Source: Verrucomicrobiales bacterium (GTDB taxonomy: Bacteria; Verrucomicrobiota; Verrucomicrobiae; Limisphaerales; UBA1100). From it: a stretch of 64,000 bases of DNA. The stretch is taken from contig PBLV01000046.1 in assembly GCA_002721895.1 (NCBI GenBank), forward strand, positions 1-64,000, read 5' to 3'. Below the pieces are notes generated by a model. That model did no database searches and was not told the origin of the DNA. It saw nothing but the letters and a program-made list of their open reading frames with translations. How positions within the stretch are numbered: the stretch's first letter is position 1; each line of letters begins with the position of its first letter. The position numbers were made by a program, and so were the translations under genes. Positions 1 through 64,000 of this stretch are shown piece after piece.

Positions 1-1604
1 GCGGCCAACTCGTTCTCCAGTTCGGCTAGCTTGGCATTATGTTTGCGCAAACCTTCCGGGGTAAAACGTGCCCGGCGAGCGAAGTCTTTCATGCGGGCGA
101 TTTCCTTTTCCAACTCCGCAATGCGCGCCTGATTCTTGTTGGCTGTCGGCTCGGTGGTTGCCCGGCCATCTTCGGTGACCACGATATTGATCTTCACGGT
201 GTTGAGCGGTGGCTTGTCTTCAAACACGCGACGGTATTCCAGCACGAGTTCTGACTTGCCGAGTTTCATCGCCTGAAAAGCGGCGGTTGACATCCCCGGT
301 GCTCCTGGGACTGGGCGACCGGCCTTGTGGGTGATTTTGCCCAAGAGTTTCAGTCCCGTGCCGCGTGTGACGTTATTCCAGGTGAATCCGGTGGTCGGGT
401 TGCCATTAAGTTTCACCCTCAGAGTACTGCCCAGCTTGACGGTAATCGTGCGGCCATTTTCGGCCTGACCCAAATGCAACTGATGGGCCTCTGTGCGACA
501 CAAGGCGCAGTCCCCACCACCCTCGGGAGCCGGGGGCGCAGCAACAGCCTCATTGCCGCCGCCCAGTTGAATGCTGGAAACGACCAAGCCATTCCGGGGT
601 GCGTCATCGGCAATGCGGCGATCCCTGATGTAGCAGGAAACGAGCAGTCCCTGTTTGTCGGAACGAATGTAACGGCGCTCGAATTGCTTGAGCGGTTTTT
701 GGGCTGTTTCCAAGGCGACCTTGTAGAGCTCATCAAGCGTCTTGGCGGGGGCACCTCGTTTATTCGTGCCGATGGCTTCACCCTTTTCCACCCAGCTGAT
801 TGTCTTAGGCTGAGCAGGTGCTCCGCCACCGGGTCGAGGCGGAGCAATGGGGCGCCTGCGGTTAAATGTACGATAATGCCGCTCGGTCACTTTGTTATTT
901 TTCACCACGATGGTGGTTTCATGACCGAAACCAACAAAGCTCTGAAAGCCGACCTTGTAACTATAATTCCCCTTGCACTTGGCCTTGGCTGCTTCCCAAG
1001 CCTTGATGCCAGCCTGTACTTTGGCCGTATCCACCTTGGCCTGTTCCTTGGCTAGCTCATTGGCCTTGGCTTCGGGATTAAACACTGGCGGCGGAGCCAC
1101 CGGCCGAGGCGGTGCCACTGGATCAACGGTAACCGGAGGAGCCGGCACGCCATTCTTGGCGTCATTGTCCAAGTTCTTTTGAATCCACCCGGCCAATGTG
1201 CTGCTGCCTAAGCCGTAACCACCGGGCAACGGGCGGAGGTCCTTGGTTTGCAGACGCGGCGGAGCACCCCAATGTTTGGGGAAAGGCTTTCTGCCTGCTA
1301 CCGGCTTGATGCCCGGTTTGCCCTTGTTGGCGTCCTTTTCCAGATTCTGTTGAATCCAACGGGCCAACGTGCCACTGCCGCGGCCATAACCTCCGGGGAG
1401 CACGCGCAGATCCCGTGTCTGTCGAAGAGGTGGCGCACCCCAATGTTCAGGGAATTGTTTGCCGTTGGGTGCCCGGAAAACTTTTTTTGCAGGGGCCTGT
1501 TTAGGGGCGTCTGCCTTGGGAAGAACCTGCGGTTGCGCAGGTTTGTCATCAGCAAATGTGATGCAGGTCGCAGTGGCGATGAACAATGATAGAGTTCGTT
1601 TCAT
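1..1604 (-). CDS. Secreted modular protein with two WG-WIQ motifs and a chagasin-like (I42) domain; 3' end beyond window
   Basis: The reading frame starts at the ATG at 1604 and stays open to base 1, so at least 534 residues are present and the C-terminus is missing. A short signal peptide (MKRTLSLFIATATCITFA) leads. Two copies of a 37-residue motif follow (about residues 51-87 and 108-144; key pattern HWGAPP, QT.DLR.LPGGYG, TLA.WIQ), then a proline-rich linker. Residues about 210-320 (YSYKVGFQSF, later TLDELYKVA) weakly resemble DUF6174-type lipoprotein domains. Residues about 385-475 match the chagasin/I42 protease-inhibitor fold: NPTTGFTW loop at 378-401 and a LVLEYRRVF strand after a gly-rich loop. 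A charged coiled coil follows to the edge. The I42 call rests on motif recognition; the role of the repeats is unknown. The neighbour at 1689-2531 shares one motif copy. Confidence 0.85.
   Translation of the reverse strand, partial: MKRTLSLFIATATCITFADDKPAQPQVLPKADAPKQAPAKKVFRAPNGKQFPEHWGAPPLRQTRDLRVLPGGYGRGSGTLARWIQQNLEKDANKGKPGIKPVAGRKPFPKHWGAPPRLQTKDLRPLPGGYGLGSSTLAGWIQKNLDNDAKNGVPAPPVTVDPVAPPRPVAPPPVFNPEAKANELAKEQAKVDTAKVQAGIKAWEAAKAKCKGNYSYKVGFQSFVGFGHETTIVVKNNKVTERHYRTFNRRRPIAPPRPGGGAPAQPKTISWVEKGEAIGTNKRGAPAKTLDELYKVALETAQKPLKQFERRYIRSDKQGLLVSCYIRDRRIADDAPRNGLVVSSIQLGGGNEAVAAPPAPEGGGDCALCRTEAHQLHLGQAENGRTITVKLGSTLRVKLNGNPTTGFTWNNVTRGTGLKLLGKITHKAGRPVPGAPGMSTAAFQAMKLGKSELVLEYRRVFEDKPPLNTVKINIVVTEDGRATTEPTANKNQARIAELEKEIARMKDFARRARFTPEGLRKHNAKLAELENELA
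1173..1283 (-). repeat. WG-WIQ motif copy 2 (111 nt, in frame)
   Basis: In-frame 37-residue unit beginning FPKHWGAPPRLQTKDLR and ending TLAGWIQKN. It has the same length as copy 1 with no indel; the substitutions are conservative (L/R swapped with R/L after APP, G to S before TLA). Confidence 0.9.
1344..1454 (-). repeat. WG-WIQ motif copy 1 (111 nt, in frame)
   Basis: In-frame 37-residue unit beginning FPEHWGAPPLRQTRDLR and ending TLARWIQQN. It is the first of two copies in the same protein and closely matches the copy at 2085-2195 in the next gene. Confidence 0.9.
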
Positions 1605-1688
1605 GTCGCGTTCGTTTTATGAGTGATTTTTTCTATGTAAATTCAGACGGACTCGGTCGGTAAATGCCCCACCTGTCATGTTTTTTCA

Positions 1689-2531
1689 TTAACGCCTTGG
1701 CTGAACTGGAAGTATCCTCGGTTGCCGCAGTTTACCATCGTTGCGCGGAACCTTGATGGTTTCAACGACCTGGAATTTAACTGGCACTCCGTTCACCTTG
1801 GCCCCTACATATTTCTGCGCATTGGCCATGGAATTCTTATCCCGGGCCACCACGTTTATCCAGGCGTCGTTGTTGTTTCGACCACCAACTCCTACTCCAA
1901 TAATTCCGGGCAGTGACAGGACGCGCCTGTCAAAATTTGTGGCAAATCGTACTGCGTTGACCTGTGTAGCCGTAAACTTTTTGTCTTTCTTATCCTTATT
2001 ATTATTTTCTTTTTTATTGTCAGGCTTGGAATTGGGTTTCTTCTGGTTCTGACCATTCTTTGCCTTGGCCTTGTCGCGGTCGATATTCCCTTGAATCCAC
2101 TTGGCCAACGTGCCGCTGCCACGACCGTAGCCGCCGGGAAGCGTGCGCAGGTCACGAGTCTGCCGAAGAGGCGGCGCACCCCAATGTGCGGGGAAGTGTT
2201 TTCCATTTGGGGCTGGTGCACCTTTTTTCTCCGGGGGATTGACGTTCCTTAAATCGCCCTCGGGAATGCCCAGTTGACGGCGCAAATGATCGCGGGACGC
2301 TTCAAGTTGCTTGAGCTTGAGTTGGTATGCCGAGGCCAATTGGGGAGAAAGATTGCCCCGGGTCATAAAATTACGAAGATTTGCAATCTGAGTCTCCACA
2401 TTCTTTAACTGGAACTGAAGGGCGACGACATTGGATGGGGCAACGCGCGGAGCACCCGGCACCGCAGCTGCGAGCTGAGGAACTCCTGTCGAAACAACTG
2501 CTATGGCCAGTAAAATTCGTATCATTTCCAT
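1689..2531 (-). CDS. Secreted modular protein: coiled coil, one WG-WIQ motif, VGVGV-type C-terminal domain
   Basis: 280 residues. A signal peptide ends around AAAVPGAP. Residues 38-90 form a charged coiled coil (QLKNVETQIANL ... LEASRDHLRRQL) resembling the C-terminal coil of the preceding protein. Residues about 113-149 are the third WG-WIQ motif copy. A Lys/Asn-rich low-complexity linker (about 155-185) precedes a compact C-terminal domain (about 190-265) with LPGIIGVGVGG and a later VNGVPVKFQVVE strand, reminiscent of the small beta-alpha-beta domain at the N-terminus of NAL1-like trypsin-type peptidases; no protease catalytic residues are present. The start could also be the second ATG two codons in. 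Function unknown. It lies 84 bases upstream of the I42-containing gene on the same strand, suggesting co-expression. Confidence 0.85.
   Translation of the reverse strand: MEMIRILLAIAVVSTGVPQLAAAVPGAPRVAPSNVVALQFQLKNVETQIANLRNFMTRGNLSPQLASAYQLKLKQLEASRDHLRRQLGIPEGDLRNVNPPEKKGAPAPNGKHFPAHWGAPPLRQTRDLRTLPGGYGRGSGTLAKWIQGNIDRDKAKAKNGQNQKKPNSKPDNKKENNNKDKKDKKFTATQVNAVRFATNFDRRVLSLPGIIGVGVGGRNNNDAWINVVARDKNSMANAQKYVGAKVNGVPVKFQVVETIKVPRNDGKLRQPRILPVQPRR
2085..2195 (-). repeat. WG-WIQ motif copy 3 (111 nt, in frame)
   Basis: Begins FPAHWGAPPLRQTRDLR and ends TLAKWIQGN; exactly 37 codons, almost identical to copy 1 in the neighbouring gene. Confidence 0.9.
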
Positions 2532-2613
2532 TGATTAAGTCCGGTAAATTTGACGCCTGACAATAACCAAATCAGCGCCTATTGCAATGTTTTTGCCCGT
2601 AATAAACCCATAA

Positions 2614-2634
2614 CGAGCCGCCCTCCGTGGCTCG
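2614..2634 (-). terminator. Weak hairpin after the VIT-VWA gene
   Basis: A six-base stem (2614-2619 with 2629-2634) lies just past the stop codon of the minus-strand gene ending at 2655. It is not followed by a proper T-tract, so it may be only a 3'-end stabilising hairpin. The rest of the 2532-2654 gap shows nothing recognisable. Confidence 0.25.
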
Positions 2635-2654
2635 GTGGATGAGTGGGTGGTTTT

Positions 2655-5021
2655 TTATTCGTGGATTTCGTAGATGGTGCCGTTGAGCACGAACTGGACG
2701 TTTTGGCCGAGGGCAAGCCATTGGGCGGCCTTGGGTTCCTTAGCCAAGAGGGCGAAGTAAGCGTCGCTGTTGAATTTCACGCGGGTGCGCTTGGCCTTGG
2801 CGGACTCGGCTTTTTGCACGTCGGTATCGACCCAGAATTTGTCATTTTGGCAAAAGTTCTTGCCGCCGAAATATTGCATGGGTTGCACAACCTGCCGCGC
2901 CTTGGAGGATTGCCCGGGAGCACCCTTGCGTCCGGGGACAATAAATCCGCCGGGTGCAGCTGGGGCTCCGTTCGCAAGCCCGGCGCCGTTGCCTCGGTAG
3001 CCACCCAAGCCTTGCGCAGCCTCGGCGTTGCTGCGCTGCTGGGAGGCCAGGGCGTTCGTGGCTTCCTTGAGAAGCTTGGCAGCCCGCGCGCTGCCGATGG
3101 CGAGATCGCCAGCCTTGTCGCGCTTGAAGCTCTCGAACTGCGCGCGCGCCTGCTCAAGCACCTCGCGATCGGCTTCAAACCGACGCAGCGTGCGGGCGGC
3201 CATTGGCACGCCGCGGCGACGTTCATCCTCGATGATGAGGTAGGCGGTGTAGGGGGTGACGATGCCATACTTGCGCGCTAGCTGGGTGACTTCGTCCTTC
3301 AGTTCCTTCTTCTCGCCGTGCAGGCGAATTTCATCGAGCAAATAACCAACGCGCCGCGTGGCCCACAGGCGCGGGATAAAGTCGTGGTCGGCCTCCTTGG
3401 GAAAATCGACGCCAAACTCGGATTGCGTTTTTTTGCCGTTGACGGTGCCCTCGAGCAATACGTCGCCACGGGCGTCCTTATTATAGCGGCCCACGAGGAC
3501 AATCTCCTCGCCTTTAAACAGGTCTGGCAGCCTGTTGGGGTAGAGCTTGCTGACGCGCACGCCGTCAGGGAACTTAAGCCGCGGGTTGGCGAGCACGGGC
3601 TCCTTGATCTTGGTGTAAAAACTGGAGATCTTCACCTCAATGTCTTCATTGGGCGTCACGTATTGGCTGCTGGCGCGTGTTTCCTCGGTGATCTTGTCGA
3701 GCAGGTGCGCATTGACGTCCGTGCCGATGCCAAAGCTGAACACGCGCGTGCGGCCCGCGGCCTTCTCGACATTCTTCACAATCTGATCCTCGCTGGTGAT
3801 GCCAATGGTTGGCCTGCCGTCGGTGAGAAAGATCACCACGAATGGCCGGTCGCCCTTGGGCTGCAGCGCCAGTGCGTCCTCCAGCGCCTGATTAATGGCC
3901 GTGCCGCCGATGGGCTTGAGATCCTTGATGAACTCCGTGGCCTGCTTGCGGTTCTTGCCATTGGCCGACTTCAACCCATCGAAGAGTGCTTCCGTCTCCG
4001 TGGAGAACCGAATGACCTCAAAGCGGTCGCCGTCGTTCAGGTTGGCCACGCAGAATTGGAACGCCTTCTTCGCCTGCTCCAGCTTGTTGCCCGCCATGGA
4101 GCCGGAAGTATCGATGACAAAAGCCACGTCCTTCTCCACCACCTTGCCTTCGCCCACGTCGATACCCGGCGAGGCCAGCAGCAGGAAGTACCCGTCGCCG
4201 TCGCCCTCGCGGTGCGAGATCAGGTTTACCGCGATGCCCTTTGCCTTGGGCTGGTAGTACAGCTTGAAATCCTGGCCCGGCTTCACCCCCTTGGCCTCCA
4301 GGCCGATGGTCGCCCGCTGCTTTCCGTCGCGCTTGATCTCCACCTCATGCGTCGGCGAGTAAATCGCCTTCAACGGCGCGCCTGCCTCCAGCTCCACCTT
4401 GATTGATAAATTCTTGATCGGCTTGCTCGAGTACTTGCCCGTGCCCAGCGGGTACGCGTACTCCACCAGCCCCGCGTCATGCTTCAGCACCTGATTGTAC
4501 GTCAGCTTAATGCGCTTCTTGCCGTGCGGTTCGAACGGGAAAATGCTCACCTTGAAAAGCCGCTGGCTTGAGAACTCCAGCAGCGCCGGATCCTTCATCT
4601 TGCGCACGATGTCCGTGTAAATCTGTCGCGCCTTCTTCGCGTCCAGCAACTCCGCCTTCTGCAGCTTGCCATTGATCTCCATGCGGAAATCCGCGATTGC
4701 CGCACCCTTGGGCACCGGGAACATGAACGTACCCTCACGCCGCCGGCTGTTGGGGTTGTAAAACACCTGCTCCACCGTCGTGCGCGCCACGCGGTCGGCA
4801 ATCTTCACGGTCACCTGCTGGCTCTGCAGTTCCATCGGCGCAAACACGTGCGGACGCGGGCGCGGCCACGGCACCGGGCGCGGCGGGATGACAATGGGCG
4901 GGCGCGGATGCGGCGGAATCACAATAATATCGTGGCAGACAATCAGCCCGCCTGCGTACGACGAAAAGGAGGGAGCCAACACTGTCCCCGCCAGCGCTAA
5001 AGAGAGAAGCAACCGTTTCAT
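2655..5021 (-). CDS. Secreted VIT domain / von Willebrand factor A domain protein
   Basis: 788 residues from the ATG at 5021, chosen because it starts a clear signal peptide (MKRLLLSLALAGTVLA); an upstream in-frame start at 5096 would add a non-signal extension. After a proline-rich stretch a VIT domain occupies about residues 60-185 (FMFPVPKGAAI, KKARQIYTDIV). A VWA domain starts near residue 297 with a complete MIDAS: DTSGSM (about 303), the GGTAI threonine and the LTDG aspartate. The 480-640 region continues the inter-alpha-trypsin-inhibitor heavy-chain-like layout (YLIIEDERRRG), followed by a Gly/Ala-rich linker and a short C-terminal domain ending IYEIHE. Such proteins are thought to mediate metal-dependent adhesion or surface scaffolding; the partner is unknown. 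It is divergent from the DUF1080 gene at 5148. Confidence 0.9.
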   Translation of the reverse strand: MKRLLLSLALAGTVLAPSFSSYAGGLIVCHDIIVIPPHPRPPIVIPPRPVPWPRPRPHVFAPMELQSQQVTVKIADRVARTTVEQVFYNPNSRRREGTFMFPVPKGAAIADFRMEINGKLQKAELLDAKKARQIYTDIVRKMKDPALLEFSSQRLFKVSIFPFEPHGKKRIKLTYNQVLKHDAGLVEYAYPLGTGKYSSKPIKNLSIKVELEAGAPLKAIYSPTHEVEIKRDGKQRATIGLEAKGVKPGQDFKLYYQPKAKGIAVNLISHREGDGDGYFLLLASPGIDVGEGKVVEKDVAFVIDTSGSMAGNKLEQAKKAFQFCVANLNDGDRFEVIRFSTETEALFDGLKSANGKNRKQATEFIKDLKPIGGTAINQALEDALALQPKGDRPFVVIFLTDGRPTIGITSEDQIVKNVEKAAGRTRVFSFGIGTDVNAHLLDKITEETRASSQYVTPNEDIEVKISSFYTKIKEPVLANPRLKFPDGVRVSKLYPNRLPDLFKGEEIVLVGRYNKDARGDVLLEGTVNGKKTQSEFGVDFPKEADHDFIPRLWATRRVGYLLDEIRLHGEKKELKDEVTQLARKYGIVTPYTAYLIIEDERRRGVPMAARTLRRFEADREVLEQARAQFESFKRDKAGDLAIGSARAAKLLKEATNALASQQRSNAEAAQGLGGYRGNGAGLANGAPAAPGGFIVPGRKGAPGQSSKARQVVQPMQYFGGKNFCQNDKFWVDTDVQKAESAKAKRTRVKFNSDAYFALLAKEPKAAQWLALGQNVQFVLNGTIYEIHE

Positions 5022-5147
5022 ATTTCGATTGGACGTTCGCAACTGGGAGAATACTCCCCGCGATTGACTTGGCAATGGCAAATGACGCCAAATCATGAAT
5101 TGCGCTGCGGCTTTGACTTTCGACCGATGACTTTCTAGTTTCCCCGG

Positions 5148-6134
5148 ATGAGACCACTGCTGCTACTCACCACCTTGGCCTGTGTCCTTCATGCCGCGCC
5201 CAAGGGCCAAACCACCTACGTCACCCCCGAGGCCGCCGCCAAGGATCCAGACTTTGCCATTCAGGGCGAATACCTCGGCGAAGGCACCGACGGCGACGAC
5301 AACGAACACAAGCTGGGCCTGCAAATTGTGGCCTTGGGCAACGGCGCGTTTGGTGCCACGGCCTTCAAGGGTGGCCTGCCCGGCGCAGGTTGGGATGGAG
5401 ACACCCAGTGGAAATACACTGGCAAACGCCAAGGCGACGACAAAGCCGTGTTTACCAATGACGAGTCGCCCATCACTCTTTACTACCGGGATGGTGAAAT
5501 AATTGCCGCCAAGGGCGACCGCAAGGTAGGGCAGTTTAGGAAGACCACCCGCAAATCCCCGACCCTCGACGCGGCGGCGCCCAAGGGTGCCAAGGTACTT
5601 TTCGCTGGCAAGGACAACGGTACGCTCAACGGGCTGAAGATTGATGACACTGGCCTGATGCAGGAAGGCGCGACCACAAAGGATAAGTTCCAGAGCTTCA
5701 AGCTACATGTGGAATTCCAGCTGCCGTTCAAGCCCACGGCACGTGGCCAGGCCCGCGGCAACAGCGGATTATACCTCCAGCGCCGTTATGAGCTGCAGAT
5801 CCTCGATTCCTTCGGCATTGAACTGAACCCCGGCAAGAACGACTGCGGCTGCCTCTACAGGCAGAAGTTCCCGGACGTAAACGCCTGTTTCCCGCCGCTG
5901 ACCTGGCAGACATATGACGTGGAATTTACCGCGGCCAAGTTTGGCCCGGATGGCAAGCGCACCGCCAAGGCCCGCGTCACCGCCAAGCTGAACGGTATCA
6001 CCATCCATGACGATTACGCCCTGCTCAACAAGACCGGCGCCGGCCAAAAGGAAGGCCCCGCACCGGGCCCCATCTGGTTCCAGAACCACAGCAACCCCGT
6101 CCGCTTCCGCAACATCTGGATCGTGGAAAAATAA
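5148..6134 (+). CDS. Secreted DUF1080 (3-keto-disaccharide hydrolase-like) protein
   Basis: 328 residues with a signal peptide (MRPLLLLTTLACVLHA). An N-terminal region (about 20-140; QGEYLGEGTDGDD) precedes the DUF1080 concanavalin-like fold at about 145-326, recognised from LFAGKDNG near the start, GNSGLYLQRRYELQILDS, CFPPLTWQTYDVEFTA and the ending GPIWFQNHSNPVRFRNIWI. The family includes 3-keto-disaccharide hydrolases and is greatly expanded in Planctomycetota and Verrucomicrobiota. An external or periplasmic polysaccharide-processing role is inferred. No other sugar enzyme is directly coupled to it; the azurin gene starts 82 bases downstream. Confidence 0.88.
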   Translation: MRPLLLLTTLACVLHAAPKGQTTYVTPEAAAKDPDFAIQGEYLGEGTDGDDNEHKLGLQIVALGNGAFGATAFKGGLPGAGWDGDTQWKYTGKRQGDDKAVFTNDESPITLYYRDGEIIAAKGDRKVGQFRKTTRKSPTLDAAAPKGAKVLFAGKDNGTLNGLKIDDTGLMQEGATTKDKFQSFKLHVEFQLPFKPTARGQARGNSGLYLQRRYELQILDSFGIELNPGKNDCGCLYRQKFPDVNACFPPLTWQTYDVEFTAAKFGPDGKRTAKARVTAKLNGITIHDDYALLNKTGAGQKEGPAPGPIWFQNHSNPVRFRNIWIVEK

Positions 6135-6216
6135 GACCTACAACCAAATACCCATCTCAAAACCCTAACAAACATCGGGGCATTTCAGGATTTGAAATTC
6201 AATTTTGTTTAAAACA

Positions 6217-7233
6217 ATGCGTCTCCTCCTCACCCTGCTTGCCACCGTCGGCCTTCAGGCCGCGCCGGTGAAAATCCCACTCGGCACTCTGCCAGGCTTG
6301 CAATTTGACAAGCCGCGCTTTTCCGCCGAACCCGGACAAGCGGTCGAGATCACCTTTAAGAACAATGACGAGATGGCACACAATCTCGTCTTCATTGCGC
6401 CCGGCAAACGGCTCGATGTTGTGCAGGCTGCCGCCTTGTTGCCACCGGATTCCAATTACATTCCTCGCGGGAAATCCATCCTCTGGCACACGCCCGTGCT
6501 CAAACCCGACGAAACCGCGACCCTGAAATTCACGGCTCCACGCGAAAAGGGAATTTATCCCTACGTCTGCACCTTCCCCGGGCACGGCCTAGTGATGTAC
6601 GGTGCCATGTACGTGGGCATCAAGATGCCGACCTTGGCGCAGGACGAAAACGTCTCCCCTCTTGCCCGCGCCGGCAGCTCAAACAAGACCTTCCACGCCT
6701 GGCCCCATCGCCGACCGTTGATGTACCGCATCTTCATGCCCGACGCCTCGCCGGCCGCCATCGCCGTCGCTCTGCCCCACGGCATCTCCTACTGTTGGGA
6801 CGCTGGCCGCTGCCGCCTGCGCTACGCTTGGATCGGTGGTTTTGTGGACCCCATGCCCGTCTGGCGCGGCAACGGCAACGGATTAGCTAAGATCATCGGC
6901 AACAAGTTCTGGACCGCTCCGGACATGTTCCCGATCCAAATCGGCCGCGCGCTGCAAAAGGTTGAGTTCAAGGGGTACCATAAAATCGATGGCCATCCCG
7001 TGTTCCACTACAACATCAACGGGCAGGACATTTTCGAACGCATCAATGCACTCCCCGACGGCATGGGCATCGCGCGGCACTTCCGCATCCCGGGCGTCAC
7101 GCAGCCTGTGCGGCTCACCCTTGGCAAAGGGCATGCGGAGATTGACTCGGAGATCACCAACGGCGTCACCACTTTGCCTCCCGGGAAAGCCCGCGCCTTC
7201 ACTATCACCCACCGTCACGTCCACAAAAAATGA
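6217..7233 (+). CDS. Azurin/plastocyanin-type blue copper protein with C-terminal extension
   Basis: 338 residues from ATG 6217; a TTG four codons upstream is less likely. A signal peptide (MRLLLTLLATVGLQAA) is followed by a cupredoxin domain (about 17-135) with a full type-1 copper site: His55 in MAHN, then Cys118, His123 and Met127 with the C-x4-H-x3-M spacing of azurin (VCTFPGHGLVMYG). Residues about 150-338 form a second domain with a cysteine pair (CWDAGRCRLRYAW) and a W.G.F.D core, of unknown function but common beside sorbosone-dehydrogenase-like proteins in this phylum. Its TGA overlaps the ATG of the propeller at 7230, so the two are translationally coupled. The copper domain may accept electrons from the propeller protein; that is inference. 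Confidence 0.9.
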   Translation: MRLLLTLLATVGLQAAPVKIPLGTLPGLQFDKPRFSAEPGQAVEITFKNNDEMAHNLVFIAPGKRLDVVQAAALLPPDSNYIPRGKSILWHTPVLKPDETATLKFTAPREKGIYPYVCTFPGHGLVMYGAMYVGIKMPTLAQDENVSPLARAGSSNKTFHAWPHRRPLMYRIFMPDASPAAIAVALPHGISYCWDAGRCRLRYAWIGGFVDPMPVWRGNGNGLAKIIGNKFWTAPDMFPIQIGRALQKVEFKGYHKIDGHPVFHYNINGQDIFERINALPDGMGIARHFRIPGVTQPVRLTLGKGHAEIDSEITNGVTTLPPGKARAFTITHRHVHKK

Positions 7234-9200
7234 ATCGCCTTGCCTCCACTCTCGCCTGCCTTGCTTCCTTGACCCTCCACGGGGCGAACATTGGCGATTA
7301 CTACAAGGTTGAAAACATCTCCACGCCCAAGGGACTGGATGCCCAGATCGGCGGCCTCACCTTTCTGCCCGACGGCCGGCTTGCCGCTTGTTTTCATCGC
7401 GGCGAGGTTTATACCTACACACCCAAATCCAAAGCATGGAAGCTGTTCGCCGACGGCCTGCAAGAACCCTTGGGCATCGTGGCCGAGGACGATCACACGC
7501 TGGTCGTCATGCAACGCGCTGAACTCACCCGCCTACGCGATACGAACAAGGACGGCGAAGCCGACCATTACCAGACCATCAGCGACCGGTTCGGCATGAC
7601 CGGAAATTATCATGAGTTTGCCTTCGGCCCCGCACGCGACAGGGAAGGCAATTACTTCGTCGGCCTCAACCTCGCCTCCAACGGCGCCAGCATCCGCCCT
7701 GAAATCCGCGGAGAATTCCGTCACTACGGGCTCACCCGAGAACAGTTCTACCAGAACCACCGCGCCGGCTCCGGCCGCATGTATTCCGCTGCCCCGTGGC
7801 GCGGCTGGGTTTTAAAGATCAGCCCTGACGGCAAAACCACCCCCCTCGCCTCAGGCTTCCGTTCCCCCAACGGCGTGGGCGTTGATCCCGCAGATCGCCT
7901 CTGGGTCACTGACAACCAGGGCGATTGGCTCGGCACCAGCAAACTTTTTCTCGTTCAACCCGGTGCCTTTCACGGCCACCCCGCCAGCCTTCCATGGGCC
8001 GACATGTGGGAGAAAGGTCGCAACCCATTAAAGGTGCCCGCTGCTGAATTCGATGCCTTCCGCATCCGGGCCGCCGTATTGTTTCCCCAAGGCACCATGG
8101 CCAACAGCCCCACGCAACCGATTACCGATACCACCCGTGGCCAGTTCGGCCCTTTTGCCGGCCAACTGTTGGTTGGCGAAATGAACCGACCACGCATCAT
8201 GCGCGTGCTCCTTGATGAAGTCGCCGGCCAGACCCAAGGTGCCTGTCTTCCCTTCATCGACAATGGAGGTCTCCGCCGCGGCATGCACCGTTTCGCCTTT
8301 GCGCCCGACGGCAGCCTGTGGGCTGGCTCCACCCGGCTCTCATGGGCCGGTGGCAGCGGCCTCCAGCGCATCATCTGGACCGGCAAAACCCCGATGGATC
8401 TCGCCGCCATCAAGCTCACGGCCGACGGCTTCAACCTTACCTTCACCAAGCCACTGGCCAAAACTCCCGCCGATCAAATCAAGCTTCAGCGATACTATTA
8501 CAGGTACCACCAAGGCTATGGCTCCCCCCAACTCGGCCGGGAACCCGTTGCCATCAACAAACTGGAAACCTCCAAGGACGGAAAAACCCTTGCCCTCACC
8601 CTCGACAAGCTCAACCCCGGCTATGTTTACCAATTTGATTTAAAACCACTCACCGCTACCGACAAGACCCCCATCCTCAATTCTCTCGCCTGCTACACCC
8701 TCAATACCCTAACCAACGGCGATGACAAGGCCCCGCATCTGGCAAGCGGCAGCGCTCAAGCCCGGCCCATCCCCGTCAAGCCGGTAACGGCCAAGTCAGT
8801 CAGGTTAACCACCTCTCCGCAAATCCTCGACGCCGCCGAGGCCGGCCGCAACGGACCCAGCTTCGACCGCAGCAATGCCGGCTACACCGGTAAAGGCTAC
8901 GCGGACTTCGGCACCCGCACTGGCGAAATCCTGGAGTGGCGTGTGCAATTAAGCACCACCGAAAAATACACGCTGAATTTCCGTTATGCCGTGGCTGGAG
9001 GAAATCGCCCACTGCGATTGAAGATCAACGGCAAGATCACCCAAAAATCCATGCCCTTCAACGACACCGGCAATTGGACGACATGGAAGGACATTAGCGC
9101 AAATGCCGAACTGAAGGCAGGCGAAAACATCATCCAGTTGGAATCCATCGTTGCCGCCGGCCCCAACATTGACCGCCTCCAAGTCACTCGCCAACAATGA
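7230..9200 (+). CDS. Secreted sorbosone-dehydrogenase-like beta-propeller with C-terminal CBM-like domain
   Basis: 656 residues, signal peptide MNRLASTLACLASLTLHG. Residues about 20-390 form a glucose/sorbosone-dehydrogenase-like propeller (GGLTFLPDGRLAACFHRGEVY, DTNKDGEADHYQT, GFRSPNGVGVDPADRLWVTDNQGDW). Residues about 395-490 form a beta-sandwich seen also at the C-terminus of the paralogue at 10037-12304. The last 120 residues resemble a CBM6/CBM35 module (FGTRTGEILEWRVQL ... GENIIQLESI). It overlaps the azurin gene by four bases upstream (ATGA) and the integrase-like gene by four bases downstream. A periplasmic or secreted quinoprotein-like oxidation of a sugar or polyol is plausible; substrate and cofactor cannot be read from the sequence. 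Confidence 0.88.
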   Translation: MNRLASTLACLASLTLHGANIGDYYKVENISTPKGLDAQIGGLTFLPDGRLAACFHRGEVYTYTPKSKAWKLFADGLQEPLGIVAEDDHTLVVMQRAELTRLRDTNKDGEADHYQTISDRFGMTGNYHEFAFGPARDREGNYFVGLNLASNGASIRPEIRGEFRHYGLTREQFYQNHRAGSGRMYSAAPWRGWVLKISPDGKTTPLASGFRSPNGVGVDPADRLWVTDNQGDWLGTSKLFLVQPGAFHGHPASLPWADMWEKGRNPLKVPAAEFDAFRIRAAVLFPQGTMANSPTQPITDTTRGQFGPFAGQLLVGEMNRPRIMRVLLDEVAGQTQGACLPFIDNGGLRRGMHRFAFAPDGSLWAGSTRLSWAGGSGLQRIIWTGKTPMDLAAIKLTADGFNLTFTKPLAKTPADQIKLQRYYYRYHQGYGSPQLGREPVAINKLETSKDGKTLALTLDKLNPGYVYQFDLKPLTATDKTPILNSLACYTLNTLTNGDDKAPHLASGSAQARPIPVKPVTAKSVRLTTSPQILDAAEAGRNGPSFDRSNAGYTGKGYADFGTRTGEILEWRVQLSTTEKYTLNFRYAVAGGNRPLRLKINGKITQKSMPFNDTGNWTTWKDISANAELKAGENIIQLESIVAAGPNIDRLQVTRQQ

Positions 9201-9613
9201 GCGATTCCCTGTCCGCCATCGGCATGAGCTTTGGCGAAGCCGCCGACATCTACCTCCAGCGCACCCGCGCCGATCTCCGTTTAAAGCCTCGCGCCAAGGC
9301 CCGCCGCCGTGAACGACTCAAGGCCATTCGCGACTCATGGGAGGAAATCGACGACCTCGATGTCCGCCGCATCCGCCCCAGTCAATGTCAGCAATGGGCC
9401 GCGCGATTCAGGAAGGAACACGCACCCAAGGTGTTCAACGAGACTCTGGAAACCTTGAATGCCATTTTCAATCTCGCCGTTGGTTTGGGTCTGCATATGA
9501 AAAACCCCGCCGCCGGAATCAAGCCCATGGCCGTTAAAGAACCGAGTTCCGATCCAGTTCCGCCCAAGGGAAAACTCCCCAAACGAGTCAAAATTCGCAT
9601 CAAGTCAGACTAG
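9197..9613 (+). CDS. Orphan tyrosine-recombinase core-binding (SAM-like) domain, no catalytic domain
   Basis: 138 residues. MSFGEAADIYLQRTRADL through NAIFNLAVGLGLHMKNPAAGIK is the typical N-terminal core-binding fold of phage integrases/Xer recombinases, including the NP...G. end that normally leads into the catalytic domain. Here only a basic tail follows (KLPKRVKIRIKSD) and the frame stops; none of the R-K-H-R-H-Y residues exist, and the DNA beyond belongs to a convergent DUF1801 gene. Its ATG overlaps the TGA of the propeller gene. Either it is a remnant of an integrase or a repurposed DNA-binding domain. Confidence 0.75.
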   Translation: MSDSLSAIGMSFGEAADIYLQRTRADLRLKPRAKARRRERLKAIRDSWEEIDDLDVRRIRPSQCQQWAARFRKEHAPKVFNETLETLNAIFNLAVGLGLHMKNPAAGIKPMAVKEPSSDPVPPKGKLPKRVKIRIKSD

Positions 9614-10035
9614 GAAACGGTCTCTGCGCCGGCAATTTCTGGGGATTTGTGGGCCTTGCGGATCAATTTCTTCAGCGTCGGCAAGTGTGCGTCTTCCAAT
9701 TGCTTGAGGTACAGGCAGGATTTCCCAGTCTTGTGCGGACCCAGTTTTTCCAGCAACTCCGTTTGATTCTCCAAAATGCAATGGAGGTAGAGCGAGAGAT
9801 TTTGTTTCCGCGGCGAAAAGCCCACCGGAAACCAATCCCCCTCACTAGTCTTACCTCGATAACGAAAGGTTCCAAAACCGACCATGGCCTTGCCCCACAT
9901 GACGGGCGGTTCGCCGGTGATCTTTTGCATCAACGCCAGCAACACCTCGCAGTCAGCTCGTTGCTGTTCGTCCTTGATACCGGCAATGAATTTGCCCACA
10001 TCGGCGGTGGTTTTCCGGGTTTTCAGTTTCCCCAT
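9610..10035 (-). CDS. DUF1801 (YdhG-like) protein
   Basis: 141 residues, cytoplasmic. The pattern DCEVLLALMQKITGEPP, MWGKAMVGFGTFRYRG, WFPVGFSPRKQNLSLYLH and GKSCLYLKQLEDAHLPTLKKLI is characteristic of the DUF1801 fold; function in this family is unsettled. It begins one base after the stop of the propeller gene at 10037, so it is the last gene of that minus-strand run. Its stop overlaps that of the orphan integrase domain gene by four bases, in convergent orientation. Confidence 0.85.
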   Translation of the reverse strand: MGKLKTRKTTADVGKFIAGIKDEQQRADCEVLLALMQKITGEPPVMWGKAMVGFGTFRYRGKTSEGDWFPVGFSPRKQNLSLYLHCILENQTELLEKLGPHKTGKSCLYLKQLEDAHLPTLKKLIRKAHKSPEIAGAETVS

Positions 10036-10036
10036 G

Positions 10037-12304
10037 TCATTTCAGTACATTCACCGTGCAATTGATTTCTGAGCGGACCGGCTCGCCTTTGGCGCCCTTG
10101 AGGTTGTAACGAATGCGGAGGGTCATGCACTTTTGCAGCTTTGGCATTTCGAGGGTGACCGTCTTACCGTCGAGGCTGACAGCGGCCTGAGTGATTTCCA
10201 GCGCATCGCGGCCCTGTTTGTTGGGGTCAGTGACTTTGTAATCGCGCGAGCCGTAGCCGCGAGTGCGGCGGTAGTTGCACATTTCGGCGGCGTAACTGCC
10301 GGGGTCCGTGGCCGTAGCTTTGTCGAGTGGTTCGCTAAAAGTCAGGCTCACGCCCTTTTTGCTGGCGGAATATTTCACCGGCACATGCAACGGTTTGCCG
10401 GTGTAGCGGAAGCGGTAGAAGCCGCCGGGCCGGTGTTTGTTGCCCGCCCAACCGAAGAGGCCGCAGGCATAGAGCTGGCCGTCGACCGGATGGAAGCGAC
10501 CGCGCATCACGCCGGTGGGTGTTTCACCCAGGGGAATGCGACTCACGCCACCCTGCGGCACGCCGTCAACCTCCTCGTAGGGCACGGTGAACAGGCGGCC
10601 GGTGCCGTAGCTGAGGTTGATCAGGGTGCCCTTGAGCGGGCCCCATTTGTCACTGGTTACCCACAGCTGCTCGGCGGGTGAGCGGTCGACACTGTTGTGA
10701 ATCCACACCACAGGCGGATCGTAATCCTCCGGGTCACGCCCGGGCACGTACGAGCCCATGTAGCCGTAGAAACCGTCCTGCTTGATTAGGTTGATGCGGT
10801 TCTTCGGAATCCAATGGCCTTCCTGGTCGCTGGCGAAATAGGTGCCGTCACCATTCACGGTCACGCCGTTGGGTGCGCGGAAGCCATTGGCGATGCGCCA
10901 GCTCTTGGAACCGTCCTTGCTCACCTTGATGATCGAACCGTGATGCGGTACCAGCCCGCTTTTCGCATGGCGCGCGGCCTTGGCAAAATAGAAATTGCCC
11001 TCCGAGTCGGTCTGCAAATCCATTGCGAACTCGTGAAAATGCTCGGTCACTTGATGATCGTTGTTAAAGTTCTCATAGAAGTCGGCCTCCCCATCGCCGT
11101 TCACGTCGTGAAGACGCGTGATCTGATCCCGGCAACACACATAGATGGCCTCGTCCACGATCTTCAATCCCAGCGGCTGGAACATCCCCGCGGCAATGCG
11201 CCGCCAAGTCAGTTTGCCTTTCGGTTGCGCGAGGCCGCTGACAATCCAAACGTCCCCCTGCCAAGTGCAGACCGCCGCACGCTGGTTGTCCTTGAAAAAA
11301 TCAAAGCCGCCCAGCCGCATCCAGGAATCCCATGGGTTGTTGTCCGGCAATTGAAACGTGTCAGTAGCATACGGCCCCGTCGCCAGACCGGACTGAATTT
11401 GCGTCTCCACCGTCTCCTTCCATTGAGTCTTGCCACCCGTGGTCAGGGCAAACAAGCTGGGGGGCGGCCCGGCCTTCTTCACAGCGGCCACTGATTTTCT
11501 AAATTCATCCGTCCCGTCACGCGCACCTCTCCAGAGAACCACCTGCAGGCGCAACCCCTTATTGGCCGCCGGGACGCGCAGACGCAGATTGGCCGCGTCA
11601 TTCAAACTCCAAAGCCCCGAGCTGCCCAGCACCGCCGCATAGATCACCTTGCCCTCCGCAGCATCCACGGACACGAGGTCTTTCTCGCCCGCCAAATGCT
11701 TTGCGCCGCCCGTTCCCCGCGCCACCTGCATCACGATCTCCTCCCGCCCGGGAGCGAAATGGAAATTGCGCACGAACACATCCCCGTCCTGTAGCGAGGG
11801 GGATTCAAATACTCCACGTGCGCCTACCGTGTAGGACAACACCACCCGGCCGTCATTCACATACAACCCCTTGTAGTGTGCCCAAGCGCGGGGCAGTGGC
11901 CCGTAGGGTTTCTTGTCCAGACCCTCCACACGCTGGTCATCCGCCCACTTACCATCCGGGCTGCGCCAGCCCGGGCCCACCGGATTGGCAAACGACTGCT
12001 CACCACGGATCGAGGCATGCGCATTGTGACGACCATCAAACGAGATCCCGCGCCAATCCATGAAGTCACCTGTCCATCCCGCCGCACAGTTCAACAAGTC
12101 CGCGTCGTACAACATGAACGCCTTGCCCTTGGATACCCCACCTTCCCCGGCGTCCAGCCGGATGGCGATACCCTTGTTCACGATCCCCGCCTGGGGAACT
12201 TCCAGAGAAGTGGACAGGTAAGGCCCGTAATTCATCGCATCCCATTTGCCCGCCCAAGCCGGGCAGGCCACAATCGCGGATAGAAAAAGAATGATGTGTT
12301 TCAT
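10037..12304 (-). CDS. Secreted DUF6797-type / sorbosone-dehydrogenase-like propeller protein
   Basis: 755 residues from ATG 12304, which opens a signal peptide (MKHIILFLSAIVACPAWAG). The N-terminal 280 residues (KWDAMNYGPYLSTSLEV, KGLYVNDGRVVLSYTVG) match the DUF6797 layout. A propeller with PVSG-like blades follows (HDVNGDGEADFYENFNND, GFRAPNGVTVNGDGTYFASDQEGHW). The last 100 residues are a beta-sandwich (VSLTFSEPLDKATATDPGSY) shared with the 7230-9200 protein, so the two are paralogues with different flanking domains. No CxxCH heme motif is present. It follows the PSCyt1-PSD1 gene by 93 bases on the same strand, suggesting that the cytochrome-like protein and this predicted dehydrogenase work together in the periplasm (inference). 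Confidence 0.87.
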   Translation of the reverse strand: MKHIILFLSAIVACPAWAGKWDAMNYGPYLSTSLEVPQAGIVNKGIAIRLDAGEGGVSKGKAFMLYDADLLNCAAGWTGDFMDWRGISFDGRHNAHASIRGEQSFANPVGPGWRSPDGKWADDQRVEGLDKKPYGPLPRAWAHYKGLYVNDGRVVLSYTVGARGVFESPSLQDGDVFVRNFHFAPGREEIVMQVARGTGGAKHLAGEKDLVSVDAAEGKVIYAAVLGSSGLWSLNDAANLRLRVPAANKGLRLQVVLWRGARDGTDEFRKSVAAVKKAGPPPSLFALTTGGKTQWKETVETQIQSGLATGPYATDTFQLPDNNPWDSWMRLGGFDFFKDNQRAAVCTWQGDVWIVSGLAQPKGKLTWRRIAAGMFQPLGLKIVDEAIYVCCRDQITRLHDVNGDGEADFYENFNNDHQVTEHFHEFAMDLQTDSEGNFYFAKAARHAKSGLVPHHGSIIKVSKDGSKSWRIANGFRAPNGVTVNGDGTYFASDQEGHWIPKNRINLIKQDGFYGYMGSYVPGRDPEDYDPPVVWIHNSVDRSPAEQLWVTSDKWGPLKGTLINLSYGTGRLFTVPYEEVDGVPQGGVSRIPLGETPTGVMRGRFHPVDGQLYACGLFGWAGNKHRPGGFYRFRYTGKPLHVPVKYSASKKGVSLTFSEPLDKATATDPGSYAAEMCNYRRTRGYGSRDYKVTDPNKQGRDALEITQAAVSLDGKTVTLEMPKLQKCMTLRIRYNLKGAKGEPVRSEINCTVNVLK

Positions 12305-12397
12305 AAAAGGTCGGCGCAATTGTGGGGAAGAAAAGAGATTGTGCAAGCCCGACAAGACACGATTCGCACAGATTATCACAAATTTAAACCCGCGCCT

Positions 12398-15300
12398 TCA
12401 GTGGTTAAACATAAACTCCGCGGAATTGATGATGACCCAAAGAAAATCCTCCGTGGCAACACGGCGTCCATCTGGATGGTTGGCAAAGAACTTGACCACG
12501 CGCTCCCGCTCCTTGTCGGTCGGTCGCCGGCTGAATGCGGCGAGATAAATCTCGTTGACGATCTGGCTGGCCGTCTTGTCACCGTCGGCCAATCCACGGG
12601 CGCGGCCTTTTGTGTGGGTGATCTTCTGGTGCAATTTCTCCGCATGCATCATGTGCAACGCCTGCACGATGGTAGGCTTGGTGTTGCGTTCGCAGGGAGG
12701 ATCACTACTGGAGTTGGGCCGGCCGAAGGCGTCGAGAAATTCGCTGCCTATCTTGAAATTCCACGTCTCCATCGCACGCGCGCCTGGCCAAGTGGCGGAA
12801 AAACTCTCCGGCACACCGGTAACATCACTCACCGCATCGAGTAACACCTCGGCACTGAGGCGACGACGATAGGCGCGGGAAAAATTCCGGGTGTCGCCAA
12901 TGTTCGTCTCATTAGGCACTGAACTGAGTTGGTAGAGGCGGCTTCGCATTACGGCTCGAATGAGCGCTTTCTGGTCATATTTAAGCTTCACAAAATGCTT
13001 CGCCAGAGCATCCAGCAATGCCGCGTTCACCGGCGGATTGGAGGCGCGCATGTCATCCACCGGCTCCACCAAGCCACGCCCGAAGAAAGCGCCCCACACG
13101 CGGTTTACCATCGCACGCGCAAAGAACGGGTTTTCCGGCGCGGTCATCCAATCGACCAAGGCCTCACGTGGGTCGGTGCCATCGGCCAATCCGGGCGCGG
13201 ATGCATCCGGCGGCTTGGGCGCCAGCGTTTCACCTGTGACCGGATGTTTTACGCTTCCCTTGCCCCCATGAAAAAACCATTCCGTGCCACCCGAGATGGG
13301 CGGCGACACGCCCGATCCCTTGCGGCCAATTTCCCCGAAGAACGCCGAGAACGCATGGAAATCCGTGAGCGTCCATTTTTCATTGGGGTGATTGTGACAA
13401 CGCGCGCATTCCAGCCGTGTACCCAGAAATACTTGGCTGAAGATTTTTGCCAACTCCGGCGGTGTACGCTTGTCACGATATACCACCGCCGGCCCAAACC
13501 GGTGTGTGCTGCCACTGGCTGCCACCATTGCCCGCGCAAACCGATCCATCGGTAGGTTGTCGCGAAACGCCTCGCGTAACCATTGGTCGAGAATGTAAAC
13601 GCTCTTCAAGCCCGCACGGTCCGGGTTTGGCCGCACGAGATCCGCCCATTTGTTCGCCCAATGATCGGCATACGCGGGATCCACCAACAGCCGCTCAATG
13701 AGTCGCGCGCGCTTGTCGGCAGCCTTGTCTTCCAGAAATTTGTTGGCTTCTTCGGGTGTAGGCAGTCGTCCGATGGCATCCAGCGAGGCGCGCCGCAAAA
13801 ACTCAGCATCCGTCGCCAGCACGGAAGGAAACAACCCCAACCGCTCAAACTGTTGGTGCGCCAGTTCATCAATGAAATTGTTCACCGACAACGCCTTGTA
13901 CTTCGCCTCAGAAATTTTCTCCTCCGCCGGCACGGTGATGCGCGCAATGGCCACCTGCCCCATATAACGCACCAGAATGGTGCCCTCGCCGTTCACCTGC
14001 CCGACGGTCACCTTGCCGCTGTCATCCACCGTGGCAATCTCCCCGTCGTTGGAAACAAAGTCCGCCAAGGCCGTGATGTCACGCTGACTGCCATCGGAAA
14101 ATCGCGCGGTGGCCTTAAGGGCCCGGGCCTGTCCCTTGCGATAACTGCCAGTAGCGGGTGCCACGCTGATCCCCGCCAGCGCCGGCTCATCCTCACCCTT
14201 AAAAACCATCCCCTGCCCAATCCACTCCAGCAACACACGTTCGGAAGCCGACCCCGGCTTGATACGTTGCCCACCCTCATGTGGCAGGGCAAGAGCGGCC
14301 TTCTTTATCAGCAAACTTTCCGAGGGCAACGCGGGAAACACCCGACGTCCCCGGGCATCCCCGGTGATTTCCCGCCAGTCGCCGCGAGGATCATAGGAAA
14401 AGACGGAAAGCTTGAAGCCACTCTGTCCATCGGGCTTGGCGTGGCAGGAACCGGCATTGCAGCCTGCCTTGCTGAGAATGGGCAGGACATCCCTAACAAA
14501 ACCCCGACTAACCTTTGGTGTCTCGGCAGCTTCCAACTCCAGTGTTGCCGCCAGCTTGTTGTTACGCCAAAGGTACACTGCACCATTCTGGCCGGCAGCC
14601 GCCACCAGCTTGGCATCCGACGACATCGCCACCGCATGCAGCCGGCCCTCACCCCCAGTAAGCTTGCGTTCGCGAGCGGTGCTGGAGCGTTGCGCGCCAT
14701 CGTGGCTTTTGATCTCCGTAAACATCCGCGCCAAGCCATCCTCACAGGATGTCGCCAGCGTCTTGTCATCCGGCGACCAGCTCACCCCGGTGACACCCCC
14801 CTTGTGAACCCGAATCTCCGTGAGCTTTTGCCGCGACTTCAAGTCCCAGATCAACAAATCACCATCGCCACCCGCAGTAGCCAACTGTGCGCCATCCCCA
14901 TTGAACGCCAGCCCATAAACCGGCCCGTGATGCGCCTCAAACCGCGCCCATTCCTTGCGCGTCTTCACTTCCCAAATCTTGGCCACGGTATCGTCGCCAC
15001 CCGTCGCCAGCCGGCGTCCATCCCGCGTCAACGCCAGCGCATGAACCGTGTCATCGTGTGCACGCCACTCCGCTACCTGCGCGCCATCGGAAAGATTCCA
15101 CTGCCGCACCATCCCGCTGGAGCCCGCCACGCCGTCCGCCGTGAATACTGTCGCATTGTCTTCTCCAAAACAAATCGCCGTCACTCTACCCTCCAGTGCC
15201 GTGATCTCGCGCGCCAGTTTCTGCTCCGCATTCCAAAGGCGTACAGTCCGATAGCCGCCAGTCGCCAGCCATTTCCCGTCACCACTCCACGCCACCGATT

Positions 15301-15826
15301 GCACCCAGTCCCGGTGTCCTTCCAATGTTTCCAATACCTTGTTCTCCTCTTCCAACCCGTAAACCACCACCGCCGAGCCGCGCGCCACCGCCAGCCGGCC
15401 GGCATCCGGGGATAACGCCAATGCCAGGGCCGGACCGGAACCAACCGGCAATTCAGCCAGCCTGTCCCGCGCTGGGCGCGGACGATCCTTTAGCAATTCC
15501 GCATCCCATTCCGCACCCGCGTCCACCCAATCCGCCAGGGCCTCAATGGCACGCGGCGAAAGCTGGCCCTTGGGCGGCATGTGCGGATCCGCGCTGGGCT
15601 GAAGCACTTGAATAAGGCGGCTGGCCGCCGCCTTGCCCGGCTGCAGTACCTTGCCGTTGTCGCCGCCGGACACCAGCGCCTCGCGCGTGGTGAGGTCAAG
15701 CCCACCCTTTTCCTTGTCCGGGTTGTGACATGAAAAACAGTTGGCCTTGAGCAACACCATCGCCTCAGGCGTGCCCGCCCAAAGCGGCATCGCCAGCAGC
15801 ATGATAATGTAAATCGCGGCTCTCAT
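12398..15826 (-). CDS. Giant planctomycete-type cytochrome: PSCyt1 - WD40 - Big2 - PSCyt2 (DUF1549) - PSD1 (DUF1553)
   Basis: 1142 residues with a signal peptide. Residues 25-110 are a PSCyt1 cytochrome c domain (CFSCH at 30-34, later MPPKG.L axial-ligand region). Residues about 130-430 contain WD40 repeats (LEGHRDWVQSVAWSGDGKWLATGG, VYGLAFNGDGAQLATAGGDG). Near 445 a second cytochrome-like part carries CNAGSCH, followed by a Big2-like domain (about 555-640). DUF1549 starts near 647 (NNFIDELAHQQFERLGL) and contains CARCHNHP; DUF1553 runs from about 880 (PREALVDWMTAPENPFFARA) to the end. Such proteins typically sit beside DUF1501 proteins and are associated with extracellular degradation; their biochemistry is not established. 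A palindromic repeat lies immediately upstream. Confidence 0.93.
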   Translation of the reverse strand: MRAAIYIIMLLAMPLWAGTPEAMVLLKANCFSCHNPDKEKGGLDLTTREALVSGGDNGKVLQPGKAAASRLIQVLQPSADPHMPPKGQLSPRAIEALADWVDAGAEWDAELLKDRPRPARDRLAELPVGSGPALALALSPDAGRLAVARGSAVVVYGLEEENKVLETLEGHRDWVQSVAWSGDGKWLATGGYRTVRLWNAEQKLAREITALEGRVTAICFGEDNATVFTADGVAGSSGMVRQWNLSDGAQVAEWRAHDDTVHALALTRDGRRLATGGDDTVAKIWEVKTRKEWARFEAHHGPVYGLAFNGDGAQLATAGGDGDLLIWDLKSRQKLTEIRVHKGGVTGVSWSPDDKTLATSCEDGLARMFTEIKSHDGAQRSSTARERKLTGGEGRLHAVAMSSDAKLVAAAGQNGAVYLWRNNKLAATLELEAAETPKVSRGFVRDVLPILSKAGCNAGSCHAKPDGQSGFKLSVFSYDPRGDWREITGDARGRRVFPALPSESLLIKKAALALPHEGGQRIKPGSASERVLLEWIGQGMVFKGEDEPALAGISVAPATGSYRKGQARALKATARFSDGSQRDITALADFVSNDGEIATVDDSGKVTVGQVNGEGTILVRYMGQVAIARITVPAEEKISEAKYKALSVNNFIDELAHQQFERLGLFPSVLATDAEFLRRASLDAIGRLPTPEEANKFLEDKAADKRARLIERLLVDPAYADHWANKWADLVRPNPDRAGLKSVYILDQWLREAFRDNLPMDRFARAMVAASGSTHRFGPAVVYRDKRTPPELAKIFSQVFLGTRLECARCHNHPNEKWTLTDFHAFSAFFGEIGRKGSGVSPPISGGTEWFFHGGKGSVKHPVTGETLAPKPPDASAPGLADGTDPREALVDWMTAPENPFFARAMVNRVWGAFFGRGLVEPVDDMRASNPPVNAALLDALAKHFVKLKYDQKALIRAVMRSRLYQLSSVPNETNIGDTRNFSRAYRRRLSAEVLLDAVSDVTGVPESFSATWPGARAMETWNFKIGSEFLDAFGRPNSSSDPPCERNTKPTIVQALHMMHAEKLHQKITHTKGRARGLADGDKTASQIVNEIYLAAFSRRPTDKERERVVKFFANHPDGRRVATEDFLWVIINSAEFMFNH

Positions 15827-15832
15827 TTTCTT

Positions 15833-15890
15833 ACCACAGAGACATCGAGAGCACGGAGATTGTTCATTTTTTCTCTGTGTTCTCTGTGGT
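15833..15890. repeat. Dispersed palindromic repeat, copy A (ACCACAGAG family)
   Basis: The left arm begins ACCACAGAGA at 15833 and the right arm ends TCTCTGTGGT at 15890, perfect inverse complements for ten bases and imperfect further in, around a T-rich loop. The arms align with those of the repeat at 33756-33824 (consensus roughly ACCACAGAGGCACAGAGAAC). It fills the 70-base gap between the sulfatase stop and the cytochrome start, ending six bases from the latter's ATG. Confidence 0.8.
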
Positions 15891-15896
15891 GATAAA

Positions 15897-17645
<1,749 letters not shown>

Positions 17646-17708
17646 TCGCGGACTGTCGCGCAAAGAAACAAAGGGGCAAAGAAATTTCGAGCCACCGACC
17701 AGCGGCGC

Positions 17709-18440
17709 TTACTGCTCATCCCAAAGCCGCTGGGGCACTGATGCATTCTCCTGAAATCCCAAGTGACTGACCGGCAACACTTCGGCATGTTGGTCAGCAA
17801 AGACAACCGTCGCGCGCTTCATGTGACGGTTCCAGATACGGCGCGCGCCCTGACCTTTTTTCCGGCGCCATTTGGGGCTGGAGGGGATTTCAAACTGCAA
17901 CCGGTTGCGCGCCTCGCCCACAGTAGCCTCGCTGGGCCGCCATGCATCCGGAACATCACTGGGATTGGCAATTACGTCGGTATCGCCAAAAACCACCGTC
18001 GCGGCCGGCGCGGCCAGTTCCGATTCCCGTTTCACATGACCACCGGCCACCAGTTCACTGTAGCCAATGCCGAACTGGCCGCGGCAGGAGGGACAATGCC
18101 AAATGTCCTCATGGCCGGCATACTCGCGCAGGAGGTCGGGCCAATAGGTGTGCTCGTCACTCGCGCCCGGCACCACGGAACCGCCTGGGCAAGCCTCGTT
18201 CTTTTTGAACGGCACAAACCGGCCGTCGTTGTTGTCGGCATAAGTGGCAAAGGCGGCGCCAATGTGACGGGAATTGTCGATACACCGGTTGGCGCGGGAT
18301 TGATGGCGCGCATGCGCCAACGCGGGAAGAATTAAGGCTCCCAAAAGACCCAGCACCACGAGAATGATCACCAACTCAATGATGGTGAAACCGCGACGGC
18401 ACACGGGTCGGACTGGTTGGGTATTCCAGCCGGGTAGCAT
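17709..18440 (-). CDS. Prepilin-type protein (type II pseudopilin-like) with degenerate H-X9-DG end
   Basis: 243 residues. The class III leader ends CRRG and is followed by FTIIELVIILVVLGLLGALI, the N-methylated hydrophobic helix of pseudopilins, with glutamate at +5. The globular part contains four cysteines, two of them in HCPSC. Near the C-terminus RHMKRATVVFADQHAEV corresponds to the verrucomicrobial/planctomycetal H-X9-DG motif, but with DQ instead of DG. These proteins form large paralogous families in this phylum; their assembly role is unproven. It lies 63 bases upstream of the sulfatase start on the same strand. Confidence 0.88.
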   Translation of the reverse strand: MLPGWNTQPVRPVCRRGFTIIELVIILVVLGLLGALILPALAHARHQSRANRCIDNSRHIGAAFATYADNNDGRFVPFKKNEACPGGSVVPGASDEHTYWPDLLREYAGHEDIWHCPSCRGQFGIGYSELVAGGHVKRESELAAPAATVVFGDTDVIANPSDVPDAWRPSEATVGEARNRLQFEIPSSPKWRRKKGQGARRIWNRHMKRATVVFADQHAEVLPVSHLGFQENASVPQRLWDEQ

Positions 18441-18512
18441 GCGCGGGAGAGTACCTAACGAAATCCATTAGTCAACCCCGATTTGGGAAAACATCGAGCC
18501 CTATTCTCAGGG

Positions 18513-19262
18513 TCAACCTGCCTTGGGCATCACCTTGGGCAGTACCCATTCCGTCACCTTGCGCACCATCGTCGGCAGCGCCTCGGGGTCCGTGTCGGCA
18601 TCAAAGACATGGTCGCAGTTGGGAATTTCAAACAGCTCCTTGGGTTCGTTGGCTCGAGCAAAAATTTCGCGCGATTCCTCAATCGGCACCACGTCATCCG
18701 CCTCCCCATGCACCAGCAGCCATGGCACATTGATGTGCGGGGCAAACTCCAGCACGGAGCCGATCTGGTTCATGTCATCCACAAATGTCCGCGAGAGCGG
18801 ACACTCCGGCTTGTCCCACATGGTTCCTTGTCCCGGGGTTACGTCGCCAAATTCCACCTGCGCAAACTTGGCTGTGTGCACCATGCCCGCCAGCGAAACT
18901 AGCGCGTTGATGCGCGGCTCGTGCGGCGCACACATGACCCCCACCGCGCCGCCCATGCTGTGGCCCACGTAGACAATCTGCGGCGCATCGATCGCGGCAA
19001 TGACCGATCTTAAATCCTGCACCTCCTTCGAGGGGCAGGAATCCTCGAACCGCCCCTCCGAGGCACCATTACCGGAAAAGGAAAAACGCAGTGCCGAGAC
19101 CCCCGCCGCCGCCATCCCCGCCGCCAAGGCCAACACAAACTCGCGATCCTTGTTGGCCGTCACGCCATGACCGATCACCACCACCGCCTCGCAGGCGCCC
19201 AGCGCCTTGTGAAACTCGTAGTCCAGCTTCTCCCCCTGCGAATTGCGAATTTCCTTATCCAT
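18513..19262 (-). CDS. Cytoplasmic alpha/beta hydrolase (serine, YheT/dienelactone-like)
   Basis: 249 residues, no signal peptide. The alpha/beta hydrolase core shows an HGVTANKDREF oxyanion region, the nucleophile elbow GHSMGG with Ser102, an acid in HGEADDVVP and the histidine in NCDHVFD. It resembles short-chain esterases/acyl hydrolases that act on soluble esters; substrate unknown. It starts 13 bases downstream of the methyltransferase stop and is probably the third gene of a UbiA-methyltransferase-hydrolase transcript. Confidence 0.85.
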   Translation of the reverse strand: MDKEIRNSQGEKLDYEFHKALGACEAVVVIGHGVTANKDREFVLALAAGMAAAGVSALRFSFSGNGASEGRFEDSCPSKEVQDLRSVIAAIDAPQIVYVGHSMGGAVGVMCAPHEPRINALVSLAGMVHTAKFAQVEFGDVTPGQGTMWDKPECPLSRTFVDDMNQIGSVLEFAPHINVPWLLVHGEADDVVPIEESREIFARANEPKELFEIPNCDHVFDADTDPEALPTMVRKVTEWVLPKVMPKAG

Positions 19263-19274
19263 CCCGGCCGGGTT

Positions 19275-19976
19275 TTAGGCTCCCGCAACCATCGTGGCGA
19301 GAGAATTTAATCCACAATTCACGCGCTCCCTTGGGAAAAACGCCGCCTCCCAAACCCTCGCCGCCATCAGGCCTCCCGCAAATTCCATTCGCCGTTTCTC
19401 CTCCCAGCCCAACCCGGCAAGCAACCCACCAAAATTCGCCAGCCTCTTCGCTTCCAATCCCGTTACTCCCCGGAAAAACCCATGTAATGCAGCCAGCCAC
19501 ATTCCCGAACGCCAATTGCCTGACGCCACAAACTCCGCCATCAACCAGCGTCCATCCGGACACACGCTCGCCGAGATACGCGGCATCAATCGCGCCAATG
19601 TTACCTCGTTAAAACAGTCCAGAAAAAAACAGGTCACCACCGCATCATACTGCTCCAAGGGAAAGTTCCATTCCCGTGCATCCGCACGGTGAAAACAAAC
19701 CCGGCCTCGTTCGTCTTCCGACAAGCGCCCGCGCGCCAAATCCACCATAGCCCCGCTGGCCTCCACCACATCCACCCGCGCTTCTGCATTCAGATCCACC
19801 AGTTCCCTCAGGAACCGCCCATCCCCTTCCCCCAAAATCAACACCCGCCGCGCCTCCGCCAATTCCGGCAACAACGCAAACCGGCACCGTTCCAGTGCTC
19901 GCCCAAATGCCAAATACTCCAGCCAACGGTACCACCGCGCCAAGTCGTCAAAATTTGCCGGTGCATTCACAACCAA
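19275..19976 (-). CDS. SAM-dependent methyltransferase (class I)
   Basis: 233 residues. Motif I is LILGEGDGRF (about residues 45-54), followed by the acidic VDVVEASGAMVDLA and the FHRADAREW region, then YDAVVTCFFLDCFNE (motif IV). It overlaps the upstream prenyltransferase gene by ten bases, so a quinone or isoprenoid methylation step downstream of the UbiA-type enzyme is a reasonable inference. The coding strand is unusually G-rich at wobble positions compared with most neighbours. Confidence 0.8.
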   Translation of the reverse strand: MVVNAPANFDDLARWYRWLEYLAFGRALERCRFALLPELAEARRVLILGEGDGRFLRELVDLNAEARVDVVEASGAMVDLARGRLSEDERGRVCFHRADAREWNFPLEQYDAVVTCFFLDCFNEVTLARLMPRISASVCPDGRWLMAEFVASGNWRSGMWLAALHGFFRGVTGLEAKRLANFGGLLAGLGWEEKRRMEFAGGLMAARVWEAAFFPRERVNCGLNSLATMVAGA

Positions 19977-20812
19977 AACAAAATCGGTGCCAGCAACACC
20001 GTATCCGCCAACACACGCCTTCCATCACCCGCTCCGCTGCGCGCCAGTTCCCCCAAGGCCAAGGCTCCCACCAGTATTGACCCCGCCAATGGCGCCAGAC
20101 GCTCGTCCAACCCCCATGCCCCCATCGCCGACCCCATCACCCCCATCGCCCAAGGCCACATCCATTCCCGCGCCTTCGCCCAGTACCGGACCAGCGAAGG
20201 CTGCCTCATGTCTGCGTCAACCTCCCGATCCCCATATGCAATCACCATGCAATTCATAGCGCACAACCCCACCCACGCACATACCCCCATCACAAACGCC
20301 CATGAAAACGAAGCCTGCACCATGACGAAAAAAACGGCTCCAACCGCAAACACCGCGCCCGCCATCAACTCCTTGAAAGCACCCACGACCCCACGTGTCC
20401 GTTCCCAATGTTGCAACATGAAGTACCCACCCACCCCCATCAACATGACCATTCCCCAAGCAATCTCTTTCCACGGCAGACTCAGCCCCAAGACAACCAT
20501 CCCCACCGCGGCCCCGAGCCATACCTTCCTTAAAGGAACCGAGTGCCGCCGGGCAAACTCATGCCTTTGCGAACCCACCGGCCCATCCAGCCGTCGCGCG
20601 TCCAGTAGCCGATCCCCGCAATACGACAGCCACACCGCCAACGCTAACACCCCGCGCTGTATCCAAGCCAATTCCACACCAAGACACATGGCCCAAGCCT
20701 CCTGCCATACCAGCGCCACCAACGGAGCGTCCAGGCTCAACACATTCGGCCACAACCACCACGGTCGCGCCGGCGAAGGGTTGAGCGTCATGGAGGGAAC
20801 CACCGGTTTCAT
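19967..20812 (-). CDS. UbiA-family prenyltransferase-like integral membrane protein
   Basis: 281 residues with about eight hydrophobic helices. The two Asp-rich sites of the UbiA family are visible: YCGDRLLDARRLDG near residue 65 and AYGDREVDADMRQPS near 195. The first is a reduced version of the canonical NDxxDxxxD, so substrate specificity could be altered. Ten-base overlap with the methyltransferase gene indicates coupling. Aromatic prenylation for a quinone or lipid is possible, not proven. Confidence 0.7.
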   Translation of the reverse strand: MKPVVPSMTLNPSPARPWWLWPNVLSLDAPLVALVWQEAWAMCLGVELAWIQRGVLALAVWLSYCGDRLLDARRLDGPVGSQRHEFARRHSVPLRKVWLGAAVGMVVLGLSLPWKEIAWGMVMLMGVGGYFMLQHWERTRGVVGAFKELMAGAVFAVGAVFFVMVQASFSWAFVMGVCAWVGLCAMNCMVIAYGDREVDADMRQPSLVRYWAKAREWMWPWAMGVMGSAMGAWGLDERLAPLAGSILVGALALGELARSGAGDGRRVLADTVLLAPILFWL

Positions 20813-20895
20813 CGGCCGCGCAGCATTGCAAACTGCTAAAAAATCTCAATGCCCAATGTGCTTGTCGTTCGCTGAATACGATTTAACGTCATTCC

Positions 20896-22377
20896 ATGAG
20901 TCCTTCACGACGTGATTTTCTAAAAACTTCCACGGCGGCCTTGGCGGCAACCCACGTGGCAGAGTCCGCACCGGCACGGTGGCGGGACTTGATCCGAAAA
21001 GAAAACGCCCGCGAAGGCACAAAGGATTGGCAGCTCACGCGTGTGCGGCCGGTGGGTTTTCGCAATCCCGCCATTGAGGGCTACTGCTCGCATCAATCCA
21101 TCCAGGCCGGGGAAGAGCTGCGGGTGATGGTGAGCACGGAGCCGGCGGAAAAGTTTTCGCTGGAGATTTTTCGGATGGGTTACTACGGCGGACGCGGCGC
21201 GCGACTCATGACCACGCTTGGGCCCTTCCAAGGCAAGCCGCAGCCCATTCCGCCCGTCGGCAAAAATCGGATCCGCCAATGTAAATGGGAGGCTTCGACC
21301 ACCATCACGATTCCCGCCGATTGGCCCAGCGGCGTTTACCTCGGACGCCTCAATACGCTCGCCGCCAAGGGCAAACCGTACTGGCAAAATTATGTGGTGT
21401 TCATTGTGCGCGATGATCGACCGGCCGATTTTCTTTTCCAATGCAGCGACAACACGTGGCAGGCGTACAACAAGTGGCCGGACAATCATTCGCTCTACAC
21501 TGATCCCCGCGGCGCGCACGCGGTGGATGTCGCCGTCAGCTTCGATCGGCCGTACGCGAAGTACTCGCAGATTTTTGAGCACCCGCTCTCCAACGGCTCC
21601 GGCGAATTTCTGCTGTGGGAATTCCCGCTCGCCTACTGGATGGAACAGCACGGCTACGACGTCACCTACTGCGCCAACGTCGATTGCCTCGACGCCGCGC
21701 AGATCATCCGCGGCAAAACTTTTCTGTCAATCGGCCACGATGAGTACTGGGACGTCCGACAATATCACGCCGTCAAAAAGGCCATCGCCGAGGGCACGCA
21801 CGTGATGTGGCTTTGCGGCAACTCCGTCTTTGCCGTCAGCCCCTTCAGCGAGAACAACCGCACCATCACCCGCGACGGCATTTTCAGCGGCATCACCGAT
21901 GCGGAAATCAACGCCGCCATCGGCGTCTTCACCAAGGACTGGCGCCGGCGCGGGCCGGACGAAAGCGACATCATCGGCGCCCGCAGCATCGTGCCCTTCA
22001 ACGGCGGCGGCGACTGGACCTGCACCCAACCCGATCACTGGATTTACGAAGGCACCGGCATGAAAAAAGGCGAGTCCATCCCCGGCCTCGTCGGCTGGGA
22101 ACATCACGGTGCCCCCGCCAAAAAGCCCGGCCTCGAGGTCGTCGCCGAAGGCACCGTCTGGCGCGGCGGCCGCGAGCCCGCCCACTGGACTGCCACGATT
22201 TTTCCCGGCCCCAAAAAAAATCTTATCTTTAACGCCGCCACCATTTGGTGGACGCAGGCCCTGTCCAGCCCACCTGGCCACATCCTCCCCTGGAGCCACT
22301 ACAGCCGCCCGCACGGCGTGGACAAACGCGTGCAGCGGATCACGGAAAATTTGTTTAACAAAACGCTGCCCTCGTGA
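20896..22377 (+). CDS. Tat-exported N,N-dimethylformamidase large-subunit-like protein
   Basis: 493 residues starting with a twin-arginine signal (SRRDFLKTSTAALAA). The main body matches the C-terminal domain of the DMFase beta (large) subunit: YCSHQSIQAGEELRVMVS near the start, RMGYYGGRGAR, LFQCSDNTWQAYNKWPD, FLSIGHDEYWDVRQYHAVKKA and the WLCGNSVF strand. In planctomycetes and verrucomicrobia such proteins occur widely without the small subunit, and substrates other than dimethylformamide are likely. No small-subunit gene is nearby. The start has no Shine-Dalgarno sequence; the gene is divergent from the UbiA-like gene. Confidence 0.85.
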   Translation: MSPSRRDFLKTSTAALAATHVAESAPARWRDLIRKENAREGTKDWQLTRVRPVGFRNPAIEGYCSHQSIQAGEELRVMVSTEPAEKFSLEIFRMGYYGGRGARLMTTLGPFQGKPQPIPPVGKNRIRQCKWEASTTITIPADWPSGVYLGRLNTLAAKGKPYWQNYVVFIVRDDRPADFLFQCSDNTWQAYNKWPDNHSLYTDPRGAHAVDVAVSFDRPYAKYSQIFEHPLSNGSGEFLLWEFPLAYWMEQHGYDVTYCANVDCLDAAQIIRGKTFLSIGHDEYWDVRQYHAVKKAIAEGTHVMWLCGNSVFAVSPFSENNRTITRDGIFSGITDAEINAAIGVFTKDWRRRGPDESDIIGARSIVPFNGGGDWTCTQPDHWIYEGTGMKKGESIPGLVGWEHHGAPAKKPGLEVVAEGTVWRGGREPAHWTATIFPGPKKNLIFNAATIWWTQALSSPPGHILPWSHYSRPHGVDKRVQRITENLFNKTLPS

Positions 22378-22448
22378 GAGAAGCCACCTCGCTAAATCCA
22401 TTCTGTCATAAACTTGCGGCTCACGTAACACCCGCCGAATGCGGCCGT

Positions 22449-22477
22449 AAAAAAAGAGACGCCCCCCGAAGGGGGCG
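22449..22477 (-). terminator. Strong intrinsic terminator (minus strand)
   Basis: The stem is 22460-22466 with 22471-22477 and a four-base loop; the A-run at 22449-22455 supplies a seven-T tract after a short CTC spacer on the minus strand. Confidence 0.7.
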
Positions 22478-22571
22478 CCCGTCACTAACACAACCCATGA
22501 CCCCGGTGCTCTCGGCCGGGCCCACGGAAGAGACAGAGCCTCTCCACCTAAGTATCGGTGCGGGAGGCTCT
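22449..22571 (-). ncRNA. Candidate structured RNA with three hairpins and a terminator at its 3' end
   Basis: Read on the minus strand, three stems follow each other: 22571-22535 (eight-base outer stem AGAGCCTC/GAGGCTCT with an inner CACC/GGTG stem), 22527-22495 (12 positions, one G-G mismatch) and a GC-rich seven-base terminator stem 22477-22460 with a cgaa/ttcg loop followed by a seven-T run. There is no minus-strand gene upstream that this terminator could serve. It sits in the 291-base gap between two plus-strand genes. I do not recognise a family (6S, SRP and tmRNA signatures were not found), and no promoter is obvious. Alternative: an adjoining pair of oppositely oriented terminators. 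Confidence 0.4.
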
Positions 22572-22587
22572 TTTCTTTCATTTTTCT
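22535..22587 (+). terminator. Possible plus-strand terminator after the DmfA2-like gene
   Basis: Stem 22535-22542 with 22564-22571, strengthened by an inner four-base stem, followed by TTTTCTTTCATTTTT. It lies about 160 bases past the stop at 22377 and 80 bases before the DUF1501 start, so it may separate the two transcripts. Confidence 0.5.
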
Positions 22588-22668
22588 GCAAAAAATAATT
22601 CCGCCCGAATTCCGGCGTTTTTTTCCACGAAATATTGCCCAAAACTGCCGTTACTGTTACTTTCCCCC

Positions 22669-24024
22669 ATGCTGAATTTTCTCGGCAACCAAACAGGGGG
22701 ACGGTTTTGTGACGGCGTTTCGCGCCGTTCATTTTTGCAAATCGGCGGGCTGGCCATGGGCGGGCTGTCGATGAACCAGATTTTGGCCGCGGAACAGAAG
22801 GGGCCCAAGGCCACGAAGAGCGGCGGGCTGGGCCATAAAGCGGTGATCATGATTTACATGCCGGGCGGGCCGCCGCATCAGGATATGTACGATCTCAAGA
22901 TGGAGGCGCCACGCGAGATTCGCGGCGAGTTCAACCCCATCAAGACCAAGGTGCCCGGCATTGAGGTTTGCGAACTGCTGCCGCGCCTAGCCGGCAATAT
23001 GGACAAGCTGATCCCGATCCGCTCCATCGTCGGCGCCAAGGATCGGCATGAATCTTTCCAGTGCCTCACCGGCCGGCTCAATGAACGGTTGCCGGCGGGA
23101 AGTTGGCCGGAGATGGGTTCGGCACTGAGCAACACTCAGGGCAGCACGGCGCCGGGCATGCCGCCCTTTGTGGCGCTCTCGCCGCGCATGCAGCATCGGC
23201 CCTACAACAACGGCAAGCCGGGCTTCCTCGGCGGCGCCCACGCGCCCTTCAAGCCGATGGATGAAGGCAAGGATGACCTGAAGCTGAACGGCATTTCCGT
23301 TAAACAGTTTGGCGACCGAAACAAGTTGCTGCGCGGCTTCGACCAGTTCCGCCGCGATGTGGACAACAGCAAAACCATGGAGGGCCTCGACGCCTTTACC
23401 CAACAGGCGTACGGCATCCTCACCAGTAGCGAGCTATCGACCGCGCTGGATTTGGGCAAGGAAGATCCCAAAGTGCGCGCGCGTTACGGCAAAGGCACCG
23501 GCAAACATCAGGGCGACGGCGCCCCGCGCTTGAACGAGCAATTTCTGCTCGCCCGCCGGCTCGTCGAGGCCGGCGTGCGTTGCGTGACCCTCAGCTACAG
23601 TTTCTGGGATTGGCACGGCAGCAATTTCAAACATGCCCGAACCAACCTGCCGGACTTTGACCGCGCCATGGCTTCGCTGGTGGAGGATCTGCACGACCGC
23701 GGATTGAACGAGGACGTCACCGTCATTGCCTGGGGCGAATTCGGCCGCACCCCGCGCATCAACAAAAACGCCGGGCGCGACCATTGGCCGCGCGTCAGCA
23801 GCGCCCTGCTCGCCGGCGGCGGCATGCGCACTGGCCAGTTCATCGGCAGCACCACCAAGGACGGCGGCGAAGCCAAGGATCGGCCCGTGCACTTTCAGGA
23901 AATCTTCGCCACCCTGTACCACAACCTCGGCATCAACACCGCCACCACCACCGTGGACGACCTTTCCGGCCGGCCGCGCTACCTCGTGGAACCCGGCTTT
24001 CAGCCCTTGCGCGAGGTGATCTGA
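22669..24024 (+). CDS. DUF1501 Tat-exported sulfatase-fold protein
   Basis: 451 residues from ATG 22669; a GTG upstream at 22558 would break up the Tat signal and runs through the hairpin region. A twin-arginine leader (SRRSFLQIGGLAMGG) follows a short N-terminal tail, as usual in DUF1501. The alkaline-phosphatase-like core shows IYMPGGPPHQDMYDLK, a SIVGAKDRHESFQCLTGR segment and the signature GEFGRTPRINKNAGRDHWP. Family members normally pair with PSCyt1/PSD1 proteins; here the PSD1 protein is 7 kb away on the other strand. Its TGA overlaps the ATG of the next gene (TGATG). Confidence 0.92.
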   Translation: MLNFLGNQTGGRFCDGVSRRSFLQIGGLAMGGLSMNQILAAEQKGPKATKSGGLGHKAVIMIYMPGGPPHQDMYDLKMEAPREIRGEFNPIKTKVPGIEVCELLPRLAGNMDKLIPIRSIVGAKDRHESFQCLTGRLNERLPAGSWPEMGSALSNTQGSTAPGMPPFVALSPRMQHRPYNNGKPGFLGGAHAPFKPMDEGKDDLKLNGISVKQFGDRNKLLRGFDQFRRDVDNSKTMEGLDAFTQQAYGILTSSELSTALDLGKEDPKVRARYGKGTGKHQGDGAPRLNEQFLLARRLVEAGVRCVTLSYSFWDWHGSNFKHARTNLPDFDRAMASLVEDLHDRGLNEDVTVIAWGEFGRTPRINKNAGRDHWPRVSSALLAGGGMRTGQFIGSTTKDGGEAKDRPVHFQEIFATLYHNLGINTATTTVDDLSGRPRYLVEPGFQPLREVI

Positions 24025-24500
24025 TGAGCGTTCAGGACACCGGCTGTTGCCCGCCCTTCAACCCCGAGCCGTGGGAAGACACCACGGTGGAATGGGAAGA
24101 CAAACTCTTTATCAAGGACAGCGTCCGCTGCCTGTTCCGCATCCCGCTCAATTTCGGCAGCGTGATGACCCGCAACATGGAACGCATCGGCGCCGCCAAT
24201 GCCGGCACCCCCGGCGAATGCCTCGTGCTCTCGGACTGCTGTTCGTTGTGGCACACCGATGTTTACCTGCACGTGGCCAAGGAAGTGCCTGGCGCCGAAC
24301 ACGTGCGCCTCAGCGGCCGCTACCGTACCGCCGTCTTTGAAGGCCATTACAAAAACAGCGGCTGTTGGGCGCAGGAAATGACCGACCGCATGAAAGCCGA
24401 AGGCGAGGCCTTGAAAAAAATCCTGTTCTACTACACCACCTGCCCCAAATGCGCCGAAGCCTACGGCAAAAACTACGTCGTGCTCCTGGCGCAGGTTTGA
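24024..24500 (+). CDS. Conserved protein with terminal CPKCAxxYGKNYVVLLAQV motif, function unknown
   Basis: 158 residues from the ATG that overlaps the DUF1501 stop. It has CCPPFNPEPWED at the N-terminus, KLFIKDSVRCLFRIPLNFGSV, LSDCCSLWHTDVYLHV, RLSGRYRTAVFEGHYKN and the C-terminal YYTTCPKCAEAYGKNYVVL. I recognise this as a widely conserved bacterial family, sometimes loosely labelled hydrolase, with an effector-binding-like fold; no catalytic role is established. The CxxC and paired Cys suggest metal binding or redox activity. Coupling to DUF1501 is unusual given its cytoplasmic appearance. Confidence 0.8.
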   Translation: MSVQDTGCCPPFNPEPWEDTTVEWEDKLFIKDSVRCLFRIPLNFGSVMTRNMERIGAANAGTPGECLVLSDCCSLWHTDVYLHVAKEVPGAEHVRLSGRYRTAVFEGHYKNSGCWAQEMTDRMKAEGEALKKILFYYTTCPKCAEAYGKNYVVLLAQV

Positions 24501-24526
24501 CGACCCAGGCTCGGAGCCCCTTGCAC

Positions 24527-25285
24527 TCAATCAACGTTCAAATCCACACCCACCGGGCAGTGGTCCGAGCCCGTCACATCAGGCAGAATGACTGCCTTCT
24601 TTAAACGCGGCCTGAGGTTGGCGGAGATCATCACGTAATCAATGCGCCAGCCCACGTTGCGGGCGCGGGCGTTGTTAATGTTGCTCCACCAAGTGTAATG
24701 GCCACCGCCGGACTCGAATTCGCGAAAGGTGTCCACAAAGCCCGCGGACACAAAGGCGTCAAACCCCGCCCGTTCCTCAACGGTGAACCCGTGCGTGTTC
24801 TTGTTCGCTTTGGGATGTGTTAGGTCGATCTCCTTGTGCGCCACGTTAAAGTCACCGCAGAAAATCACCGGCTTGCGCCGCTTGAGTTTTTTTAAATAAG
24901 AGAGAAAATCACGGTCCCATTCCTGTCTATACGGCAGCCGCGCAAGGCTGCGCTGGGCGTTGGGAACATAAACATTCACGAGAAAAAATCCGGCAAACTC
25001 CGTGGTGAGCACACGGCCTTCGCGGTCGTGCTTGGCCTCGCCAATGCCGCAGGTGACCTTGAGCGGCTCGTGTTTGGATAGAGTAAGCACGCCGGAATAA
25101 CCCTTCTTCTCAGCCGGATTCCAGTGCGCGGAATAGGTGCGCGGCCAGTCGGGCATCACCTGCTCCGGCAACGCGCGGCTTTCCTGCACACAGAGAATGT
25201 CTGGACGTGCCTTGCGAATCCAGTCGGCGAAACCTTTTTTCTGAACTGCCCGCAGGCCGTTCACATTCCAAGAGAGAATTTTCAC
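24527..25285 (-). CDS. xth: Exodeoxyribonuclease III (AP endonuclease, XthA family)
   Basis: 252 residues beginning with GTG at 25285, where the family start VKILSWNVNGLRA lies; an in-frame ATG 40 codons upstream is inside purU and is rejected. Catalytic elements are visible: the Asn in SWNVNGLR, the Glu in CVQESRA, CGDFNVAH, GWRIDYVMIS and the terminal GSDHCPV. It acts in base-excision repair at abasic sites and 3' blocked ends. The GTGA overlap with the purU stop means it is probably translated from the purU message. Confidence 0.93.
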   Translation of the reverse strand: MKILSWNVNGLRAVQKKGFADWIRKARPDILCVQESRALPEQVMPDWPRTYSAHWNPAEKKGYSGVLTLSKHEPLKVTCGIGEAKHDREGRVLTTEFAGFFLVNVYVPNAQRSLARLPYRQEWDRDFLSYLKKLKRRKPVIFCGDFNVAHKEIDLTHPKANKNTHGFTVEERAGFDAFVSAGFVDTFREFESGGGHYTWWSNINNARARNVGWRIDYVMISANLRPRLKKAVILPDVTGSDHCPVGVDLNVD

Positions 25286-26130
25286 ACCTGTTTCACCACG
25301 CCCCAGTGCACGTCCAGTCGCTTGGTGAGATAGGTTTTCACCGCCTTGACGAGCGTTTTCGCCTCGCGCCGCTGGCCCTCGACCACGATTTGCTTCAATG
25401 ACCACCCCGGCTTTACCGTGAAACTATCCTGCGCAATGATCGGCCCCTCATCCAAATGCATGCTTACAAAATGCGCGGTGACGCCAACAATCTTCACTCC
25501 GTGCTCATACGCCTGCCGGTATGCCTGCGGTCCGGGAAAGCTCGGCAACAGCGAGGGATGAATATTGATAATCTTGTTCTTGTAACGCCAAACAAAGTCC
25601 GGTGAGAGAATCTTCATGAACCGCGCCAACACCACGAAATCCACCTCGTGCTTCTCCAGTGCATCCAGCACCCGCCTCTCCGCGCGTTTACGGTCGTTCC
25701 AAGGAATATGCACGAAGGGCAGCTTGTGTTTTTTGGCCAGCGACTCCAAATCCGGCCGGTTGCCAATAACCACCACTGGCTCTGCCTTTTTCAAACGCCC
25801 GTTCTTGAATTCCTCCAGCAACGCCGCGGGGCAGGCCGGTTCGCGTGTCACCATCACGGCACACCGTTGCAGCCGCTTGGGATCCGTCAGGCGCAGCTTG
25901 ATTTCCATCCCCAACTCCCGCCCCAGCCCCTGCAATCCACGCCGCAACGCTGCCGGCTCCAGACGCCCCTCCCGCCACGACGCCTGCAGCACCATGCTGA
26001 ACTGACCGCGCGTTACTGCCTCCTCCAGCGCCTCGATGTTGGCCTGCTGTTCAAAAAGGAAACTCGTCACGCGCGCGATCACACCGGTCTTGTCCCGGCC
26101 GATCACGGTGATGGTCGCAAACTGTTTCAC
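25282..26130 (-). CDS. purU: Formyltetrahydrofolate deformylase
   Basis: 282 residues from the GTG at 26130, chosen because it begins the ACT domain (KQFATITVIGRDKTGVIARV) and gives the usual family length; in-frame ATGs upstream would add 23-33 residues of unrelated sequence. The formyl transferase domain shows NIHPSLLPSFPG with the catalytic His and HLDEGPIIAQD with the Asp. It releases formate from 10-formyl-THF, balancing the one-carbon pool for purine synthesis. It shares a transcript with xth. Confidence 0.92.
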   Translation of the reverse strand: MKQFATITVIGRDKTGVIARVTSFLFEQQANIEALEEAVTRGQFSMVLQASWREGRLEPAALRRGLQGLGRELGMEIKLRLTDPKRLQRCAVMVTREPACPAALLEEFKNGRLKKAEPVVVIGNRPDLESLAKKHKLPFVHIPWNDRKRAERRVLDALEKHEVDFVVLARFMKILSPDFVWRYKNKIINIHPSLLPSFPGPQAYRQAYEHGVKIVGVTAHFVSMHLDEGPIIAQDSFTVKPGWSLKQIVVEGQRREAKTLVKAVKTYLTKRLDVHWGVVKQV

Positions 26131-26271
26131 GGCCCGCGAGTAGGCCAGAGGCCGGAAGGGACTGCAAACTGTTTTGGAACCACCCAACACACCCTGCATG
26201 AGTCCGCCAACCCTTGCGTACACGTACAAATACCTTGCCCGCCCCGGCGCATCACGTCATAACAACCGCCC

Positions 26272-28083
26272 ATGAGCGCCGACGCCGCCTCCGGTTCCAC
26301 TCCCAAACTCACCCGCACCCAGTGGCTCATCTGCTTCATCGCCACTATCGGGTTCCTGTTCGACATCTATGAGCTGCTCATGCTGCCGCTCATCGGCAAG
26401 GACGCGCTGGTGGACCTCGCCGGCGTGAAGCCCGGCACACCGGAGTTCACCAGTTGGTTTCGCCTCATCTTTTTTGTGCCGGCCATTTGCGGCGGCATCT
26501 TCGGCCTGCTGGGCGGATACCTTACGGACCTCTTCGGCCGGCGGCGCGTACTCACCTTTAGTATCCTGCTCTATGCCTTCGCCGCATTCTTTGCCGGCTT
26601 TTCCACCACGCCTTATCAACTGCTCTTCTTCCGCTGCCTGGTGTTCATCGGCGTGTGCGTCGAGTTCGTGGCCGCGGTTGCGTGGCTCGCTGAATTGTTT
26701 CCCAACCAAGTGCAGCGCGAAAAGGTGCTGGGATACACTCAAGCCTTCTCCTCCGCTGGCGGGCTGACGGTGGCCATCGTCTACGGCTACCTTTCCCAGA
26801 ATGCCGCCACCCTGCCGGACATCCCCGGCTGGTTTGCCGGATTCCTCGGGGATATTCCTGAGGAGAGCAATCAGGCCGTCTGGCGCTACACGCTCATGAG
26901 CGGTCTCATCCCGGCCATCCCGCTCATCATCATACGGCCGTTTCTGCCCGAATCGCCCCAATGGCAGAAAAAAAAGGAGTCCGGCCAACTTAAGCGCGCC
27001 AGCCTCGCCGAGCTTTTTACGCCCCAGCTGAAAAAGACCACCCTCGTCATCACCGTCTTGTTTGCCTTGGCCTATGGCGGCGCGTTTGGCGCGGTGCAGC
27101 ACATGCGCCTCATCCTGCCCAAGACGCCCGAGGTGGCCGAGGCTTCCAAGCAGGCCGAGACGGATGCTAAGGCCGCTGCGGTGAAGGCAGGCAAGGAAGG
27201 AAAGCCAGTGGCCATTGCCGGGCGGGTTGCCTTCAAGAACAAGGAAGGCGACTACACGGCGCGCGTCACCAAGACGCAGGAAGTCGGCGGCCTGTTCGGC
27301 CGGGCGATGATGGCGCTGATCATCGTCGTCGTCGTCGCCCGCGGCAGCGCCACCATGTTCGCCTGCGTGGGCTGGACCGTGCTCTCGGCGTTTCTCATCT
27401 TTGAATCCATGATGGGCTTCGGCTTCAAATTGGGCCCCAATGCAAGCCTCGCTGCCGCCCACCTCGGCTGCGTAGGCAACGGCCTGCTCTATGGCGGCAT
27501 CATCGGCATTCCCGTCTACTACCTCATCACCGCCCTCACCGGGTTCTTAAAGGACGCCCCCGTGCGCTCCATCCTGCGCGCCTTCCAGCTGCCCGGCATC
27601 ATCCTCATGCCTCTCATCTTCAGCACCCTCATTGCCAACAGCCTCACCACCGCCTACATCGGCATGTTCATCGCCGGCATGCTCGTCGTCGGCCAGTTCA
27701 CCTTCTGGGGCAATATGCTCCCGCGCTACTTCCCCCTCCACCTGCGCGGCACCGGCGAGAGCTTTGCCGCCAACATCGGTGGCCGCCTCATCGGCACCAG
27801 CTTCGCCTTCGTCGTCTTCACCGTCACCGACCAAAAATGGCAGGGCATCTTCCCTGAGAACCTGCACGGCGAAGCCGGCTTCCCCATGCGCGTCGCTTAC
27901 ACCACCGCCGCCATCGGTTTCTTCGTATTTGTCGCCGGCTGGCTGATCGCCGCCAAGCTTCCCGACCCCCAATACGGCGACCACGAAGCCGAGGACGCCG
28001 ACGATGACGAGGAGGACAAAAAGGAAACCGTCCCCTTGGACGACGTCGGCAGCGATGAAGAGAAATCTGGCGAGAAGGACTAA
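26272..28083 (+). CDS. MFS transporter with an extra charged loop and acidic tail
   Basis: 603 residues, about 12 membrane helices. The N-terminal half has the MFS motif A (GGYLTDLFGRRRVL) and RWLAELFP-type segment (AWLAELFPNQVQREKVLG) resembling sugar/metabolite porters. Residues about 280-335 form a hydrophilic Ala/Lys-rich insert (EASKQAETDAKAAAVKAGKEG) between helices, and the last 40 residues are almost entirely acidic (EDADDDEEDKK). Substrate unknown. The TAA overlaps an alternative ATG of the downstream antitoxin region. Confidence 0.85.
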   Translation: MSADAASGSTPKLTRTQWLICFIATIGFLFDIYELLMLPLIGKDALVDLAGVKPGTPEFTSWFRLIFFVPAICGGIFGLLGGYLTDLFGRRRVLTFSILLYAFAAFFAGFSTTPYQLLFFRCLVFIGVCVEFVAAVAWLAELFPNQVQREKVLGYTQAFSSAGGLTVAIVYGYLSQNAATLPDIPGWFAGFLGDIPEESNQAVWRYTLMSGLIPAIPLIIIRPFLPESPQWQKKKESGQLKRASLAELFTPQLKKTTLVITVLFALAYGGAFGAVQHMRLILPKTPEVAEASKQAETDAKAAAVKAGKEGKPVAIAGRVAFKNKEGDYTARVTKTQEVGGLFGRAMMALIIVVVVARGSATMFACVGWTVLSAFLIFESMMGFGFKLGPNASLAAAHLGCVGNGLLYGGIIGIPVYYLITALTGFLKDAPVRSILRAFQLPGIILMPLIFSTLIANSLTTAYIGMFIAGMLVVGQFTFWGNMLPRYFPLHLRGTGESFAANIGGRLIGTSFAFVVFTVTDQKWQGIFPENLHGEAGFPMRVAYTTAAIGFFVFVAGWLIAAKLPDPQYGDHEAEDADDDEEDKKETVPLDDVGSDEEKSGEKD

Positions 28084-28142
28084 TGTCCCGTTGCCGGACT
28101 TTCCACTTGCTCAAAGGTGTAACCGGTGACACTTTCGTGGGC

Positions 28143-28370
28143 ATGGAACAAGTCAGCATCAAGGAACTCCATGCCCGCACTGGCCAAGTTGTGCGAAATG
28201 CGGGACAGGTGCCCGTGCTCATCACCGAACGAGGCAAGGTGGTCGCACAAATCGGCCCCGCTCAAGCACAGCTAAATAACGCTCCCTTCCCCAAGCGCGC
28301 CGCCCGTTCCCTGCCCGCCACTGGTCAAGACAGCACCTCGCTCATTTCCGCTGACCGCGACGGCCGCTGA
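28143..28370 (+). CDS. Phd/YefM-type antitoxin of a VapC pair
   Basis: 75 residues from ATG 28143 (MEQVSIKELHARTGQVVRNAG), the usual start of this family; an ATG at 28083 overlapping the MFS stop would add 20 atypical residues. The N-terminal part is the DNA-binding fold of Phd/YefM antitoxins (VPVLITERGKVVAQIGP), the C-terminal third is polar and probably wraps the toxin. TGA overlaps the toxin ATG (TGATG). It probably autorepresses the operon; no clear operator was seen. Confidence 0.82.
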   Translation: MEQVSIKELHARTGQVVRNAGQVPVLITERGKVVAQIGPAQAQLNNAPFPKRAARSLPATGQDSTSLISADRDGR

Positions 28371-28804
28371 TGTACCTCGACACCTCCTACATTGTAAAAG
28401 CCTACCTGCGGGAGCCCGGCACGCCCGCCATCCTGCGCTTGTTGGCCGGCCGCACCGACCTCAGTTCCTGTGCCCACGCCCGCGTGGAACTCTACTCCGC
28501 CATCACCCGCCAACAGCGCGATGGCCATCTCGCGCCCCGCGCCGCCCAAAAGGCCATTGCCAGTTTCGAGCAGGATTGCCAGGCCGGCCGCTGGTTCTGG
28601 TGGCCCATGGATGAAAACTTAATTCGGGAAACCTGCCTGCGCCTCCAATCCATTGGTGCGGTGTCGCCGGCGCGCACGCTCGATGCCCTCCACCTCACCT
28701 GCGCCGCCATGCATGGCTTCGAGGAAATCCACTCCCACGACCGGCACATGATTGCCGCCGCTCCCAGTTTCGGCCTCACTGGCATCGACATCATCGAGGA
28801 CTGA
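28370..28804 (+). CDS. vapC: PIN-domain ribonuclease toxin (VapC family)
   Basis: 144 residues. The four acidic active-site residues of PIN domains are present: Asp4 (YLDTSY), Glu40 (ARVELYS), Asp105 (TLDALHL) and Asp124 (HSHDRHM). It should cleave RNA, classically tRNA or rRNA, when not bound by the antitoxin. One-base overlap with the antitoxin fits a toxin-antitoxin module. The segment has no sign of transfer such as flanking repeats. Confidence 0.9.
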   Translation: MYLDTSYIVKAYLREPGTPAILRLLAGRTDLSSCAHARVELYSAITRQQRDGHLAPRAAQKAIASFEQDCQAGRWFWWPMDENLIRETCLRLQSIGAVSPARTLDALHLTCAAMHGFEEIHSHDRHMIAAAPSFGLTGIDIIED

Positions 28805-28817
28805 CCCGCACCGGCCC

Positions 28818-29810
28818 TTACGGCTTCAAGACAATCTTCCCCGACAACGTCCCTGCCAGCCCGATCGTGTTCTCCTCCTGCAACCGGTGCGCCGCCGCCG
28901 TCTCCTCCAGTGGCAGCACGCGGTCGATGTTCGCTTTTAATTTGCCCTCCGCCAGCCAGCGGTTGATGTCCTCCCCGCACCGCCGCTGCTCCTCCGCGCT
29001 GTAGTTGAACAACGCGAATCCCAGCACCGACGCATCCCGCACATACAACGGCCCCACCGGCAACACCGGCCGCGCTTCGCGCCCCGCCATCACCACCACC
29101 CGTCCTTTGGTCGCCAAGAGCGGCACCACTGCCTCCAGGTCCGTCTCCCGCCGCGTCTCCCAAAACACATCCACCCCGTCCGGCGCCGCCTCCCGCACCC
29201 CCGCCGCCACATCCTCCTCACGATAATTAAACACCACGTCCGCCCCGAACCCCTCCGCCTTGGCCACCCGCTCCGCGCTCCCCGCCGTCGTCAATACCCG
29301 TGCCCCCAGCGCCTTCCCCATCTGCACCACCATCGACCCCACCCCACCAGCGCCCCCATTCACAAACACCGTCTCCCCCGCCTGGACATCTGCCTTTAAC
29401 ACCAGCCCCACATGCGCCGTCAACCCCACCAGTGCCACCGCCGCCGCCTCCTCATCACTCACCCCCACCGGCGTCGCATGAAGCCACTCCGCCCCCACGC
29501 AAACCAACTCCGCTGCCGTCCCCTGCCGCCCGTGCCCACCTTGATTCGCCCCCCAAACCCGATCCCCCACCTTCCACCCATCCACACCCTCGCCAATTCC
29601 CTCCACCGTCCCCGCAAAATCACTCCCCACCACAAACGGTGCCGGCAACTCTGCCGCCACCATCCCCCCCCGCACATAAGTATCAATCGGATTCACCGAA
29701 GCCGCCCCCACCCGCACCAACACCTCCCCCGTCCCCGGCGCGGGATCCGGCAATTCCCCCACTTGAATCCTCTCCGGCCCACCCGTCTCTTCAATGTATG
29801 CAGCTTTCAT
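28818..29810 (-). CDS. NADPH:quinone reductase / zinc-free MDR alcohol dehydrogenase
   Basis: 330 residues of the medium-chain dehydrogenase/reductase family: N-terminal GroES-like fold (EVLVRVGAASVNPIDTYVRGG), VGSDFAGTVEGIGEGV and the NADPH-binding VNGGAGGVGSMVVQMG. No structural or catalytic zinc cysteines are visible, matching the quinone oxidoreductase (Qor) branch. Begins three bases after the stop of the Gfo/Idh gene upstream. Third codon positions are strongly G-rich, the opposite of the neighbouring gene. Confidence 0.88.
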   Translation of the reverse strand: MKAAYIEETGGPERIQVGELPDPAPGTGEVLVRVGAASVNPIDTYVRGGMVAAELPAPFVVGSDFAGTVEGIGEGVDGWKVGDRVWGANQGGHGRQGTAAELVCVGAEWLHATPVGVSDEEAAAVALVGLTAHVGLVLKADVQAGETVFVNGGAGGVGSMVVQMGKALGARVLTTAGSAERVAKAEGFGADVVFNYREEDVAAGVREAAPDGVDVFWETRRETDLEAVVPLLATKGRVVVMAGREARPVLPVGPLYVRDASVLGFALFNYSAEEQRRCGEDINRWLAEGKLKANIDRVLPLEETAAAHRLQEENTIGLAGTLSGKIVLKP

Positions 29811-29813
29811 GTT

Positions 29814-30836
29814 TTAGTTATTCGTTTGCGGTAACTCCACCATGGCGCCGGTGGTGGCGGACTTGGCGCCGGCTTGGAGAATTTCCTGGGCGTCGCGGCA
29901 GGGGGTGGGTTGGCAGAGGTCTTGGAAGGGGGTGCCGGTCTCGAGGGCGTTTAAAAAATGGGCGATGGGGTCGGTGAGGTGGGGCGGGGTCTTGGGGAGG
30001 TCGAATTCGCGGCCCTCGGGGTGCTTCTCCGTGGCGAGAAGCAGGCGGCCTTCGTCGGGCTCGGCGAGGAGGGTGCCTTGGGTGCCGTAGATTTGGGTGT
30101 GGTAATTGGTTAGCTTGTCGATCTGCGTCCAGCTGGCCTCGGCGATGCTGAGGGCGTTGGGGTATTGCATTAAAAGGACGGCGTTGTCCTCGGCGTCGAG
30201 GTCGGTCTTGACTAGGTTGCCGGCGACGGCGGTGACGCTGTGCGGGCGGCCAAGGAGCACGCGGGAGAGAATGGCGCCGTAGCAGCAGTAGTCGATGAGG
30301 GCGCCGCCGCCGTTACGGTTGGGGTCGTAGAGCCAGTCGCAAAAATATTCACTGGCGCCCATCTCGCGGGGGCCCTGATGGGCGGCGCGGTAGCGGACTT
30401 GCCAGAGGTCGCCGATCTCGCCGATGAGCGCGAGGGCGAGGGCCTGCTGGATTTGCGGCCACCACGCAATGGGCCAGTTGACCATCAGGCGCCGGCCGGT
30501 GGCGTCGGCGGCTTTTAACAGGGCGTCGGCGCCCTCGAGGTCGGCGGCGAGGGGTTTCTCGATGAGCACGTGCCAGCCGCGCTCGAGGGCACGCACGCCT
30601 TCCTCGGCGCCGGCGCGGTTGTTGCCGTAGATTAAAACCGCGTCAAGGGTTTCGCCGGCGGCCATCTCGGTGGCGTCGGTGTAGGTGGCCACGCCGTACT
30701 CCCTCTCGGCGCGCTCGAGGAGAGGGGGCTGCAGGCTGGTGGCAGCGATGAGTTCCACGTCGTCGCGCGCGACGGCGGTGGGCAACACATCCCACACGTG
30801 GTCATGCGAAAGGCCGATGATGCCAAGGCGTGTCAT
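29814..30836 (-). CDS. Gfo/Idh/MocA-family oxidoreductase
   Basis: 340 residues, cytoplasmic. N-terminal Rossmann start RLGIIGLSHDHVWDV replaces the canonical GxGxxG with GLSHDH, as in some family members. VLIEKPLAADLEGA carries the EKP motif near residue 93. The C-terminal domain has WLYDPNRNGGGALIDYCCYGA, where DxxxxGGGxxxDxxCH-like residues line the active site. Sugar or inositol-type substrates are typical; the actual one is unknown. The gene is divergent from the esterase at 30920. Confidence 0.88.
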   Translation of the reverse strand: MTRLGIIGLSHDHVWDVLPTAVARDDVELIAATSLQPPLLERAEREYGVATYTDATEMAAGETLDAVLIYGNNRAGAEEGVRALERGWHVLIEKPLAADLEGADALLKAADATGRRLMVNWPIAWWPQIQQALALALIGEIGDLWQVRYRAAHQGPREMGASEYFCDWLYDPNRNGGGALIDYCCYGAILSRVLLGRPHSVTAVAGNLVKTDLDAEDNAVLLMQYPNALSIAEASWTQIDKLTNYHTQIYGTQGTLLAEPDEGRLLLATEKHPEGREFDLPKTPPHLTDPIAHFLNALETGTPFQDLCQPTPCRDAQEILQAGAKSATTGAMVELPQTNN

Positions 30837-30919
30837 GCGCGCCGAGTGTGCGGCGATCGACGGCAGGCCTCAAATCTTTTCGTTTTGAACGGCGGCGACG
30901 AATGGCGCACAGTCGGCAG

Positions 30920-31801
30920 ATGCGCATTCTCTTGGCAATGGTAGTAATGACGTACGGGCTGGTTTCCGCGCAGGCGATGGAACCGTGGAAGATAATGAAA
31001 TTATGGCCGGGCGTAGCGCCGGGCGAACGGGGGGACATCGGCCCAGAAGGCGAACGGCCGCCGCGGCCGGGCCAGCGGAAGGTCATCCGCATTCAAAATG
31101 TTAGCGCGCCAACGCTCTCGGTGTTCAAGGCCAAGAAACCGAACGGGGCGGCGGTGGTGATTTGCCCAGGCGGCGGCTACTCGATTCTCGCCTGGGATCT
31201 GGAGGGCACGGAAGTGGCAACGTGGCTGAACGGCATCGGGGTGACGGCGGTTGTTTTAAAGTACCGCGTACCGCGCCGCAGGGACCGCGCCAAGCACGGC
31301 GCACCGTTGCAGGACGCCCAACGTGCGCTGGGCCTGACGCGCCACAACGCAAAGGCATGGGGCATCGACCCGAACCGCATCGGCATTCTGGGTTTTTCCG
31401 CGGGCGGCCATCTCTCCGCCACGACGATGACAAACCATCGGAAGCGCACTTATCCCCGCATCGATGCCGCCGATGACACAAGTTGCCGGCCAGATTTCGG
31501 TGTGCTGATCTATCCCGCCTATCTCGTCGACAACGAAACGAAAACGAAGCTCGTGCCCGAGGTACCGGTGGACAAGGACACTCCGCCGGCGATCTTCATC
31601 CACGCCGGCGACGACCGCGTCACCGCCGACAGCAGCGTGCAAATGTGGCTGGCCCTGCGCCGCGTGGGCGTGCCCTCGGCGCTGCACATCTTTCCGCACG
31701 GCGGCCACGGCTACGGCCTCCGGCCGTCCAGAGACCCGGTGTCGGGCTGGCCCAAGCTGGTGGAAGGCTGGCTGCATCGGACGGGTGTTATGAATCCCTG
31801 A
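30920..31801 (+). CDS. Secreted alpha/beta hydrolase (BD-FAE / acetyl xylan esterase-like)
   Basis: 293 residues from ATG 30920, which starts a signal peptide (MRILLAMVVMTYGLVSAQA). An upstream ATG at 30830 would overlap the divergent gene and hide the signal. The lipase-like core has CPGGGYSILAWDLEG (oxyanion hole), GILGFSAGGHL with the nucleophilic Ser, HAGDDRVTA (Asp) and PHGGHGYGL (His). It may deacylate plant or algal polysaccharides, in keeping with the sulfatase and DUF1080 proteins. Confidence 0.88.
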   Translation: MRILLAMVVMTYGLVSAQAMEPWKIMKLWPGVAPGERGDIGPEGERPPRPGQRKVIRIQNVSAPTLSVFKAKKPNGAAVVICPGGGYSILAWDLEGTEVATWLNGIGVTAVVLKYRVPRRRDRAKHGAPLQDAQRALGLTRHNAKAWGIDPNRIGILGFSAGGHLSATTMTNHRKRTYPRIDAADDTSCRPDFGVLIYPAYLVDNETKTKLVPEVPVDKDTPPAIFIHAGDDRVTADSSVQMWLALRRVGVPSALHIFPHGGHGYGLRPSRDPVSGWPKLVEGWLHRTGVMNP

Positions 31802-31810
31802 TTCCCTGCC

Positions 31811-31834
31811 AACAACTCGCGCTTGCGGGTTGTT
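31811..31834 (+). terminator. Hairpin between the esterase and bioB
   Basis: Stem AACAACTCGC / GCGGGTTGTT (ten pairs, one G-T) with a GCTT loop. There is no T-tract afterwards, so it could be a Rho-type end, an mRNA-stabilising hairpin or an attenuator ahead of bioB. Confidence 0.35.
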
Positions 31835-31859
31835 AGAGCCGGGTTTAGGCTCGTCAACC

Positions 31860-32930
31860 ATGAACGGGCTGCAGGTTGACGAGCAAATCGCTAGGCTGGG
31901 GCGGCGGGTGATTGCCGGGGAGGCAATTGACCGCGAGGAGGCGTTGTTCCTGTTTCAACTGGAGAACTCGGCAGACATTCATACGCTGCTTTCGTGGGGC
32001 AACCGGATTCGCGAAAATTTCAAGGGAAACAAGATTCACCTGTGCTCAATCGTCAATGCCAAAGCGGGGGCTTGCTCGGAGAATTGTTCATTTTGCGCAC
32101 AGTCAGCAGCATACCAGACGGGGTCGCCCCGATATGGATTCGTGGACCCAGAGCCCGTGGCGGAGGCGGGCGAAGAGGCCAACCGGAATGGGGTGACAGC
32201 CGTGGGCTTGGTGGCGGCATGGCGTGGCTTGAAAGAAGGCCCCATGCTGGATGAGGTCTGCGACCGCATCCGGGAAATGAAGGATCAGGGCAAAACGCGG
32301 CCGGATGCCTCATTGGGATTGATTGAGAGCCAAGCCGTGGCGGACCGCCTGAAGGAAGCGGGCTTAGAATGTTACGGACATAACTTGGAAAGCTCGGAGC
32401 GTTTTTTCCCTGAGCATTGCACGACGCACTCTTATGCTGACCGGCTGAAAACGATCGGATTCTTGAAAAAGGCGGGCATCAAGATTTGCTCCGGTGGCAT
32501 CATCGGCATGGGCGAAACACAGGAGGACCGATGCGAGCTGGCGTTTGCGCTTCGAGAGGTGAACGCCAGCGTGGTGCCGATCAACATCCTGAACCCCATC
32601 GAGGGTACGCCGCTGGAAAATCAGGATCCGCTGCCGCCGCTGGAGATATTAAAGACCATCGCCTGTTTTCGGTTTATTTTGCCGGAGAAGGAAATCATGG
32701 TCGCCGGTGGCCGCACGGTAAATCTGCGCGATCTACAGAGCATGGTCTTTCAGGCCGGGGCCAGCGCGCTGATGGTGGGCAATTACCTGACGACTCTAAA
32801 TCAGCCGGTCGAAAAGGATCTCCAGATGCTTCGAGATTTGGGATTGGATCCCGACTGGGAGGAGGACGGTGGCGAGTGTGAATGCGAGAAAAACGAGTGC
32901 GAACCGGTCGCCGCCGTGAATGCCCAATGA
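31860..32930 (+). CDS. bioB: Biotin synthase
   Basis: 356 residues from ATG 31860; a TTG ten codons upstream lies in the preceding hairpin region. The radical-SAM cluster ligands are in ACSENCSFCAQ (Cys72, Cys76, Cys79), followed by the BioB elements GIIGMGETQEDRCELAF, ILNPIEGTPL and AGGRTVNLRDLQSMVF. It inserts sulfur into dethiobiotin. The last 25 residues form an acidic Cys-containing tail (ECECEKNECEP) unusual for BioB. The last codons and the stop lie inside a dispersed palindromic repeat. Confidence 0.95.
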   Translation: MNGLQVDEQIARLGRRVIAGEAIDREEALFLFQLENSADIHTLLSWGNRIRENFKGNKIHLCSIVNAKAGACSENCSFCAQSAAYQTGSPRYGFVDPEPVAEAGEEANRNGVTAVGLVAAWRGLKEGPMLDEVCDRIREMKDQGKTRPDASLGLIESQAVADRLKEAGLECYGHNLESSERFFPEHCTTHSYADRLKTIGFLKKAGIKICSGGIIGMGETQEDRCELAFALREVNASVVPINILNPIEGTPLENQDPLPPLEILKTIACFRFILPEKEIMVAGGRTVNLRDLQSMVFQAGASALMVGNYLTTLNQPVEKDLQMLRDLGLDPDWEEDGGECECEKNECEPVAAVNAQ

Positions 32931-32980
32931 TCAAGATCCAATGGATGGCCAAGCTCCAATGACCAATTGGATTTTGGGCA
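32921..32980. repeat. Palindromic repeat of the CCAATGACCAATTGG kind
   Basis: Arms TGCCCAA (32921-32927) and TTGGGCA (32974-32980) are perfect inverse complements; the interior is built of CCAATG, GGCCAAGC and CCAATTGG words. The bioB stop codon is at 32928-32930, inside it. The style resembles dispersed non-coding repeats seen between genes of environmental bacteria; a second copy was not seen here. Confidence 0.55.
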
Positions 32981-32999
32981 CTGTTGATTGAGCATTCCC

Positions 33000-33797
33000 A
33001 TGAACCCTCGCGGGCTCAACGATAACGGTTACCGCGGCAACCGCATCGACATCGACTCCGTTCTCACCGACTGCCTTACCGAGGCCGAGGCGCATGGCTG
33101 GTCGGTTCATTGGTTGCAGACGGGCAATGATCTGCGACTTCTCACGCTTCACCGCGCACCCGCCGAAGTTTGCCGAAGAATTTATCTTTCGTCGGGCATT
33201 CATGGCGATGAGCCCGCCGCGCCCTTGGCGATGTTGCGTTTGATTCGGGAAAATAAATGGCCGGCCAACGCTGAGCTTTGGCTGTGTCCCTGCCTGAATC
33301 CCACGGGCTTTCCCAACAACACCCGCGAAAACGCCGACGGCAAGGACCTCAATCGAGATTACAAACACCTGCGCACGCCGGAGATTGCCACGCATGTGGC
33401 CTGGCTAGAGACACTGCCGAACCTTGATTTCACCATCCAACTTCACGAGGATTGGGAGGCAAAAGGGTTTTACTTTTACGAACTGAAGATGGACGGCACA
33501 CCCACTGAGCCCCAGCGCGTGCTGGAGTCCGTCGAAGCCGTGTGCCCCATCGATCACTCGCCAGAAATCGACGGCCGCAAGAATGACCACGGCCTTATCA
33601 AGCCGGAGCTGGATCCCGCTGTGCGCGAACTGTGGCCGGAGGCTTTCTGGCTGGTAATGAATAAAACGCGGCTCAGTTATACCTGCGAGACACCGTCGGA
33701 TTTTGACATGGAAGTAAGAGTGGGCGCGTTGATGACGACGGTTCGTGTCCTTTTAACCACAGAGGCACAGAGCCCACAGAGAGAAACTAGCCCATAA
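33000..33797 (+). CDS. M14-family zinc carboxypeptidase-like / AstE-like protein
   Basis: 265 residues from ATG 33000. Zinc ligands appear in LSSGIHGDEPAAP (HxxE) and the later IQLHEDWE histidine; NPTGFPNNTRENADGKDLNRDY resembles the substrate-binding arginine segment, and SYTCETPSDF supplies the general-base Glu. It cleaves an amide or peptide bond at the C-terminus of small substrates; which is unknown. The last 13 or so residues (LLTTEAQSPQRE) are encoded by a palindromic repeat that also gives the stop codon. Confidence 0.85.
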   Translation: MNPRGLNDNGYRGNRIDIDSVLTDCLTEAEAHGWSVHWLQTGNDLRLLTLHRAPAEVCRRIYLSSGIHGDEPAAPLAMLRLIRENKWPANAELWLCPCLNPTGFPNNTRENADGKDLNRDYKHLRTPEIATHVAWLETLPNLDFTIQLHEDWEAKGFYFYELKMDGTPTEPQRVLESVEAVCPIDHSPEIDGRKNDHGLIKPELDPAVRELWPEAFWLVMNKTRLSYTCETPSDFDMEVRVGALMTTVRVLLTTEAQSPQRETSP

Positions 33798-33824
33798 CCT
33801 CTGTGTTCTCTGTGCCTCTATGGT
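33756..33824. repeat. Dispersed palindromic repeat, copy B (ACCACAGAG family)
   Basis: Arms of 27 bases (from 33756 and ending at 33824) match with three or so mismatches; they align with copy A at 15833. The left arm encodes the end of the M14-type protein and the stop codon falls in the loop at 33795-33797. Confidence 0.8.
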
Positions 33825-33833
33825 GAATCCACT

Positions 33834-34426
33834 TTACCGATACTTCCAGTTCTTCTCTTTCCCCTCGGCCATCCACTCGAGGGCGGTAGCGATGCGTTTT
33901 TCACGGGTGGCCTCGCGCTTGGCCTCGGTGATCCATTCCACGTATTCACGTTGGCAACTCGGAGAGAAATTCTCGAACGTTTTTTTGGCCTTCGCATTTT
34001 TGGCGAGGGCTTTCTTGAAATAATCCGGCACAGCCAAAGCCTTGCGCTTGGCGGGTTTGGGCGCCTTTTTACCACTGGCATTCAGGGCAACGGCTGCCTT
34101 GATGTATTTGACCATGATCTTGTCCCCCGCCAAGTCCTTCACGTCGGTGAGTTTTTCACCGTTCATGAATGACGCGCCATCGTGGCGGAACAGACCATCC
34201 GGATCGTCCATCTCCTTCGCACATGCGCCTTGAAGGCCACCATGCCAGCCACGATGCCCTCATGCATGAAAGTGGGGGCGTTCCACTTTATCTCCTCCTG
34301 AATCTCCGGACAGGCTTGATGAAACAGCTTTCGGATTTTCCTGAGAATCGGCTGAGCGAATGGCGCGGCTTCGGCAATGTATGCGTCGACTTTTGGGGAT
34401 GCGTTTTTCATTTTAGTTGATGACAT
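33834..34426 (-). pseudogene. Frameshifted YdeI/DUF1801-type gene
   Basis: Two overlapping frames make one gene. The 5' frame (start ATG 34426; VDAYIAEAAPFAQPILRKI ... GMVAFKAH) is a DUF1801 start; the 3' frame (LTDVKDLAGDKIMVKYIKAAV, FEAF-like FENFSPSCQREYVEWITEAKRE, RIATALEWMAEGKEKNWKY) is the YdeI/OmdA end. The break lies near 34211-34222, where the usual residues after FKAH that form the aromatic F-W-x-G core are missing. A small deletion, or a sequencing error, explains it. The start overlaps the stop of the upstream dehydrogenase by 14 bases. Residual function is unlikely if the break is real. Confidence 0.75.
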
Positions 34427-35369
34427 TTTTGGGTGTCCCCACGAGGAATGCGCTAAGGTTGTCTGCAGCTATCTCCATGAGGCGGGCGCGGGCGGACCGA
34501 GTGGCCCAACCGATGTGCGGGGTGATAATTATGTTCTTGGCGGCGAACAACGAGTTGTCCGCGCAAGGCGGCTCCGTGGACAACACATCCGTAGCCGCGC
34601 CGGCGATCTGGCCGGAATTCAGGGCGGCGACCAGTGCTGCTTCGTCGACCAATGGACCACGGGCGGTGTTGATGAGGAAGGCCGTTGGCTTCATGGACGC
34701 AAGCAGCGGCGCGTTCACGAATTCCCTGTTCTCGTCAGTCAGTGGACAGTGAAGGCTGACAATGTCGGCTTCACGAAAGAGCGCGTTCCGTTCGACAAAC
34801 CGGACGCCAGCAATCTTCCGGGGCGTGCGGGTATGAACCAAGATTTTCATCCCAAACGCCTGCGCAAGCCGAGCCACGGCCTGACCAATGGCACCGAAAC
34901 CCACCAATCCCAGAGTCAAGCCGTCAAGTTCCACAAGTGGCTTTTTCCAGTAACAAAAATCCGGGCACTTCGCCCATTCGCCAGCCTTAACGCTGTCGGA
35001 ATGGAGAGCCGGCTGGGATGCCAACTCGAGCATCAAGGCTAGGGTCATTTGGGCAACCGCTTGGGTGCCGTATCCTGGGATGTTGGTGACCGGGATGCCC
35101 CACTGCCGGGCTGCGGCGATGTCGACAACGTTGAAGCCGGTGGCCAGAACGCCAATATACTTCAACGCGGGAAGGGCACTAATGGCCTCGGCGGGGAGCA
35201 ATGCCTTGTTGGTAAAAACAATCTCGGCGTGGGTGGCGCGTTCAACCACCTGCCCCGGCGGTGTGCGGTCGTGGACGGCAAAGCTACCCTGTGCGGCGAT
35301 GGCATCCCACGAGAGATCACCGGGATTGAGGGTGAACCCATCCAAGACAACGATGTTTGGCCGGGACAT
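34413..35369 (-). CDS. D-2-hydroxyacid dehydrogenase (glycerate/hydroxypyruvate reductase-like)
   Basis: 318 residues. NAD-binding GLVGFGAIGQAVARLAQ, the catalytic Arg in NTARGPLVDE, the Glu in DVLSTEPP and the His in TPHIGWATR define the D-isomer specific 2-hydroxyacid dehydrogenase family. GVLATGFNVVDIAAAR is typical of the glycerate dehydrogenase branch. It reduces hydroxypyruvate or a related 2-oxoacid with NAD(P)H. It is divergent from the MORN gene at 35457, with about 90 bases between. Confidence 0.9.
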   Translation of the reverse strand: MSRPNIVVLDGFTLNPGDLSWDAIAAQGSFAVHDRTPPGQVVERATHAEIVFTNKALLPAEAISALPALKYIGVLATGFNVVDIAAARQWGIPVTNIPGYGTQAVAQMTLALMLELASQPALHSDSVKAGEWAKCPDFCYWKKPLVELDGLTLGLVGFGAIGQAVARLAQAFGMKILVHTRTPRKIAGVRFVERNALFREADIVSLHCPLTDENREFVNAPLLASMKPTAFLINTARGPLVDEAALVAALNSGQIAGAATDVLSTEPPCADNSLFAAKNIIITPHIGWATRSARARLMEIAADNLSAFLVGTPKNVIN

Positions 35370-35456
35370 GGGGAGAGGGTACTGGATGTCCCTTCAAGGT
35401 CGAGTCATCAAAATGGCACTTGAAAACTGGGGCCTGAAAATCGAGACTTTGCGCCC

Positions 35457-36041
35457 ATGACAGCCGATGCAAGAAAACGCCCGGTCAAGTACTCCCAACT
35501 GGAGTGGCGCAATAAAGCGGGGGAAACATTTGACGCGTTCCGTGAGGATTGTTTGGCGTACCTGAAGGAGACGGACGCGCTGTTCAGCGGGTGCGCGGTG
35601 GAATTGGGCGAGAACGGCAAGGTGATACTGGAGGGAAATTTCCATGAAGGTCGTCCGCATGGGGAGGAAATCTGGTTCCATGAAAATGGAAACCGCAATT
35701 CTCTGGTGACCTTCCAGCACGGCCTCCGACACGGGCCACACCTAGTCTGGCATGAGGACGGGGAACTGCAGATTGACGTCTGCTATAACAAGGGAAAACG
35801 GGACGGGCGCCACTCGGTGTTCTACGAAAGCGGACAAAAACGGTCACAGGCCGATTTCGTCAACGACAAGCTACACGGCCTCTACATCACTTGGCACGAG
35901 GATGGGACGAAGAAAAGCGAGCGAACATTTAAAGACGGGGCGGAGGTGAAGCGCCGTGAATGGAAACGCGACGGGGCACAAAAGGATTTGAAGAACTGGA
36001 CCCCGACAGGAACCGCGCGCGAGGCAGCGGTGGAGGCATAA
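35457..36041 (+). CDS. MORN-variant repeat protein
   Basis: 194 residues. Five or so repeats of the G..HG....YHE.G pattern are visible (EGRPHGEEIWFHENG, HGLRHGPHLVWHEDG, KGKRDGRHSVFYESG, NDKLHGLYITWHEDG), the bacterial MORN_2 type. No signal peptide. An all-beta solenoid for binding is predicted; partner unknown. Its stop is directly abutted by the RidA stop on the other strand (no gap). Confidence 0.88.
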   Translation: MTADARKRPVKYSQLEWRNKAGETFDAFREDCLAYLKETDALFSGCAVELGENGKVILEGNFHEGRPHGEEIWFHENGNRNSLVTFQHGLRHGPHLVWHEDGELQIDVCYNKGKRDGRHSVFYESGQKRSQADFVNDKLHGLYITWHEDGTKKSERTFKDGAEVKRREWKRDGAQKDLKNWTPTGTAREAAVEA

Positions 36042-36503
36042 TCAGTCCGAAACCTCGGCAATCAGACTGAGTTGCACGGCGGCATCAAGAGGCATTTCGT
36101 TGATGCCCAGTGCCAACCGAGTGTGCCGGCCCTTCTCACCAAACACTTCCGCGACCAGATCCGAGGCTCCGTTTAAAACCTGCGGATGCGCGCGAAAACC
36201 AGGCGCGCAGTGCACATATCCTTCAAGTCGGACAATTTGCTGGATTTTGGCCAGGTTCCCAGTCGCAGCCTTGAGCTGGGCAACGGCATTGAGGGCGCAC
36301 AGGCGGGCGGCCTGATAGCCGGCCTCGACAGAAACCTCGGCCCCCAGTTTGCCGACGAAAGCAATTTCGCCGTCGCGAAATGGAAGCTGGCCGGATGTAA
36401 AAACGAGGCCGCCGACCCGCACCCAAGGCTGATAGGCAGCCACGGCAGCAGGCGGCTCCGGAAGCACAATGCCCATTTCAGTCAGTTTCTCCTCGGGGGT
36501 CAT
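36042..36503 (-). CDS. RidA/YjgF-family protein
   Basis: 153 residues. The family core is present: VRVGGLVFTSGQLPFRDGEI, AARLCALNAVAQLKA, VRLEGYVHCAPGFRAHPQVLNGAS and the conserved arginine in RHTRLALGINEMPL. RidA proteins deaminate reactive enamine/imine intermediates from PLP enzymes. It overlaps the STAS gene by four bases and is the last of a unit BFN-HolA-STAS-RidA. The role in that unit is unclear. Confidence 0.9.
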   Translation of the reverse strand: MTPEEKLTEMGIVLPEPPAAVAAYQPWVRVGGLVFTSGQLPFRDGEIAFVGKLGAEVSVEAGYQAARLCALNAVAQLKAATGNLAKIQQIVRLEGYVHCAPGFRAHPQVLNGASDLVAEVFGEKGRHTRLALGINEMPLDAAVQLSLIAEVSD

Positions 36504-36994
36504 GGCTGGTCCTGATTTTTGAGGTCCTCTTCCAGGAAACGGGTGACATCCTTAAAGCGCGGAATGTTGTCGGCATTCAACTCCATCAACAAACGGTGTG
36601 CTTCCAGACTGGTTTCAGTCAATTCACGCTTGGCAGCGGGCGCGGATTCGGCCTGCTCCATTTGCGCGGTCAAGGGGTTCTCGCCTTGCCCCACCTTGAA
36701 AAAGTCAAGCACCCCCAGATTATCAAGCAAGCCGGTGATGCGGTCCGACGGGTTGAGTAACTCAATGGGTTTCTCAAGTCGCTGGGACAGGCTAGCCAAG
36801 ACGCCCAAAAACGTGCTGTCCATGTTGACACAATCCGTCAAGTCCAGCAGCAGGGCGTGGCCGGCGTCGGCACAGAGCTTATTGGCCACGTTTTTAAAAC
36901 CCGGGCTGGCGTTGAAGTTCGCGGGGCCATTAATCTTGATGCAGACAACGCCGGCGACCATCGCAACCTCAAGGTGAGTCCCGTTGGCCCCCAT
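36500..36994 (-). CDS. STAS-domain anti-sigma-factor antagonist-like protein
   Basis: 164 residues. The N-terminal 105 residues form a STAS fold: ALLLDLTDCVNMDSTFLGVLASL contains the phosphorylatable Ser/Thr position (DST) of SpoIIAA-like proteins. The remaining C-terminal helical tail (about 110-164) is not part of the STAS fold. No partner kinase or anti-sigma gene is visible nearby. Overlaps holA by one base and RidA by four. Confidence 0.85.
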   Translation of the reverse strand: MGANGTHLEVAMVAGVVCIKINGPANFNASPGFKNVANKLCADAGHALLLDLTDCVNMDSTFLGVLASLSQRLEKPIELLNPSDRITGLLDNLGVLDFFKVGQGENPLTAQMEQAESAPAAKRELTETSLEAHRLLMELNADNIPRFKDVTRFLEEDLKNQDQP

Positions 36995-38169
36995 CAGGCA
37001 ACAGTCCTTTCTCTGGCCAAAATTCTGGTGAGAGTTTGCTGCAGGAGAAACGTGTCATCCAGTGAACTGGAAACGAGGCGGCGATTGCACTGGAGAAGGA
37101 GATCAAGGGCACGGACAAGCTCATCCCGGGTCCAATGGCGAGCCTGTTCGGTGGCACGAAAAAGGACGTATGGGTTAAGCGAAAGCGGATTCAGCTTGCG
37201 CTCCCCAGGAAATGCGCCGGCGGGAACACGCTCAAGCTGCGGCTTGAATTGGGGGAAATTTCGCGCCGGCCGAATCCAGCCGGCGTCCATCATGGCACGA
37301 GCGAACAGTAGGGAACGCACCTTGCTGACTAGGCCGTACAGCAAGCCGATGCTGGACCTGTTGCGATCTCCTCTCATCGCCCAGATTTCCTCATCCAACC
37401 GGCGCAGCAACAGGGAAATCTTGCGATCCCCCAGGGCATCGCCCAGAGCAAACGCGCGGGCGTGTTTGCCGCGCGTGACAATAGCGGCCACATCAGCAAC
37501 CGTCGCGGCGCGACGGCCACCAACATACAAGGCCAGCTTCTCGCATTCGCTGATAAGCGCCCGACGATCCGGCCCCACGGCCTGCACGAGTTCCTGCTGA
37601 GCGTCAAAATCCAGCCGCACTTCAAGGGCGCGCATCTTGGCGGTGACAAGTTGTTCAGCCTTGCCCGCCCAGTCGCGATCATCAATGGACAAAGCCTCAA
37701 AAATCTCCACATACCCCTGCTTGGCGACCGTCTTGTAAAACCCCTTCCGCTTGTCCACCTTGCCGGCGCTGACCAGTAGTTTTACACCCTGCCAGTCGAA
37801 GGCCTTCAATTCCGTGGCCAAGTCCGCCAAGCCCATGTTGACATCAGCAGCCCGGGCGGTGCGATCATCCACAAGAAAGTTGCAGTCCTTGAACCAAACT
37901 ACTTTGGCACCCCCGAAGAAAGGAAGGGTTTGCAACGCCTCATGCAAACGGGCCAGTGCGCGAGTCGCCTCGGAGGCGTTGGCAGCAGTAGCCTCCAAGA
38001 TCTCGTGATCCATCCCTCCCGCAGCATCACACCAGCCCTGAAAAACCTGCCGGGCACGGGCCGAGACAGCGAAATCATCCTCGCCATGGATGAGGGCGAG
38101 CGGCTGTTCCGGAAGGGCGGCGGCCTTATTCTTCGGATTCTTCGCTGGCACCTTCGTTGATCCGCTCAA
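36994..38169 (-). CDS. holA: DNA polymerase III delta subunit
   Basis: 391 residues. LALIHGEDDFAVSARARQVF, AALARLHEALQTLPFFGGAKVVWFKDCNFL, and the C-terminal domain with GLLYGLVSKVRSLLFARA fit the HolA clamp-loader subunit, with the usual lack of a Walker motif. About 30-50 residues longer than typical. Its start region overlaps the end of the bifunctional nuclease gene by 44 bases, longer than normal; a start further in would shorten an N-terminal Lys/Ala tail without touching the core. Confidence 0.88.
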   Translation of the reverse strand: MSGSTKVPAKNPKNKAAALPEQPLALIHGEDDFAVSARARQVFQGWCDAAGGMDHEILEATAANASEATRALARLHEALQTLPFFGGAKVVWFKDCNFLVDDRTARAADVNMGLADLATELKAFDWQGVKLLVSAGKVDKRKGFYKTVAKQGYVEIFEALSIDDRDWAGKAEQLVTAKMRALEVRLDFDAQQELVQAVGPDRRALISECEKLALYVGGRRAATVADVAAIVTRGKHARAFALGDALGDRKISLLLRRLDEEIWAMRGDRNRSSIGLLYGLVSKVRSLLFARAMMDAGWIRPARNFPQFKPQLERVPAGAFPGERKLNPLSLNPYVLFRATEQARHWTRDELVRALDLLLQCNRRLVSSSLDDTFLLQQTLTRILARERTVA

Positions 38170-38584
38170 GAAACTCGCTCATGTCCTCCACCCGTTCAAA
38201 CAGGTCGGCAGCGACATAAACAGGGACTTTTTGCGAGGCCGCAATGGCCAGGCAATCGCTGGGTCGGGCATCCAGTTCGACAATTTTGGTCCCCAGCTCA
38301 TTCTCCATTTTTAAAATAATGCGCGCGAAGTAGGTGGAGTTTTTTAATTCCGTCACGATCACGCGCTCGACATCGATACCAAACCCGGTGAAGACATTGC
38401 CCATGAGATCGTGCGTAAGCGGCCGTTCCTTGGGGGCATCGCGCAGGAACATCCCGATGACCGAGGCCATGTTGGACTCGACCTGAATGACAAACACTTT
38501 TTCGTCGTTGCCAATGAAGATCGCCGCGCCGCTGTTGGCAGGCAGGATTCCCCGAATCTGGACTGGCAAGACTTCGCCGCTCAC
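38126..38584 (-). CDS. Bifunctional nuclease-like (DUF151/BFN) protein
   Basis: 152 residues from GTG 38584 (VSGEVLPVQIRGIL), matching the family start; a further GTG at 38617 would add MFWPSWAYSCT, which looks non-native. VFVIQVESNMASVIGMFL, RPLTHDLMGNVFTGFGIDVERVIVTEL and ELDARPSDCLAIA are diagnostic of BFN. The C-terminal tail is acidic. Plant BFN proteins cut DNA and RNA; bacterial roles are open. It leads a same-strand run with holA. Confidence 0.88.
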   Translation of the reverse strand: MSGEVLPVQIRGILPANSGAAIFIGNDEKVFVIQVESNMASVIGMFLRDAPKERPLTHDLMGNVFTGFGIDVERVIVTELKNSTYFARIILKMENELGTKIVELDARPSDCLAIAASQKVPVYVAADLFERVEDMSEFLERINEGASEESEE

Positions 38585-38639
38585 GGTGCAACTGTACGCC
38601 CATGATGGCCAAAACACAAGAGGCGGACGGGAAATGCTT

Positions 38640-38669
38640 GCCCATCCCGCGTCGCCGGGCAGGATGGGC
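38640..38669. promoter_or_regulatory. Inverted repeat between the divergent BFN and hldE2-like genes
   Basis: GCCCATCC (38640-38647) and GGATGGGC (38662-38669) are perfect inverse complements around a 14-base spacer. The right arm ends two bases before the ATG at 38672, so it could be an operator for one or both genes or a hairpin that covers the start codon. Confidence 0.4.
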
Positions 38670-38671
38670 GC

Positions 38672-39157
38672 ATGACGTTCCGGGATAAAATTGTCCCCTT
38701 GGAAAAACTAGCCACTTGGCGGGAGGCATGGCGTGCCCGCGGGCAGCGGCTGGCGGCGACCAACGGCTGTTTTGATATCCTGCACGCCGGCCACGTGAAT
38801 TACCTCGCCGAGGCCCGCGAACAAGCCGACGCGCTGCTAGTGGGCTTGAACAGTGACCACTCCGTGCAAGCACTCAAGGGCAACGGACGCCCCGTCCAGA
38901 CTGAGGCCGATCGCGCGCTGGTGTTGGCCGCGCTGGAATCCGTGGACGGGGTCTGCATTTTTAACGAAACCCGGGCCACACAGTTCCTGAAGGTTGCCCA
39001 GCCGGATGTCTACGTGAAAGGCGGCGATTACACCGTGGACGAACTCCCCGCCGAGGAGCGCGCCGTGGTGGATGCTGCCGGCGGAAGCATCGTGGTGCTG
39101 GGCCATGTGCCCGGCCAATCCTCCACCGGGTTGGCCGACCGTATTGCGCGTTTGTGA
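38672..39157 (+). CDS. rfaE2: D-glycero-beta-D-manno-heptose 1-phosphate adenylyltransferase (RfaE2/HldE C-terminal type)
   Basis: 161 residues. ATNGCFDILHAGHVNYLAEAREQADALLVGLNSD gives the nucleotidyltransferase HxGH motif and the typical phosphate-binding loop, VYVKGGDYTVDELPE-like segment (VYVKGGDYTVDELPA) is diagnostic of the heptose enzyme. It activates heptose for LPS core synthesis, so the cell has an LPS-like outer membrane. Here it stands alone without the kinase (HldE N-terminal) half. Confidence 0.93.
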   Translation: MTFRDKIVPLEKLATWREAWRARGQRLAATNGCFDILHAGHVNYLAEAREQADALLVGLNSDHSVQALKGNGRPVQTEADRALVLAALESVDGVCIFNETRATQFLKVAQPDVYVKGGDYTVDELPAEERAVVDAAGGSIVVLGHVPGQSSTGLADRIARL

Positions 39158-39193
39158 GTTGCCCAAACTCGTCCCGAAGCGTATACGGGAGGC

Positions 39194-39760
39194 ATGAAGG
39201 CCGCAGTCCTCTCTTCTTTGTTCCTCTCCGCCACCATGGTCGTAGCCCAAGATCTCCAGCCACCTGAGCCAGCTCCCGTTCCCCCGGATGGCTTTGGCGA
39301 GCCACAGCCACCGATGATGGGTGGCGGCATGGCGATGCCCGGTTTTGTGGATTTTGGCGGCCCCGGTAGATTTGAAATCAAGACCGTTCAAATCATCCCC
39401 GAAGGGGGCGACAAGCCTGCCCTCTTCACCCTGAAGCTCGACACACAAACCGGCCAAATCTGGCAAATGAAACTGGACGTCCGGACCAAGCGCCTGACCC
39501 TCGTACCCGTGGGCGGAGGCCAGCCCCCGCACTTTAATGGTGGACGCCCCGGTGTAGGCTTCGGGGTGGTGCCCGGTGGCGGCGCTGTTCCTCCCGGTAT
39601 CAATGTTTTCCCCGGTGGTGTGCCCGGCGGCGGCGCGCCACCCCTGCCTGACGGCCCCGCCTTTCCCCAGCCTGGCCCCAACATCCAACCCGGCATCGCG
39701 CCCCGGCCTTTTCCGAACCTTCCACCGCGTAGACCCGCGCCGCCACAGGAAGGGCGGTAA
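39194..39760 (+). CDS. Secreted Gly/Pro-rich protein of unknown function
   Basis: 188 residues with signal peptide MKAAVLSSLFLSATMVVAQ. Only a short central segment (about 58-105; FEIKTVQIIPEGGDKPALFTLKLDTQTG) looks folded; the rest consists of Pro/Gly stretches (GFGVVPGGGAVPPGINVF). The sequence suggests an exported or surface linker protein. It lies between hldE2-like and guaB on the same strand without obvious functional link. Confidence 0.65.
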   Translation: MKAAVLSSLFLSATMVVAQDLQPPEPAPVPPDGFGEPQPPMMGGGMAMPGFVDFGGPGRFEIKTVQIIPEGGDKPALFTLKLDTQTGQIWQMKLDVRTKRLTLVPVGGGQPPHFNGGRPGVGFGVVPGGGAVPPGINVFPGGVPGGGAPPLPDGPAFPQPGPNIQPGIAPRPFPNLPPRRPAPPQEGR

Positions 39761-39805
39761 ACAATTCCCACTTGTCACGCCACGCGGCTCCGGGCATCCT
39801 TGCCC

Positions 39806-41368
39806 ATGGCAGTCGCGCATGACCCCGAGCCGCGCCATTACATGGCGGCGGACGATTTTTTCCACGTTCAGGGCACACTCGCGTTGACGTATGACGACGT
39901 CACGCTGGCCACCCGCTACTCAGAAGTTCTGCCCCGCGACACGGTTTTAGACACCTCCCTTGCCGAAGGTCTTTCCCTCAACCTGCCCATCCTCTCAGCT
40001 GACATGGACACCGTCACGGAATCCGGCATGGCCATCGCCATGGCCCTCAACGGCGGCTTGGGCCTCATCCACTACAACATGCCGGAGAAACAGCAGATCA
40101 AGGAAGTAGACCGGGTTAAAAACCACGTGCATGGGTTGATCCAGGATCCCATTACCGTTCCGCCCGGGCAAATGGTCGGGGACGTGGTGAGAATGATGGA
40201 GGAACACAAGTTTGCTTTCAGCACTTTTCCGGTGGTAGAGGAAGGAGGCCGGCTGGCGGGCCTGCTTTCGGGCAGCGTGGTGAGGCCGCGATATGCGCAT
40301 CGGAAAGTGTCTGAGGCCATGATCGCCCGCGATCAGGTGCATGCCATTCATGAGAAAGATCTGGACCCTGATCCGATTGCGGTGGCCGATAAATTTTTCA
40401 CCGATCACCCCGGCATCAACAAACTTCTGGTGGTGGGCGATGACGACCAGTTGCGCGGCTTGTTCACGATGAGCGACGTGGAACGCATCACGATGGAAAA
40501 GAAGGCACAGTTCCGCCCCGCGCGCGACAGCCAGTTCCGCCTTCTCTGTGGCGCGGCCGTTTCCGCCACACGTAACGCCTTTGGTGAACTGGATCGTGAC
40601 CGCATCCGCGACCACGTGGACGCCTTGGTGGAGCGGGGTCTGGATGTGGTTGCCGTCTCCACCGCGCACGGGCATACGAAAGGCGTCGGCGAAACCATCC
40701 GTGTCATCCGCGAGGCCCACCCCAGCCTGCCCATCATTGCTGGTAACGTCACTTCCGCCGAGGGCGTGGAATTCCTTGCCGATTGCGGCGCAAACGCCAT
40801 CAAGGTGGGCCAAGGGCCGGGCTCCATTTGCACCACGCGAGTCGTGGCCGGCGTGGGTATTCCGCAATTGACGGCGCTCTATGTCACCTCGCGCGCGGCG
40901 CGGGATGCCGGCGTGAGTATCATTGCCGATGGCGGCATCACCAAGAGTGGCGATATCGTCAAAGCCCTGACCTTGGCCGATGCTGTCATCTGCGGAGGCC
41001 TCTTCGCCGGCTGCGCCGAGGCACCCGGCCAAATCATGGAAATCGGGGGCAAACTCTACAAGCAGTACCGTGGGATGGGCAGCCACGCCGCGATGGAGGC
41101 GGGTTCAGCCGCGCGTTACGGCCACATCAAGGGTGGCAACAGCAAGATCGCGGCCGAGGGCGTAGAGGCGTTAAAGGAAGTTTCCGGGTCGGTGGACCAG
41201 ACCCTCACCCAGTTGATCGGCGGCATCCAGAGCGGCATGGGTTATCTCGGCTCGGCCAACCTGGCCGCCCTGCGTCAGCGCGCGCGCTATATTCGCATCA
41301 GCCCCGCTGGACAACGCGAGGCCGGCGCGCACGACGTCATTGAAATGAAGGCGGGCGGCAACAACTAA
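39806..41368 (+). CDS. guaB: IMP dehydrogenase
   Basis: 520 residues from ATG 39806 (TTG 39800 and ATG 39842 are alternatives; none has a Shine-Dalgarno). [13 protein letters not shown] near residue 70, two CBS domains (about 105-235), the NAD/IMP-binding [15 protein letters not shown] with the active-site Cys at about residue 342, [17 protein letters not shown] and the [10 protein letters not shown] flap identify it. It catalyses the committed step of guanine nucleotide synthesis. The family is usually about 490 residues; the excess is at the N-terminus. Confidence 0.96.
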
Positions 41369-41381
41369 AACCGGGGCGCGA

Positions 41382-41612
41382 TTAAAAAGTAACGCGCTCG
41401 TTCATGCGACCGCACTGGGGACACCGGGAAGATTCCACATCCGCATCATCAGTGTAGACATAGCGGCAGTCTTCCGTGGCACAGCGGAATACATGGTCGC
41501 GGATGGGGTCCGCGTCAAAGATGCCCTGCCGCCGGCGGGTCCGCCAAGCCAGCCAAGTGAGCGCCAGCAAAAATGCCGCGAGCAGGAGTGGGATGAACTG
41601 GTGCGGAGCCAT
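41382..41612 (-). CDS. Small membrane protein with a zinc-ribbon
   Basis: 76 residues from the ATG that overlaps the stop of the TonB-like gene (TGATG). One hydrophobic helix (PLLLAAFLLALTWLAW) is followed by two CxxC-like pairs (CATEDCRYVY and SSRCPQCGR), a rubredoxin-like zinc ribbon. Last gene of the ExbB/ExbD/TonB-like cluster; it may be a small accessory or assembly factor, or unrelated. Convergent to guaB with a 13-base gap. Confidence 0.7.
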   Translation of the reverse strand: MAPHQFIPLLLAAFLLALTWLAWRTRRRQGIFDADPIRDHVFRCATEDCRYVYTDDADVESSRCPQCGRMNERVTF

Positions 41613-42427
41613 CAGCGGGGCAGGACGGTTTTCACGGGCAATGAACGCTGGAGGACATTCGTAACTCCATCCGGGTGGGTGTGCCAATTGAAGATCAGGT
41701 TTCCCGTGGCCATGTCGCGCAGGGAAAACAGGTCTTCCGGGGGGGCATTGGTCAGCGGTTTAAAACGAATGGCACGGGCATGCTCCAGAGCGCGGGCATC
41801 CACCGTGGCATTGCCACACGGACTCAACAGGCGGGTGTTCAAGACCAGCCCACTGGAAGCAACATCCACCTGGACTATGGAAGGCGGCAGCACATCGGTG
41901 TGGGCCCAGGAAGCAAGTGTCAGGTTGCCCTCCAATCCGCGGTCGGCCAAGGGTCCGGTGCGCTCCAGAAACGAGGCGAACCGCATCCGCACTGGCGGAG
42001 GATCAACCCGGGCCAATTCCGGTGGCGGCTTTTCAAAAACAGCGGGTGCAACGGCACGATTTGTCCGGAGAAACTCGGCCAACACACGGCCCATGTCACT
42101 GGCGTTATACTCCAGCCATTCCTGCTTCGGGATCCATTGGTAAAACTCGTGATGCGGCAGGCCGCGGTTGGTCAGCCATGCCGCGGAATGGCCGTAGCGG
42201 TTTGGCAAGGCAAGCCATGCGGGGTCCGTGGCTGCGAGATGCTCCAGCAGTCCGGGATGGCTGACGGGCAAAAGTGTGGTTTCGGATTCTTGAGATTGCC
42301 CGGCATGCCTACTGCTCCCGGTAATCGTGTATATGCCACCGACGAGAATTGCAAAAATCAGGCCGATGAACACCATCCACTGCGGGCCGGACCAGCGGGC
42401 GTCAACTGGCGGTTGATCCTTCATCAC
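41612..42427 (-). CDS. TonB-like membrane-anchored protein
   Basis: 271 residues. A single N-terminal helix (QWMVFIGLIFAILVGGIYTITG) anchors the protein; the C-terminal 80 residues (VQVDVASSGLVLNTRLLSP, DARALEHARAIRFKPLT) have the TonB C-terminal domain pattern (V...G.V......S.......A..........F.P). The central region (about 45-175) is Pro-rich only in part. It overlaps the exbD-like gene by four bases, so ExbB, ExbD and this protein form one unit for energising an outer-membrane receptor, or a Tol/biopolymer transport relative. No receptor gene is near. Confidence 0.75.
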   Translation of the reverse strand: MMKDQPPVDARWSGPQWMVFIGLIFAILVGGIYTITGSSRHAGQSQESETTLLPVSHPGLLEHLAATDPAWLALPNRYGHSAAWLTNRGLPHHEFYQWIPKQEWLEYNASDMGRVLAEFLRTNRAVAPAVFEKPPPELARVDPPPVRMRFASFLERTGPLADRGLEGNLTLASWAHTDVLPPSIVQVDVASSGLVLNTRLLSPCGNATVDARALEHARAIRFKPLTNAPPEDLFSLRDMATGNLIFNWHTHPDGVTNVLQRSLPVKTVLPR

Positions 42428-42813
42428 TGACCAAACAATCCCGGCCGCGTGGCCAGCAGAACCTGTTTCACCCCCGCATTACGCAACAACCTGGCAATCT
42501 CCATGATGCGCTCATAGGACAACGAACGGTCCGCCTGAAGCGCGACAACCACCCCTGCCCCACGCCGCTGCAAGGCTTCGCCCAGCGCGTCGGCCGTGAT
42601 GCGCTGATTGTCAAAATAAAGATGACCGCCGGCATCCACGGCCACAGCCACGGCCTGACCAGGGACAGGCGGCCCAGTGTCTCCCACAGGCAGGTTTACC
42701 GCCTCGCCTGGAGCCATCATCAGAAGAAAATAAAGGAGCAAAAAGAACACCCCCGCCAAGGGCGCAGCCTCAGGCGACCGACAAAGCAGTTTTGCGCGAC
42801 GGGGAAATTTCAT
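42424..42813 (-). CDS. exbD: ExbD/TolR-like protein lacking the membrane aspartate
   Basis: 129 residues. The N-terminal membrane helix reads APLAGVFFLLLYFLLMM; where E. coli ExbD has its essential Asp25 (TPLVDV), this one has Gly21 (codon at 42751-42753). The periplasmic domain keeps the ExbD pattern (VAVAVDAGGHLYFDNQRI ... VVVALQADRSLSYERIMEIARLL). Overlaps the ExbB-like gene by four bases. Proton-driven function may be lost or replaced by another residue or subunit. Confidence 0.85.
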   Translation of the reverse strand: MKFPRRAKLLCRSPEAAPLAGVFFLLLYFLLMMAPGEAVNLPVGDTGPPVPGQAVAVAVDAGGHLYFDNQRITADALGEALQRRGAGVVVALQADRSLSYERIMEIARLLRNAGVKQVLLATRPGLFGQ

Positions 42814-43562
42814 TTCTTCTTCGCACCCTTACGGGCCGTGGGTTTGTCATCTGCCGCGCTGAGATCCTCCACCATGCGCACGGCGTCCAGAGAGGTTTTT
42901 TCCATGGCCAGCACGAGGCTGCCGATTTCCGCGACGAGAAAATTGTAGGCCGCGTAAGCAGGAATGCCGATGGCCAGTCCCAGCGCGGTGGGGGTCAACG
43001 CACGGGAAAAGTGTGCATGGAGATTGGTCACCACCTCGTCCGTCATGAACCCCAGTACGGTGCCCAGCAAGCCCAGCAGCGGCGCCACTTGACCCACGGT
43101 GGCCAGCACCCACAAGTTGCGTTCTAAGCGCGCCACTTCGCCGGCGCCGGCGGCTTCCAAGGTTTCCTTCAATTCATCACGACTGCGGTCACGATTCACG
43201 ATCACCTCGCGCACCAGCCGTGCCGCCGGGCTGGGCGTGGCTTCACAGATGGAAATGGCTTCCACAATGTTGCCTCGTGACAACACGTTGCCCAAGCCTC
43301 CGACAAACTCCGTCGTGTTGATCTGCACACGATGATAAAGGAGATAACGTTCCGCAAACACCACGATGCCCGCCGCCGCCGCCAGCAACAACAGCCAGTT
43401 CATTGGGTTTTCCAGCAACGCCGGGGCATCCCTCTCTGAACCGGCTTGTTCCGCGACCGTGTCATCATGCGCGGCATCCCCGGCAGACGGTTGACCTCCC
43501 CCGCAGCCCAACAGAAAAACAAGCCCCAGCACCGCGATGTTGATCCAGAAAAATTGCTTCAT
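42810..43562 (-). CDS. exbB: ExbB/TolQ-like proton-channel protein with lipobox-like leader
   Basis: 250 residues from ATG 43562; an upstream ATG at 43619 is possible but hides the leader. The N-terminus (MKQFFWINIAVLGLVFLLGC) has a lipobox-like LLGC followed by GGG, unusual for an ExbB. The three core helices follow: about 55-75, 165-190 (VAPLLGLLGTVLGFM) and 205-230 (ALTPTALGLAIGIPAYAAY), and both conserved threonines of the channel are retained. It pairs with the exbD gene. Confidence 0.86.
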   Translation of the reverse strand: MKQFFWINIAVLGLVFLLGCGGGQPSAGDAAHDDTVAEQAGSERDAPALLENPMNWLLLLAAAAGIVVFAERYLLYHRVQINTTEFVGGLGNVLSRGNIVEAISICEATPSPAARLVREVIVNRDRSRDELKETLEAAGAGEVARLERNLWVLATVGQVAPLLGLLGTVLGFMTDEVVTNLHAHFSRALTPTALGLAIGIPAYAAYNFLVAEIGSLVLAMEKTSLDAVRMVEDLSAADDKPTARKGAKKK

Positions 43563-43675
43563 TCTGCTCTGATAATCGGCGGCGTTTATAGCCGCTTGAC
43601 CCGGAAGTTCCCAGCCCAAAGCCCACTGGAATAACTTCGCCTTGCCGCCCTCACCCCGGCTGCCATCCTCCGTCC

Positions 43676-44056
43676 ATGGAATCGCCCGATCAGCTCCGCG
43701 AACTGTTCCGCATGCAAAAGGCCCTCAACGAACGCATCGGCGTCCACACCGATGGCATGACCGACGAGCAAAAGACCGAGTGGGTGCTCAACTATTGCCG
43801 CGCCATGAGCCAGGAACTCGCGGAACTGACCGACAGTGTGCCATGGAAATGGTGGGCGAAATACCAAAAACTCGACGAACAAAATGCGCGCGTTGAAGTG
43901 GTGGATATGTTTCATTTTCTCATCAGCCTCGCGCAAGTGCTGGGCATGAGCGCGGATGATGTTTACGAAGCCTACCTGAAAAAGAACGAAGTCAACTTCC
44001 AGCGGCAGGAAAGTGGCTACACGGAAAAAGACCACGAGGATTCCAAGCACATCTAA
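43676..44056 (+). CDS. Dimeric all-alpha dUTPase-like / MazG-type pyrophosphatase
   Basis: 126 residues. The metal-binding helices read AMSQELAELTDSVPWKWW and ARVEVVDMFHFLISLAQ, with the ExxE and ExxD motifs of the MazG/dUTPase-2 superfamily; YGLS-type ending absent. It probably hydrolyses dUTP or another nucleotide. It is followed by hpt with a one-base overlap and the whole run 43676-45238 is one likely transcript. Confidence 0.82.
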   Translation: MESPDQLRELFRMQKALNERIGVHTDGMTDEQKTEWVLNYCRAMSQELAELTDSVPWKWWAKYQKLDEQNARVEVVDMFHFLISLAQVLGMSADDVYEAYLKKNEVNFQRQESGYTEKDHEDSKHI

Positions 44057-44616
44057 TGCCCCCCACCCCGCCACCGGCTCACCTCCGCGGGGAGATTGAG
44101 AGCGTCCTCATCGACGAGACGGAAATCGCCAAGCGCGTCCGGGAAATGGCAGCGGATATCGAGCGAAACTTCGTCGGCAAAGATTTACTTGTCGTTGCGC
44201 TGCTCACGGGCACGGTTCCTTTTCTAGCCGACCTCATCCGGCACATCACCCTGCCCTTGCGGCTGGATTTTATGGGAGTTTCAAGCTACGGCAACAACAC
44301 CACGCCGGGCGAACTGGTCTTCACCAAAGAACTGCGACTGGAGGCACAAGGCCGCGACGTGCTGCTGGTCGATGACATCCTCGACACGGGCAAAACTCTT
44401 CGTGCCGTCTTGGACAAACTTCACGCCTTGGAACCCAGCAGCCTGAAAACCTGCGTTCTTCTGGAAAAGAAATCCCGCCGTGCCGAGGAAATTACTGCCG
44501 ACTATGTGGGCTTTGAAATTCCCGATGCCTTCGTCGTGGGCTACGGCTTGGACTATGCCGAGCGTTACCGAAACCTGCCATTCATCGGCGTGCTGAAACC
44601 GGAGGTGTACACATGA
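44056..44616 (+). CDS. hpt: Hypoxanthine phosphoribosyltransferase
   Basis: 186 residues. The PRPP-binding motif is VLLVDDILDTGKTLRAV; VSSYGNNTTPGELVF, EKKSRRAEEITADYVGFEIPDAFVVGYGLDYAERYRNLP completes the Hpt layout. It salvages hypoxanthine/guanine. ATG overlaps the previous TAA (TAATG), and the stop overlaps moaD by four bases. Confidence 0.93.
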   Translation: MPPTPPPAHLRGEIESVLIDETEIAKRVREMAADIERNFVGKDLLVVALLTGTVPFLADLIRHITLPLRLDFMGVSSYGNNTTPGELVFTKELRLEAQGRDVLLVDDILDTGKTLRAVLDKLHALEPSSLKTCVLLEKKSRRAEEITADYVGFEIPDAFVVGYGLDYAERYRNLPFIGVLKPEVYT

Positions 44617-44858
44617 CTGTCACGGTGAAATTTTGGTCCTACTTTCGCGACCTCACCGGCTGCACCCAAACCACCACCAGCTTGCCCGAAGGGACAACGC
44701 TCGGCGCATTGCACCAGAAGATGATCGAGCAATTCCCCAAGCTCGCCGGCACTGGCAACTGTACCCTCAAGGCGGTCGGCGTGGATTATCAGGATGACGA
44801 CCATGTTTTAAGCGACGGCGATGAGGTTTCGCTGTTCCCCCCCGTACAAGGTGGCTGA
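44613..44858 (+). CDS. moaD: Molybdopterin synthase small subunit (MoaD)
   Basis: 81 residues of ubiquitin-like fold (TVKFWSYFRDLTGC, GDEVSLFPPVQGG) ending in the essential Gly-Gly that becomes the thiocarboxylate. It delivers sulfur to the MoaE subunit encoded two bases downstream. moaA and moaC are not in the window. Confidence 0.92.
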   Translation: MTVTVKFWSYFRDLTGCTQTTTSLPEGTTLGALHQKMIEQFPKLAGTGNCTLKAVGVDYQDDDHVLSDGDEVSLFPPVQGG

Positions 44859-44860
44859 AG

Positions 44861-45238
44861 ATGAAGCGCGAAATCACACTGACCCCCCTCCCCATCACCG
44901 CCGCCGCGCAAGAAATGGGTAGCGACATGGGCGCGGTGGTCACCTTTCATGGCGTTGTCCGCGACAAGGAAGATGGAACTCCCATCTCCGCCATTGATTA
45001 CGAGGCCAACGAGTTCATGGCCCGCCACCAGTTCGGCCTGATTTTTGATGCGCTCGAACAAGAGTGGCCACTGGAGTCCGTGCGACTCATCCACCGCTTG
45101 GGCGTGGTGCCAGTGAACGAACCCTCTCTCTGGGTGGAAGTGATCGCCCCACACCGCGCCGAGGCATTTGCCGCTTGCCAGCACCTGATTAACGAGATGA
45201 AAAGGAAGGTACCCATCTGGAAACACCCAGTCGCGTAG
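44861..45238 (+). CDS. moaE: Molybdopterin synthase catalytic subunit (MoaE)
   Basis: 125 residues. GAVVTFHGVVRDKEDG, IDYEANEFMARHQ, VRLIHRLGVVPVNEPSLWVEVIAPHR and NEMKRKVPIWK (active-site lysines) identify MoaE, which converts cPMP to molybdopterin with MoaD. Slightly short at the C-terminus compared with the about 150-residue E. coli protein. Convergent to the helicase with a six-base gap. Confidence 0.93.
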   Translation: MKREITLTPLPITAAAQEMGSDMGAVVTFHGVVRDKEDGTPISAIDYEANEFMARHQFGLIFDALEQEWPLESVRLIHRLGVVPVNEPSLWVEVIAPHRAEAFAACQHLINEMKRKVPIWKHPVA

Positions 45239-45244
45239 GAGGTT

Positions 45245-47263
45245 TCAATCCAGCGCGGCACGCATGGCCGCGAACATGTCCGCGCCTTCCTCCACGCTCA
45301 CTGGCTCCGCTGCCTTCTCATTCAAATCCTCAACCAGTGTGTCAGGAATTTCCTTCAAGAAACTCGAGGGATGACAGGGGACCACGGAGCCAAATTTTTT
45401 CCGGCTCAGGCAATGGGTCAGGGTCAGGGTCTTCATGGCCCGCGTAATGGCCACGTAGAACAATCGGCGTTCTTCATCCAGCGTGCCCTCTTCCATGGAC
45501 CGCGTGTGGGGCAGCAACCCCTCCTCACAACCCACAAGGTGAACATGCGGATACTCCAGCCCCTTACAGCTATGGGTGGTAATCAGCGTCACCGCATCGC
45601 CGGCGTCCTCCTTTTCACTTTCGCGCTCGGCATCCAGAGTCAGGTCATCCAGGAATTGGCCCAGCCGTTCAGCAGGCAGGAGGTCATTCTTCTCGTCCAT
45701 CGTGGCCACGAGATCCTTTAGATTCTGCATGCGGTTCTCGGCAGTTTCGAGATTCTTTTCTCCTTTGCGCAATTCCGCCGCATACTCGATCTCCGCAAGG
45801 AAATCCGTCGCCCATTGCACGAGCGAAAGGTGCTCATCCTTTAACCGGCCCCTGCATTGATACACCAACTCAATGAAATCCTCCATCGCCCGGCGCGTGC
45901 GCGGCTGAAAATCAGCGCGCACCAAGTCCTTGTTCGTGGCCGCCCACACACTGCAATCATGGGTCTGGCTGGCGGCCAACAGGCGCTCCATGGTCACGTC
46001 ACTTAAGCCGCGCGACGGAACATTGGCGATACGCAGCAGACTGGCATCGTCATTAGGGTTGATAAAGGTTTTTAAATAAGCCAGAAAGTCCCGAATTTCC
46101 CTCCGGTCAAAAAAACTTTGCCCACCAATGAGATGGTAGCGGACACCAGCAGCGCGCAGGGCTGTCTCCAGCGGCCGGGCCTGCATGTTGGTACGGAATA
46201 GGATGGCTTGTTCCCGCCAGGGAATGCGACGCGCCATGCGGTTGAACTCAATCTCATCCACCACCGTACGCGCCTCTTCATCCTCATCCTCGAAGGCCTG
46301 AAGGCGAATCAGGTCACCCTGACCATTGGCGGACCACAATTGCTTTTCGCGCCGCTGGGGGTTGTTCCGAATGACGGCATTCGCGGCATCAAGAATCGTG
46401 TTGGTGGACCGGTAGTTTTGTTCCAGCTTGATCACCTTGACGCCAGGAAAATGCTCCTCGAGGTTTAGCAAGTTTGTGACATCCGCGCCGCGCCAACCGT
46501 AGATGCTCTGATCGTCATCGCCCACCACGCAAACATTTTGATGCTCGTCGGCCAAGGCGCGCATCAATTCAAACTGCGCCGTGTTCGTGTCCTGATACTC
46601 GTCAACCATGATGAACCGGTACCGCGCGCGGCACTGTTCCAGGGCGTCGGGGTGCTCCTCGAAAAGTTTCAGCGTAAGCACCAGCAAGTCATCAAAATCA
46701 ACAGCATTGCACGCCTTCAAGGCCGTGTCGTAACGGCGCCGTAAAGTCTCAGCCATTGCCAAACTGTCTTCATCGGCAAAAATGGAGCGGCCCGGGCCGG
46801 CGTTCTTAATGCGGCTCAAGAGCCCGTGCAGTTCGCGTGGGCCCACCTTCACATCCTTGCCTGAAATGGCCGCGAGAATTTTCTTCACCACGCCCAACTG
46901 TTCACTCTCACTGTAGATGACAAAATTGCGCTTATAGCCGAGCTTCTCAATGTGCCGCCGCAGAATGCGTACGCAGAGGGAGTGGAAGGTACAAATGGTG
47001 GGCTTTGTCGGCCGGCCGTCATCCCGGGCGGGCAACTTGGGGATGAGCTTGACCACACGCTGCTGCATTTCGCGCGCAGCCTTATTGGTGAACGTCACGG
47101 CCAAGATATGATCCGGCGGAATTCCCCGATCCACCATGTGCGCCACGCGATGAGTGAGCGTGCGCGTTTTACCCGTCCCGGCCCCGGCGAGAATGAGCAC
47201 CGGCCCCTCGAGTGTGGCAGCAGCGTCACGTTGCTGGGGGTTTAGCCTGGAAAGATCGACCAT
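45245..47263 (-). CDS. UvrD/PcrA/Rep-type DNA helicase (superfamily 1)
   Basis: 672 residues from ATG 47263 (MVDLSRLNPQQRDA); a start 18 codons upstream adds non-family sequence. SF1A motifs: LILAGAGTGKT (I), AVTFTNKAAREM (Ia), VDEYQDTN (II), VVGDDDQSIYGWRGA (III), LEQNYRSTN (IV), THSCKGLEYPHVHLVG (V), RRLFYVAITRA (VI). It unwinds DNA in repair and replication restart. The C-terminal 40 residues are shorter than in PcrA, where the RNA-polymerase-contacting tail lies. The gene symbol is left open because UvrD, PcrA and Rep are hard to separate here. Confidence 0.93.
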   Translation of the reverse strand: MVDLSRLNPQQRDAAATLEGPVLILAGAGTGKTRTLTHRVAHMVDRGIPPDHILAVTFTNKAAREMQQRVVKLIPKLPARDDGRPTKPTICTFHSLCVRILRRHIEKLGYKRNFVIYSESEQLGVVKKILAAISGKDVKVGPRELHGLLSRIKNAGPGRSIFADEDSLAMAETLRRRYDTALKACNAVDFDDLLVLTLKLFEEHPDALEQCRARYRFIMVDEYQDTNTAQFELMRALADEHQNVCVVGDDDQSIYGWRGADVTNLLNLEEHFPGVKVIKLEQNYRSTNTILDAANAVIRNNPQRREKQLWSANGQGDLIRLQAFEDEDEEARTVVDEIEFNRMARRIPWREQAILFRTNMQARPLETALRAAGVRYHLIGGQSFFDRREIRDFLAYLKTFINPNDDASLLRIANVPSRGLSDVTMERLLAASQTHDCSVWAATNKDLVRADFQPRTRRAMEDFIELVYQCRGRLKDEHLSLVQWATDFLAEIEYAAELRKGEKNLETAENRMQNLKDLVATMDEKNDLLPAERLGQFLDDLTLDAERESEKEDAGDAVTLITTHSCKGLEYPHVHLVGCEEGLLPHTRSMEEGTLDEERRLFYVAITRAMKTLTLTHCLSRKKFGSVVPCHPSSFLKEIPDTLVEDLNEKAAEPVSVEEGADMFAAMRAALD

Positions 47264-47375
47264 GGGCGGCGCGAGTAAAACCGAGCCCGAAGCTCGCGCC
47301 AATGGGAAGTTAGTCACGGGTTGTTGAAAGCACTGCAGACTCGCCCTCGGCGGTTTTCTGCCATAGTCTCAACCC

Positions 47376-47765
47376 GTGCTCTCGCGAAAAACACAAAAGA
47401 CCGAGGCCAGTCAAGCCTCCTGGCGCACCGGCGACGAACGCCTCGTTAAATTAACCGAGGCCGCCGCGGGTAAGGTGACAGCACTGCTGCAACGACAGGG
47501 CCGCCCGGAGGGCGTGTTGCGCGTTGCCGTGATTGGCGGCGGTTGTAGCGGACTCCAGTACAAAATGGATTTACAAGACGCACCCGTCAACCGGGACATC
47601 CTAGTGGAAAGCCAAGGCGTGCGCGTAGTGGTGGATCCCAAGAGCGCGCTCTATGTCACGGGCAGCGAGCTGGACTATAGTAACAGCCTTGAAGACGCCG
47701 GTTTCCAGGTCAACAACCCCAATGCCGCCACCACCTGTTCCTGCGGCGAAAGCTTCAGCGCCTAA
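47376..47765 (+). CDS. A-type Fe-S carrier (IscA/ErpA/HesB family)
   Basis: 129 residues. The cluster ligands are in VIGGGCSGLQY and ATTCSCGESF (three cysteines), the A-type carrier signature. It has a 20-residue N-terminal extension. The stop is followed directly by the HscB-like gene, so the two likely act in Fe-S protein maturation. Confidence 0.92.
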   Translation: MLSRKTQKTEASQASWRTGDERLVKLTEAAAGKVTALLQRQGRPEGVLRVAVIGGGCSGLQYKMDLQDAPVNRDILVESQGVRVVVDPKSALYVTGSELDYSNSLEDAGFQVNNPNAATTCSCGESFSA

Positions 47766-48344
47766 ATGGACTGTTTCGCGCTGCTTGATGAGCCGCGACA
47801 ACCTTGGCTGGATGCGGCGGCGTTAAAGGAAAAATTTCTTACTCAAAGCGCCCCGACCCATCCGGACAAATTCACCGAGGCCGCCGAAAAAGAAGCTGCC
47901 CAAGCCCGCTTCACAGAATTAAACACAGCCCATGAAACCTTGCGCGCTCCCAAGCATCGCCTAGCTCACCTCCTCACGCTTGAGCGCGGCGCCAAGCCTG
48001 GAGAGGTTCACGACATCCCTCCGGACACGGCGGATCTTTTCCTGACTGTGGGCAGCGCTTTAAAACCGGTTGACTCTTTTCTCTCAGAGCAGAACGCGCT
48101 CGACTCACCCTTGCTAAAAGCCAGAGCCATGCCCAGAGCTCTGGAACTGCTTGACCAAGTCAACACCCTGCAACAGGAAATCCACGGGCGACTGGAGGCC
48201 GCCGACAAACAACTCCAGGAACTAAACAATCATTGGCCAAGCGCCCGCGCGCTGGAGGCCGCCGAGCAGCTTTACCATGAGTACAGCTACCTCGGCCGCT
48301 GGTGCCAGCAACTGCAAGATCGCGCAGTGCGGCTCGGGTTTTAA
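47766..48344 (+). CDS. HscB-like J-domain co-chaperone
   Basis: 192 residues. A J domain with THPDKF (His32-Pro33-Asp34), the HscB form of the HPD motif, is followed by FTELNTAHETLRAPKHRLAHLL and a helical C-terminal HscB_C-type domain. It should stimulate an Hsp70 (HscA/DnaK) for handing Fe-S clusters on; no hsp70 gene is in the window. It abuts the A-type carrier gene with no spacer. Confidence 0.85.
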   Translation: MDCFALLDEPRQPWLDAAALKEKFLTQSAPTHPDKFTEAAEKEAAQARFTELNTAHETLRAPKHRLAHLLTLERGAKPGEVHDIPPDTADLFLTVGSALKPVDSFLSEQNALDSPLLKARAMPRALELLDQVNTLQQEIHGRLEAADKQLQELNNHWPSARALEAAEQLYHEYSYLGRWCQQLQDRAVRLGF

Positions 48345-48498
48345 AAAATCCTCCGCGCATATTGCGCGCACCGGGGAATGGGTGTACCTTGTTCCATGGG
48401 CAACAGGGGTCGCCATTCGGTCACCGCCAGCCAAGGGGCTCGTCCGGCCCGGGTTGCCCACACTTCTTCTCCCAAACTCATCTCAACCCAGGCATGTC

Positions 48499-49398
48499 AT
48501 GAAAATCTCAGCCCTGTCTTTAGCGCTGTTCCTTGCCGGCACAGTTGTCGGCTCGTCTCAGGAACGAATTTTCAAATTCCGTGATGGCACGACACTCCGG
48601 GCATCTGTCCACACTATGGGCACATGGGGACCCACCGCCCGGGGCCTAATCCTGAAAGTCAATGACGCCATTTACTTTCACGATTACCCCTCGGCCAAAG
48701 GCTCTCTGGCCCCACCCGTCAGCGAGTCCTCTGCCAACCCGGACGGCCTGCCCAGCTGTTCCCCGGCCCGGATCAGTTTCTACCATTTCGTGCCAGAAAC
48801 ACTTCGGGAACTCTCGGCCAACATGGGCAGCATGGCAGGCACCACGACCCCCAGCATACAGCGTGGCATCAACGCCGCTTTGAAAACCCCCGTGGGATTT
48901 CTGACCCCGTCTAGCACCAGCCTAACAATGGCTTGGCAGATGCAGGTCGAGCAGGAAATGGGGGCGGCCTTTAAATCCGGGAAGGCCGTCTGGGGCAAAC
49001 AAATCCGCGCTCGGGCGACCGCCGGGCAGGGCATGACGTCCCCCCAGCCCACGACCGCCACCACCCCGGCAATTGCAACGGCGGGAGACATGGCACCGGT
49101 TGCGGCCCCGGCAAATCTTCCGGTCGCAACTCCCGCCAATACCGCCTCGTTGCAATTGCCGGCAAGGCGGATGATCTGGACAACCGGTTCCGGTTCCCGC
49201 AATCGCCTCGATTTGGACTACATCGGCTCCAACGCCTTCACCATTCAGGGGTTGTTTGGCCGGCCAGATGAAGTCCGCGGAGAATGGTGGGGCTACCGCC
49301 AAATGCACATCACCGATTTCCCCAGCGCGCGGCGTTACACCGTCGCGTGGTTTGGGTTCCAAAACGGCATCCTGCGAGCCGTGCGCATCGGGAACTGA
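48499..49398 (+). CDS. Secreted protein of unknown function
   Basis: 299 residues from ATG 48499 (signal peptide MKISALSLALFLAGTVVGSSQ). The start of the mature part (FKFRDGTTLRASVHTMG) and the end (SNAFTIQGLFGRPDEVRGEWW, then YTVAWFGFQNGILRAVRIGN) look conserved and beta-rich. The middle is an Ala/Thr/Pro linker. No recognised domain. A hairpin follows directly after the stop. Confidence 0.75.
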   Translation: MKISALSLALFLAGTVVGSSQERIFKFRDGTTLRASVHTMGTWGPTARGLILKVNDAIYFHDYPSAKGSLAPPVSESSANPDGLPSCSPARISFYHFVPETLRELSANMGSMAGTTTPSIQRGINAALKTPVGFLTPSSTSLTMAWQMQVEQEMGAAFKSGKAVWGKQIRARATAGQGMTSPQPTTATTPAIATAGDMAPVAAPANLPVATPANTASLQLPARRMIWTTGSGSRNRLDLDYIGSNAFTIQGLFGRPDEVRGEWWGYRQMHITDFPSARRYTVAWFGFQNGILRAVRIGN

Positions 49399-49447
49399 TG
49401 CGCGCGCGGCGGCGGTGTATTTTGATTGAATCCCGCCGCCGCGCATC
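49397..49447 (+). terminator. GC-rich hairpin with CGG/CCG arms ahead of the PQQ-like gene
   Basis: Left arm 49397-49415 and right arm 49433-49447 pair over 15 bases with a four-base bulge, beginning at the stop codon of the upstream gene. No T-tract follows, so it may be an mRNA-end stabiliser, Rho-linked terminator or attenuator rather than an intrinsic terminator. Confidence 0.45.
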
Positions 49448-49475
49448 TTATCCAATGGGGAGTACAACATTCACC

Positions 49476-50699
49476 ATGCGCAAACTCATTGTTCTCTCCT
49501 TAATCTCACTCACCCTTCCAGCACTGGCCATCGACTGGCCACAATGGCGCGGCCCCAACCGCGACGGCATCAACACCGAGAAAAATCTTCTCGATGAATG
49601 GCCCGAGGACGGCCCCAAGCTGCTTTGGCGCGCCAAGGGCGTGGGCGCCGGCTTTTCCAGCGTGGTATCCTCGGGAGGCGTCCTCTATACGCTCGGCGAC
49701 GTGGATGATGCCTGTTACCTCATCGCGCTGGACACCAAGGGCAACCATTTGTGGAAAGGCCGGGTGGGTGATCCGCAAGGCCATCGCGGCTATCCCGGCC
49801 CTCGCTCCACCCCGACCATTGCCGGCGGCAAAGCCTACGCCTTGGGCCAGCATGGCGACTTGGTTTGCTTCGACCTGAAAGCGAAGAAGGAATCTTGGCG
49901 TGTGAATGTGGCCTCTGACTTTGGCGGCCAAATGATGAGTGGATGGCGTTGGAGCGAATCACCGTTAGTGGATGGAGACAAGGTGGTAGTCACGCCCGGC
50001 GGAAGCAAGGGCGCGATGATTGCCCTCAACAAGGACAACGGCGAGGTGATATGGCGCTGCAAGGATTTCAAGGATCGCGCGGGCTACAGTTCCATTATTA
50101 TCCGCGAGATTGGCGGCCAGCGCCAATACATCCAATTGACCGGCGAGAGCGTGGTGGGCGTGGACGCCGGCAACGGCAAGCTCCTTTGGCAGGCCGCCCG
50201 CAAGGGCCGCACGGCCGTGATCAGCACGCCGGTCTACGACAAGGGACACCTCTTTGTCACCAGTGCCTATAATGTCGGCTGTAACGGCTTCAAGGTCTCC
50301 TACGAGAATGGCGAATTTACCGCCAAGGAGATTTACAAGCACGCCGGCAGTGTCGGCATGGCCAATCACCACGGCGGTGCCATCCGTGTGGGAGACCATG
50401 TTTACGGCTCCAATGGCGGCAATCTTTCCTGCATCGAGCTGGGCACCGGCAAAGTGATGTGGAACGAGCGCAGCGCGGGCAAGGGCGCCATCATCGTTGT
50501 GGGCGGCAAGATCATTCTGCGTACTGAGCGTGGCCCGGTTTCGCTCGTGAAATTATCACCCGACGGCTACGAAGAAATCAGCCGCTTCGAGCAGCCCGAC
50601 CGCACGCGTGCACGGGCTTGGTCGCATCCCATCGTAAGCGATGGTGTCCTTTATCTGAAGGATCAGGACACCCTCTTCGCGTACGATCTGCGCAAATAG
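49476..50699 (+). CDS. Secreted PQQ-binding-like beta-propeller (copy 1)
   Basis: 407 residues from ATG 49476 (signal peptide MRKLIVLSLISLTLPALA). The propeller starts DWPQWRGPNRDGINTEKNLL and shows repeated W-type blades (LIALDTKGNHLWKGRVGD, GTGKVMWNERSAGKGAII), as in PQQ-like/BamB-like proteins of this phylum. PQQ binding is not proven. A tandem copy follows at 50799. Confidence 0.9.
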   Translation: MRKLIVLSLISLTLPALAIDWPQWRGPNRDGINTEKNLLDEWPEDGPKLLWRAKGVGAGFSSVVSSGGVLYTLGDVDDACYLIALDTKGNHLWKGRVGDPQGHRGYPGPRSTPTIAGGKAYALGQHGDLVCFDLKAKKESWRVNVASDFGGQMMSGWRWSESPLVDGDKVVVTPGGSKGAMIALNKDNGEVIWRCKDFKDRAGYSSIIIREIGGQRQYIQLTGESVVGVDAGNGKLLWQAARKGRTAVISTPVYDKGHLFVTSAYNVGCNGFKVSYENGEFTAKEIYKHAGSVGMANHHGGAIRVGDHVYGSNGGNLSCIELGTGKVMWNERSAGKGAIIVVGGKIILRTERGPVSLVKLSPDGYEEISRFEQPDRTRARAWSHPIVSDGVLYLKDQDTLFAYDLRK

Positions 50700-50798
50700 A
50701 TTGAAGAGGCCGAGTCGCGCGGCTGGCGTAAATCCGGCACCATACCGGCGATTCCAAAAAAGTGTTGTTCCGGGGGCCAAAAAGCCTACCCTCGGCAC

Positions 50799-52013
50799 AT
50801 GAATCGCGCACTCGCATTTTCTCTCACCACACTCTTCAGCCTGCAAATTCTGGCCATCGACTGGCCGCAATGGCGCGGGCCGAACCGCGACGGGGTCAAC
50901 ACGGAAGCCAACCTGCTGGATGAATGGCCTGAGAATGGCCCCAAACTACTATGGCGCACGGAGGGACTCGGTGCCGGATTTTCCAGTGTCAGCGTGGCGA
51001 AGGGCCGCATTTTCACGATGGGCGACGGCAAGACGGCCAGCCACGTCTTTTGCCTTTCCGAAAAAAACGGCGGCCTGTTTTGGACCTCCAAGCCCGTTGG
51101 CAAAACCGGTGGCAACTATAAGGGAACCCGCAGTACTCCCACCGTGGTGGAAGGATTAGTTTATGCGCTCGGCCAATTTGGCGACCTCGTTTGCCTGAAG
51201 GCGGAAACAGGCGTGGAGGTCTGGCGCCGCAGCCTGACCAAGGATTTTGGCGGACGCTCCGGCGGCTGGAACTACACGGAAAGCCCGCTGGTGGATGGAG
51301 ACAAAGTAATTGTCACTCCGGGCGGCGGCAAGGGCGCAGCCGTGGCCCTGAACCGCATGAACGGCGAACTGATTTGGCAAAGCAGGGACTTTACCGACGG
51401 CGCGCAGTACAGCTCCTTTATCGTCCGTGAGTTTGGCGGCGAGCGCCAATACATCCAACTCACAGGCGCCAATGTCGTGTCGCTCTCCGCCAAGACCGGC
51501 AAGGTTCTCTGGAAAGCCCCGCGACGCGGACGCACCGCCACCGTCAGCACTCCCATCTTCCATGAGGGCCGTGTTTTTGTCAGCAGCTCCTACGGAGTCG
51601 GATGCAATGGTTTTAAAGTCACTTACGATGGCACGAGCTTTTCCACCGAGCAGACCTACGCCAACAAAACCATCTCCAACCACCACGGCGGCTGCATTCG
51701 AGTGGGGGGTTATGTTTATGGCTCCAGCGGCGGCACCCTCGCCTGCATGGATTTGGTAACCGGCGAGGAGATGTGGCGCGAACGCAGCGCCGGCAAGGGC
51801 GCCATCGTGGTGGCTGACGGCAAAATCATCCTCCGAGCCGAGAAAGGCCCCGTCTCGCTTGTTGAACTAAACCCCAAGGCCTACAAGGAAATCAGCCGCT
51901 TCGACCAGCCCGACCGCACCCGCGCAAACGCGTGGTCACACCCGGTCGTAAGCAACGGCGTCCTGTACCTGAAGGATCAGGGGCTCCTCCTCGCCTACGA
52001 CCTGCGCAAATAG
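50799..52013 (+). CDS. Secreted PQQ-binding-like beta-propeller (copy 2)
   Basis: 404 residues, signal peptide MNRALAFSLTTLFSLQILA. By eye about 60 percent identical to copy 1 over its length (both carry DWPQWRGPNRDG, NHHGGxIRVG, EISRFxQPDRTRAxAWSHP), including the ending YLKDQ..L.AYDLRK. A tandem duplicate, separated by a 99-base gap with no sign of a terminator. The copies may accept different substrates. Confidence 0.9.
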   Translation: MNRALAFSLTTLFSLQILAIDWPQWRGPNRDGVNTEANLLDEWPENGPKLLWRTEGLGAGFSSVSVAKGRIFTMGDGKTASHVFCLSEKNGGLFWTSKPVGKTGGNYKGTRSTPTVVEGLVYALGQFGDLVCLKAETGVEVWRRSLTKDFGGRSGGWNYTESPLVDGDKVIVTPGGGKGAAVALNRMNGELIWQSRDFTDGAQYSSFIVREFGGERQYIQLTGANVVSLSAKTGKVLWKAPRRGRTATVSTPIFHEGRVFVSSSYGVGCNGFKVTYDGTSFSTEQTYANKTISNHHGGCIRVGGYVYGSSGGTLACMDLVTGEEMWRERSAGKGAIVVADGKIILRAEKGPVSLVELNPKAYKEISRFDQPDRTRANAWSHPVVSNGVLYLKDQGLLLAYDLRK

Positions 52014-52018
52014 GCCCC

Positions 52019-53110
52019 TTATTTCGCCGGTACTACCTCGTCTGGCAGCCGCTGTCCTTGGCCGTGCAAATGCCGGTTCAGGAAGGCTTGAACTTGTCTG
52101 CCCAAGGTCCGCGGTGCACTGTGGCCGCCGCCACGCACGGTGATGAGTGTAGTCTCCACACCAACTTTTTTAAGCGCCGCATGATAAATCTCCGATTGAT
52201 GGAACGGAACGAGGGGATCATCCGTGCCATGCACATGCAGATGCGGCGCATCATCCCGGGTCACGTGCGTCATGGGTGACGCCTGGCGTGCCTTCGCTTT
52301 CGCTTGCTGGATTGGGGCGCCAATAAGTTGACTCTCCGGCGAATCCTTCGCGTCATGATCAATGCGGCTGGGCTTGCTGTTCATCAGCAACAACGCGCTT
52401 GGTCCGTAGTAATTCACCACCACCTGCACTCGGCTGGATTGTTCGAGGTGCCGACCAAGCCTGCCTTCCAGCATATCCACATCTCCGCTCGTTCCCAACA
52501 TACTCACCAAATGCCCGCCAGCAGAAGATCCCCACACGGCGATGCGCTTCGGGTCAATGTCATACTCCTTTGCGTGCGCGCGCAACCAACGGATGGCTGC
52601 CTTGCAGTCGTGGATTTGCGCCGGCCACTGAGCTTCGCCGCTGAGTCGGTAACCAATAGTGGCTCCCACGTATCGTCCACTGGCCACTAATGGCGCTACG
52701 CGATTAATGCCGCTGCGCTTGTCGCCATTGCGCCAACCGCCACCGTGAATCCACACCACCAAGGGCAACGGCTCCTTGTTGGCGCGCTTTTCCGGCAGCA
52801 CAAGGTCAAGCTTTTGGCGTGGATTGTCCGTGTTGGCATACGCCAAATCGCGCAGCACCTTGATGCCCTCCAACGAACGCTGAGCCGGTCGACGGGAAAG
52901 AAAAGCTTTATGTTCAACGAGGGAAATAGCCCCATCGCCGTTGGTATCCACCCTCCGAAAATTTGTCTTGGCATTGGGCGGCAACTCGGCCAGCACCAAT
53001 TTGCCATCACCATTACGATCCCATCGATTGAACAACGCCTCCGGCGTCTTCAGCTGGGCCAGTGCCGTTGACACACAAACGAGGAATACCAGCCACCGGG
53101 TCATCTTCAT
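52019..53110 (-). CDS. Secreted EF-hand / alpha-beta hydrolase (BD-FAE type)
   Basis: 363 residues from ATG 53110, which overlaps the stop of the upstream gene by four bases. A signal peptide (MKMTRWLVFLVCVSTALAQ) precedes two EF-hand loops (DRNGDGKLVLAE and DTNGDGAISLVE), then a feruloyl-esterase-like hydrolase: HGGGWRNGD (oxyanion hole), VWGSSAGGHL (Ser), HGTDDPLVPF (Asp) and GGGHSAP (His). Calcium may stabilise it outside the cell. It and the next gene probably cut ester groups of polysaccharides. Confidence 0.9.
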   Translation of the reverse strand: MKMTRWLVFLVCVSTALAQLKTPEALFNRWDRNGDGKLVLAELPPNAKTNFRRVDTNGDGAISLVEHKAFLSRRPAQRSLEGIKVLRDLAYANTDNPRQKLDLVLPEKRANKEPLPLVVWIHGGGWRNGDKRSGINRVAPLVASGRYVGATIGYRLSGEAQWPAQIHDCKAAIRWLRAHAKEYDIDPKRIAVWGSSAGGHLVSMLGTSGDVDMLEGRLGRHLEQSSRVQVVVNYYGPSALLLMNSKPSRIDHDAKDSPESQLIGAPIQQAKAKARQASPMTHVTRDDAPHLHVHGTDDPLVPFHQSEIYHAALKKVGVETTLITVRGGGHSAPRTLGRQVQAFLNRHLHGQGQRLPDEVVPAK

Positions 53111-53952
53111 TTCTCCTTCAACCACCCAAGCTTCACCAGAAACGCATCCATCTTTTTTATCGTATCCGCATAATGATCCCCCTTGCGGCCCTCGTTGAAA
53201 AAGCCGTGGGTGGCCCCATCATAAAGATGTAACTCGCTCCGACTGCCGATGGCCTTCATGCGGCGGTCGTACTCTCTGCCGGTGGACACGGGGATAAGCT
53301 TGTCTTGGGTTCCCAGAAATACAATTGTGGGTGGGGCCCCTTTGCGAAGGTTGTGCATTGGGGAAATCTCCTTCCAGCGCGTCTTCACGCGGTCGTGACC
53401 ATAGCCCTTCGGGCCATTGTCGTAGACCGGATTAAAAAGCACGAGCGCATTGGGTTTGCTGCTGACCACGCCATCCTCACCCTTCTCCTCCAAACCGGGA
53501 CAATTCCCCGTGGCCGAAGCCACATGGCCGCCCGCGGAACCTCCGCCCGCAGCAATGCGCGCGGGGTCCACCCCCAGCTTGCCGGCATTGGTCCGCACGA
53601 AGCGGATTGCGGATTTGCCGTCAGCCACGCATGCGAACGGGGTTGTTTTATTCCGGCTTTTCACCCGGTACTCAGCGGTGATGGCCACCATCCCATGCGA
53701 AGCAAGGTGCCGGCAATGCGTCTCGAATTGCTTGGGCGTGCCCCCCACCCAGCCGCCGCCAAAAAAGAAAATAATCGCTGGGCGTGACGCCGAGGCTTCG
53801 TGCCCATCCGGATTGAACACGTGCAGAAACAACTTGGCCTCACCAACCTGCTTGTATTGGACGACTTTTGCACCTTCAAGTTTCACCAGTTGCGCCGAGG
53901 CCACAAATGGCAATGCAAGTGCCACCAACAGGAGTTTGGGTTTCGATCTCAT
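53107..53952 (-). CDS. Secreted alpha/beta hydrolase
   Basis: 281 residues, signal peptide MRSKPKLLLVALALPFVASA. Core elements: FFFGGGWVGGTPKQF, AAGGGSAGGHVASATG (Ser in GGSAGG), a GTQDKLIPVS acid and the GATHGFF histidine. BD-FAE/acetyl-esterase-like family. Coupled to the EF-hand hydrolase by an ATGA overlap. Confidence 0.88.
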   Translation of the reverse strand: MRSKPKLLLVALALPFVASAQLVKLEGAKVVQYKQVGEAKLFLHVFNPDGHEASASRPAIIFFFGGGWVGGTPKQFETHCRHLASHGMVAITAEYRVKSRNKTTPFACVADGKSAIRFVRTNAGKLGVDPARIAAGGGSAGGHVASATGNCPGLEEKGEDGVVSSKPNALVLFNPVYDNGPKGYGHDRVKTRWKEISPMHNLRKGAPPTIVFLGTQDKLIPVSTGREYDRRMKAIGSRSELHLYDGATHGFFNEGRKGDHYADTIKKMDAFLVKLGWLKEK

Positions 53953-54066
53953 TTCAAACGGATTTGGTGAGCATCGTCAAAATCACCGGCAGTAGCAAGG
54001 CGCATTGAAGGTGATGTTGATTTGACGTTGACCTGCCCGCAGCCACGGGCAACCCTTGGCCCGTCC

Positions 54067-54972
54067 ATGAAAGCGATTAAGGCAATCCTATGCGTGTTCG
54101 GCCTCAGCTTGGCAAATCTTGCCGGTGCCGAGGAAGCAAAAGTCCTCAAGGTGGGCACCAAGCCCGAAAGCGTTTGCCGCGGATTTGGCGGCAAGCTGTA
54201 TGTCACCATGATCAACGGCGACAAGCCCGGCGACGGCGGCATCAATATCATTGATGGGGACAAGGTGAAGGAATTCTGCCGCGGCATGAACTCGCCCAAG
54301 GGCATCGCTTTTGTGGGTAGGTTTCTGGTAACTGCCGACGAAACCACCATTTGGAAAGTCGATAAGAAGGGGAAAGCCACCAAGCTTGCCGACGCCAAGT
54401 CCTTTCCTGCGCCAGTTGAATTCCTGAATGATGTGGCAGCCAGCCGCGATGGCAAGAGTGTTTATGTAACCGAGATGAGCCATCCCAATTGGATGTTTGA
54501 TCCCGATGGAGAGCGCAAACTGTGGCCGCTGGACAGTCCGAACGCAAAATCACCCAAGACTGGTTGCGTTTACAAGGTCAGCCTCGATGGAAAGGTGGCA
54601 CTCGCCGCACCCGCCGGCAACAAGGCCATGCTCGGCCCCAATGGCGTGACGGTGACCGGCAAAAAAGATGCCGAGGTAATTGTGATGGGTGACTTTTTTA
54701 CCGGCAACATCGTGCAGTACGACGGCAAAGCCTTCAAGATACTCGCCACCGGAATGCGCGGGGCGGACGCCGTGGAGTTTGGCAAAGGTGTCATCTATGT
54801 TTCCAGCTGGCCCTTGGGGAAGGTGTGGAAATACGACCGTAAGACGCGGAAAACCACCGTCTTGTCGGACAAGTTCACCACTGCCGCGGATTTCTTTTAT
54901 GACCGTAAGGGAAAACAACTGGTGATCCCAGACATGCTGGAAGGCACGCTCACCTTCCTGCCAGTTGACTAA
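54067..54972 (+). CDS. Secreted SMP-30/gluconolactonase-like propeller
   Basis: 301 residues from ATG 54067 (signal peptide MKAIKAILCVFGLSLANLAGA). The propeller blades show GKLYVTMINGDKPGDGG, SPKGIAFVGRFLVTADETT and ILATGMRGADAVEFGKGVIYVSS. Low similarity to known enzymes; a lactonase or binding role is possible. It is followed 42 bases later by a Gfo/Idh gene on the same strand, so it may supply a sugar acid or lactone to it (inference). Confidence 0.78.
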   Translation: MKAIKAILCVFGLSLANLAGAEEAKVLKVGTKPESVCRGFGGKLYVTMINGDKPGDGGINIIDGDKVKEFCRGMNSPKGIAFVGRFLVTADETTIWKVDKKGKATKLADAKSFPAPVEFLNDVAASRDGKSVYVTEMSHPNWMFDPDGERKLWPLDSPNAKSPKTGCVYKVSLDGKVALAAPAGNKAMLGPNGVTVTGKKDAEVIVMGDFFTGNIVQYDGKAFKILATGMRGADAVEFGKGVIYVSSWPLGKVWKYDRKTRKTTVLSDKFTTAADFFYDRKGKQLVIPDMLEGTLTFLPVD

Positions 54973-55014
54973 CCTGCCCGGTAGAAAGGTCCATTCTAAC
55001 CGCGACGAAGCCGC

Positions 55015-56070
55015 ATGCCTGACAAGCTTCGCATCGCCATCCTCGGCATCGATCATCCCCACGGGATGGGTTGGCGTGAGTCGCTGACTCATGTCGAGGA
55101 TGCGCTGGAGGTGACCGCGCTAATGCCCGCGTTTGATGGCGGCACCACCAGCCTCGAAGAGCGCCACGCCCACCTACCCCGTTTTGAAACACCGGACGCG
55201 TTGCTTTCCGAGGGCAGCAATCTTTTTGACGCAGCTCTTGTTTGTCTGCCCAACGATCAGGGACCGAATGCCGTCATCGCCTTGGCCAACCAGGGCAAAC
55301 ATGTCTTGCTGGAAAAACCCGGAGCCGCAAATGCCGCTGACGGCCGACGCATGGCTGCAGCCATACGCGCCAACAAGGTTGCGTTTCAAAATGGTTTCAT
55401 CTGGCGCTATGACGAATTGGCCAATCGTCTGCGAGCGATGGTTGCGGACAAACGGTTCGGCCGAATGATCAGCGTGGAAATGACATGGGCCACCAGCAAC
55501 ATTGATCGGCGCGTTCCCGAACATTATCTTTTCGATGCCGACAAGAGCGGCGGCGGCTTTTTCAACTGGCTCGCCTGCCATCATTTGGACCTGTTGCCCT
55601 ATGTCACGGGCGAAACCGTGGCGGCGATCAGCGCGCGTGTGGGCACGTTTGGAAAAGCTCCTTCGGTCGTGGAGGACGGCGGAAGCGCCATTCTGGACTT
55701 GTCCGGCGGTGGCTTGGCAACATTCACGGGCGGTTACTGGCATCCACGCTGGATGAATGATATCCGGTGGACCCTTCGGGGCACCGAGCGTTGGGTTCAC
55801 TGGGATCCCGGCCGCGCTGGCACCGGCGGCGTCTTGGAGATCCACGGCCCCCAGCCACAGTTCATGGCCATGGAGGAGGTGTTTGAAAACCCGCTGGACA
55901 ACACCAGCGGCTATGGGGGCAAGGCCATGGTTGCCCTGCTGCGGGACTGGATATACGCGGCGCGCAACGGCGGCGACTGCCGCAACACCCCTGAGAGCAC
56001 CGTCGAGGTGTTGAAGCTGATCGACACGATCTACCAATCGTCTGCTTCCGGCCAGCGCGTGTCTGTCTAG
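55015..56070 (+). CDS. Gfo/Idh/MocA-family oxidoreductase
   Basis: 351 residues, cytoplasmic. LRIAILGIDHPHGMGW is the altered Rossmann start; HVLLEKPGAANAADG gives the EKP motif; FDADKSGGGFFNWLACHHLDLL supplies the GGG...H catalytic region. It resembles enzymes acting on sugars, inositols or their derivatives with NAD(P). Its convergent neighbour ends two bases after its stop. Confidence 0.88.
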   Translation: MPDKLRIAILGIDHPHGMGWRESLTHVEDALEVTALMPAFDGGTTSLEERHAHLPRFETPDALLSEGSNLFDAALVCLPNDQGPNAVIALANQGKHVLLEKPGAANAADGRRMAAAIRANKVAFQNGFIWRYDELANRLRAMVADKRFGRMISVEMTWATSNIDRRVPEHYLFDADKSGGGFFNWLACHHLDLLPYVTGETVAAISARVGTFGKAPSVVEDGGSAILDLSGGGLATFTGGYWHPRWMNDIRWTLRGTERWVHWDPGRAGTGGVLEIHGPQPQFMAMEEVFENPLDNTSGYGGKAMVALLRDWIYAARNGGDCRNTPESTVEVLKLIDTIYQSSASGQRVSV

Positions 56071-56071
56071 T

Positions 56072-57160
56072 TCAGTTCATCTGCTTTTTCAGCGTACCCC
56101 GAATGACATCGTGGTGGCGCGACATGTAGTAGAAACTTTGCTTGCTACTGCGCTCACCAAGGCAAAACTGAAACTCAATCCGATATCCGCCCCGCGGCCA
56201 ACTCGGGCCGTCCAATTTTAGTGCGTTAACCACGGTGGATACATTTTCCCCCGGCTGCAATGTCACCGGCTCGGTTGGCCGAAGCAACCCAATGGATCCC
56301 GGCGCAGTATAGGTCTTGCCCTGGCACTGGATTAATAAACTTTCCTTCCACAGGATTTTTTTGCCTACCCGGCGCAGGGCCTCCACGATCAAGGGCTGAT
56401 CCGTTGGGTTGGAAACGATGATTTTGTATTCGCCGTCACCATCGGGGTTTGTCCACTTGATCGCCTTTTGCGGAGGTACTTTGGCAACTTGAAACACAAC
56501 ACCACTGCCCGCCAGTAGCGCCGGCCGACCCGTCACGGCACATAAATGCTTGGCATCCACTTTCTGCGCATCCGGCCAAGCACGTTTTTTCTGTGCGGCC
56601 CAAGGGGAAACAACTTTTCCATCTTCATTCTTCCAGCCGTGTGGCAACTCGCAAGCGAGTTGGATGGCCGCGATTTTGCCTTCATCCGCAGGCTCCAGAC
56701 CCTCAATGCGCAACCCTCCGCGAATCTGGCTCAACGCCACAACCACTTTTCCCTTGGGAAAGGTCGGCTTCTTGTGTTGGCGAGCGGAATGGTGCGCCTG
56801 AATCACCCCACCCTTCTGCAGCCCGCCGCGCAGCACATTTCCAATTTTAAATGTCAACGTGTGGTTGAAGATGGGCGGCAGGGATAGTGCGGTGGGACCC
56901 TGTTTGATAGCTGTAATAACGGCGGTCAGTACAATTTGTTTCTCGTTCCACTTCACAGGCTGCGGCTCGGCCGGCTGTCCCAACGGTCCACGGCCCGGAA
57001 AACGACCGGGACCTCGCCCAGGCACGGCCAATGGTTTCAACTGAAGCTTTGCGGGCAACTTCAAGTCACACAGTTTCAGGGGCTTGCCAACCTGGGCCGC
57101 TGCTGACCATCCGGCCAGCAGCAGATTTAAACCCAATAATGAAGGAATTACGGTCTTCAT
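56072..57160 (-). CDS. Secreted protein of unknown function
   Basis: 362 residues from ATG 57160 (another ATG lies four codons upstream). Signal peptide MKTVIPSLLGLNLLLAGWSAA, then a short Pro/Gly-rich stretch (PGRGPGRFPGRGPLGQP) and a beta-rich region (TFKIGNVLRGGLQKGGVIQ, PTDQPLIVEALRRVG, VTLQPGENVSTVVNALKLD). No family recognised. Fairly long; may be a periplasmic binding or structural protein. Confidence 0.75.
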   Translation of the reverse strand: MKTVIPSLLGLNLLLAGWSAAAQVGKPLKLCDLKLPAKLQLKPLAVPGRGPGRFPGRGPLGQPAEPQPVKWNEKQIVLTAVITAIKQGPTALSLPPIFNHTLTFKIGNVLRGGLQKGGVIQAHHSARQHKKPTFPKGKVVVALSQIRGGLRIEGLEPADEGKIAAIQLACELPHGWKNEDGKVVSPWAAQKKRAWPDAQKVDAKHLCAVTGRPALLAGSGVVFQVAKVPPQKAIKWTNPDGDGEYKIIVSNPTDQPLIVEALRRVGKKILWKESLLIQCQGKTYTAPGSIGLLRPTEPVTLQPGENVSTVVNALKLDGPSWPRGGYRIEFQFCLGERSSKQSFYYMSRHHDVIRGTLKKQMN

Positions 57161-57264
57161 ATTGACTGTCATGCTGAGTCAGACGCGAACAAAATGTCAA
57201 TGCTCCCGCCAGTCATTGTATAAGCAAGCAGGGCATCACAACTCGTGTGGCCACAATGATCAGT

Positions 57265-57293
57265 AAAACAAAAAGGGCGGGCCGCAGCCCGCC
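57265..57293 (-). terminator. Intrinsic terminator of the 57319-57726 gene
   Basis: Stem GGCGGGC (57276-57282) with GCCCGCC (57287-57293) and a cgca loop; on the minus strand a T-rich run follows (CTTTTTGTTTTACTG). It sits 25 bases past the stop at 57319 in the gap before the 57160 gene. Confidence 0.8.
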
Positions 57294-57318
57294 GTGACAT
57301 AAAACTGTCATCTCTCAG

Positions 57319-57726
57319 CTATTTTTTCTTGGGAGCCTTCTTCGGTTCTGGTTTGGGACGAACATTGATGGTGGTGGCTTCAGCCTTTCCGTTCTCCAGC
57401 TTCTTGGCACGCCCGCCGATGTATTGGCCGGGCTTCACGTCGGCCAGCTTCACGGGCTTCTTGTCCAAGCCGTTAAGCTTGGTTTCCGTACTCACATGAA
57501 ACACCCGGTCCGGTTTGCCCTTGGCCCCCGGCAGAGTGATCGTTTTCGCAGCCACATCCACGGACTTGATCATGCCGCGAAATGGGAAGAAGCCGCTCTT
57601 TTTCTTTTTCTCCGCCTGTTTCTTTTCAGGCGCCTTCTTTTCATCCGCTTGCGCGGTGATGCCCGCCGTCAACACGGCGGTGGACAGCAATGCTGCCAGG
57701 AGGGATTTTCCGAGTATGGTCTTCAT
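57319..57726 (-). CDS. Small secreted Lys-rich protein with OB-like core
   Basis: 135 residues with signal peptide MKTILGKSLLAALLSTAVLTAGITAQ, a Lys/Glu-rich segment, and a small beta domain (GMIKSVDVAAKTITLPGAKG, LADVKPGQYIGGRAKK) resembling DUF5666-type OB folds, ending PKKAPKKK. Expression seems independent: AAGGA lies six bases before the ATG and a good terminator follows. Confidence 0.8.
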   Translation of the reverse strand: MKTILGKSLLAALLSTAVLTAGITAQADEKKAPEKKQAEKKKKSGFFPFRGMIKSVDVAAKTITLPGAKGKPDRVFHVSTETKLNGLDKKPVKLADVKPGQYIGGRAKKLENGKAEATTINVRPKPEPKKAPKKK

Positions 57727-57732
57727 ATTGAA

Positions 57733-57737
57733 TCCTT
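57733..57737 (-). promoter_or_regulatory. Ribosome binding site of the small Lys-rich protein
   Basis: AAGGA, six bases before the ATG at 57726. It is one of the few clear Shine-Dalgarno sequences in the window. Confidence 0.55.
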
Positions 57738-57861
57738 AACTTGGGTTCGGAATTAAATTACCTTTGATCTGGGTTTTAGCAACTCCTTTTAACATCATCT
57801 TTTTAATGACATTAATCAGCCTTATATCAGGAGTAAACCTGCATCCACATCCTGACGCCAT

Positions 57862-58785
57862 TCAATCCGAACGCGGATGAAATTCGTCATGAACCTGCTG
57901 CAAACGCGCACCTGCCACATGGGTATAGATTTCCGTTGTGCTGATGCTTGCGTGCCCCAGGAGTTCCTGGATAACCCGCAGGTCAGCACCGTTCTCCAGC
58001 AGGTGCGTGGCGAAGCTATGGCGAAGCATGTGAGGAGTAAGATTTCGAGTGATACCCGAATGTTGGATACGTTTTTTGATTCTCATCCAAAGAGTGGATG
58101 AAGCAAAGGGCCGGCCGCGGCGGCTGAGAAATACGTTGGCGGGAGTATGCGGGGTGACAAGCTTGGGCCGACCGGCAGCAAGATAACGGTCAAGGGCAGC
58201 AACAGCGGCACGGCCCACGGGCACAACTCGTTCCTTGTTGCCCTTGCCAATAACCGTGATAAACCCTTCCTCAAGGTGCAATTGTTCCAGTCGCAGTTCA
58301 CGCAATTCAGCCAAGCGCAACCCGGAAGCATAAGCCAACTCCAACATGGCGGTGTCACAAAGGTCACTGGATCCTTCCTCTGCGGGCGGCTTTAAAAGCT
58401 GCTTTATCTCGGAATCTGTCAATGCCTTGGGCAGACGTTTCCAGCGGCGTGGCAGGGTGAGGTTTTCGGCGATGTCCGCAGGCACGAGGCGTTCACTGGC
58501 GGCGTATTTAAAAAAGGCCCGCAGCGCGGCGATCTGCAGGTATATGGATTCCGGGCTAAGCTGAATTTTTTGCTCGTGCGCCTTGCCCTCGGGCTTGCGA
58601 TCACGCTCGTGACGCAGAAATGCCGTAAGGTGCCCGCGCTGGAGGGACCCCCAGTCGATTATCCCCTGCCCTTCAACCCAATCCACAAACCGCCCCAACA
58701 AGGCCGCGTAAGTCTTTTGAGTCTGGACGGACTGCCCCTTTTCGAGGCGAATATGTTGCAGAAAATCGTCGACTGCAGCGTTCAC
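57862..58785 (-). CDS. xer: XerC/XerD-type tyrosine recombinase
   Basis: 307 residues, full length. Catalytic residues Arg157 ([13 protein letters not shown]), Lys181 ([12 protein letters not shown]), His252 and Arg255 ([15 protein letters not shown]), His278 (LLGHASI) and Tyr287 (TEIYTH) are all present. It probably resolves chromosome dimers at a dif site, which is not seen here. Coupled to purC by a four-base overlap. Confidence 0.94.
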
Positions 58786-59651
58786 AGCTCCTTGCCGGTG
58801 AGCCGCTGATAGGCCTCGAGATACCGTTCGCGGGACTTGGAGATGATCTCATCGGGCAAGGTCGGTCCTGGCGGCGTTTTATCCCAATCGACCGTCTCAA
58901 GGTAGTCACGGACAAACTGCTTGTCGAAGGCATGTTGTCCGCGGCCAGGCTCGTATTCATCCAACGGCCAGAAGCGGGAACTGTCGGGCGTGAGCACCTC
59001 GTCAATAAGAATCAGCTCGCCATCAAGCTTACCGAACTCAAACTTCGTATCCGCAATGATGATTCCGCGTTCCCGGGCGTACTCACGGGCCTCGGTATAA
59101 ATTTGCAGAGATAGGTCGCGCACCTTTTCGGCCACCTCGCGGCCCTCGATCTCCACGGCCTGCTCAAAGGAAATGTTTTCATCGTGGCCCTCGTCAGCCT
59201 TGGTGCTGGGGGTGAACAGCGGCTGCTCTAATTCGGCGGATTCCAAGAGGTTTTCCGGCAGTGGAATTTCGCACACGGTGCCCTGCTTTTTGTATTCCTT
59301 CCAGCCGCTACCGGTGATGTAACCGCGGACGATACACTCAATTCTCAGCGGCTCGGCCTTTTTCACAACCATGCTGCGCGGCGCGAGGTGCGCAAGATTG
59401 TCCGGCAGGCCATCAGCCACGCGGTGGTTCGGCACGAGACCGGCGTATTTATCGAACCAGAAATGCGAAATCTGTGTGAGCACCTCGCCCTTGCGCGGAA
59501 TGCCGTTGGGCATGATCACATCAAACGCGCTGATGCGATCGGAGGCCACGAAGAGGAAATGCTCGCCCATGTCAAACACCTCGCGAACCTTGCCGCTCTT
59601 CACTTTGGTCAATTCGGGAATATCCAGTTTCAACAATGCGTCATCGGACAT
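58782..59651 (-). CDS. purC: Phosphoribosylaminoimidazole-succinocarboxamide synthase (SAICAR synthase)
   Basis: 289 residues from ATG 59651. [30 protein letters not shown] (nucleotide-binding glycine-rich segment split here), [27 protein letters not shown] and [16 protein letters not shown] are characteristic PurC elements. It joins aspartate to CAIR in purine synthesis. The length is that of the long, bacterial-plant form. Confidence 0.95.
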
Positions 59652-59762
59652 GCGCGGGAGTATCCGCACGATTCCGTCCGCCGCAAGTGGAGGTAATTCA
59701 CAAGTCATTCACGGTTTGTGGCCAATCTCGACACCGAGCATTGCTCCCGTTAATTTACCCGC

Positions 59763-60716
59763 GTGAATGTGTTGGTCACTGGCGGAGTGGGGTTCATTGG
59801 CTCGCATGTCTGTGAACGCCTGCTGGACGCCGGCCACACGGTCTGTGCACTGGATGACCTGAATGATTTCTACGATCCGGCCATCAAACAAAACACCCTG
59901 CGAGAACTCCAGGCGCGCGCCCAGTCGTTTGCCTTTGTGCATGCGGATATCACCCAGCGCACCGAGCTCGATGAGGTGCTGGGTAGCATGCCGTTTGATC
60001 AGATCATTCATCTCGCTGCCCGGGCAGGGGTCCGGCCCAGCCTCGAGCAACCGGCCTTGTACCAGCGCGTCAATGTCGAGGGCACGGTCAATCTCCTTGA
60101 AGCCGCACACGCCCGTGGCATCAAAAAAATCACCATCGCCTCTTCGTCATCGGTTTATGGGGTGAATTCCAACGTGCCGTTCAGTGAAACGGACCCCATC
60201 TTCAGCGCCATCTCGCCTTATGCCGCCAGCAAACTCGCCTGCGAAGCGCTCGGGCATGTGTATCATCACGTGTATGGCATGGATGTCTGCATGCTGCGCT
60301 TTTTCACCGTATACGGCCCGCGCCAGCGGCCGGATCTGGCGATTCACAAGTTTGCAAAGCGGATGCACGCCGGCCAGGCGATCACGGTCTTTGGCGACGG
60401 CAGCACCTCACGCGATTACACCTATGTGGATGATACCGTCGACGGCATCCTTGCCTGCATGGACCGAGAATTCGGTTATGAGGTCATCAACCTCGGCGAA
60501 TCGCAAACTGTTAAACTCAGCCGATTGATCGAGCTACTCGAAAGTGCCTTCGGGATCGAGGCGCAGATTGATCGTCAACCGCTTCAGCCCGGCGATGTGC
60601 CGATCACCTACGCCAACATCGATAAGGCGCGCCGTCTGCTCGGGTACGATCCGCAAACCAAAATCGAGGACGGCATCCCGCGTTTCGTCGAGTGGTTCCG
60701 CCAACAAAACCCCTAA
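59763..60716 (+). CDS. NAD-dependent epimerase (UDP-glucuronate 4-epimerase-like)
   Basis: 317 residues starting with GTG at 59763. GGVGFIGSHVCERLL (NAD), Ser128-130, Tyr153 and Lys157 (SPYAASK) are the SDR catalytic residues; LRFFTVYGPRQRPDLAI follows. It likely makes UDP-galacturonate or another epimer for surface polysaccharides. It is the first of four same-strand genes. Confidence 0.92.
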   Translation: MNVLVTGGVGFIGSHVCERLLDAGHTVCALDDLNDFYDPAIKQNTLRELQARAQSFAFVHADITQRTELDEVLGSMPFDQIIHLAARAGVRPSLEQPALYQRVNVEGTVNLLEAAHARGIKKITIASSSSVYGVNSNVPFSETDPIFSAISPYAASKLACEALGHVYHHVYGMDVCMLRFFTVYGPRQRPDLAIHKFAKRMHAGQAITVFGDGSTSRDYTYVDDTVDGILACMDREFGYEVINLGESQTVKLSRLIELLESAFGIEAQIDRQPLQPGDVPITYANIDKARRLLGYDPQTKIEDGIPRFVEWFRQQNP

Positions 60717-60717
60717 C

Positions 60718-61551
60718 ATGCTCGCCGAGTTCGTTTACTGTTACCTGCTGCGCCCGTGGCCGTTGCGGCAGATTACGAACTGGACTATCCGCCAGCTCTT
60801 GCCCAAGGAACTGCAGTTTGGTGAGGCGACTGTGGTGCTCAATCCCCATGACCCCGTCGTCAGTGGCGCGTTGCGTTTTGGCGTGTATGAAAAGGCGGAG
60901 ACGCGTTTTTTTGAAACGGCCTGTCGCGATGGCATGACCTTTCTCGATGTGGGCGCGAATATCGGTTACTACACCGCCCTTGCCGCGCGCGCCGTCGGCC
61001 CCAATGGCCGGGTGATCGCCATTGAGCCGGATCCGGACAGTTACCGGTACCTCGAGCAAACCATCGCCGCCAACGCTGTCGGCAACGTCCAGTCCTTTGC
61101 CGTCGCCGCCTCAGATACACCGGCCACGCTACCGCTCTATATCTCAGCCGACAACCGCGGTGACAATCGCCTCTACGCCACCAGTGAAGATCGACCACAG
61201 GTTGAAGTAAAAGCCCGACCACTGGACGCGTTGCTGCAAGAGAACAAGATCAACTCCGTCGACCTTGTTAAGATCGATGTGCAGGGTTACGAGCCCAAGG
61301 TGATTGCCGGTTTGAGCAAAACCATCACCGCCTCCCCCAACCTCACATTGCTCACCGAATTCTGGCCACAGGGCATTGCCGAGGCGGGCGGGGATGCGAA
61401 TGAGTTTTTGCAGACACTGCGCGAGCTCGGCCTCACGCTGTATGAACTGCGGCCGGACGGTTCGCTGGCGGAGTTGACTGATGACGCCGATCTCATCGCC
61501 CGCCATCAAGGCCGCCGCTACACCAACCTCATCGGCCGCAAACCCGAATGA
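60718..61551 (+). CDS. FkbM-family methyltransferase
   Basis: 277 residues from ATG 60718, right after the epimerase stop. The SAM motif is FLDVGANIGYYTALAAR (about 75-91), then VIAIEPDPDSYRYLEQTI and DLVKIDVQGYEPKVIAGL, the FkbM signature. These enzymes O-methylate sugars in polysaccharides or polyketides; a surface glycan modification is the likely role given its neighbours. Confidence 0.9.
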   Translation: MLAEFVYCYLLRPWPLRQITNWTIRQLLPKELQFGEATVVLNPHDPVVSGALRFGVYEKAETRFFETACRDGMTFLDVGANIGYYTALAARAVGPNGRVIAIEPDPDSYRYLEQTIAANAVGNVQSFAVAASDTPATLPLYISADNRGDNRLYATSEDRPQVEVKARPLDALLQENKINSVDLVKIDVQGYEPKVIAGLSKTITASPNLTLLTEFWPQGIAEAGGDANEFLQTLRELGLTLYELRPDGSLAELTDDADLIARHQGRRYTNLIGRKPE

Positions 61552-62672
61552 ACGCCGTCACCAAACTGCTCCGCGAACTGGTTGCCCGCCCCAGCATCAA
61601 TCCCGCGTTTGTCGATGACCCCGCCGTCAGCGGTGAGGAACGCGTGGCTGAGCTGCTGATCGATCGCGCCCGCAAGGCCGGCCTCGACATTCGCCGCCAA
61701 CCCGTTTTGCCCGGACGCAAAAACCTGCTCGTGCGACTCACGCCCACCGGCAAGGTGCAGTGCCGCATCATCCTCGCGCCGCACATGGACGTGGTGCCTG
61801 CCAAGGCAAAGCAGTTTAAGCCGGTGATCAAAAATGGCCGCCTGCACGGGCGGGGTGCATGCGATACCAAGGGCAGCATGTCCGCTTTCTTTCAATCCCT
61901 TTGCGATGTGGCCAAGGGCGGCCGGCGGCCGCAGCACACGGAGATTTTGTTCGTCGGCCTCGTGGATGAGGAATGTAACCAGGCTGGCTCACGCAAATTT
62001 GCGCAAGCCGGTCCCAAGGGCGACCTGGCCATCGCCGGTGAACCCACGCTGCTGCAAACGGTCACCGCCCACAAGGGCGACCTTTGGTGGCGACTGCACA
62101 CTCAGGGCAAGGCCGCGCACGGCGCCACGCCGCAGCTTGGCAAAAATGCCGTGCACACCATGGCCCGTATTGTGGATGTGTTAGAAACGGAGTACGCCCG
62201 ACTTCTGCGCCAGCAATCGCACCCGCTACTCGGCAGCCCCACCTGCAATGTCGGCGTGATACGCGGCGGTACACAGCCCAATATCGTGCCGGAAAATGCT
62301 TGGATTGATATCGACCGTCGCACACTCCCCGGCGAAACTGCCGCCGGTGTTTGGCGGGAGATCCGCACACTGCTCAAGAATCACGGTCTCAAGGCAACCT
62401 ACACCGACCTCAAGGGCGTAGACAGTCCCGCGCTGGAGACAGATCCCAACCTGCCTATCGTGCAGGAATTCCTCCGCGCCTCGAGCCGCCGCAAAACTTT
62501 GGGCGTGCATTACTTCACCGATGCCGCCCCCATTGCCAGCGGCGGCACCCCGGCCATTGTGTTTGGCCCCGGCAACATCGCCCAGGCCCACACCGCCGAC
62601 GAATGGCTGGACCTCAAGCAACTCGACCAAGCCACCGCCATCGTCACGCGCTTCCTCCGCGCCCAGCCATGA
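61548..62672 (+). CDS. M20-family metallopeptidase (ArgE/DapE-like)
   Basis: 374 residues, ATGA overlap with fkbM. Metal ligands: APHMDVV (His79, Asp81), RGACDTKG (Asp), LVDEECNQ (Glu pair), AGEPT and AQAHTADEW (His). The dimerisation lid is complete (AAHGATPQLGKNAVHTMARI). It removes an acyl group from an amino acid or sugar-like amide; the substrate is unknown but it sits among glycan genes. Confidence 0.9.
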   Translation: MNAVTKLLRELVARPSINPAFVDDPAVSGEERVAELLIDRARKAGLDIRRQPVLPGRKNLLVRLTPTGKVQCRIILAPHMDVVPAKAKQFKPVIKNGRLHGRGACDTKGSMSAFFQSLCDVAKGGRRPQHTEILFVGLVDEECNQAGSRKFAQAGPKGDLAIAGEPTLLQTVTAHKGDLWWRLHTQGKAAHGATPQLGKNAVHTMARIVDVLETEYARLLRQQSHPLLGSPTCNVGVIRGGTQPNIVPENAWIDIDRRTLPGETAAGVWREIRTLLKNHGLKATYTDLKGVDSPALETDPNLPIVQEFLRASSRRKTLGVHYFTDAAPIASGGTPAIVFGPGNIAQAHTADEWLDLKQLDQATAIVTRFLRAQP

Positions 62673-64000
62673 GCGAGGACAGCAAAGCCAGCTTTCTGCG
62701 CCAAAGCGGCTGGATGGCCATCGCCACCGCCGTCGGTGGCGCAGCTTCGTTTGCCGCCCACATTTTCGCCAAGGACATGCCGAAGGAGGAATACGGCGGT
62801 TTCACAGCGATGCTGCAGTTGCTCAACCTCATCGCCATCCCGGCCATCGGCCTGCAGGCGGTGTTCGCAGTCAAGGCCGCGCAGCGCAAATCGGAGACCG
62901 ACGACTTTCGCATGGCGCGCGAACAATGGGCCATCACCGTGGTTGTGCTGGCACTGGCCGCGGTGGTGTTCGTCGTGGCCCGACTCAATGGCGACTCGTT
63001 GGTGAACGCCTTGAGTCTGCCTTCGTGGTGGGTACTGGCGCTCACGCTGGGTGCCGGAGTATTCGCGCTGCTCATGCCTATGATGTTCGGTGTGTTGCAG
63101 GGACGGCAGAATTTTTTGTGGCTGGGCTGGGCGTTGTTGTCGTTGGGCGTGTTGCGATTGGCGGCCATGGCGGGATTAATCCGAATCCACGACCAAAGTG
63201 CCGTCAACGGAATGATCGCCGTGGCTGCAGGTTATGTGCTGGCCTTCGCCATCGCATTCAGCACGGCAAAGCTCCCGCGCCTTGAGCCCGCCGAATGGCT
63301 TCCCTCGATCACGCGCATTGATTGGCGCGATTTGGCCAAACGGTTTCTGCCGCTGTCCATCGGCGGCGGCACAGTCATCTTCATGATGAGTGTGGACATG
63401 GTGGTGGTGCAGCGCTTTTTTGATGAGGCGCAAACTGGTTACTACGCGGCCGCGGGGATGATTGGCCGAGCGCTGATTTTTTTTGTGGGCCCCATGGTGG
63501 CGGTGATGTTTCCCAAGATTGTAAAGAGCCATGCGGAACAAAAGCCCACGCACGTCCTGCGGTTCACCCTGCTGCTAACTACCGGCCTATGTGCAGTGGC
63601 AATCATTTTGGGAGTGACGGTGCCCGATCTGCCCTTGCGCATGGTTTATGACGAGTCGTTTTTGAAAGCCACGCCACTAGTCCCGTGGTTCATCGCCGCC
63701 ATGGCTCCGTTGGCACTGACGGCCGTGCTGGTAAACAACATCCTCGCCCGGTGCAAATCCAACAACGTATATCTGCTGCTGGGAGTACCGGTTATTTACG
63801 GCGGGATGCTGTGGTTTGTCGGGCCGCAGATTGCCGATCAAACTGCCTCCGAATTTAATGTGCACGCGCACATTTCCATGGTCCAGCTGATTGGCATGGG
63901 CAATTTGTGTTTCCTCGCCTCGACGGTGATTCTCACTTGGGTGGTGAATCAGGAGGAGAAGCTTCGGTTGGCTCAGTCTCCGCCGGATGAGAATCCTTCG
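62669..64000 (+). CDS. Polysaccharide flippase (MATE/MOP, Wzx-like), 3' end beyond window
   Basis: At least 444 residues, frame open to the edge. Many hydrophobic helices (SFAAHIFAKDMPKEEYGGF start, MSVDMVVVQRFFDEAQTGYY in the middle as in MOP flippases, LVPWFIAAMAPLALTAVLVNN). It probably moves lipid-linked sugar units across the inner membrane. It overlaps the M20 gene by four bases. Confidence 0.88.
   Translation, partial: MSEDSKASFLRQSGWMAIATAVGGAASFAAHIFAKDMPKEEYGGFTAMLQLLNLIAIPAIGLQAVFAVKAAQRKSETDDFRMAREQWAITVVVLALAAVVFVVARLNGDSLVNALSLPSWWVLALTLGAGVFALLMPMMFGVLQGRQNFLWLGWALLSLGVLRLAAMAGLIRIHDQSAVNGMIAVAAGYVLAFAIAFSTAKLPRLEPAEWLPSITRIDWRDLAKRFLPLSIGGGTVIFMMSVDMVVVQRFFDEAQTGYYAAAGMIGRALIFFVGPMVAVMFPKIVKSHAEQKPTHVLRFTLLLTTGLCAVAIILGVTVPDLPLRMVYDESFLKATPLVPWFIAAMAPLALTAVLVNNILARCKSNNVYLLLGVPVIYGGMLWFVGPQIADQTASEFNVHAHISMVQLIGMGNLCFLASTVILTWVVNQEEKLRLAQSPPDENPS

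What the first reader, a model, noticed from the sequence alone, without database searches (positions are those of the whole stretch)
1173..2195. A 37-residue HWGAPP...LPGGYG...WIQ motif repeated within and between two adjacent secreted proteins
Three in-frame 111-nt copies (1173-1283, 1344-1454 and 2085-2195) have the same length, no indels and keep HWGAPP, QT.DLR.LPGGYG and TLA.WIQ, in two otherwise different proteins next to each other. I know no named domain with this pattern. The density of Trp, Pro and Gly suggests a small folded unit or a binding hook; sharing it with an inhibitor-bearing neighbour hints at a common partner.
Basis: seen in the sequence. Interest (0 to 1): 0.75.

Follow-up and report, generated by a model that had tools for sequence, protein, structure and literature searches.

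The report
Portable protein module alongside protease inhibitors
A short, almost unchanging protein building block, found in marine bacteria, some marine viruses and some protists, keeps turning up inside or beside protease inhibitors and is probably itself a small, cysteine-free protease inhibitor that the domain libraries searched here do not describe.

Summary
In detail: three in-frame 37-residue copies on the minus strand, 76-89% identical as protein, under purifying selection. The conserved unit is nearer 50 residues.

It is a real, unnamed domain (no Pfam, NCBIfam, PDB-sequence or significant PDB-fold match). It occurs patchily in Verrucomicrobiota and Planctomycetota (1-5 copies in each of 40 genomes), in some marine phage contigs and in protist proteins. 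It can be gained whole: some alpha-2-macroglobulins carry it in a loop where 22 aligned relatives do not.

Best explanation (confidence 0.4): a protease-inhibitor unit. Searches that used only the module returned proteins with chagasin I42, subtilisin-propeptide-like, potato inhibitor I and cystatin-like domains. Its core Q-T-[R/K]-D-L-R-P-L-P-G resembles Kazal reactive loops (ovomucoid domain 1: C-T-E-D-L-R-P-I-C-G), and the would-be P1 residue is the column that differs most between copies within a protein. Sequence support for Kazal is weak and chosen after the fact; most contexts show no known inhibitor. A binding or anchoring module remains a live rival. A VIT-vWA gene sits directly upstream of the window's gene type in 16 of 42 comparable loci.

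The parts
1152..1313 (-).
1323..1487 (-). Module copy A1 (protein A residues 40-94); core 1344-1454; putative P1 residue Arg at 1413-1415
2064..2228 (-). Module copy in protein B (residues 102-156); core 2085-2195; putative P1 residue Arg at 2154-2156
3..1604 (-). Protein A, 534 aa in the window and running off its left edge: signal-like N-terminus (by eye), two modules, I42 domain, coiled-coil-like end (by eye)
   Evidence: longer relative (at least 625 aa, further module) in L023
186..443 (-). Chagasin-type peptidase inhibitor domain I42 (PF09394) of protein A
   Evidence: E 3.7e-17; coordinates
1689..2531 (-). Protein B, 280 aa: signal-like N-terminus (by eye), one module, C-terminal region without significant database match
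2655..5096 (-). VIT-vWA protein (813 aa) directly upstream on the same strand; this gene pair recurs
   Evidence: VIT 9e-31, VWA_3 7e-25; neighbourhood

Best explanation
The 50-residue unit is a portable, cysteine-free peptidase-inhibitor module. Most likely the stretch Q-T-[R/K]-D-L-R is an exposed canonical loop (P3-P2-P1-P1'-P2'-P3') offered to a trypsin-like serine protease, held by the packed W/P/G/Y scaffold and the C-terminal helix. Chains of the module with I42 (cysteine proteases) and propeptide-like domains (subtilases) would make many-headed inhibitors, secreted next to a VIT-vWA partner in the window's bacterium; single copies on secreted hydrolases would shield them from proteolysis. 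Shown: the module, its conservation, its domain partners, its insertion into other folds and the gene pair. Inferred: inhibition, the reactive loop, the protease class and every physiological role.
For: (1) Searches using only module residues returned inhibitor fusions of unrelated families: I42 in 16 and PF22148 (subtilase propeptide-like) in 9 of 62 locus proteins scanned (62 of 79); potato inhibitor I in 22, and I42, PF22148 and SQAPI (cystatin-like) in one each, of 97 proteins newly listed by the third search; I42 9, PF22148 5 and potato inhibitor I 4 of 117. After masking the module, 332 proteins form 51 BLAST clusters; four hold a peptidase-inhibitor or protease-trap domain: the 155-member I42/PF22148 cluster, the 28-member potato inhibitor I cluster, A2M (3) and P0148. 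(2) In 20 module genomes, 10 of 11 I42 domains lie on module ORFs, by contig and ORF length. (3) The module is inserted in the thioester domain of an alpha-2-macroglobulin, a protease-trap family. (4) In putative phage contig L004 the next gene begins with PF22148. (5) The core matches Kazal loops: hhalign's best local alignment puts T-R-D-L-R on T-L-E-Y-R; the score beats 200 of 200 column shuffles with three Kazal domains and 199 of 200 with five. Ovomucoid domain 1 reads CTEDLRPICG. (6) Putative P1: 350 of 404 unique copies R or K, T-x-D kept in 384 of 404, and it differs most between copies of one protein, rank 1 of 49 columns. (7) AF2 order: loop, strand, strand, helix, as recalled for Kazal; a LEKTI (Kazal-type) domain is Foldseek rank 2 of 12 PDB matches, not significant (E 4.2). 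(8) A VIT-vWA gene directly precedes the module gene in 16 of 42 loci of the window's gene type.
Confidence: 0.4

Rival explanations
1. A binding or anchoring module: the 50-residue domain holds secreted proteins to a conserved surface or partner (matrix polysaccharide, cell envelope or another protein), and inhibitors are just one cargo among many.
For: Terminal placement: of 72 complete locus ORFs the module ends within 16 residues of the C-terminus in 29 and starts within the first 45 residues in 25. Many partners act on carbohydrate: DUF5060 10, PF06439 6, CBM9 2 of 62, PF06439 7 of 97 and 12 of 117; LysM in phage proteins. Near-invariance over many residues suits a conserved partner.
Against: Few copies for a general anchor: 1-5 per genome, one in 24 of 40 genomes. 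Several protist-type carriers with potato inhibitor I, GFA, kinase-like or NTPase domains show no signal peptide to the eye, though others (P0148, P0150) do. Internal insertion in A2M and GFA folds suits an anchor poorly.
Confidence: 0.28
2. A protease-associated module that is not an inhibitor, for example an adaptor, bait or protective cap that docks onto proteases or inhibitors.
For: Same partner evidence without the uncertain reactive-loop reading.
Against: Does not explain by itself the Kazal-like T-x-D-L-R-P-L core or the R/K bias.
Confidence: 0.15
3. A self-association module that makes oligomers or cross-links proteins (a foldon-like function).
For: Small, aromatic- and Gly/Pro-rich, found at either end or in a loop, and in a phage protein coded near a tail-fibre gene.
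Against: Tandem arrays of up to six divergent copies in one chain (P0146) and conserved polar residues Q, T, D, S are not needed for this; oligomers could not be modelled here.
Confidence: 0.12
4. A mobile in-frame coding element (comparable to Rickettsia palindromic elements, recalled) spreading through genes with no function of its own.
For: Present/absent difference among A2M relatives; copies inside a GFA domain and, by reading, inside an APH-like kinase (P0236).
Against: 1-5 copies per genome; dN/dS 0.12-0.32 between the window's copies.
Confidence: 0.05

Closest known systems
Kazal-type serine protease inhibitors (MEROPS I1; Pfam PF00050/PF07648)
   Same: Core T-x-[D/E]-[L/Y]-R-P-[L/I]-x-G, a P1-like column between conserved neighbours, order loop-strand-strand-helix (Kazal order recalled), tandem many-headed proteins
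   Different: No cysteines (4 of 405 unique copies have any), whereas Kazal domains are disulphide-bonded; no significant profile or fold match; P2 and P1' nearly invariant
Potato inhibitor I / eglin family (MEROPS I13; PF00280)
   Same: T-x-D-x-R loop seen in the partner domains of P0136, P0174 and others; on the same protein as the module in 22 of 97 and 4 of 117
   Different: Profile comparison no better than shuffles (83 of 200 at least as high)
Chagasin-type inhibitors, PF09394 (I42)
   Same: Frequent fusion partner, including the window's protein A
   Different: A separate domain of about 90 residues; similarity to the module was not tested
Inter-alpha-trypsin inhibitor (VIT-vWA heavy chains with the double-headed inhibitor bikunin; recalled)
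   Same: A VIT-vWA protein encoded next to a multi-domain inhibitor-like protein in 16 of 42 loci
   Different: Bacterial; no Kunitz domain among the families listed; no covalent link known; VIT-vWA proteins also occur in bacteria without inhibitors (recalled)
Stefin-chagasin fusion of Bacteroides fragilis (PMC2784779, passages read)
   Same: A bacterial many-headed inhibitor in a sparsely distributed family
   Different: Built of two known inhibitor families; no such module mentioned in the passages seen

Membership tests
Kazal (I1) | Three conserved disulphides (six Cys) | tested here: not met
   4 of 405 unique copies contain any Cys
Kazal (I1) | Reactive loop C-T-P1-[E/D]-[Y/L]-R-P-x-C-G | tested here: inconclusive
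   Loop aligns in register without the Cys; hhalign P 0.03-0.06, 0 and 1 of 200 shuffles at least as high, family chosen post hoc
Kazal (I1) | Fold: loop, two-stranded sheet, helix | tested here: inconclusive
Kazal (I1) | Profile match to known members | tested here: not met
   PDB profile search 0 hits at E<=10, though that PDB copy holds Kazal chains; no Kazal family among those listed by Pfam scans of module proteins (one search listed 25 of 39 families)
Kazal (I1) | Inhibits serine proteases | not testable with these tools
   needs assay
Potato inhibitor I (I13) | Profile match of the module itself | tested here: not met
   83 of 200 shuffles score at least as high
Any named Pfam/NCBIfam domain | Match over the module | tested here: not met
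   Proteins A and B: no match over the module at Pfam E<=1; NCBIfam none at E<=0.1. In divergent P0023 a 12-residue 'Cupiennin' match (E 1e-6) touches the module's tail; I take it as low-complexity noise
Selfish in-frame coding repeat | Many copies per genome, DNA-level conservation | tested here: not met
   1-5 matches per genome in 40 of 40 genomes; dN/dS 0.12-0.32
Canonical (Laskowski) inhibitor, as a mechanism | Variable P1 between conserved P2 and P1' | tested here: inconclusive
   rank 1 of 49 by identity, 15-16 of 49 with residues grouped; P2 0.09-0.16, P1' 0.01-0.02

The most novel reading that the evidence does not exclude
A previously undescribed, cysteine-free canonical serine-protease inhibitor fold that has crossed between marine bacteria, phages and protists and is inserted at will into other proteins; and, in the window's lineage, a bacterial counterpart of the inter-alpha-trypsin inhibitor, in which a VIT-vWA 'heavy chain' is co-encoded with a many-headed inhibitor built of this module, I42 and propeptide-like domains.
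Probability: 0.25. Interest if true: 0.88.

Novelty: new variant of a known kind. Interest (0 to 1): 0.72.

Why it matters
If right, it adds a new inhibitor unit without disulphides, small enough to sit in loops, and shows many-headed protease defence shared between bacteria, phages and protists in the sea. Even if inhibition is wrong, a near-invariant 50-residue domain missing from the libraries searched here, and gained by clean insertion into conserved proteins, is a good test case for how small domains move between domains of life.

Tried and rejected
Scattered mobile repeat: rejected by copy number and dN/dS. General secretion or anchoring tag: not excluded, but copy number is low. Homology to potato inhibitor I: tested, not better than shuffles. 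Exclusive link to I42: rejected, since I42 is common without the module. Single-sequence fold gave a poor model (pLDDT 63) and was dropped. Annotated phages: no match; plasmids: one match at E 0.4, taken as chance. Literature: literal motif strings found only in two elastin papers (listing); searches on chagasin/PVC, new domain, coccolithovirus/inhibitor, accessions, eglin/Kazal, Kazal/dinoflagellate, chagasin fusion and VIT gave nothing on this module in the titles and abstract starts listed (some searches listed 15 of 36, 10 of 67 and 10 of 37 papers); passages of PMC2784779 read. Kazal_2 in 20 module genomes: no match, but the control rang nowhere, so uninformative. BFVD matches G8DGV1 and A0A516LEX9 could not be named. 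The C-terminal part of protein B has only chance-level PDB matches. On checking, a neighbourhood count noted as 17 of 42 was corrected to 16 of 42.

Full report
What is there. Two tandem genes on the minus strand encode secreted-looking proteins A (3-1604, running off the window) and B (1689-2531). The conserved unit extends to about 50 residues. Protein A also has a chagasin-type I42 inhibitor domain (E 3.7e-17). A near-identical contig, L023 (97.8% over 5 kb), shows protein A continuing to at least 625 residues with a further copy. L023 is titled Planctomycetaceae, but among the loci its VIT-vWA neighbour is nearest to ones titled Verrucomicrobiota (81% to L053), so I think the window is verrucomicrobial and the label of L023 doubtful.

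Distribution. No Pfam, NCBIfam or PDB-profile match over the module was found. The genome scan gave 188 stretches, 139 confirmed; the best 80 gave 78 loci, of which 77 are titled as Verrucomicrobiota or Planctomycetota groups and one just 'bacterium'. The 40 source genomes that I searched have 1-5 matches each at E<=0.01, 24 of them one. Sampling of the two phyla found it in 3 of 387 and 3 of 392 genomes, centre genomes included; only 18-19 candidates per genome were scored, so these are lower bounds. One family gave 9 of 101. IMG/VR gave 14 loci. L001 is a phage by its tail-fibre neighbour, and L004 has a virion-protein match upstream; the nature of L005-L013 is unsettled. Protein searches add protist proteins: P0147 is named Prorocentrum cordatum, P0023 and P0182 come from EukProt; for the other protist-type proteins the origin is my inference.

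Behaviour of the module. It ends within 16 residues of the C-terminus in 29 of 72 complete locus ORFs and starts within the first 45 residues in 25; others are internal or tandem. It can be a true insertion: in a family of planctomycete alpha-2-macroglobulins it occupies a thioester-domain loop in 4 distinct aligned genes, while 22 aligned relatives have a short loop there, about 41 residues fewer in L107 than in L088. In that family sample 50 of 61 genomes matched the query, and 3 (G039, G818, G877) had the module within it. Against solved TEP1 the same place opens up. In P0142 the module lies between two halves of a GFA domain. After masking the module, 332 proteins fall into 51 clusters, 33 of them singletons, some of which are fragments or little but modules. 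Caution: all collections were made by shared words or patterns of the module, so its conservation is overstated; its partners were not selected for.

Link to protease inhibitors. I42 16, PF22148 9 and A2M 2 of 62 locus proteins (17 of 79 left out as similar to others, among them the third A2M, L063). Potato inhibitor I 22 of 97, with I42, PF22148 and SQAPI in one each (I78 matched 4, weakly; 25 of 39 families shown; the 97 are the newly listed proteins, which listed 120 of 167). I42 9, PF22148 5 and potato inhibitor I 4 of 117, with weak I78 and I71 matches in one each. For one search I left out 25 of the 142 proteins P0004-P0145 as relatives of others; these include three glutaredoxin and three LysM carriers by the listings, so non-inhibitor partners are undercounted there. 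The sets are related by descent, so the cluster count is the sober one: 4 of 51 (domains). In 20 of the 40 module genomes 10 of 11 I42 domains lie on module ORFs, yet I42 is common in the phylum of G023 (96 of 387). Of 13 PF22148 matches in the same 20 genomes, 5 lie on module ORFs. In contig L004 the gene after the module gene starts with PF22148 (E 9.7e-7).

Mechanism. The core Q-T-[R/K]-D-L-R-P-L-P-G reads like a canonical reactive loop; ovomucoid domain 1 has C-T-E-D-L-R-P-I-C-G. The P1 column is R or K in 350 of 404 unique copies; between copies of one protein it differs most of all 49 columns (0.73-0.74) while its two neighbours differ in 0.01-0.16. With similar residues grouped it drops to rank 15-16, which weakens this test. 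Protist-type arrays do mix P1 types, e.g. P0147 R, E, K and P0148 M, R, M, D. The AF2 model (pLDDT 85, pTM 0.63) has loop, strand, strand, helix, but no solved fold matches significantly. I could not inspect model coordinates. I therefore hold 'inhibitor unit' at 0.4.

Gene neighbourhood. A VIT-vWA gene lies directly upstream on the same strand in 16 of 42 loci whose proteins resemble protein A (of 78 loci). My strict rule (gap 0-199 nt) counts 10; the other 6 I added by hand: L019, L022, L026 and L038 overlap by 25-43 nt at the start that I called, L053 has a 254-nt gap, and in L023, as in the window, gene B lies between. L059, outside the 42, has a partial hit upstream. The pairing recalls inter-alpha-trypsin inhibitor; this is an analogy, not a finding.

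Verdict. A real and unnamed domain, most likely part of a protease-inhibitor toolkit, with mechanism unproved.

Noticed in passing
L023 protein A residue 539 on; P0138, P0155, P0157: A second recurrent module, about 40 residues (tFeeWvkGGkkIPagmvFtGGSPWFNErTGkrRspeEVYkmlyG), accompanies the first in many bacterial carriers; a similar GG[S/T]PLFDE-TG stretch occurs in protist-type carriers too.
   Followed up: partly
window 2655-5096: VIT-vWA gene directly upstream of the module genes in 16 of 42 comparable loci.
   Followed up: partly
window 6205-7233 and 7230-9200: Azurin-like and PVC-type heme-binding-like genes (weak NCBIfam matches); relatives lie near module genes in ten and nine loci respectively.
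   Followed up: partly
L087, L088, L063: Planctomycete alpha-2-macroglobulins with the module in the thioester-domain loop; 22 aligned relatives lack it.
   Followed up: yes
L005-L013 and proteins P0156, P0160-P0163 and relatives: A family of signal-like start, module and Lys/Glu/Pro-rich proteins on contigs called viral, whose protein relatives also lie on long contigs (e.g. 268 kb for P0160); true host unclear.
   Followed up: no
BFVD entries G8DGV1 and A0A516LEX9: Viral proteins with a closely similar predicted module fold (63% and 46% identity over 43 columns); virus names not available here.
   Followed up: no
window 1689-2006 (protein B C-terminus): A 105-residue C-terminal region without significant match; among the 78 loci only L023 has it.
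   Followed up: partly
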